DNA of 64,000 bases from Crambe crambe (Eukaryota > Porifera > Demospongiae > Poecilosclerida > Crambeidae). Within the stretch, counting starts at the first letter, position 1, and each line of letters opens with the position of its first letter. The position numbers were made by a program, and so were the translations under genes. Positions 1 through 64,000 of the stretch are shown piece after piece. A model generated the notes under the pieces. The model did not search any database and was not told where the DNA came from. It saw only the letters and a program-made list of their open reading frames with translations. The stretch covers positions 930,001-994,000 of the forward strand of contig OZ004598.1 of the NCBI GenBank assembly GCA_963924555.1. Direction: 5' to 3'.

Positions 1-76
1 AAAAGAATACTCATTTCCAGTGGGGAGATGATCAGCAACAAGCCGAGTTAAAAATTTACTCACCAGTGATACTGTA

Positions 77-1909
77 ATGGCATATTTTGATAACAATAAA
101 ATAACAGAGCTGGTTACAGATGCATCACCATGGGGATTGTCGGCAATTCTCTCACAGCATGCATCCGATCACAATGATCGCAAGATAGTTGCTTTCGTCA
201 GTAGATCACTGTCAGATGTTGAACAGAGATATTCTCAAACGGAAAAGGAGGCACTCGCCATTGTCTGGGCGGTGGAACGTCTTCACTTGTATCTCTGCAG
301 TGGTCATTTTCAACTCATAACGGATTGCAAGCCAGTGGAGTTGATTCTTAATAATCCAAAATCAAAGCCACCTGCTCGAATTCAGAGATGGAATTTGCGT
401 CTCCAAGAGTACGATTTCTCAGTAGTCCACACAAAAGGAATCGACAATCCATCTGATTTTCTGTCAAGGCATCCTAGTCAATATACAACTCCACAACAAG
501 AACAAATGGCTACAAGATACGTAAACTTCATCTCCTCCCATGCTGTTCCCAAGGCAATGTCACTATCTGAAATTGAGGAAGCAACAAAAGAGGATGTCAC
601 ATTGCAGAAATTGGCAGATCTCATCCGCACCAATGGCTGGGACTCACTAAATGATTTATCTGACCAGACAGGAGTGAATATGACTGAATTGAAGCAGTTT
701 TCGAAGATTAGTGAGGAATTGACAGTGAATGACGAGGCCAGCATTATATTGAGAGGATCTCGAATTATAATGCCAGAAAAGCTAAGAGAAAGAGCAGTAA
801 ACATCGCTCATGAAGGCCATCAGGGCATAGTGAAAACCAAGCAACTGATCAGAGAAAAGATATGGTTTCCAGGTCTGGATGACGAAGTGAAGAAAGTTAT
901 CAGTGACTGTTTAGCCTGTCAAGCAAATGGACCAGACCAACGTCCTGATCCGTTGCAAATGTCTCCATTGCCACCAGACCCTTGGCATACTGTACATATT
1001 GATTTTTGCGGACCGTTCCCAACTGGAGAGTATCTTTTGGTTACAATTGATGCATATTCGAGGTTTCCTGAAGTTGACATAGTTCGGTCAACCGCAGCCA
1101 AAGGGACAATTAGCAAGTTGCAGAGGATCTTTTCTACACATGGTATCCCAAAGATTGTCAGAAGTGACAACGGTCCACCTTTCACTAGCCATGAATTCAA
1201 GATATTCATGAATGAGTATGGCATCCAACATCAACGATGTACTCCCCTATGGCCACAAGCAAATTCAGAGGCTGAACGGTTCATGAAACCATTGACGAAA
1301 GCTGTTCGATCAGCTCGTTTAGAAGGACGTGATTGGCACAAAGAGTTGTATGTTTTTCTACTTAATTATCGTGCTACTCCACATGTGACTACAGGAGAGT
1401 CTCCATCCAAATTGCTTTTTAATCGTATGATTAAGACCAAACTTCCACAACTGGCACCAGAAAATAACCAAGGTGATAAAGACTTACGACAAAAGGATGA
1501 AAAAGCCAAGGAAAAGATGAAGAGATATGCTGACAAGAAAAGAAAAGCACAGCCATCGAAACTTGTAGTCGGAGATATGGTGCTGATGAAGCAAAAGAAA
1601 CATACAAAATTCTCCAGCAGGTTTGATCCAGTGCCATTTCAAGTTGTCCGATTGAAGGGTACTATGGTAACAGTTGTTCGAAACGGCAAATATGTAACTC
1701 GAAATGCATCTCTATTGAAAGCAGTACGCTGTTCTGGTAACGTAGATATTGAAAGCAGTGAGGAAACTGATGATATTGTGGATGACGATGAGAACGGTGT
1801 ACAACCTTCAGCTGAAAACACAACTCCAGTCGGCAGACGATACTCAACTCGTGAACGTCGAAACTTTCAGCGTTACGGTCAGAACATTTATGATCAGTAT
1901 AGTGTGTAA
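77..1909 (+). CDS. Retrotransposon pol fragment: RNase H and integrase
   Basis: This 610-codon open frame is the C-terminal part of a gypsy-type polyprotein. RNase H is at about residues 8-130, with an Asp in TDAS near residue 15. The H2C2 zinc-binding region of integrase is near 243-283 (HxxxH then CxxC). The DDE integrase core has Asp near 309 (HIDF), Asp near 364 (SDNG) and Glu near 400. A basic C-terminal stretch follows. The Met at 77 is not a true start: codons of the same protein continue upstream in another frame (from about base 3), and the frame changes in a run of A at about 51-55. This points to a one-base deletion, so the copy is probably defective. The reverse transcriptase lies outside the window. 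Confidence 0.85.
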   Translation: MAYFDNNKITELVTDASPWGLSAILSQHASDHNDRKIVAFVSRSLSDVEQRYSQTEKEALAIVWAVERLHLYLCSGHFQLITDCKPVELILNNPKSKPPARIQRWNLRLQEYDFSVVHTKGIDNPSDFLSRHPSQYTTPQQEQMATRYVNFISSHAVPKAMSLSEIEEATKEDVTLQKLADLIRTNGWDSLNDLSDQTGVNMTELKQFSKISEELTVNDEASIILRGSRIIMPEKLRERAVNIAHEGHQGIVKTKQLIREKIWFPGLDDEVKKVISDCLACQANGPDQRPDPLQMSPLPPDPWHTVHIDFCGPFPTGEYLLVTIDAYSRFPEVDIVRSTAAKGTISKLQRIFSTHGIPKIVRSDNGPPFTSHEFKIFMNEYGIQHQRCTPLWPQANSEAERFMKPLTKAVRSARLEGRDWHKELYVFLLNYRATPHVTTGESPSKLLFNRMIKTKLPQLAPENNQGDKDLRQKDEKAKEKMKRYADKKRKAQPSKLVVGDMVLMKQKKHTKFSSRFDPVPFQVVRLKGTMVTVVRNGKYVTRNASLLKAVRCSGNVDIESSEETDDIVDDDENGVQPSAENTTPVGRRYSTRERRNFQRYGQNIYDQYSV

Positions 1910-1940
1910 CTCTCAAGTATTTATCAAAGAAGGGGAGGGA

Positions 1941-2136
1941 TGTAGTGTTTAGTGCATCACAATGACTGTATCATTATTATCTAATTATGTATCACTCTTG
2001 TTATTTCCTTGTATCATAAACATGTTATGATGTAATAGATAGACATGGATATAGACCTCATGCTTATGTAGACATTAAAAAGGAAATTAAAGAATCCATT
2101 ATAATCTAGTATCATCCATAGAGTTGGAATACTACA
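1941..2136 (+). repeat. 3' LTR of the gypsy-like element
   Basis: The LTR starts TGTAGT and ends ACTACA, a perfect 6-base terminal inverted repeat with canonical TG...CA ends, and is 196 bases long. It directly follows the polypurine tract CAAAGAAGGGGAGGGA. The sequence after ACTACA matches the array flank. The 5' LTR is not in the window, so divergence between LTRs cannot be judged. Confidence 0.85.
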
Positions 2137-2255
2137 TTTATGTTGATTACAGTGAACTCTAGTTTCATGGTTGATGAACAGTTTGTTAAACAGTGACTTT
2201 CTATTGTTATACGACTGCATGAACTAATGTACTCATAGTCTTCCAATTATGCAAT

Positions 2256-4738
2256 TCAAGAGTGAGTACCATATGCTTCATTCTCCTTTAGTTGAAAGGT
2301 GTGGCTTTTTCGTTCCCCAACTTCCATGTACATTGGATCAGTACCACCTCTCACAGCCACACCTCCCTCATCCCTGCCCATCTGCTCATACACCTGCTCC
2401 CCCTCTAAGACTCCTGTCCCAGTTCTTCCAGGTCTGGACTTTAGTTGACACTTGCAGACAACAACCTGCACCGCCACAAAGATGACTGTGGCCAGTAGAG
2501 CTGTGAGGATGGCTGTGAGGACAACTGACAAGATGGTAGTGTTGGTACACGTGTGTGCTAAATCTAAAAGGAAATGAAGAAGACGTAATACTTCATGATA
2601 TCTTCAGTATAGTTTGCTGCATTATGCAGTAAGAGGTTTAGTTCCACTTTCTCATACACTATGTATACATAGTCACAATCTAACCTTACCTGTCATGGTG
2701 GTTGTATCAGGTGCTGTTGTGAGTGGAGTGAGGGTGATATTAGAGGCATAAAAGGTCACCTCAGCAAGGTGCACCCAGTCAGAGTTTGGAAGAAGGACAA
2801 ATTGTAGAGTAAGTACTGGTAGAGAAACTGTGGCTGATATCAACACTCTCACAAGGGAGTCACAGGAAGTGTTGGAACTAACACTGATTGTTTGAATAGT
2901 TGTGAAGGGTTGACCTCGAGCAATGGCCCCTGAGAAGAGGATATCAGTGGTTTCTATCCCCCACTGTGGACAGTTGAACATCACCACCTCAACTCTCTCT
3001 ACTCTGTCATAGCCTGGTGTATCAGTGAAGTCAAAGGTGACATTAGTGGAGATATTTGCTCTTTGTATTGTGAGTAGTTGACTTGCCCACATGTCACCAT
3101 CTAGTCCAGTGAGTGTAGGAATATGCCCATCAAACAGGACACTGGAGTTCGGTTGTTGACATGTTGTTTGATATCATGTCTGTGCATGCTTTAGCCCAAA
3201 GCCATGCCATACATATACATGGCATGGCATGCAGAATTTCAGGAATCTCTGTTGCATATAGGGAAATCTCTATGACTCCATGGTGTACCTGGTGCTATTA
3301 TCACTGGTGGTGTTGTCACTGGTGTTGTTACTGATGGTGTTGTCACAGGTGGTGTTATCACTGGTGGTGTTGTCACAGGTGGTGTTGTAGGTGGTGGTGG
3401 AGTGAGGATGACATTTGGTGGACAGGAGGAATTTCTGGTTTTAAAGGTCACCTCAGCGATGTGCACCCAGTTTGAGTCCTGATCAAGGGTGAATTGTAGA
3501 CCAATTGGAGCTGATAAACACACTCTCACAAGAGACTCACAGGATGTGAGTGAACTAACAGAGGTTGAATTAAAAGTATTGAAGGGCTGACCTCTAGCAG
3601 TGGCCCCTGTAAGGGTGATGGTAGTAGTTCCTATCCCCCATTGTGGACAGTTGAACATCACCACCTCAACTCTCTCTACTCTGTCATAGCCTGGTGTATC
3701 CGTGAAGTCAAAGATAACATTAATCAAGGATTGCATTGTTTGTATTGTGAGTAGTTGACTTGCCCACATGTCACCATCTAGTCCAGTGAGTGCGGGAACA
3801 CGCCCATCAAACAGAACACTAGAGGTTGGTTGCAGACAGGTTGTCCTTGTTTCAGCCATACTAATTGCAGCGAGCGAGCGAAGCGAGTGAGCTGACTCTC
3901 AGGTCATGACTCATTGAAATTTTAAATATAAGTAGATTGTAGGCGCTTGTTATCTAAGTGCTTGTGGTAAGTATTTACAGCTTTCTATGTATGGAGCTTC
4001 CTGGTTGGAACCACAACTTACATGACTCTTGTCTCTGACAGCAAGCACTGGAGCCTATCAGGTACTCACTTGCTCACTGTCAAATGCTGCACATGATTAT
4101 AGTAGTAGTTGTAGAGGCTCTAGCCTGGTACTTTATTACATATAAACTCAACAGCAACTAAAGAGTTGTAGCACTAACTTGCTTGCTCACTGGCTATCAA
4201 AATTAATGTATCAAAGTGAATTGTAGGCGCTTGGCTTATCTAAGTGCTCGTGGTAAGTATTTACAGCTTTTGATGCATGGAGATTTCTGGTTGGAACCAC
4301 CACTTACATGACTCTTGTCTCTGACGCAATATAAAGCACTGGAGCCTATCATGCTCACTTGCTCACTGTCTAAACAGCAAAATCTTCTAAAGAGTTGTAG
4401 CACTAAAGAATACTTGCTTGCTCGCTCGCTGCCAACTGAATGTTGAACATTGCCCTAGTATTAGAACATTTTCCAGTAGGAGATGATCCATTCACTGATG
4501 TACCAGTGAGAAATGTGTAACGTTCAGGATACACTGTAAGTGAATATTGATGGACTAGTATACTTGCTAATAATCATAACTTCATACCTTGAGAGGAGAC
4601 AAGATGAAGGAAAGTACTCAGAAGGAGTGCAACAATGAACTTACATCCCTACAACATAATGTAAGATGGAAATTTAAGCTTTGTATACCAAGGCTTTGCA
4701 ATAACACCTACCAACTAGCAATAACTCACCTCTGACAT
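2256..4738 (-). pseudogene. Receptor array unit 1: broken by deletion and MITE insertion
   Basis: This unit has all the family exons but two are damaged. Exon 1 (ATGTCAGAG) is 4730-4738 and the signal-peptide exon is 4588-4648. Ectodomain 1 runs 4533 down to 3289 but is split by a 566-base MITE at 3867-4432. Ectodomain 2 starts at donor 2690, but its first third and its splice acceptor are gone: at about 3165-3172 it joins directly to sequence that in unit 4 lies in the preceding intron. The membrane/tail exon (2256-2563) is intact, with a hydrophobic helix and tail motifs VYEQM, MYMEV and NEAY. The unit is probably a pseudogene; its tail exon could still be used in a chimeric transcript. A gypsy-like LTR sits just downstream of its stop. 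Confidence 0.72.
3867..4432. mobile_element. MITE with GCAGCGAGCGAGC terminal inverted repeats, inside unit 1 ectodomain exon
   Basis: The left end begins GCAGCGAGCGAGCG and the right end is CTTGCTCGCTCGCTGC, an inverted repeat of about 16 bases with a few mismatches. Two diverged direct copies of a roughly 260-base segment lie inside; both contain TAGGCGCTTG and GGTTGGAACCAC. It interrupts the exon at a site that is continuous in unit 5 (18390-18420). A partial copy of the left end recurs at 19138-19200. Confidence 0.75.
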
Positions 4739-5189
4739 GTTTCATCCGTATAAAATTGTGCTTAAAGGTTAGCTAGTCCTGTAGGCACTAATCAGATTTT
4801 CTCCCGGAAACTGCATAAGTATAATGCCTATGCATGGCAAGTACCTCATACAGTTTACTCAAGTGACTGCTCAATGTATAAATATCTATAGGGTGCAATA
4901 ATATAGTCATGCATCAGTAGATAAGCATCCATTTTCTATGTCAACATACCATGCAAGTGTACTTTAGTTGTTTATCAGGACTCTATGTAAGGGTTAGTCC
5001 AGAATGAATGTGAGCAATACAAACTATAGCTCTCTGTATCTCTTCCATTCTTGCTATGAGCTTGACTAAACTGCTTACATCTGGAAAATAATACAGAACC
5101 ATAAGGTTTAGATGGGATATTGATAGATGCATGCATGTATGTACATGTAATTATACTGAATGTGTTTATGTTGATCACATGTAGTGAAA
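4739..5189. other. Spacer upstream of unit 1: repeat-derived, no gene seen
   Basis: Holds the 5' flank of unit 1 and then, at about 4977-5098, a short derivative of the dispersed repeat seen in full at 9427-10135. The internal part of that repeat is missing, so its left segment joins directly to AAGGTTTAGATGGG. No credible coding sequence was found. Confidence 0.5.
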
Positions 5190-6251
5190 TCTAGTTTCAT
5201 GGTTGATGAACAGTTTGTTAAACAGTGACTTTCTATTGTTATGAATGTAAAAATTTCTTAGAAATAAAAATGTGAAGTAGGGATGGCCCCAAATTTAGCA
5301 CATAGCTATTACAACTGCAGCTTCATTATGAAACCAAGTTATATGCCCCAAAAATCTAGCTACACTGCAACATCAAAGCAGTAGCTATGGCCCCAAAATC
5401 TAGCTGGAATATGTACTATAACTGCATGCAAGAGAGTGAACTTAGTGAAGTAATCCCTTACCCATCACCAAGTACGAGATACTATTCCTACTTCACTCCC
5501 TTTGCCTGTCATGGGAGTGAAGTAGGAATAGTATCTCGTACTTGGTGATGGGTAAGGGATTACTTAACTAAGTTCACTCTCTTGTCACTAACATCTAGCC
5601 AGTCTAGGTCTAGTCCAGTGAGTGTGGGGACATGCCCATCAAACAGAACACTGGAGGTTGGTTGCAGACAGGTTGTCATTGTGCTAGCCATACTAACATT
5701 AGAACAGTTTCCAGTAGAAGATGATCCATTCACTGATGTACCAGGAAGAAATGTGTAACGTTCAGGAACACCCCAACTCTCTCTACTCTGTCATAGCCTG
5801 GTGTATCAGTGAAGTCAAAGGTGATACTAGTCGAGACACCTGCTCTTCGTATAATGAGTTGTTGACTTGCCCACATGTTACCATCTAGTCCAGTGAGTGT
5901 GGGAACATGCCTATCAAACAGAACACTGGAGGTTGGTTGCAGACAGGTTGTGATTATGTCATCCATACTAACATTAGGACAGTTTCCAGTAGGAGATGAT
6001 CCATTCACTGATGTACCAGTGAGAAATGTGTAATGTTCAGGATACACTGTAAGTGAATATTGATGCACTAGTATACTTACTGATAATCATAACTTCATAC
6101 CTTGAGAGGAGACAAGGTGAAGGAAAGTGCTCAGAAGGAGTACAACAATGAACTTACATTCCTACAACATAATGTAAGATGGAAATTTAAGCTTCGTATA
6201 CCAAGGCTTTGCAATAATACCTACCAACTAGCAATAACTCACCTCTGACAT
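5190..6251 (-). pseudogene. Receptor array unit 2: fragment lacking membrane exon
   Basis: Only the 5' half of a unit remains. Exon 1 (6243-6251), the signal-peptide exon (6101-6161) and the N-terminal part of ectodomain 1 (6046 down to about 5768) are present. At about 5768 this jumps directly into a second copy of the same N-terminal segment (5767-5590), an internal partial duplication. The rest of ectodomain 1, ectodomain 2 and the membrane/tail exon are absent. A palindromic MITE (5245-5588) takes their place and abuts the conserved 3' flank (5190-5243). No open product is possible. Confidence 0.7.
5245..5588. mobile_element. Fold-back MITE, right arm truncated
   Basis: An inverted repeat of about 70 bases, 5431-5502 against 5514-5583, surrounds a 12-base spacer. 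The outer left part (AATTTCTTAGAAATAAAAAT then AAGTAGGGAT) matches the ends of the MITEs at 14721-15167 and 16217-16479. The right outer arm is missing, so the copy is truncated where it meets unit 2 coding sequence. Confidence 0.7.
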
Positions 6252-6946
6252 GTTTTATTCATATAAAAGAAAGTTAGCTAGTCCTGTAGGCACTAATCAG
6301 ATTTTCCCCAGGAACTGCATAAGTTTATTGCCTATACATTGTAAGTACCTTGAGTACATTTACTGATGTGACTGTTACCACTAAGATATTGTACCACTAA
6401 CAACTGAATAATGCACCAAAAGAGTGTTTTATGTTATAGCATTAGCTATATATAGTGTTTATATGATCTTGTTGACAAGTGCTCAATGTGTAAATATGTA
6501 TAGGATACAATATAGTCATGCACCAATAGATAGGCATGCATTTTCTATGTCAACATAGAAAATTGCTTATACATGATGTTTATTTTAAGATGTAAATGCA
6601 CACCATGCATGTGTACTTTAGTTGTTTATCAGGACTCTATGTAGGGTTAGTCCAGAATGAACGTGAACAATACGAACTATAGCTCTCTGTATCTCTTCTG
6701 TTCTTGCTATAGGCTCGACTAAACTGCTTACATTTGGAAAACAGTACAGAACCAAGGTTTAGATGGGCTTGAAGTCTTTGAATAGATGCATGCATATTGA
6801 TATTATATGTACATATAACAATACTGAATGTGTTTACAGTGAAATCTAGTTTCATGGTTGATGAACAGTTTGTTAAACTGTGACTTTCTATTGTTATACG
6901 ACTGCATGAACTAATGTACTTAGCTATAGTCTTCCAATTATGCAAT
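6252..6946. other. Spacer between units 2 and 3: repeat-derived
   Basis: Contains the conserved unit 5' flank and another internally deleted derivative of the 9427-10135 repeat (about 6622-6760). The conserved array 3' flank follows (6840-6940). Open frames here are short and match nothing recognised. Confidence 0.45.
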
Positions 6947-9161
6947 TCAAGAGTGAGTACCATATGCTTCATTCTCCTTTAGTTGAAAGGTGTGGCCTTT
7001 TCGTCCCCCAACTTCCATGTACATTGGATCAGTACCACCTCTCACAGCCACACCTCCCTCATCCCTGCCCATCTGCTCATACACCTGCTCCCCCTCTGTG
7101 ATTCCTGTGCCAGTTCTTCCAGGTCTGGACTTTAGTTGGTACTTGCAGACAACAACCAGCACTGCCACAAAGATGACTGTGGCTAGTAGAGCTGTGAGGA
7201 TGGCTGTGAGGACAACTGACAGGATGGTAGTGTTGGTACATGTGCGTGCTTCAATCGTGAAATCTAAAAGGAAATGAAGATGTAATACTTCAGTATCTTC
7301 AGTATAGTTTGCTGCATTATGTATTAAGAGGTTTAGTTCCACTTTCGTATATGTAGGGATTGTTGGCTGGATATACAGAACAAAGATTGATCCCATCTTG
7401 TTTCCTTACTTTTTTGAGCAGTGGTCATCCCTACATCTTTTTTTCATTTCACGAAATGCTTTTTCCCTTACTTGTTATAAAGAAAATGAACAAAAGTCAA
7501 TTTTAGAACTCGTTTTTTTATGTTAGCGAATGAATTTTTGGTTTTTGAACACTCTTTTCTCTTCTTTGTAGAAGTATTATCTCACTGTAGTCTTCTGAGA
7601 ACCTGTAGAGCAAGGGTAGAAAGAGAAAGAAGAGTTTTAGTTTATACAGTCTTATGACCTTTGACCTGCCATCCCTACATATACGTCGGGTAGCTTCAGA
7701 TTGTAGTGCAATAATGTACGTATATGTAGGGATTGTTGGCTGGATATACAGAACAAAGATTGATTCCATTTCCATCCTTCTTGTTTCCTTACTTTTTTGA
7801 GCAGTGGTCATCCCTACATCTTTTTTCATTTCACGAAATGCTTTTTCCCTTACTTGTTCCTGGTCTTTTTTCCTCTCTTTTATGGTTTTAGCTATGTATA
7901 GACTTCATTCTTCTATGTGTATGCAGGGACAGATGAAAGAAGAATAGTTCTCCAATAGTTCTCCAGCATACCAGCCCAATCATTATCAACGAGTCAAGGT
8001 GTTGTGTTATTGTTGAGCTATACTTGGAGGTCGAAGGAAGATGCTGAAATAGAGTCTACCGTGGTGAATCTAAATCCCCGAGTCGATACAGTAGTCTATC
8101 AATTTATCATTATCTAGAGGAGACAGCTGAGTAATATTATAATTTCGAATAATTGGATATCAAATACATGTGCATGCGTGTTATAGAAAAGATGGCTTCC
8201 TAATTGAATTAGTCGAGTGCTGTGCTCCGTGCTTTAGCCAAAAGCCATACCCATGCATATGCACGGCATGGCATGCATAATTTCAGTTGCATAGGGAAAT
8301 CTATATGACTGGTGTACCTGGTGCTGTTATCACTGGTGGTGTTGTCACTGGTGCTTTTGTCACTTGTGGTGTTGTCACAGGTGGTGTTGTAGGTGGTGGT
8401 GGAGTGAGGATGACATTTGGTGGACAGGTGGAATTTCTGGTATTAAAGGTCACCTCAGCAAGGTGCACCCAGTTTGAGTCCTGATCATGGATGAATTGTA
8501 GACCAAGTATTGGTCGAGAAACAATGGCTGATAGACACACTCTCACAAGAGACTCACAGGAGGTAAGGGAACTAATCCTGATTGAATTGAACGTATTAAA
8601 GGGTTGACCTCTAGCAGTGGCCCCTAGGAGGAGGATAACAGTAGATGCTATCCCCCACTGTGGACAGTTGAACATCACCACCTCAACTCTCTCTACTCTG
8701 TCATAGCCTGGTGTATCAGTGAAGTTAAAGATGACATTAGTCAAGAATTCCATTGTATTTATAGTGAGTAGTTGACTTGCCCACATGTCACCATCTAGTC
8801 CAGTGAGTGTGGGGGCATGCCCATCAAACAGAACACTGGAGGTTGGTTGCAGACAGGTTGTCATTGTGTCATCCATACTAACATTAGAACAGTTTGCAGT
8901 AAGAGATGACCCATTCACTGATGTACCAGTGAGAAATGTGTAACGTTCAGGATACACTGTAGGTGAATATTGATGAACTAGTATACTTGCTAATAATCAT
9001 AACTTCATACCTTGAGAGAAGGCAGGGTGAAGGAAAGTGCTCAGAAGGAGTGCAACAATGAACTTCCATCCCTACAACATAATATAAAATGGAAATTTAA
9101 GCTTCGTATACCAAGGCTTTGCAATAACACCTACCAACTAGCAATAGCTCACCTCTGACAT
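6947..9161 (-). CDS. Receptor array unit 3: single-ectodomain type I membrane protein
   Basis: Exons are 9153-9161 (ATGTCAGAG), 9011-9071, 8318-8956 and 6947-7263; the sum is 1026 bases, or 341 aa. All donors are GT, all acceptors AG, and internal junctions are phase 1. A signal peptide of about 20 residues is followed by one Cys-containing ectodomain of about 170 aa, ending in WVHLAEVTF. A Thr/Pro-rich stalk, one membrane helix (residues about 240-270) and a tail with VYEQM, MYMEV and NEAYGTHS follow. VYEQM fits the YxxM pattern known to bind PI3-kinase p85 SH2 domains. There is no second ectodomain exon; a MITE cluster (7347-8220) occupies that place. The ectodomain ending suggests a galactose-binding-like or discoidin-like beta sandwich, but I do not recognise the family. 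Role as a surface receptor is inference. Confidence 0.75.
7347..8225. mobile_element. MITE cluster in the long intron of unit 3
   Basis: Two inverted-repeat-type segments (7347-7475 and 7720-7855) share TAGGGATTGTTGGCTGGATA and TCATTTCACGAAATGC. They flank a segment (7480-7670) that recurs twice at 17143-17632. Bases 7860-8220 form a roughly 350-base sequence that recurs at 48930-49285 inside an intron of the Skeletor-like gene. No coding potential was seen. Confidence 0.65.
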
Positions 9162-10297
9162 GATTTATTCATATAAAAGTGGTGCTTAAAAGCTAGCTAG
9201 TCCTGTAGGCACTAATCAGATTTTCCCCCAGAAACTGAATATGATGATACCGTTCATAAGTGTATTGCCTACGCATGTTTATATGATCTTGTTGACAAGT
9301 GCTCAATGTGTATAGGGTACTATATAGTCAAGATAGTCATGCATTTTCTATGTCAACATAGAAAATTGCTTGTTCATGTTTATTTTAAGATGTAAATGCA
9401 CACCATGCATGTGCACTTTAGTTGTTTATCAGGACTCTATGTATAGGGTTAGTCCAGAATGAACGTGAACAATACAGACTATAGCTCTCTGTATCTCTTC
9501 TATTCTTGCTATAGGCTCAAATAAACTGCTTACATCTGGAAAACAATACAGAAGATGATATGTCCACTCAAACTCCTCTAGAACAGCGTCAACAATTGGT
9601 ACCAGCCGCCGTCTAAATTTTCATGATTCGTTCATCATCATCATCAGATTCATCTTCTTAGCAGCCTGTAACTTCATGTTCCTTTCACATACGACAATTT
9701 AATTCATATCAACTTGTAGTTATAACCACATATTGTGCTTTTACCATCGTTATCCACCCAGTTTTCCTCCAAAACAATCACTCAAATAAACGATACTATG
9801 TCAGTTATTTTAAAATGACATCATTTGCACACATGTCTGTCATTATTGTGGCCAGATTGATTATTCGAAGTAAGTAAAAGTCATATAAAAGTAAACAAAC
9901 AAGTGAAAGGAAAAATAAATAAAAAGGTTAGTCTGTACTTTTTACCTCTAGAGTTTTCATTAACCTCTAGAGTTTTCATGAACAAACATCAAATTTATGT
10001 TGCTTTTTTACACTGGGATTAATAATCAACATAATTTTTATGTTTGTTCACAGAAACTGCTATAGGTAAAAGTACAGACTAACCCTACATGGCCTTTTTA
10101 TTTAGTATAATTTTTCCCCTTCATATATTATAAGGTTTAGATGGGATCTTGAAGTCTTTAATAATTATACTGAATGTGTTCATGTTGATTATAGTGAACT
10201 CTAGTTTCATGGTTGATGAACAGTTTGTTAAACAGTGACTTTCTATTGTTATACGACTGCATGAACTAATGTACTTATAGTCTTCCAATTATGCAAT
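9162..10297. repeat. Spacer between units 3 and 4 with full copy of a dispersed repeat (9427-10135)
   Basis: The repeat begins with TAGGGTTAGTCCAGAATGAA and ends near CCTTTTTATTTAGTATAAT. Other copies are at 12833-13490 and, with a nested insertion, at 45926-47445 in an intron of the Skeletor-like gene. A CATCATCATCA tract and a palindrome (about 9930-10110) lie inside. It is probably a non-autonomous transposon or a composite. No gene was seen. Confidence 0.6.
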
Positions 10298-12501
10298 TCA
10301 AGAGTGAGTACCATATGCTTCATTCTCCTTTAGTTGAAAGGTGTGGCCTTTTCGTTCCCCAACTTCCATGTATGTGGGATCATTACCACCTCTCACAGCC
10401 ACACCTCCCTCATCCCTGCCCATCTGCTCATACACCTGCTCCCCCTCTGTGATTCCTGTACCAGTTCTTCCAGGTCTGGACTTTAGTTGATACTTGCAGA
10501 CAACAACCTGCACCACCACAAAGATGACTGTGGCCAGTAGAGCTGTGAGGATGGCTGTGAGGACAACTGACAAGATGGTGTTGGTACATGTGTGTGCTTC
10601 AATTGTGAAATCTAAAAGGAAATGATGAAGACATAATACTTCAGTATATCTTCAGTATAATTTGCTGCATTATGCATTAAGAGGTTTAGTTCCACTTTCT
10701 CATACACTATGTATGCATAGTCACAATCTAACCTTACCTGTCATGGTGGGTGTATCAGGTGCTGTTGTGAGTGGAGTGAGGGTGATATTAGAGGCATAAA
10801 AGGTCATCTCAGCAAGGTGCACCCAGTCAGAGTTTGGATGAAGGACGAATTGTAGAGTAAGTACTGGTAGAGAAACTGTGGCTGATATCAACACTCTCAC
10901 AAGGGAGTCACAGGAAGTGTTGGAACCAACAGTGATAGTTTGAAAAGTTTTTAAGGGTTGACCTCGAGCAATGGCCCCTGAGAGGTGGATATCAGTAGAT
11001 GCTATCCCCCACTGTGGACAGTTGAACATCACCACCTCAACTCTCTCTACTCTGTCATAGCCTGGTGTACCAGTGAAGTCAAATGTGACATTAGTGGAAA
11101 TATTTACTCTTCGTATTGTGAGTAGTTGACTTGCCCACATGTCACCATCTAGTCCAGTGAGTGTAGGAACATGTCCATCAAACAGGACACTGGAGTTTGG
11201 TTGTTGACATATTGTCTGTGTGTCATAATACGTTCCTCTAGAACAGCTGCCAGTGGGAGATGATCCATTCACTGATGTACCAGTAGGATATGTGTAGTGT
11301 TCAGGAGAAACTGTAAAGAGAAGATAAAGGCATGATCATAAGTATAGACAACAAAGATTTTGTATGATGTCACTTCCTGCCTCAACTTCCCTTCCACATG
11401 ACAAGTTCTATAGTATAGATAGAAAAGTAGTACCAATATCAGATTATTCGCATAAAGATGTTGTTTTATTGTGTAGCTATGGCTACCACTGTTCATCTGT
11501 GCATGGTGCATTACATATAGCAATATGTAGTAAATGCAGCAGAGCCTGCAATACTTCATAGACTTTATAACTCTTGCCATGCAGTTGATATCACGTCTGT
11601 GCATACTTTAGCCAAGCCATGCCCATGCATATGCATGGCATGCAGAATTTCAGGAATCTCTGTGCATAGGGAAATCTCTATGACTGGTGTACCTGGTGCT
11701 GTTATCGCTGGTGCTGTTATCACTGATGGTGTTGTCACTGGTGCTGTTGTCACAGGTGGTGGTGGAGTGAGGATGACATTTGGTGGACAGGTGGAATTTC
11801 TGGTATTAAAGGTCACCTCAGCAAGGTGCACCCACTCAGAGTCCTGATCAAGGAAGAATTGTAGACCAATTACTGGTCGAGAAACTGGGGCTGATAAACA
11901 CACTCTCACAAGAGACTCGCAGGAGGTGAGGGAACTAACAGAGGTTACATCAAGAACAATAAAATGTTGACCTCTAGCAGTGGCCCCATTGAGTTCGATA
12001 GTAGTAGTTCCTATCCCCCACTGTGGACAGTTGAACATCACCACCTCAACTCTCTCTACTCTGTCATAGCCTGGTGTATCAGTGAAGTCAAAGTAGACAG
12101 TAGTCGATCGCGTTGTTTGTATTGTGAGTAGTTGACTTGCCCACATGTCACCATCTAGTCCAGTGAGTGTGGGGACACGCCCATCAAACAAAACGCTGGA
12201 GGTTGGTTGCAGACAGGCTGTCTGTGTGTCATCCATACTAACATTAGAACAGTTTCCAGTAGGAGATGATCCATTCACTGCTGTACCAGTGAGAAATGTG
12301 TAACGTTCAGGATTCACTGTAAGTGAATATTGATGGATTAGTATACTTGCTAATAATCATAACTTCATACCTTGAGAGGAAACAAGGTGAAGGAAAGTGC
12401 TCAGAAGGAGTGCAACAATGGCATTACATCCCTACAACATAATGTAAGATCGAAATTTAAGCTTCGTATATCAAGGCTTTGCAATAACTCACCTCTGACA
12501 T
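10298..12501 (-). CDS. Receptor array unit 4: two-ectodomain type I membrane protein, best intact copy
   Basis: Exons are 12493-12501, 12371-12431, 11693-12316, 10738-11310 and 10298-10611. The sum is 1581 bases, or 526 aa, with no stop. A signal peptide (residues 4-23) precedes ectodomain 1 (about 24-200, six Cys) and a Thr/Pro stalk. Ectodomain 2 (about 232-410) lacks one of the Cys. A membrane helix and a tail with VYEQM, TYMEV and NEAYGTHS follow. The two ectodomains share a block starting VLFDG, a TPGYDRVERVEVVMFNCPQWG-type core (quoted in part) and WVHLAE. Every internal exon begins and ends in phase 1. A three-base deletion just before the helix, relative to the other units, keeps frame. 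No enzyme motif is present. I do not recognise the family; a sponge-specific adhesion or recognition receptor is the most likely reading. Confidence 0.78.
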
Positions 12502-13679
12502 GATTTATTCATATAAAAGTTGTGCTTAAAAGTTAGCTAGTCCTGTAGACACTAATCAGAAACTGCATAAGTATATTGCCTACGCATGGTAATTGCCTCA
12601 TACAGTTTACTCATGTGACTGTTACCACTAAGACTAAGATAGAATAAACTGAATAATGCACTAGTGTTTATATGTTGTTAACAAGTGCTCAATGTATAAT
12701 ATGTATAGGGTACAATATAGTCATGCATCAGTAGATAGTCATGCATTTTCTATGTCAACATAGAAAATTGCTTATGCATGTTTATTTTAAGATGTAGATA
12801 CACACCATGCAAGTGTACTTAAGTTATTTATCAGGACTCTATGTAGGGTTAGTCCAGAATGAAAGTGAACAATACAAACTATAGCTCTCTGTATCTCTTC
12901 TATTCTTGCTATAGGCACGATTAAACTGCTTACATCTGGAAAATAATATAGACTCCTCTAGAACAGCATCGACAATCAGCACCAGCCGCCGTCTGATTCG
13001 TTCATCATCATCATCAAATTCATCTTCTTAGCAGGCTGTAACTTCATGATCCTTTCACATATGACAATCAAATTCATATCAACTTGTATAGTTATAACCA
13101 CATAATTATTGTGTTTTATCATCGTTATCTACACAGTTTTCTTCCAAAATAATCACTCATATTGAACGAATAAATGATTATAAAATGACATCATTTGTGC
13201 ACATGTCTGTCACTATCGCGGCCAGATATAAAGCTATTTGAAGTAAGTAAAGGTCATATAAAAGTAAACAAACGAGTGAAGGGGGAAATAAATAAAAAGG
13301 TTAGTCTGTACTTTCCAAACATCAAAATTATGTTGCTTTTTTACACTGATGTATGAACACTTTGTGGGAGGCAGTGATATAGGGATTATTATTGGAGGCA
13401 GCATAATTTTGACATTTTTTCACAGAAACTGCTATAGGTAAAAGTACTATATGGCCTTTTTATTCACATAAATTTTTTTCCCCTTCATAAGGTTTAGATG
13501 GGATCTTAAAGTCTTTAAATAGATGCATGCGTGTTGATATTATGTGTACATATAACAATACTGAATGTGTTTACAGTGAACTCTAGTTTCATGGTTGATG
13601 AACAGTTTGTTAAACAGTGACTTTCTATTGTTATACGACTGGATGAACTAATGTACTTATAGTCTTCCAATTATGCAAT
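12502..13679. repeat. Spacer between units 4 and 5 with second copy of the dispersed repeat
   Basis: Bases 12833-13490 align along their length with 9427-10135, including the CATCATCATCA tract and the closing CTTTTTATT segment. The conserved array 3' flank follows (13570-13679). Nothing coding was seen. Confidence 0.55.
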
Positions 13680-14720
13680 TCAAGAGTGAGTACCATATGC
13701 TTCATTCTCCTTTAGTTGAAAGGTGTGGCCTTTTCGTTCCCCAACTTCCATGTACATTGGATCAGTACCACCTCTCATAGCCACACCTCCCTCATCCATG
13801 CCCATCTGCTCGTACACCTGCCTCCCCTCTGAGACTCCTGTCCCAGTTCCTCCAGGTCTGGACTTTAGTTGGTACTTGCAGACAACAACCAGCACTGCCA
13901 CAAAGATGACTGTGGCTAGTAGAGCTGTGAGGATGGCTGTGAGGACAACTGACAAGATGGTAGTGTTGGTACATGTGCGTGCTTCAATTGTGAAATCTAA
14001 AAGGAAATGAAGAAGACGTAATACTTCAGTATATTCAGTATAGTTTGTTGCATTATGTATTAAGAAGTTTAGTTCCACTTTCTCATACACTATGTATACA
14101 TAGTCACAATCTAACCTTACCTGTCATAGTGGTTGTATCAGGTGCTGTAGTGAGTGGAGTGAGGGTGATATTAGAGGCATAAAAGGTCACCTCAGCAAAG
14201 TGCACCCAGTCAGAGTTTGGAAGAAGGATGAACTGTAGAGCAAGTACTGATAGAGAAACTGTGGCTGATATCAACACTCTCACAAGGGAGTCACAGGAAG
14301 TGTTGGAACGAACACTGATTGTTTGAAACGTTTTTAAGGGTTGACCTTGAGCAATGGCCCCTGAGAGGATGATATCAGTAGTTGCTATCCCCCACTGTGG
14401 ACAGTTGAACATCACCACCTCAACTCTCTCTACTCTGTCATAGCCTGGTGTATCAGCGAAGTTGAAGATGATAGTAATATTGGGATCCATTGTGTTTATT
14501 GTGAGTAGTTGACTTGCCCACATGTCACCATCTAGTCTAGTGAGGGTTGGGACATGCCCATCAAACAGGACACTGGAGTTTGGTTGTTGACAGGTTGTCT
14601 GTGTGTCATAATATGTTCCTCTAGAACAACTACCAGTGGGAGATGATCCATTCACTGATGTACCAGTAGGAAATGTGTAGTGTTCAGGAGAAACTGCAAA
14701 GGAAGATGAAAATATTAGCA

Positions 14721-15167
14721 CAAGTGAATGCAAAAAATTTCTTCGAAATAAAAATGTGAAGTAGGGATGCTATTATAACTGCAGCTTCATTATGAAAACC
14801 AAGTACTGCAGCATCGAAGCAGTATGGCCCAAAAATCTAGCTGGAATATGTATTATAACTGCATGCAAGAGAGTGAATTTAGTGAAGTGACCCTTACCCA
14901 TCATCAAGTACGAGATACTATTCCTACTTCACTCCCTTGGCCCTTGATCATCGGAGTGAAGTAGGAATAGTATCTCGTACTTGATGATGGGTAAGGGTCA
15001 CTTCACTAAATTCACTCTCTTGCATGCAGTTATAATACATATTCCAGCTAGATTTTTGGGCCATACTGCTTCGATGCTGCAGTACTTGGTTTTCATAATG
15101 AAGCTGCAGTTATAATAGCATCCCTACTTCACATTTTTATTTCGAAGAAATTTTTTGCATTCACTTG
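14721..15167. mobile_element. Fold-back MITE with near-perfect arms of about 215 bases
   Basis: It starts CAAGTGAATGCAAAAAATTT and ends with the exact complement, AAATTTTTTGCATTCACTTG. The arms pair almost perfectly around a centre near 14945, so it looks recently formed. It shares its outer 60 bases (including AAGTAGGGAT) with 16217-16479 but has a different interior. Confidence 0.85.
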
Positions 15168-15569
15168 TTTGCATTCTTTTTCTTTGTGATTATGAAAATT
15201 GATAGACACTAAAGGCTTCCTTGATTGAACTAAATTTATTTAATGATCAGTATTTCATTCTGTTCAGGGAGGAGAGTTTGAAGGATGATCATCTGCAGTG
15301 TAATGGAGTACTGAAAGGAGTGAACATTTTAAAAAGTGAACAGCATTAGCTAATTGTTACATATGTGATCACTGAAATAATTATTGAGATGGTACGTATG
15401 TCTTGCTTGAGGGAGGAGTATGGGGAGTTTATGCATTTGGTGTAGTGATCATAATAGTGGATGCCATCAAATGGCCACATCCTGTGCAGGTGTTATATGA
15501 GGAGAACTGCTATTAATTGCCCCACCCCTTTTATGAGGTAATATCGCGAAGATTTTTTTCATACGAGGC

Positions 15570-17137
15570 TGCAGCACATTATAGATAGCCCAGCTAGATT
15601 TTAGGCTATCCCTACTTAACCTTTTTATTTGAAGAAATTTTTTACGCTCACTTGTTTCTATCCTTTTTTCTTAGTGCTTGAAGTTGAATGAGGGAGGCTA
15701 CAGTACAGTACTATACAAAGCCAGCTCTACATAAACCTCTTTTGTAGGTACATACAGTGTCTCTGGTTGAAGAATTTGTTTAGCTATTTAAGTTTTGTTG
15801 ATATAAAACTTTACAGCAACAGCAATGTAAATGACATGTACACGGCATGGTGAAGTGAGCTGACTACACTACAGGCAAGTACTGGCTATAATGCTACTAT
15901 AGGATGAGCATCTGTAGTGTAATTCAGCAAGGAGTGACTGGAACATCATCAGATAATGAATGAAGACCTTGGCTATAGCTAAACTTAAGCTTACGTGGCT
16001 CCGCCCATAAGCCCCGCCCCCTTCAAAATGGCGTAGAAAGATTAGCAGCTGTGTTCCGAGTGCTATCGAATAGTGAAGTAGAGCCTTAGTCAAAACTAAT
16101 AGCAAAAGATCAGCCTCTAGGTGCCGCTCTAACAGATGGCCAAAGCAGAATTTTGATGACTATAGCCAGTAAGTCGGTACGTCGATCTTATTATTATTAT
16201 TATTATCCTTATTATTACAAGTGAATGCAAAAAATTTCTTCTAAATAAAAAGGTTAAGTAGGGATAGCTTAAAATCTAGCTGGGCTATATAATGTACTGC
16301 AGCCTCGTATGAAAACAATCCCTACATTTACATCCACTACCTATAGCTAGCTATGGCAGTTGTAAAAGTAGGGATTGTTTTCATACGAGGCTGCAGTACA
16401 TTATAGCTATAGCCCAGCTAGATTTTAAGCTATCCCTACTTAACCTTTTTATTTAGAAGAAATTTTTTGCATTCACTTGTTTCTATCCTTTTTTCTTAGT
16501 GCTTGAAGTTGAATGTAAGTTGTGTATGTAAAGAATTGAGTGGCAGTATTGACTGTCACTTCAACTGAGAGTATGCATGCAGTGATTATTAATTTGACAC
16601 GAGTCTACAGTACAGTACTATACAAAGCCAGCTCTACATAAAACTTATCTTTTTTTTTGTAGGTACATACACAGTCTCTGGTTGAAGAATTTGTTTAGCT
16701 ATTTAAGTTTTGTCTATTATTTAATATAAAACTTTACAGCAACAGCAATGTAGCTTAATGACATGTGCATGGCATGGTGAAGTGAGCTGACTACACTACA
16801 GCCAAGTACTGGCTATAATACTACTATAAGATGAGCATCTGTACTGCAATTCAGCAAGGAGTGACTGGAACATCATCAGATAAGAATAATAGCTAGCTAA
16901 ACGACTAGCTAAGCTTACGTGGCTCCGCCCATAAGCCCCGCCCCCTACCAACGTGCGCTTCAAAATGGCGTCGAAAGATTAGCTAGTGTTCCGAGTGCTC
17001 GAGTAGTGAAGTAGAGCCTTAGTCAAAACTAATAGCAAAAGATCAGCCTCTAGGTGCCGCTCTAACAGATGGCCAAAGCAGAATTTTGATGACTATAGCC
17101 AGTAAGCCGGTACGTCGATCTGATTATTATTATTATT
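15570..17137. repeat. Diverged tandem segmental duplication, about 650-base unit
   Basis: Bases about 15650-16200 and 16480-17137 share a long sequence. It includes CAAAGCCAGCTCTACATAAA, the GC-rich string GGCTCCGCCCATAAGCCCCG, and a (TTA)n tract at the end of each copy. Each copy begins at the right arm of a MITE. The GC-box-like string could act as a promoter element, but nothing else supports that. No open frame of interest was found. Confidence 0.7.
16217..16479. mobile_element. Fold-back MITE of the CAAGTGAATGC family
   Basis: Arms of about 125 bases start CAAGTGAATGCAAAAAATTT and end in its complement. The centre lies around 16345. It lies between the two copies of the segmental duplication, in a (TTA)n tract. 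A scrambled relative is at 19262-19490. Confidence 0.8.
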
Positions 17138-17142
17138 ATTAG

Positions 17143-17632
17143 CTATTATTATTATAAAGAAAAAGAACAAAAGTCAATTTTAGACATCGTTTTTTTCTCA
17201 TGTTAGCGAATGAATTTTTGGTCTTTGAACATTCTCCTCTCTTCTTTGTAGATGTAATAATTCACTGTAGCCTTCTGAGAACCTGTAGAGTAAGGGTAGA
17301 AGAGAAAGAAGAGTTTTTAGTTTATACAGTCTTATGACCTTTGACCCGCCATCCCTACTTAGAGAGTGCTAGCGCACTCTCTGATTATTATTATTATAAA
17401 GAAAAAGAACGAAAAGTCAATTTTAGAACTCGTTTTTTTCTTATGTTGGCGAATGAATTTTTGGCTTTTGAACATTCTCCTCTCTTCTTTGTAGATATAA
17501 TAATTCACTGTAGCCTTCTGAGAACCTGTAGAGTAAGGGTAGAAGAGAAAGAAGAGTTTTTAGTTTATACTGTCCTATGGACTTTGACCTGCCATCCCTA
17601 CTTAGAGAGTGCTACCGCACTCTCTGATAATC
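17143..17632. repeat. Two tandem copies of a 240-base repeat ending in a short hairpin
   Basis: Copies are about 17143-17385 and 17387-17632. Each ends CCATCCCTACTT followed by AGAGAGTGC, a 3-base loop (TAG or TACC-type) and GCACTCTCT. A third copy of the body, without the hairpin, is at 7480-7670. The same terminal hairpin ends unrelated repeats at 49425-49905 and, inverted, at 45926. Confidence 0.75.
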
Positions 17633-18692
17633 ATAAGTAAAGATAACAAAGATTTTGTGTAATGTCACTTTTTGCCTCAACTTCCCTTCCACATGGCAAA
17701 GTTCTACTGTGTAATGCCTATGAAAAGGATAAATGTAGTTCTTTTCTTGTGTAGCTAGCATTGTTCATTTGTGCATGGTGCATTGCCGCAGTGCCTACAA
17801 TACTCCATAACTCTTGCCATGCAGCTGATTTTTTATCTGTGCACCAATATAGAGCCATCATCGAGCAACTGCATGGTGTACCTGGTGCTATTGTCACTGG
17901 TGGTGTTGTCATCAGTGGTGTTGTCACTGTAGCTGGTGGTGTTTAAGGATGATATTTGGTGGACAAGTGTAACCTATGGCGTAAAAGGTCACCTCTGCAA
18001 GATGCACCCATGAGTCAGGGTCGTGGTTAAAGAATTGTAGACGAATTATTGGTCGAGAAACGAAGGCTGATAAACACACTCTCACAAGAGACTCACAGGA
18101 GGTGAAACTAACAGAGGTTAAAGCAAAAGTATTGAAGGATTGACCTCTAGCAGTGGCCCCTTCGGTGATGGTAGTAGATGTTATTCCCCACTGTGGACAG
18201 TTGAGCATCACCACCATTCTCTACCCTGTCATGGCCTGGTGTATCAGTGAAGTCATAGGCAACAGAAGTGAAGGATCGCGTTGTTTGTAATGTGAGTAGT
18301 TGACTTGCCCACATGTCACCATCTAGTCCAGTGAGTGTGGGAACACGCCCATCAAGCAAAACACTGGAGGTTGGTTGCAGACAGGTTGTCCTTGTTTCAG
18401 CCATACTAATATTAGAACATTTTCCAGTAGGAGATGATCCATTCACTGATGTACCAGTGTGAAATGTGTAATATTCAGGATAGACTGTAAGTGAATATTG
18501 ATGGACTAGTATACTTGCTAATAACCATAACTTCATACCTTGAGAGGAGGAGACAAGGTGAAGGAAAGTGCTCAGAAGGAGTGCAACAATGAACTTGCAT
18601 CCCTACAACGTAATGTAAGATGGAAATTTAAGCTTCGTATAGCAAGGCTTTGCAATAACACCTACCAACTATCAATAACTCACCTCTGACAT

Positions 18693-19910
18693 GTTTCATT
18701 CATATAAGAGTTATTCTTAAAAGTTAGCTAGTCCTGTAATTACTAATCAGATTTTCCCCTAGCTGGAAACTGAAAATGATGATACAGTGTTCATAAGCAT
18801 ATTGCCTATGCATGGTAAGTGCCTCGTAGAGTTTACACATGTGACTGTTACCACTAACTAAAGATAGAGTACCACTAAGACAGAAAACAACTGAATAATA
18901 TGTATTTTATGTTATGATATAGCCTTTATATGATGTTGTTGACATGTGCTCAATGTGTATAGGGTACAATACAGTCATGCGCCAAAAGAAATGCATGCAT
19001 TTTCTATGTCAACATAGAAAATTGCTTATGCATGATGTTTTTTTAAGATGTAAGTACACATCATACAAGTGTATGTTAGTTGTTTACCAGAGAGTGCACT
19101 ATGTAGGGTTAGTCCAGAATGAACGCTTCTCATAATTGCAGTGAGCGAGCACAGCGAGCAAGCTGACTCTCAGGTCATGACTCATTGAAATTGTAAATAT
19201 ATATAATTGTGTAAAGTCGAATTATAAGCACGAGGCCCGAGTACACCATGCAGTTGCTCTATTATTAACCTTTTTTATTTAGAAGAAATTTTTTGCACTC
19301 ACTTGTTAGGAAATGTGTAGCTAGACTTGAATTCTTTGACTAGCCATGAAAACAATCCCTACTTTTACAACTGCCATAGTTAGCTATAGGTAGTGGATGT
19401 AAATGTAGGGATTGTTTTCATACGAGGCTGCAGTACATTATACAGCCCATGCAGCTGGATTTTAGGCTATCCTTTCGCACTCACTTGTTAGGAAATGTGT
19501 AGCATTCAGGAGAAACAGTATGTGTTATGTCACTTCCTGCCTCAACCTTCCTTTTACATTCATTAGTGTAAGAAGTGCATTGATTAATGACATAGCTACA
19601 AATGCACTGCAATATGCAGCTATATAATGCATGTGTGCATTTACAGTCATGTACGATCTCTATTCATCTTCTGCATGTATTATAAACTGGTGCACCTAAT
19701 GTTGTTATCACTGGTGCTGTTATTGATGGTGCATGGAGGTGCAGGCAGTAAGTGATACATGGGATCTTGAATTTTCAAATAGTTAAGCCACATATACACC
19801 ACATGCTGACATTGTATGATAATATCTTATTATATAGTATCTTATTATATAGTGAAATGTGACGTAGCTGCATGAACTAATGTACTTATATAGTGTTCTG
19901 AACTTCCGAT
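18693..19910. other. Spacer between units 5 and 6 with degenerate unit remnants and MITE pieces
   Basis: Contains the 5' flank of unit 5, a short piece of the dispersed repeat (about 19085-19130), the left end of the GCAGCGAGCGAGC-type MITE (19138-19200) and a rearranged fold-back MITE (19262-19490). Remnants of receptor exons are at 19486-19520 (start of ectodomain 2) and 19685-19740 (stalk). These suggest a lost array unit. Confidence 0.5.
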
Positions 19911-21388
19911 TTAAGAGTAAGAGTGAGGAGCATATGCTTCATTATCTTTTAGTTGAAAAGGTGAGTCTTTTCGTTCCCCAACATCACCACCTCTCACAGG
20001 CACACCTCCCTCGTCCACATCCATCTGCTCATACACCTGCTCCCCTCCTGCTAAGTTTCCTGTCCCGTTGCTGGGATTTAATTGGTACTTGTGAGGATCA
20101 TATGCTTCATTATCTTTTAGTTGAAAAGGGGAGTCTTTTTGTTCCCCAACATCACCACCTCTCACAGGCACACCTCCCTCGTCCACATCCATCTGCTCAT
20201 ACACCTGCTCCTCTCCTACCAAGTTTCCTGTCCCGTGTGTGGGATTTAGTTGGTACTTGTAGACAGCAACCAGCACTGCAGCAAAGATGACTGTGGCAAG
20301 TAGAGCTGTAAAAACGGCTGTGAGGACAACTGAGACAGCAGCAGTGCTGGTACATGTGCACACTTTAGTAAAGAGATCTAAAAGGAAATGAAGATGATAA
20401 TAAAGAGGTTTAGTTTCTGTTTATATAGTTGTGTGACCGTATCGTAATAATGTTAGTGTATAGAAGTAATGGCATAATTATAGCTAAATGCTATAACTTC
20501 TGTAGCTGAATATGTACACCTATAAAGGCTACACCCATGCAATTGATGCAAGATCTCTATATTCATCTTTTGCATGTATTATACAACTGGTGTACTTGGT
20601 GTTGTTATCACTGATGGTGTTGTTATCACTGGTGGTGTTGTAGGTGGTGGTGGAGTGAGGATGATATTTGGTGGACAGGTGGAACCTCTGGCATAAAAGG
20701 TCACCTCAGCAAGATGTAGCCAGTCAGAGTCCTGGTCAAAGGTGAATTGTAGACCAATTACTGGTCGAGAAGTATTGGCTGATAAACACACTCTCACGAG
20801 GGAGTCACAGGAAGTGATGGAGCTAACGTTGATGAAACCGAACTCTTCACCTCTAGCAGTGGCCCCTGTGAAGCGGATATCAGTAGTTCCTATCCCCCAC
20901 TGTGGACAATTGAACATCACTATCTCTACTCTGTCATAGCCTGGTGTATCAGTGAAGTTAAAGGTGACAGTAGTGAAGGATCGCGTCGTTTGTAATGTGA
21001 GTAGTTGACTTGCCCACATGTCACCGTCTAGTCCAGTGAGTGTGGGGACAAGCCCATCAAACAGGACACTGGAGTTCGGTTACAGACAGGTTATTACTGT
21101 GTTTCCAATGTTTAGTCTAGAACAGTTTCCGGCAGAAGACGATCCATTCACTGATTTATCAATGGGAATTGTAAAGCTTTCAGGATACACTGTATATATT
21201 AACTGATTGTATACAGTTCTGTTGATAATCATTAAAATTATACCTTGAGAGGAGATAAGATGAAGGAGAGTGCTCAAAAGGAGTGCTTCAATGAACTTGC
21301 ATCCCTGCAACAAAAAAATGATAAAGGTGGTCAGCTAGCTATAGGGGCTCTTTAGCTTCAAGCTTTTTCTCACCTTCAACTTCATCAT
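19911..21388 (-). pseudogene. Receptor array unit 6: divergent, duplicated tail, nonsense mutation
   Basis: Exon 1 reads ATGATGAAGTTGAAG (21374-21388), unlike the 9-base exon of other units. The signal exon is about 21243-21303, the single ectodomain 20596-21189 and the membrane/tail exon 19911-20377. The tail contains two tandem copies of a roughly 60-residue segment, each with VYEQM and DNEAY, so YxxM motifs are doubled. The ectodomain exon carries an in-frame TAA at 21080-21082 where other units have CAA (Gln). It therefore cannot give a full protein from this allele; everything after the stop remains open. Recent loss, an allele difference or an assembly error are all possible. Confidence 0.68.
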
Positions 21389-22754
21389 AGCTGTTCTCCC
21401 TTTTACCCAGCTAGCTAGCATATAACTCTAGAGCTTTTTGCTAACTAGTCCAGTATAATAGGCACTTGACGTGTTATTCTATATCAGTCACTATGAAAAT
21501 CTCTTTCTGTTTCCAGGTGAAAAATACAGTGTATTTTTTTTGTGGAATACACAAGGAACAGCAGATTTCATGATATTAATAAGAAACAAGGAAACTTGCC
21601 ATGTATACCTCCTATTTTCATAGTGATTAGCTAATGTGTGTACCATTTATAAAACAAAGTAAGTGTGTTAATTTGTATCATCATGCACACACACACACAC
21701 ACACACACAAAATAAACTGTTTAGATAATAGCAAGATTATGCAGTGTTCATGCAACCTGCATGCATGGATGTCAGTACCCATAACTACAGTGGACCCTCC
21801 ACTAACCAAACCTTCATAAATCTGAATAAACTAGAAAGTGCTCCATTCAAACATTATGCATTCACTAGTCTGGATCTTTCACTAATCTGAATGGGCTCTG
21901 GTCCCAACCGATTAATGGGATTCACTAGCTATTTGTCATAACAGTTGGGAGATTGCATGATTTCTACATCCTGTACAGATATTCTTTATTGATCATGACT
22001 TGTAACTCTGTAACCAATCATACACATGCCCCTTATATTAAACCCTGAACCTTGACCCTTATGTATCAGTGAGAAATGTGTAACATTCAGGATAGACTAA
22101 AAGTACAGTAAATACATGGATAAAAATGATTTGAGTGTGTGTTTGTTTATTTATTTTTTCTAACTGAAACTGATGAACAGTATATGGCTCATGCATGGTA
22201 AGAGCCTCACTATACAATTAAGATAGAATAAACAAGAACAGCATCAAAAGATTGTGGTAGTGTTTATATGATCATGTTCACAATGTTCTTTGTAATTCCT
22301 AGATTTTGTAAGAAATACAGACCTATGAAGACTGTGTCTGAGAAGTATTAATTTTCCTAAATTCAACAATTAAAAAGGAACCAGACAATTATATGACAGT
22401 TATAGTTCCTTCATGCATGTCATTGTGATATCATAGATGGCCATAATGACTCTTACGTGAGTATATGCTGTATCCATACACTGTTATCTGAAGCTACCTT
22501 ATAGGGATTGTTTTGGCTGGATATACAAAACAAAGATTGATCCCATTTCCATCCTTCGTCCCTACCCTTGTTTCCTTACTGTTTTGAGCAATGATCATCC
22601 TTTTTTTTCTTCTTTTTTTTTTCATTTCAAGGAAATGTCTTTTCCTTGTTTAATTTTCCTTTACGAGTGCCAACAGAAATGAGTGATAGATGAATGTACT
22701 GTAGAAATCATGATAATCATGCATGTATGTACAATCATCAAAGTTACATAAAAG
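21389..22754. other. Spacer between units 6 and 7; (CA)n tract and exon remnant
   Basis: Holds a (CA)n microsatellite (21684-21709), a remnant of the ectodomain 1 splice acceptor and first codons (about 22065-22100), and a partial copy of the 7347-type MITE (22500-22655). No gene was seen. Confidence 0.5.
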
Positions 22755-24127
22755 TTACACATTGGAAGTATAATGATATGCTTCATTCTCCTTCAGTTGA
22801 AAGGACTGCTCTCCAATCTCCATGTATGTAGGATCTTCACCACCTCTTCTCATGGCTACACCTCCCTGTCCTCCTCCCTTACTCCTGACTCCCTTCCTGC
22901 TGAAAGACTCAATTACATATATCTCATCCCCATCCGTCTGATCATAATCCTCTTCTCCCCCTTCTGCGAAGACTTCTGTCCCAGTTACGCCTTCCTCATT
23001 CCCATAGTCCTCTTCTCCCCCTTCTGCGAAGACTTCTGTCCCAGTTACGCCTTCCTCATTCCCAGCCACCTGCTCATAGTCCTCTTCTCCCCCTTCTGTG
23101 AAGACTTCTGTCCCAGTTACACCTTCCTCATTCCCATCCATCTGCTCATGGTCCTCTTCTCCCCCTTCTGCCGAGATTCCTGTCCCATTTCCTCCAGATC
23201 TGGACTTTAGTTGACACTTGTGGACAACAACCAGCACTGCCACAAAGAATAGAGCTGTGAGGGTGGCTATGAGGATAACTGTTAAGATGGTAGTGCTGGT
23301 AGAGCAGGAGGGACAAGTGCACATTTCAGTCACACTCTCTGCATGTCATGAATAAAGGAAGTACAGAATGACTGTATGTCCTGCAGTTACTTGAAATATT
23401 GATCAGGTGGGAATTGTATTAACTATTGCTTGGACAAAGCTTTATACCTTTATTTTGTTGATTCCTACATAGTAATTAACTTTATAAGGTGCATGTTTCA
23501 TAACTCTCACACATTCTGCAGTTAGTTAGTTGTAACTTTCAGGATGGACTGTAGCTATACAGACTAAAAATATTGTTCAAAGGAGTAAATGGGATCATTA
23601 GAGATGGCTACATCACTCATCATCATTATCAACTGTTTATAGCCAGGGTTTATTTCAAGGGGGGGCGAGGGGGGTTTCTGCCCCCTCTGAATGATGGCTT
23701 GCCCCCCCCCCCCCCTAGGAATTAGCTAGCTTTCATAATAAAATTATATAGAATTCCACATACATGTACTGGTTTGTAGTTGCCCCTCCTCAAATTTTTT
23801 CACTAGGCATTTGACCCCCCTCGAGCAAAATCCTGAATTAATCCCTGATAGCTATTCATTATTAATTTTAGCAAAACATTACATAGTTTTTTGTAACATG
23901 ACTGCAGCTGCTCTTCAATTGTTGTTCAAATAGCTAGGATTTTGCAATGGAGTCCATACAACAGCAAATACAAGACCATATAAATAGCCATCCAAATCCA
24001 TAGAAGGCATGCAACCACCCACTAAACCACCTAAAAGCTATTAGCTTAGCTGTTTGCATAATTTACCTTGAGAGACGGCCAGGGGGAGGAAAATACTCCA
24101 AAGGAGTGCTATGCTCTGAACTTGCAT
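22755..24127 (-). CDS. Receptor array unit 7: small membrane protein without ectodomain, repeated acidic Tyr tail
   Basis: Exons 24067-24127 and 22755-23338 join in phase 1 to give 645 bases, or 214 aa. Exon 1 encodes a 20-residue signal peptide starting at an ATG that in the other units lies out of frame. Relative to them, this exon has two extra bases, which put that ATG in frame. The second exon has a short Cys-rich linker (CTCPSC), a membrane helix and a long acidic tail with three to four imperfect repeats of about 24 residues, most carrying EEDYEQ-like Tyr sites. It ends with TYMEI and NEAYHY. No ectodomain exon is left; a degenerate splice-acceptor remnant is at about 23525-23560. A signal-transmitting or adaptor-like membrane protein is a plausible but unproven role. 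Confidence 0.62.
23644..23847. mobile_element. MITE with CAGGG...CCCTG ends and 5-base duplication ATAGC
   Basis: The left end is CAGGGTTTATTTCAAGG and the right end, complemented, is CAGGGATTAATTCAGGA. ATAGC flanks both sides (23639-23643 and 23848-23852). The interior has G and C runs. It lies in the intron of unit 7. Confidence 0.7.
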
Positions 24128-24129
24128 CC

Positions 24130-33561
<9,432 letters not shown>

Positions 33562-33670
33562 TTCAGTCTTCCAATCTGAAAATCACTATTGAAATTTATA
33601 TACAATGAAAATTTAATTCTTGCCTATTGTGCCTATTATATTATAGAAATCATAATGCAGTATTAATCTG

Positions 33671-35627
<1,957 letters not shown>

Positions 35628-35961
35628 CTTCAGGAAAAAGGTGCCACGTCAGCAAATGTTGCAAACTTTGACCTCTATGGCTCCCTTTTTTTCCTGGACC
35701 TGTGAAACTTTGACTATCTTGTGTGAAGGCGCACATTAGCGACTTGATAACGTCCTACTAAAGTCTAGTTGCATCCAAAGAAAGCATATTCCAAACTAAA
35801 ATCGGTAAGAATTTAACTTGTCATTTTTTTAAAGGCATGGCTGTGGCTAGCTAGCCAAGTTAATAATTAGTAGGGATGTAGCATTGTTATTGGTTATTCA
35901 CAGTTTATTTGTACCATAAGCAAGCAGGTCTTGCTGTTTGCTGAATCAGCAAATATTGCAA
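35628..35961. promoter_or_regulatory. Probable shared divergent promoter of NDUFS3 and FCP1
   Basis: The two start codons point away from each other across 334 bases. No clear TATA box was seen. The layout is typical of bidirectional housekeeping promoters, but that is inference from position only. Confidence 0.5.
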
Positions 35962-38900
35962 ATGGACAACAAGAATTTGAAGGTTTTGCTTCTCCCTGCT
36001 TCTACCCCGGCCACCCTTGTATCACTAGAGGTTGAAGCTGGATCCCAGATCCAGAATGGGACCCTCCTCGCCACGTATTCTCTGAAAGGGCAGGAAGAAG
36101 GGGTTAATACAGTTCTCTTCAAATCTTCCACCGTCGGCAAAGTTCAAGCTGTTCTTCATAAAGAAGGAGATATGCTACAACCAAAGTAAGATTCTTTTGT
36201 GCAAAGTGTGGTTTGCTGTGGCAGCTGGTGTCTAGACCACATGGAAAACAGGAATTAGATTGTATGCATACTGTTTTGTTTCCCTTTTTCTCGTTACTTT
36301 AGTGGACCACTTTTCCATGTGGAGGAGAATTGTGATCACAGCATTGTGGTGTTTGACATGTGTGCAAATTGTGGACTCAACCTCAAGAGGTCAGCCAGTC
36401 TATTGATATTAGTATGCTAATAACAGGATTTCCCTCAAAGTTGTCCTATGCTAATTAGTATGCTAATAACAGGGTTTCCCTCAAAGTTGTCCTATGCTAA
36501 TTAGTATGCGGGTTTCCCTCAAATTGTCCTATGCTAATTAGTATGCTAATAACAGGGTTCAAAGTTGTTATTAGCATTTTCCCTCATAGTTATGCAGTGA
36601 TCTATATGGAGAGAGAGATTTGTAGAAATTATTGCCAGTCAATACTTACTTGTTTACAAAAGAAAATGGAGTATTCCAAATTTGAATAGTCTAGTTTTGA
36701 AAATTTTGATCAGCTATTTATGATCAGGAACTCGTCAACAATGGACCACTTTCCCCAGCCAGTGGCTGCTAGTGTGAGTATGATCCATGGCATCCCTGAA
36801 CTGCGTGTCAGTCAGAAGGTACGTACTGTCATATGATAAGTCATGTGATAAATGCTAGTGTGGGCATGTTGACCTGTGGCATCCCTGAACTGACATGTTT
36901 ATGACTGTGTTTCAGGAAGCAGAAGAGTTGGGGAACAAGGATAGACTGCGTCTCTTGAAGAGTCGTAAACTGGCACTGATTGTAGACTTGGACCAGACAC
37001 TAGTACACACCTCAATGGACCCAAATATTGAGCCTGGACTACCCGTAAGTTCCCCAAATCTTTTGATCCTTCCCTCTACCCTGCCCCCTCCCCACTTCCT
37101 CCCCTTCCAAACAAAAGATATCCCCTCAAACCCAGCACAATTCACTAATTGAAGTTCATTTTCATCCAACTATTGAGTACAGTTTAAGAATACAGTGTAA
37201 AATTGTGTGTAAGAGTTGGTTTTTTTCCCCTTGAATCTGTTATTCCACAGGATGTGTACGGTTTTCATCTCCCTGACCATCACCTTCTCTACCACTGTCG
37301 TTTGAGGCCTCACACTCGTGACTTCCTTGAACGAATCTCTCCTCTCTTCGAGCTGCATGTCTTCACCATGGGCACTAAATCCTATGCTGCCAGCGTCACT
37401 AACATCATCGACCCCAACAGGAAGTTGTTCTGTGATCGCATCATCTCCAGAGACGAGTGTTTTGATCCACGTTCAAAGGTCTTGCGTCTCAAGTAAGTTG
37501 TAGTAGTACTGCCATGCTCATATGTAAATGTTATATTCATATAAGTTCACCTGGGAAACAGCCTGCCATTTTATTCTGTAATGGTGCAGCAGCTATCTTG
37601 AAATTACACTTTCAGGACCATTAGTTAACTGGGGTGAAAGGTGTAAGGAAACATTAAAGTTCTGTCTTGTTATTCTATAATGGTGCAGCTGTCTTGGGTA
37701 GTATGACTTTGAACAGTAGGGAAAACCTGATAACAGCACTGCCCTAGCCCTAGCCCTAGCCCTAGCCCTAACCCTTAGCCCTAGCCCTAACCCTAGCCCT
37801 AGCCCTAGCCCCTAACCCTAACCTTATGGTAGTGCATCAGAGTCAGACTAGTTAGCCTCCTACCCAGTCTTCTTTAATTCTTCCCTGTAATTAGAAATTC
37901 TGGGTATGAGACTACATACCAGTGTGATATGTTTATAGGTCTTTGTTCCCTTGTGGTGACTCTATGGTGGCCATCATCGACGACCGAGAAGATGTTTGGG
38001 GGAGGAGTCCAAATCTCATCCACGTCAAGCCGTACATGTTCTTCAAGGGGACCACGGACATAAATGCCCCACCCCCTCTCCATTCAAGACCACGCTCAAG
38101 GCAGAGAGGAGTCGGTAAAGTATCTCCAGCTACACAAAATCCACCACCATTCAAAACTCGTCATGCTGTGAAGAAAGACGCAGCATATCAGATTCCACAC
38201 AAGCAAAAGATTGTCACGTTTCATCCTCTAGAAACCGTTGACACTGGAAAGAAGAAATCTCCTGGCTCATGTGATCTGCCTGGAGGTATTTCACCAAATT
38301 CTGGTACTAATGACACTTCACTGGACTTGGGTCCATCTTTAGAAACCTCAAGCAAATTATCTGGTTTAGCTGATGATCCTTTACCAAATACAGCGCCATC
38401 TGCAGGAGCGTTGCCTGAAGCCCCTACTCTGTCTGAACCTGGTACTCATTCTATTGGAGCCCCTACTCCCTCTGAACCTGGTATTTGTTCTATTGATGAC
38501 ACTTTACCAAGTATCAGTCCAGAAACCTCAACAGAAACCCACACCTCGTTGATATCCGGAACTTACGTAACTGACGACATGTTACCAACAGTGGAGCCTT
38601 CAGACATGATTCCACTGGAGAGTGCCCTCAATACGAACAGTAATAACAATAACAATACCACTGCCATGGGAGGAGTGGATCAGGCTGAAGGAGATTCTAA
38701 CTCCAGTGATACGAGTTCAGACAGTGAGAGTGATAGCAGTAGTAGCAGTGGTATTGACGATGCGTTGTTTGACCAGTCCCCGAGTGCAGGGAATGGGGAG
38801 ACCAGTGGTGAATTGGTGTCAACCAAAGAAGAAGAAGGGGTGAGTTTTCAAGAAGATGGTCTTGCAGAGAAAAATGGTGAAGGAATGGATGTGGCTGCAA

Positions 38901-40093
38901 AGAGCGAGGATCCGATGACTCCACCAGACTCGTCAACTTCCGAGCAGCTTCCAAGAAATAGATCACTTGCAACAGTCAATATTTCTCAAAGTGGTAAGAA
39001 GTTACGTGAGATCCAAGACCCAGACAACTTTCTCATCTCTCTGGCCGACATCCTGGAGAGAATACACAAAATCTTCTACGAAAAATACGACACCTTGACA
39101 CACGATCTTGATGTGATGACAAACACAGATTTTCCCATTCCAGATCTGAAACAAATCATCCCAGAGCTTCGACAATCAATTCTGAAAGATTGCAGAATCA
39201 TCTTTACAGGAGTAATCCCTACTAATATCCCCGTCAGAAAGAATCGGGAGTGGAACACGGCTAAGGCATTTGGTGCCATCATTCACAACACTTTGGTCCC
39301 GGGGCTAAACAGCTCTAAAGAGGATGATATCAGAATGGCCACTACGCATGTGATTGCTGGAAAACCTGGCACTACAAAGTTGATGGATGCTAGGCGAATG
39401 CCAGGAGTAAAAATCGTCAGTCCTAGATGGTTGTGGTCATGTGCTGAGCAATGGAAGATAGTCGATGAGAGTGATTATCCAGTCCAATTTGAGAAGAACA
39501 AGAGGAGAAAAAGGAAAGGCCCTCCGGAAAAAATTCGGCGAGTTGCTAATAGAGAAGGCGAAAATGCTGAGGTTGTCCATGGCAGTGAGGATACCAAAGA
39601 AGAGAAAATGAAAGCCGAGGCATTAGAAGAATCCAGTGATTCCGATAGTGATAGTGAAGATGACTTATTTGAGAAGAAACCAGCCTTTGCCGAGCTTAAG
39701 AAGATGGACACCACTGAAGTAAAGAGACACTACTCCATGGAGAGTCGGCTGTCTGTGTCGGATGAAGAACTCGAAAAAATGGAGGCTGAGGTGGAAGCTG
39801 AGATCAGTGAAAGCAGTTCTGAGGGAGAGAAAGAGGATCTTGGCTCACACATGGAGCAGTTGGTGGATAATAGCGATGAAATTTCGTATGAGAAGTTTGC
39901 GGGCACACATGTGAGTCAAGATATCGATATTTTGGAACGTTTGAATAGAAAGAGACATTTGCTGGACTTGGATGGTTCCAGTTCTTCAGAATCTGTGGTC
40001 ATTGAGCAACTAAATGAATCTTTTTTGACTGATGAAGAGAATGAGAGTGGAGATGGGGATGATGATGAACTTGGAGCTCTTTTAGGTTTCTAA
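35962..40093 (+). CDS. CTDP1: RNA polymerase II CTD phosphatase FCP1
   Basis: Six exons: 35962-36185, 36303-36389, 36728-36818, 36916-37044, 37251-37492 and 37939-40093. The sum is 2928 bases, or 975 aa, near the usual size. The N-terminus (residues 10-85) resembles the biotinyl/lipoyl-like fold known in FCP1. The phosphatase signature DLDQTLVHT is at about 158-166, with both catalytic Asp. The FCPH domain continues into exon 6 (IIDDREDVW). A long Ser/Thr/acidic linker follows. A BRCT domain lies at about 672-772 (LKDCRIIFTG to PRWLWSC). The acidic C-terminus ends DDDELGALLGF, which fits the TFIIF-contacting tail. The enzyme removes phosphate from Ser of the polymerase II tail. Exon 6 alone holds about 73% of the coding sequence. 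Confidence 0.95.
36398..36590. repeat. Minisatellite in FCP1 intron 2, about 50-base units
   Basis: Three to four imperfect units of TTAGTATGCTAATAACAGGG followed by TTTCCCTCAAAGTTGTCC. Confined to the intron. Confidence 0.75.
37739..37824. repeat. Telomere-like repeat tract in FCP1 intron 5
   Basis: About 85 bases of CCCTAG units mixed with CCCTAA units. CCCTAA is the complement of the common metazoan telomere repeat TTAGGG. The tract lies between FCP1 exons 5 and 6, so it is interstitial. Confidence 0.85.
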
Positions 40094-41563
40094 TGAAGTT
40101 TACCAAAATTTATATTCTCTCCTTTTACATAAACCTGAAATGCATGATCTTTCTTTCTTTCTTTTCTTTCTTTTTAACGTATGATCTTTTTTTTCCTTCC
40201 TTCTTTCTTTCTTTCTCTCTTTTTTTTTCTTCCTTCCTTCCTTCCTGCCTGCCTGCCGCTTTTCTTCACTATTATTATATACAGTAACTAAATTTGTAAT
40301 TAACATTTGTTGACAAGAATATTTTTCCAGTCATGTAAACCAGAGACAAGATGATTTTTTTACCTAACCTCTGGTTGTCCCAGAGTCTCCTTCCCCCTCT
40401 TCACCCCTTGTGCCACACCCTCCTTCCCCCTTCATGTGACATAATTATGTCACACTCCTCATGTGGCATACATACCACGCCCCTTCATACAGCATGTGCC
40501 ACAGCAACAATAATAGAGAACCCAGAGGTGGGGTGGCTTGAGAATCTGTAATAGTGTGTTTAATAATAATAGAGTCCTGGGGGGAGAACCTATAGACATA
40601 ATAGAAGTGGGGTGGTTTGAGAAGCTATAGTATTGTAATGGAGTCCTGGGGGAGAACCTAGAGGTGGAGTGGCTTGAGAAACTGTAATATCATAACACTA
40701 TTGTGTTTAGATCCTGGGGAGAGAACCTATAGAGATGGAGTGGCTTGAGAAACTGTAACACCATAGCACTATTGTGTTCTTGGTTGCCAAGAGCTATGGC
40801 TGCGTTGTTATGACCCCTCTTGCATTACGTGGTTTTGGAAAGACGTTATCAAGATAGACCACACAGTAATTAAAATGTAATCCTAACCAATCAATCGAAT
40901 CCCTTTATGTTGGTCTGTCTTTAACATGCTAGCTACTGGCACTAAAAGGGGATGAAGCAATCTGTTGCTAGGAGATTGTGTACTATCTCTCACGAGGTTT
41001 GCAGGAATCATTTTACCACTTTTGCAATCTAAATACAGAACTGCAGTGCACAAATCTGTCCATAGGCAGGTATAGGAGAGGGTCAGTGAGTTCATGAGAT
41101 CTTAGTCCAGCCCTGATTGAAATTTCTGCCACTAGGCAGTTATTTCAGCCTGTATGGTGAACTGTCTCCCTTGATGTGGTGCATACTCAGTACGATACTG
41201 TATAGCTAGCTACATAGCGACTATGCATGCATCCATGCATGTAATTCAAAGCATGCAGTTCCCACTTGACACCTGTCACAGGATGCATGAAGGCTTTGAT
41301 GTACTTTATCAAAAGCTTAGGTTGCAGGTAGATTAAAAATTGGGAATTAATTATTGTCTAGACTATATATGTAGGCTGGCTATAGCTATCAATGCTTGTA
41401 TAGCCACTATACCTCAAGGCATTGTTCTGCTCTTTGATAGCGATAGAATAGCTTTTATGTACACATTAGTGCTTCATTAGGACTGTGCATAGTGTTAACC
41501 TCAGCTATATAAGGAGCTATAGGACCAATAACAGTGCCTGTGCAGCAGAGATTAACCTGCAGA
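40094..41563. other. Intergenic region between FCP1 and the Skeletor-like gene
   Basis: Contains a pyrimidine-rich CTTT/CTTC tract (40158-40262) and a minisatellite (40505-40760). The minisatellite has about 75-base units including GAGAACCTATAGAG and GTGGCTTGAGAA. A TATA-like sequence lies near the right end. No credible coding sequence was found. Confidence 0.55.
41506..41514 (+). promoter_or_regulatory. TATA box of the Skeletor-like gene
   Basis: TATATAAGG lies 50 bases before the start codon at 41564, a suitable distance for a short 5' leader. No other core element was identified. Confidence 0.5.
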
Positions 41564-56043
<14,480 letters not shown>

Positions 56044-56584
56044 TTAAACACTCAAAATAGCTAATTAGCTATTGTGTATTGGAGAGTTTTGTGGGTAACA
56101 ATATTATTAATGTAGCTATTAATTTAAAACTACTATAATAACTATTATAGCCATATCCCACTGGCTAGCTACATACAGTATCTAGTTATGTCAGAGTTGC
56201 CATAATAGGAATGCATGCATGCAGATAATTAGTGTAGTCAATGTCATTCATTGTGGTTTGGTATTATTTCCAGGTTCCTTCCAGACAGAGATCTCAGGCT
56301 AATTTTGCGTGTTATAATCCGGTGTGTGTGTAGGTTTAGAAGTTTGTAGCTGCTTCTCTTCTGTGAAAAACATTATAATAATCACCCTATTAATTCTTGT
56401 TATTTTACTATTGTTATAATTATTATCACATGGACATGGCCATTTGAATTTTGACCAGACGAGGAGACTACTTGTCTGCAAACCATTAATAATGTCTGAA
56501 CAGGAAACACATAAAACTAAAGGAAGAGATGATCATTACATGAGCTAACCACAATGCATATTACAAAGGCACTAGACATTGCAA
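56044..56584. other. Intergenic gap between Skeletor-like and LRR-kinase-KEN genes
   Basis: The two genes converge here. A possible extra terminal exon of the Skeletor-like gene (about 56275-56331) would encode a short Cys-containing tail if donor 56031 is used. Otherwise AT-rich with nothing recognised. Confidence 0.4.
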
Positions 56585-58765
56585 CTAGCTTTCATCTTGT
56601 TCAGAAGTCCCTGACTTCTTCCACTCTTGTTCCACACGATAGGTGTAAATCAATAGCTTGGGGAAGTGACTGTTGAAGTACTGGACAACACCCCCATTCT
56701 CCTGATAAATAGACCTCACTTCTTTGCCTAAATCTCCAAAATGTTCTATTTTGTTCCTAACTACTTTGAGAAGAGTGCAAATTTTGTCATGTTCCTTAAA
56801 ACTCCTGACATCACTCCGAACTTTTTTGTCTAATCTGTTCTTCCAGTTTTCCTGAAACACGACAGCCGCATTATGCTCCAATCTTTCCTTCAACTGCTGG
56901 ACTCTTGAGCTTGACAGCATGTCCCTCATGTGTCTACCTATATGATGATAAAACTCCACCATTTCACTATCACCCCAAAATAAGGGATGTTTCAAAATAT
57001 TCTCAGCATCAGGTCTTTTGGAGGCATTTGAGTTGATCATTTGCATAATCAAGTCTTCAGCAAGTGCTACTAGAAAGTCATCATGATATTCTTTCAAATC
57101 ACTGAGGGAAAAGTTGTCGTTAATGATATTTTCTTGGCGGGCTTCTACACTTAATAGTGATCCAAAGGGATGCTTTCCACTGGTCAATACATAGAAAAAG
57201 ACACAACCTAATGAAAAAATATCTACAGCCATAGTTCTCTTCCCTCTACTACTCCAAAGTTCAGGAGCAGACCAGCCTTCAGTACCCTGCATTATCTTAT
57301 GTGATGTTTCATCATCAATGAAGCGGCTTACATCAAAGTCAGAAATTATAAACCTTATTTCTTTGGACTTGATACCAAACAATTGCCATAATATATTTTG
57401 AGGTTTAATATCTCGATGTTGTACATCTAAACTGTGAAGAAACTTTATCCCCTGCATAATCTGAAAAAGACAACATCCCCGTGTCAAATAAGGAAGAAAT
57501 TCTTCCTTGCGGTCAAGAATGGCAGTTTTCAAATTTCCTCCACAGAGTTCAAGAGCAATGTATGTGTTTGTGGAGTCTCTCTCGACACATAAATACTGGA
57601 TCATATTTTTGTGGGGTGAGCCCTGCTTGGATAAATGTAAAAGTATATCTAGCTCTTTGATGTTGGTCAGATGAGGATACTTCTTGATTGCAGCACAGCG
57701 TCCATCTTGAAGCTTTCCCTTGAAGACATTACCTTTACGTGTTGAACCAAGAACATCATTAAAATTAAACTCAAGTTGTCCAACCACTTTCTTCCCTTTT
57801 TGACTTGAACACAGTACACAATAGAGTAGTGATGCACACAGAGCTAACAAACTAATACAAACAGCTAAAATACTTCTGGAGAATAATTGAAGTGGTGAAT
57901 CACTGATAAAACAATGTTGAAAATCCTCTGTTGTCAATTGCTTTAGCGTAGTACCATTGAGAGCCTTGGGATATAAACAGATGGCTTCACCCGACTCAAC
58001 TAGAATAGAAGTAAAATTTAGTATCCAATGCATTTCACATGAACAATTCCAGAAATTTCCATCCAAATTGAGAACTTTTAATGAAGTAAGTTGAGCAACG
58101 TCCTCCCCTGGAATTGTTCTCAGCCAATTATGAGACAAATCTAAAATCTCCAAACTCGGAAGGTTGTCAAAAGACCCCTGCTGTATTTCCGTTATTATGT
58201 TGTGTGACAGATCAATTGCATGGATTTGTGGAAGACTCCGGAATGTCTCTTTCTGTATTCTATGCAAGGAATTGTTACCCAGTGAAATGTTCTCTAAAGA
58301 AGGAAGAAGCTTAAAAGTTCCTTCCACAAGCAAATCAAAACGGTTATTAGTAAGGGTGATATTCCTGATAGAAACAAATGAATTTCCTTGGAAGGTATCA
58401 GAAGATAAATAATTTATGTGACAATGTTCAAGAGAGATACTGATGAACATAGGATTAAGTGGAAACTCATGGTTTGGAAATGATGCCATGTTCAAGGCCC
58501 CAAGTAGATACTCTGTTATGATCAGATCCGTTGTATTGAATGGGAGGCTCTGAGGTATATTCATGCCTTGACGAAAGCCAAACTTAGGACCAGTGCAATT
58601 CACTACAAACCTTTTCTCCTGATCTGTTGTCCAGTCATAACATTCGCATTCATCCAGGCAAGGATCAGTTCCATCCATGCTTCCACGGTAGTTGCCTAGT
58701 CCAAAGTCAAACAATTGTCCTAAACATTGTGGAAAAAGCATACAGCAAATGTAGAGTGCTAACAT
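56585..58765 (-). CDS. LRR receptor kinase with KEN (IRE1/RNase L-type) ribonuclease domain, intronless
   Basis: A single 726-codon exon. A signal peptide (about 1-16) leads into a Cys-rich cap and leucine-rich repeats (about 100-235; motifs such as LEILDLSHNWL). An LRR C-terminal cap (NCSCEMHWIL to about 285) and a membrane helix (about 296-318) follow. The kinase domain (about 335-595) has Lys361 in AAIKKY, HRD at 450-452, DFD at 476-478 in place of DFG, and an APE-like APELW. The KEN domain (about 597-712) has RNKIEHF (Arg670, Asn671, His675 match nuclease residues known in IRE1) and YFNSHFPKLLIYTYR. RNase L also has DFD. IRE1 has a beta-propeller lumenal domain and RNase L has ankyrin repeats; an LRR ectodomain is different. 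Likely a surface or ER sensor that activates RNA cleavage; ligand unknown. The lack of introns, beside intron-rich genes, hints at retroposition. Confidence 0.88.
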   Translation of the reverse strand: MLALYICCMLFPQCLGQLFDFGLGNYRGSMDGTDPCLDECECYDWTTDQEKRFVVNCTGPKFGFRQGMNIPQSLPFNTTDLIITEYLLGALNMASFPNHEFPLNPMFISISLEHCHINYLSSDTFQGNSFVSIRNITLTNNRFDLLVEGTFKLLPSLENISLGNNSLHRIQKETFRSLPQIHAIDLSHNIITEIQQGSFDNLPSLEILDLSHNWLRTIPGEDVAQLTSLKVLNLDGNFWNCSCEMHWILNFTSILVESGEAICLYPKALNGTTLKQLTTEDFQHCFISDSPLQLFSRSILAVCISLLALCASLLYCVLCSSQKGKKVVGQLEFNFNDVLGSTRKGNVFKGKLQDGRCAAIKKYPHLTNIKELDILLHLSKQGSPHKNMIQYLCVERDSTNTYIALELCGGNLKTAILDRKEEFLPYLTRGCCLFQIMQGIKFLHSLDVQHRDIKPQNILWQLFGIKSKEIRFIISDFDVSRFIDDETSHKIMQGTEGWSAPELWSSRGKRTMAVDIFSLGCVFFYVLTSGKHPFGSLLSVEARQENIINDNFSLSDLKEYHDDFLVALAEDLIMQMINSNASKRPDAENILKHPLFWGDSEMVEFYHHIGRHMRDMLSSSRVQQLKERLEHNAAVVFQENWKNRLDKKVRSDVRSFKEHDKICTLLKVVRNKIEHFGDLGKEVRSIYQENGGVVQYFNSHFPKLLIYTYRVEQEWKKSGTSEQDES

Positions 58766-58789
58766 TTTTCATGGATGGTTAAATTTTGC

Positions 58790-58900
58790 TGACTCAGCTC
58801 AGCAGTTCGCAGCACGTGCGCGTAACCTGCCCGCCCGCGCCGCCCGGGCCGCTCGCAGAATACCACAACAAAGTGGGGGGCGGGGCTGACCGCACTTGTT
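58790..58900 (-). promoter_or_regulatory. GC-rich candidate promoter of the LRR-kinase-KEN gene
   Basis: A short GC-rich island in AT-rich surroundings, just upstream of the start at 58765. It holds CACGTG (58813-58818), CCGCCCGCGCCGCCCGGGCC and a GC box GGGGGCGGGGC (58875-58885). Role inferred from position and composition. Confidence 0.4.
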
Positions 58901-59752
58901 TTCTTGATTGATAGTGTGACAAGGAATTTACACTATAACAAGTTCAAGTGTGAATGCACAAGTAATAACTGCAGTCATACCACCATGTACTAATAATAGG
59001 ACAGCTGAGCTTACCATGTGTGCAAGGGGTCATTTTCCACATCATTTTCCACAGGAGCATTCTGGGATACTGCAAATATCAAATAGGACTTAGCAACCAG
59101 CTCATTATGAACGTGTAGCCTTGGGCCTGAAATTTGGTAGAGATCGCAGTTGGGGGGGGGGGCTCCCCCCAGTATCTCTGCCACTGTGATCCTCTACCAA
59201 ATTTCAGGCCCAAGGCTACAAGTTCATAAGCTAAGTCCTATTTCGAGTGCCTGCCTCTCTGTCCTGTGGTTCTTGCTAATTGTAACTTGCATCCTCAAGT
59301 GCTTTGTCTGGCTCTTGCTAATTATCTACCAGTGCCTTAATATATTTTTTGTAGCTGCACAGGCATTTCTCTTTAAATTATTGCAGTGTAGACTGTATTC
59401 TGGATAAAAACATCATCCAGCCAAGCAAATGATTATTCTCCTATTACTAAGGCAAAAGGAATTGACATCTGAGGAGATGGACAAGAGAATATTCATATCT
59501 TACAAAGTGATCTAAAGTGTTACATGAAGACAGCAAAGCAAAACCTTGGTTATGCTCCCAACTTTCAAGGTCAGAATTATACCCACTTCATCCTATTCGC
59601 ACTGGAGCTGACCACTATGTGCGAGATTCAAACCAGCCAGTGTGAATAGAAGAATTTGTCTATTACTGATTTGCTGTGGAGATTACAGTCATGGCTATTT
59701 ACATTTCACTTGAGATCATGTTTTCCTGTGATTTCAGTCAAGCACGAGCATT
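58901..59752. other. Intergenic DNA with a fold-back repeat (59080-59245)
   Basis: Arms carrying TAGCCTTGGGCCTGAAATTT and AAATAGGACTTAG pair around a G-run/C-run centre near 59160. No other feature was recognised. Confidence 0.6.
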
Positions 59753-60610
59753 ATGAAGACACCTGCATCATCCAGAAACATGGTCAAGACATGCAAGATC
59801 ACTTGGGTGCTTCTTGATCTTGGCTGTGGCACTGCAAAGACCATTATGTCTGTATGTGATGCATGGTTTGCAGTTATAGCTAGCTAGTGTAAAGTTGCCC
59901 TGTTATTTCCCATAATGACTCTAATTTAAAGCACTAGCTACTGGGAAAAGAATGAGGATGTAATGTGGAATTAACATGAATTTTGATGTAAGATGAATCA
60001 CCACTTAATTGACAGAGAAAACCCTTGCATAGAAGAGTTCAAATTGCAAGGATGACATTCTTGGATGTTGTATACCTACTTGTATTAGCTAGCTATAACA
60101 AAGTCTAGTGAGCCACAATTATTTGGAGAGGAAAGAAGCAGAGAGTGAAAATTAAGCTTGAATAGTATAGCCTGAACAAGGAAACTAAGACGTAGCTTCC
60201 CATAGAAACTTCAGAGTGGCCTAGCTATACTCCAATTTTTTTTCAAGTGACATATGACTTGTTGTAGCTATCCAGAAGACTTTCTATATCAATTCAGACC
60301 ACTTGAATTGATTATAGATTTGATTATCACCCATGCTGCTCCACATGGTAGTGTTGTTGTTGTTGTTGTTGTTTTTAATTGGAGGATAAGGGATGCTCAG
60401 ATCAGATCCAGTGATGTGATAATCACCCCTGATGATGTTTGTTGAAACCATCAAGACCTCGGCTACTTTTCCAAAATTCTCGCAGATCTTATTACTCCTG
60501 AGGGAAGAGTGGTTGCTATCGATCCAGTTGTAGAGTGCTTCAATCTGGCCGAAAATATGTACACTGTTGATAACTTCAAGGGAAGGCTGAAGACATTCCA
60601 GGAACATTAA
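59753..60610 (+). pseudogene. Methyltransferase-like fragments (class I SAM motif), probably a broken gene
   Basis: Bases 59753-59851 can encode a short exon ending with LLDLGCGTAKTIMS, a good match to SAM-binding motif I, followed by a strong donor (GTATGT). Bases about 60457-60610 encode GYFSKILADLITPEGRVVAIDP and then NLAENMY before a stop. That is what normally follows motif I in class I methyltransferases. The two pieces lie in the right order, but I could not find an acceptor that joins them in frame, and the stop comes far too early. A decayed gene or a gene with exons I missed are both possible. Confidence 0.35.
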
Positions 60611-61303
60611 TTACATACTTCACTGGTGCCTTAAGTTTTCAAGAAAAGACGAGGCAAGTTTCATTCTAAATAAGGGTCAGCAAAATATTCAGTCATAAAT
60701 TCTTCAGCAGTTTCTGGAACGATTACCACCATGTTCTTCAGATGAGTCCCTGAACATTGCCTCAGCATGACTTCGAGAAAACCTGCTTAGCTAAAAATAA
60801 GACATGCAAGATATATCCAGTGAGTCTCATAGAATTTTATAAAATACACACATGAGGTGATTTTGATGACACACATTTTAATTCTAAACTGAGCTATGAG
60901 AGAATACTGTGGAGAATTGAAGGGGTATTTGCTCCCTCACTGCACTGTGTCCTGATAAAGGTGGATGCCCACTAACTGCTGAACTTTAGATTAGGCCAGT
61001 GTTAATGACATTCATGTTTCTAGTCAGGATTTTTCCTCAACCATGTGGGAGGGCGGTAGTTATTATACCATTATTATCCATGTCATTTTCTAGCCACAAA
61101 ATCATCATAAGTACTGTACAAGCACTTTTTAGGTCTGAAGCTGTTCAGCTGATAGCTAGCTGTACAGTGGATTGCAGGTTGGTTGAGGGAGAGATTTTGA
61201 TTGACATAGCTACATTGCACTAGCCATTATTCTGAACAATGGCTAGTGGCCTCTTTCGTAAACAAGCAAAGTCTTCTCAACTTGCATAATTAATGTATTT
61301 GGA

Positions 61304-61576
61304 GTGGTGCAATGTGGGCGGTTGACAAGAAATATGAATATCATTAACACTGGCCTTGATGATCCACCACACTTTACCTACAATCCCACTGCATGTGGTT
61401 ACCACCAAGGTACAATCTGTTATTCAATGGAACTTCAAGATGTGATGCTTGTTACAGATCACCCTATAGATAATAATACTTATTCCACCTCACTACAGCT
61501 GCTACAAGCTGCATACAGGGCCAACATATATAGCCTATTACCCAGGCCTTTTCTGGGGGCTAGGCTAACATACTGA
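61304..61576 (+). other. Unrecognised 90-codon open frame
   Basis: It encodes a fairly hydrophilic stretch (DDPPHFTYNPTACGYHQGTI, then LQLLQAAYRANIYSL). Composition looks more like protein than the surrounding DNA. No family was recognised and no splice partners were identified. It might belong with the methyltransferase-like fragments upstream. Confidence 0.2.
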
Positions 61577-61786
61577 ATCCACAATAAGAAACTGGTTGCC
61601 TTCATTTTAGCTAATTGCTTAAAGAAAAGTCTACAATGGAGCTTATGTAGAGAGTGGGAGGCAATGGCAGAGCAGGCTAGTCAGCTTTCAACCTGACTAC
61701 TTTTTTTTTTTTTTTTTTCACTCTGAATGTTTCTGTTTTTTTGTTATTGTTGTTATTATTTCCAATGCACATACACATACTAGCTA

Positions 61787-61830
<44 letters not shown>

Positions 61831-62703
61831 CAGAATAACTGTAATCTGGGGGGGGGGGATGCCCCCAGACCCCTAGATGATGCATTATGTTGTATAATAC
61901 CTGACCACAGCACTTCATTTTGTCACTCTGATCCTGAGAAGGGGGAGTGAACTTCTTGATAGCAGCTGCTATAGCTATAGCTATAATGGCAAAAGGCACC
62001 ACACGAAATAGCTAGCTACTGCCATTTTGTGGTGTAATAAACCAGCAATAAACAAATCTATCTAGTAGCTGCATGGTATAAAATTGGGCAAGTGCAGTGC
62101 TTGAATTAGCCTAGCTTATAAAGCTAACTTTCTAATGATGGATTGCCACCTCTTGGATGATAGGACTAGTGATTCCGGAAGCTAGACCTGCCCACATACT
62201 AGATAGGGCTCTTGGAATTTAGCCACAAGTTTACTAAAGACTTCTCATAAAGGCAGAAAAACTGAAGATATAGCTAGCTAGATTTCCCACGTATACCATG
62301 TCTCTGACCGCAGGAAATTCCAGTTGAGCATGTTACCAGGTCCATGCAAAGCCTTCTCACTGCCCTGGGAGTCAAAGTTCAAAGGATAAATCAATAAGGT
62401 GGTGTCTAGATGGCTCATGCTAGTTATTATTTGCTTTTCAGCTGAAGGCAAAACAGGATAATGAGTAAAAGAGCTTGTTGGCAGCCAAATAAGGAAGCAA
62501 TGGGAATCATTAGAAGGCCCCATTCAAGTTGATCCCAGCCTCTGCACTGAGATCACTGAAGAAACGGGATATAGCTACCTAAACATTGTAGCTACACACA
62601 CTAAAATGTTCCAACATAGATGTGCAATGTAGACTAAAATATAGTCCCTACAAGTGTGCAATGTACACTTTAGCCCTACTAGTCTTCTGTGCAGATAGTG
62701 GCC
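61577..62703. other. Intergenic DNA with homopolymer tracts
   Basis: A poly-T run (61701-61719), a poly-C run of about 39 bases (61790-61828) and a poly-G run (61849-61858) form a hairpin-like region. The rest is AT-rich with AGCTAGCT strings and no credible gene. Confidence 0.55.
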
Positions 62704-63531
62704 TAGTCTGGCGTCGCCAGCCCTGCTTTTAGGTAGAGCAGGACCACCACAAGCTACACAAAAATCTGACTCCATCAGGCCCGTAGCCAGAGTTTTTGAA
62801 GAGGGGGTTCTAAAGTTATCCGCGCGTAAGCGCGGAAAATTTTTTGGCATGACCACGCCCACTTTCCTATAACCACACCCTTTTTGATAACCGATTTATA
62901 AAAAAACAATGACTTAGCAGCTGCAATGCAGCATATGAAGGCAGGGAAAGTATGAAGATGAGTAAATGATGAAGATGGTACATGATCTGCTAGCTACCTG
63001 TACAGTTTTTTGTACAGTTTTTACAGCAAGATTTATTCATAGTCTCAGGCACTAAGCCACTAACTGCTCAGTAGGGCTGGGTTATACGTAAAACTGACCT
63101 TTTCTGGACAAAAATAATAAGCGGCTTTGCCTCACTCGTTTCTCTCTGCTCGCTTCGAGCTCACGATCGATCGATCACTCACGAACGCGCGTACGCGCAT
63201 AGCGCGCGATCGCGCTTAAAACATTTTAAAATTCATTTTGAAAAGGTGGTTCGACCGAACCACCCGAACCACCCCTGGCTACGCCCATGTCCATACAACT
63301 CCAAAGAAACAACTGCGACTTTTCCCCGCTGGCGCCAAGTTACAGAAAATTAAAAGATTTCGAAATACCCACGTGTGCATGAAATTATTCAACACGCATG
63401 TTTATTGCAATTTTTAATTATTTCGATAGAGCGCGCGGGCGACACAAGTAGTTGATGCTAGCGCTCCCAGACCACTTTTCTTCCCCGTCCCCCCAAAAAA
63501 GAAGAAAAGCTGGGCTGGCGACGCCAGACTA
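62704..63531. mobile_element. DNA transposon remnant with TAGTCTGGCGTCGCCAGCCC ends, 9-base duplication
   Basis: The left end TAGTCTGGCGTCGCCAGCCC is matched exactly by the complement at the right end. ATAGTGGCC flanks both sides (62695-62703 and 63532-63540). A 9-base duplication is usual for Mutator-like elements, but there is no transposase here to confirm it. The interior has CG-rich strings (GCGCGTACGCGCATAGCGCG) and a nested element. Confidence 0.8.
62776..63289. mobile_element. Nested MITE with GGCGTAGCCAG-type ends and 5-base duplication TCCAT
   Basis: The left end is CAGGCCCGTAGCCAG and the right end, complemented, is CATGGGCGTAGCCAG. TCCAT flanks both (62771-62775, 63290-63294). 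It lies inside the element 62704-63531, so it inserted later. Shares an internal segment with 43408-43917. Confidence 0.8.
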
Positions 63532-63540
63532 ATAGTGGCC

Positions 63541-64000
63541 CAAGAGGAAGTGCACTGTCGGCATGCAGGTGCTTTACACTGGCTAATAGTGGGTCCATGA
63601 TAGATACTAAGTCAAAGTACCGGCAGAATCCCACCCAAGTCAAGATTCCCATCATTCACTTGAAAGCATATTAGCTAGTTCCCCTTCTTGTAGCTACATA
63701 ATTGGGCAGTTACTGATGATGTCATTCTACACAAAGCATGGGAAATATATGAGGAAGCTATGATTTTGAATCAACTCATATGTATAATACATTACTGCAG
63801 ATATTATGGTTTCTCTAATTGACTGATGAAGGAAGTATCACTATGACGAATTGGGAAGTTACTGGTATAGTCAGTTTTGTTGATGTAATTAATTTACACC
63901 ACATTGCATTCTACTTCTTTCAGAGAGTATCAGGTTATCATTGGGCATGCATGGGCATGATACGTAGCAATGTAGCTAATTAGAATGGGAAGTTATTTTG
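63541..64000. other. Right edge, nothing recognised
   Basis: AT-rich sequence with short open frames only. No repeat ends or splice-supported coding sequence were seen. Confidence 0.5.

Follow-up and report, generated by a model that had tools for sequence, protein, structure and literature searches.

The window, by which we mean the whole 64,000-nucleotide stretch of Crambe crambe DNA that was analysed, holds on its minus strand a gene in which a leucine-rich-repeat (LRR) ectodomain is joined through one membrane helix to a protein kinase domain and a KEN ribonuclease domain. We find that this gene belongs to a real, conserved family, LRR-KEN, of predicted single-pass LRR receptors with an RNase L-like kinase-KEN effector, which on the basis of sequence is distinct from IRE1. 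In animals the kinase-KEN superfamily is known mainly from IRE1 and RNase L. The distinction follows from a D-x-D (DxD) triplet in the place of the kinase DFG motif, from Gly and Glu residues of the RNase L kind in the KEN part, and from the presence of a separate IRE1 gene in the same genome.

The receptor gene and its surroundings

The features of the receptor gene and its neighbours in the window are the following.

56585..58765, minus: whole coding frame, uninterrupted, 726 aa, in the order signal peptide, LRR, membrane helix, kinase, KEN (ORF reading and Pfam)
58718..58765, minus: probable signal peptide, residues 1-16, cleavage point placed by eye (hydropathy)
57872..58717, minus: LRR ectodomain, residues 17-298, with cap-like Cys and 8 N-glycosylation sequons (Pfam, alignment)
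57815..57871, minus: membrane helix, residues 299-317 (hydropathy 2.64)
56978..57763, minus: protein kinase domain, residues 335-596 (Pfam Pkinase, alignment)
57332..57340, minus: DFD in the place of DFG, residues 476-478 (alignment; D476 and D478 in 50 of 50 members)
56618..56902, minus: KEN ribonuclease domain PF06479, residues 622-716 (Pfam)
56738..56758, minus: KEN active-site motif RNKIEHF, residues 670-676 (alignment)
77-1909, plus: retrotransposon pol fragment with RT RNase H, zinc-binding and integrase core domains (Pfam)
37943-40093, plus: frame of 716 aa with a BRCT match at 2.3e-5 (Pfam)
44577-45044 and 53341-53760, plus: two frames sharing a near-identical stretch of about 38 residues (sequence comparison)
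55215-55500, both strands: long CT/GA simple repeat with open SL/RE frames on both strands (ORF list)

The receptor frame has its own ATG, 726 codons and a stop, with no internal stop codon, and Pfam together with hydropathy bore out the order of LRR, membrane helix, kinase and KEN that had been proposed in the preliminary description. The matches to LRR_8 (1e-22), Pkinase (2.2e-37) and Ribonuc_2-5A (3.5e-20) are all far above the curated cut-offs, the last being the KEN profile PF06479, which substantiates the KEN domain first read from the letters. The hydropathy of the protein gives a signal-like start and a single strong segment, the membrane helix, while a weaker segment (residues 512-530, 1.65) lies within the kinase domain; a hydrophobic N-terminal stretch is also present in many other LRR-KEN members (hydropathy, alignment). 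Residues 326-711 match solved IRE1 chains, which we take to be the human and yeast ones, with E-values of 3e-60 to 2e-57 (best 3.1e-60), and the phmmer matches of the ectodomain include those of Toll-like receptors (TLRs), LRRC32 and LGRs.

Around the gene, the 120 bases upstream of the ATG (58766-58885) are GC-rich, with 62% GC versus 41% for the window, and an out-of-frame ATG stands seven bases ahead of the start codon. The CT/GA repeat lies about 1.1 kb past the 3' end of the receptor frame. Further away, the frame with the BRCT match is presumably similar to the C-terminal portion of FCP1/CTDP1, the phosphatase of the RNA polymerase II CTD, and the stretch common to the frames at 44577-45044 and 53341-53760 is, as we read the two copies, a local duplication of an exon.

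By eye, the ectodomain contains about six or seven LRRs. Cysteines 36, 40, 42 and 57 resemble an N-cap and cysteines 241, 243, 263 and 285 a C-cap, and they are kept in 44 to 48 of the 50 aligned members of the family. Since the LRRNT and LRRCT models of Pfam gave no match in the receptor protein, even at E <= 10, the assignment of caps rests on the spacing of these cysteines, which we take to be the N- and C-cap pattern of LRRs. The LRR caps named in the preliminary description therefore stand as far as the eight conserved cysteines fit them and lack a profile match. Its comparison with Toll-like receptors holds for the type of LRR and for nothing beyond it, the repeats being fewer here than in Toll-like receptors.

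A family in sponges and corals

To define the family we used the matches listed by a full-length search (best 120 of 334) and a kinase-KEN search (best 120 of 1126), in which at least 64 distinct protein clusters (55 + 9) carry LRR, kinase and KEN by precomputed Pfam domains. The same domain order is thus found beyond this genome. An organism is named in three of these 64, one demosponge and two corals: Halichondria panicea (Porifera), Montipora capricornis (Hexacorallia) and Dendronephthya gigantea (Octocorallia). No bilaterian is named among the 64 listed clusters, 61 of which come without an organism, and for a further named protein, from Paramuricea clavata, the domains listed are LRR and kinase, without KEN. 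The LRR and kinase-KEN parts, for which separate transcripts had been considered, are joined in one chain in P0056 and P0063, predicted proteins of other species.

We aligned 49 of the 64 listed clusters, picked by hand, with the Crambe protein (n = 50). The 15 left outside are four tandem-kinase clusters, P0029 (a model without membrane helix), P0044 and nine judged shorter or partial. All 50 aligned members match the LRR_8, Pkinase and Ribonuc_2-5A models, and their median identity to the Crambe protein is 44% in the ectodomain, 51% in the kinase and 44% in KEN. In the tandem-kinase clusters (P0001, P0022, P0024 and P0121; 1044-1156 aa) two kinases precede one KEN behind the LRRs and the membrane helix; P0001 has HRD and DFD in both kinases, and the first kinase of P0022, P0024 and P0121 keeps HRD but lacks a DFx recognisable by motif pattern. 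Among the viral relatives (80 of 102), the matches listed are confined to kinase residues and none extends past residue 600, so there is no viral LRR-KEN among those 80. In a set of Daphnia proteins (P0082, P0084, P0087, P0088 and P0090) a similar kinase occurs with PF00400 repeats, PF06479 not being listed; these may represent a further branch of such kinases that has diverged.

The genome (143 Mb, 119 contigs) gave at least four PF06479 matches, one in the receptor gene and the other three along a single gene on contig C18. The ten exons read of the latter include DFG and RNKKHHY in their coding sequence, and the lumenal parts of IRE1 are matched by blocks that lie upstream. By these motifs and matches, this gene is the canonical, intron-rich IRE1, coexisting with the LRR-KEN gene. 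A search of the genome with the whole protein returned 61 matches, the receptor itself at 100% and 60 others at no more than 54.6 bits, and did not find a second LRR-KEN. Those 60 are mostly kinase stretches, with one LRR stretch (residues 97-237) and one exon of the contig C18 gene; several on contig C3 reach query residues 622-684, where PF06479 gave no match. On that contig, at about 4.6-8.6 Mb, many distantly similar kinase frames (25-33%), some with stops, form a cluster, possibly an expansion of a receptor-kinase family. Of the gene families searched as markers of the phylum, Cys-loop receptors gave no match, as did their control query, innexins two weak matches and TIR five, none of these results being decisive.

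Conservation of the kinase and KEN residues

Nine kinase residues (K361, E371, H450, R451, D452, N457, D476, D478 and E502) are invariant in the 50 members, and activation-loop position 487 is Ser or Thr in all of them (45 S, 5 T). The kinase Lys and HRD reported in the preliminary description are therefore confirmed, here and throughout the alignment; that account of the kinase motifs passed over, however, the replacement of DFG by DFD. The site reads DFD in 45 members, DLD in five and DFG in none, whereas DFG is found in 26 of 26 IRE1 rows; mammalian RNase Ls have DFD in seven of seven, four of which are in the tree described below. Clusters outside the alignment are also DFD, and HRD is replaced by HRN in P0044 and by HQD in the second kinase of P0024. 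The glycine loop of the Crambe protein is of full length (12 letters, residues 338-349), with the second Gly of GxGxxG absent by eye, and it is shorter in 42 of the 50 members. With DxD invariant, a structural role in which the kinase domain binds nucleotide is favoured over phosphotransfer, and in function the cytoplasmic part may stand closest to the pseudokinase RNase L instead of IRE1. Kinase activity is also possible, as the Lys, the Glu, the HRD Asp and the Ser/Thr at 487 are all present in 50 of 50.

In KEN, the nuclease Arg, Asn and His that had been pointed out in RNKIEHF are all there, and they are conserved: R670 in 47 of the 50 members, N or D at 671 in all (N 45, D 5) and H675 in 49. 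Three members have lost the Arg, and one of those the His too. According to the passages on KEN in PMC3710099, R and H are needed for its activity.

At two further positions KEN of the family resembles that of RNase L. Gly stands at position 610 in 46 of 50 LRR-KEN members and in 4 of 4 RNase Ls, where 26 of 26 IRE1s have Ser, and position 674 is Glu in 30 of 50 and 3 of 4, respectively, and His in 20 of 26 IRE1s. In the passages of PMC8104961 that deal with the nuclease dimer, E671 of RNase L contacts N601' across it, in a comparison with a changed yeast Ire1, and the Gly equivalent to 610 goes unnamed. In our reading of the alignment, 674 would be RNase L E671, 611 would be N601, and Gly610 the residue between alpha1 and N601. 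Position 611 is Asn in 16 of 50 members. Since the Crambe protein has Arg there, the likeness of the interface to that of RNase L is only partial, and the absence of Glu674 from 20 of 50 members likewise speaks against an RNase L-like reading.

Position of LRR-KEN relative to IRE1 and RNase L

In the first tree the LRR-KEN rows lie on one side of a branch with support 89/94, which becomes 96/99 with DFx masked, and they fall outside the IRE1 clade. The IRE1 rows also lie on one side of a branch in the first tree (97/89), so that any root inside IRE1 would unite LRR-KEN with RNase L. In a quick tree of 72 rows the IRE1 branch has a support of 67 and the LRR-KEN branch one of 96. The masked tree refers to 51 of the 72 rows (25 of 42 LRR-KEN, 22 of 26 IRE1 and 4 of 4 RNase L), the masking having missed the IRE_own row, and P0125, P0130 and P0135 were dropped after the first tree. 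For RNase L seven rows were chosen, of which three were lost to the motif cut, leaving four mammals on a long branch. RNase L may, but need not, be the sister of LRR-KEN: the first tree favours this, but the 97/89 of the IRE1 branch falls to 56/11 under masking, the alternative that joins RNase L to metazoan IRE1 is not rejected (AU p 0.456), and profile scores are about equal. RNase L columns shared at the 50% level number six with LRR-KEN and nine with IRE1; at 90% or more on both sides they number two versus none, in favour of LRR-KEN.

A putative receptor with ribonuclease output

We think it fairly probable that LRR-KEN acts as a receptor in which pairing driven by the LRRs would pass through a pseudokinase-like switch to a KEN ribonuclease output. 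It would be a type I single-pass receptor with its LRR ectodomain facing the cell exterior or a lumen. A ligand, or self-association, would gather two or more receptors, and their cytoplasmic kinase domains would form the back-to-back pairs known from IRE1 and RNase L. The nucleotide pocket, pseudokinase-like with its DFD, would act chiefly as a structural switch rather than phosphorylate substrates, and the paired KEN domains would make an active, metal-independent ribonuclease cutting RNA near the membrane. Its specificity would probably be loose as in RNase L, unlike the single splice target of IRE1, and its role one in defence or stress. We infer ligand-driven dimerisation, the pseudokinase state, RNase activity, loose specificity and the defence or stress role by analogy: the passages of PMC4536996 on the kinase of RNase L describe it as a pseudokinase whose active RNase is a dimer, and those of PMC8104961 term RNase L promiscuous. 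Against this mechanism stand the invariance of the kinase Lys, the alphaC Glu, the HRD Asp and both Asp of DxD, and the full-length glycine loop of the Crambe protein; this loop, together with the departures from HRD in P0044 and P0024, makes the mechanism slightly less favoured and a true kinase slightly more.

Two rival explanations keep the protein as a functional unit. IRE1 is an ER protein with the same topology as LRR-KEN and the best solved match of its cytoplasmic part, and no sequence feature fixes the receptor at the plasma membrane; LRR-KEN could then be a second, ER-resident stress sensor, whose LRRs take the position of the IRE1 lumenal domain inside the ER, where they would sense a lumenal ligand or proteins that are unfolded or unassembled, adding a branch to the unfolded protein response (UPR). 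We consider this unlikely, as no PQQ-type lumenal domain was matched, a separate IRE1 is already in the genome, and capped LRRs with glycosylation sequons are usually extracellular. A lower probability still is given to a signalling receptor kinase whose output is kinase activity, KEN being only a dimer prop or an RNA-binding domain. The invariant K361, E371, D452, N457 and D476, the Ser/Thr at 487 and the loss of the KEN Arg from three members would fit such a kinase, but the Gly of DFG is Asp in every member, most members have the shortened glycine loop, and the KEN R and H are nearly always kept.

It is hardly credible, finally, that the gene is a fusion made by chance or assembly, or a decayed retrocopy, functionless as one protein. 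Its frame has no intron, whereas IRE1 of the same genome is intron-rich, and no AATAAA or ATTAAA occurs within about 780 bases past its stop; but the frame is intact, its catalytic residues are conserved, and the same three domains recur in the at least 64 clusters among the matches listed.

Relation to known systems and significance

LRR-KEN resembles IRE1 in having a kinase and then KEN behind one membrane helix, and differs from it in carrying LRRs for the PQQ-type lumenal domain, DxD for DFG and Gly for Ser at 610; the KEN motif is RNKIEHF in the LRR-KEN gene and RNKKHHY in IRE1 of the same genome. RNase L is a soluble protein whose ankyrin repeats bind 2-5A. With it LRR-KEN shares the DFD kinase, the R and H of KEN and, in or next to the interface of the KEN dimer, a Gly and often a Glu, but LRR-KEN has LRRs, a signal peptide and a membrane helix, and no ankyrin match by Pfam. 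The LRR ectodomain followed by one membrane helix recalls TLRs and other animal LRR receptors, from which the few repeats counted by eye, the lack of a TIR match and the kinase-KEN intracellular part set it apart. Plant LRR receptor-like kinases have the same order of LRR, membrane helix and kinase, whereas in LRR-KEN the kinase belongs with those of IRE1 and RNase L and is followed by KEN.

The preliminary description knew of no described receptor with this order, and we likewise found no description of an LRR-kinase-KEN receptor in the literature, searched by title or passage and mostly outside subscription journals. The passages of PMC3710099 on domain fusions list kinase, ankyrin, CCCH, UBI and BRCT with KEN, not LRR, the LRR entry there being another HEPN family, DZIP3. 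The relevant passages of PMC7333395 give Ribonuc_2-5A as an extra domain in plant receptor-like kinase sets, its co-occurrence with LRR not being stated in them, and plant IRE1 could explain this entry. Those of PMC11797021 mention, for a ctenophore, an RNase L inhibitor domain as well as LRRs, not the LRR-kinase-KEN order. As far as these searches reach, LRR-KEN is an undescribed combination of known modules.

We also put forward, as a tentative proposal that is possible but rather doubtful, that LRR-KEN is an ancient innate receptor of animals which answers its ligand by cutting RNA, and that vertebrate RNase L descends from it, with the LRR-membrane part swapped for ankyrin repeats, and not directly from IRE1. 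If true, the OAS/RNase L system would have a cytoplasmic half that predates RNase L itself and is present in sponges and corals, for which OAS but no RNase L has been reported. OAS without RNase L is reported in four sponges and eight other invertebrates (PMC6307210, in its passages on these genes), and the presence in corals and a sponge of a kinase-KEN protein with DFD bears on this gap, although the Crambe protein has no ankyrin part for 2-5A; a search of the Crambe genome for OAS gave no match, as did a control query, which was without a match anywhere. If our reading of the receptor is true, LRR-KEN would provide a one-protein pathway from receptor to RNase, free of adaptors, transcription factors and second messengers. 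The family adds a third branch beside IRE1 and RNase L, and it provides a testable candidate for the ancestor of RNase L.
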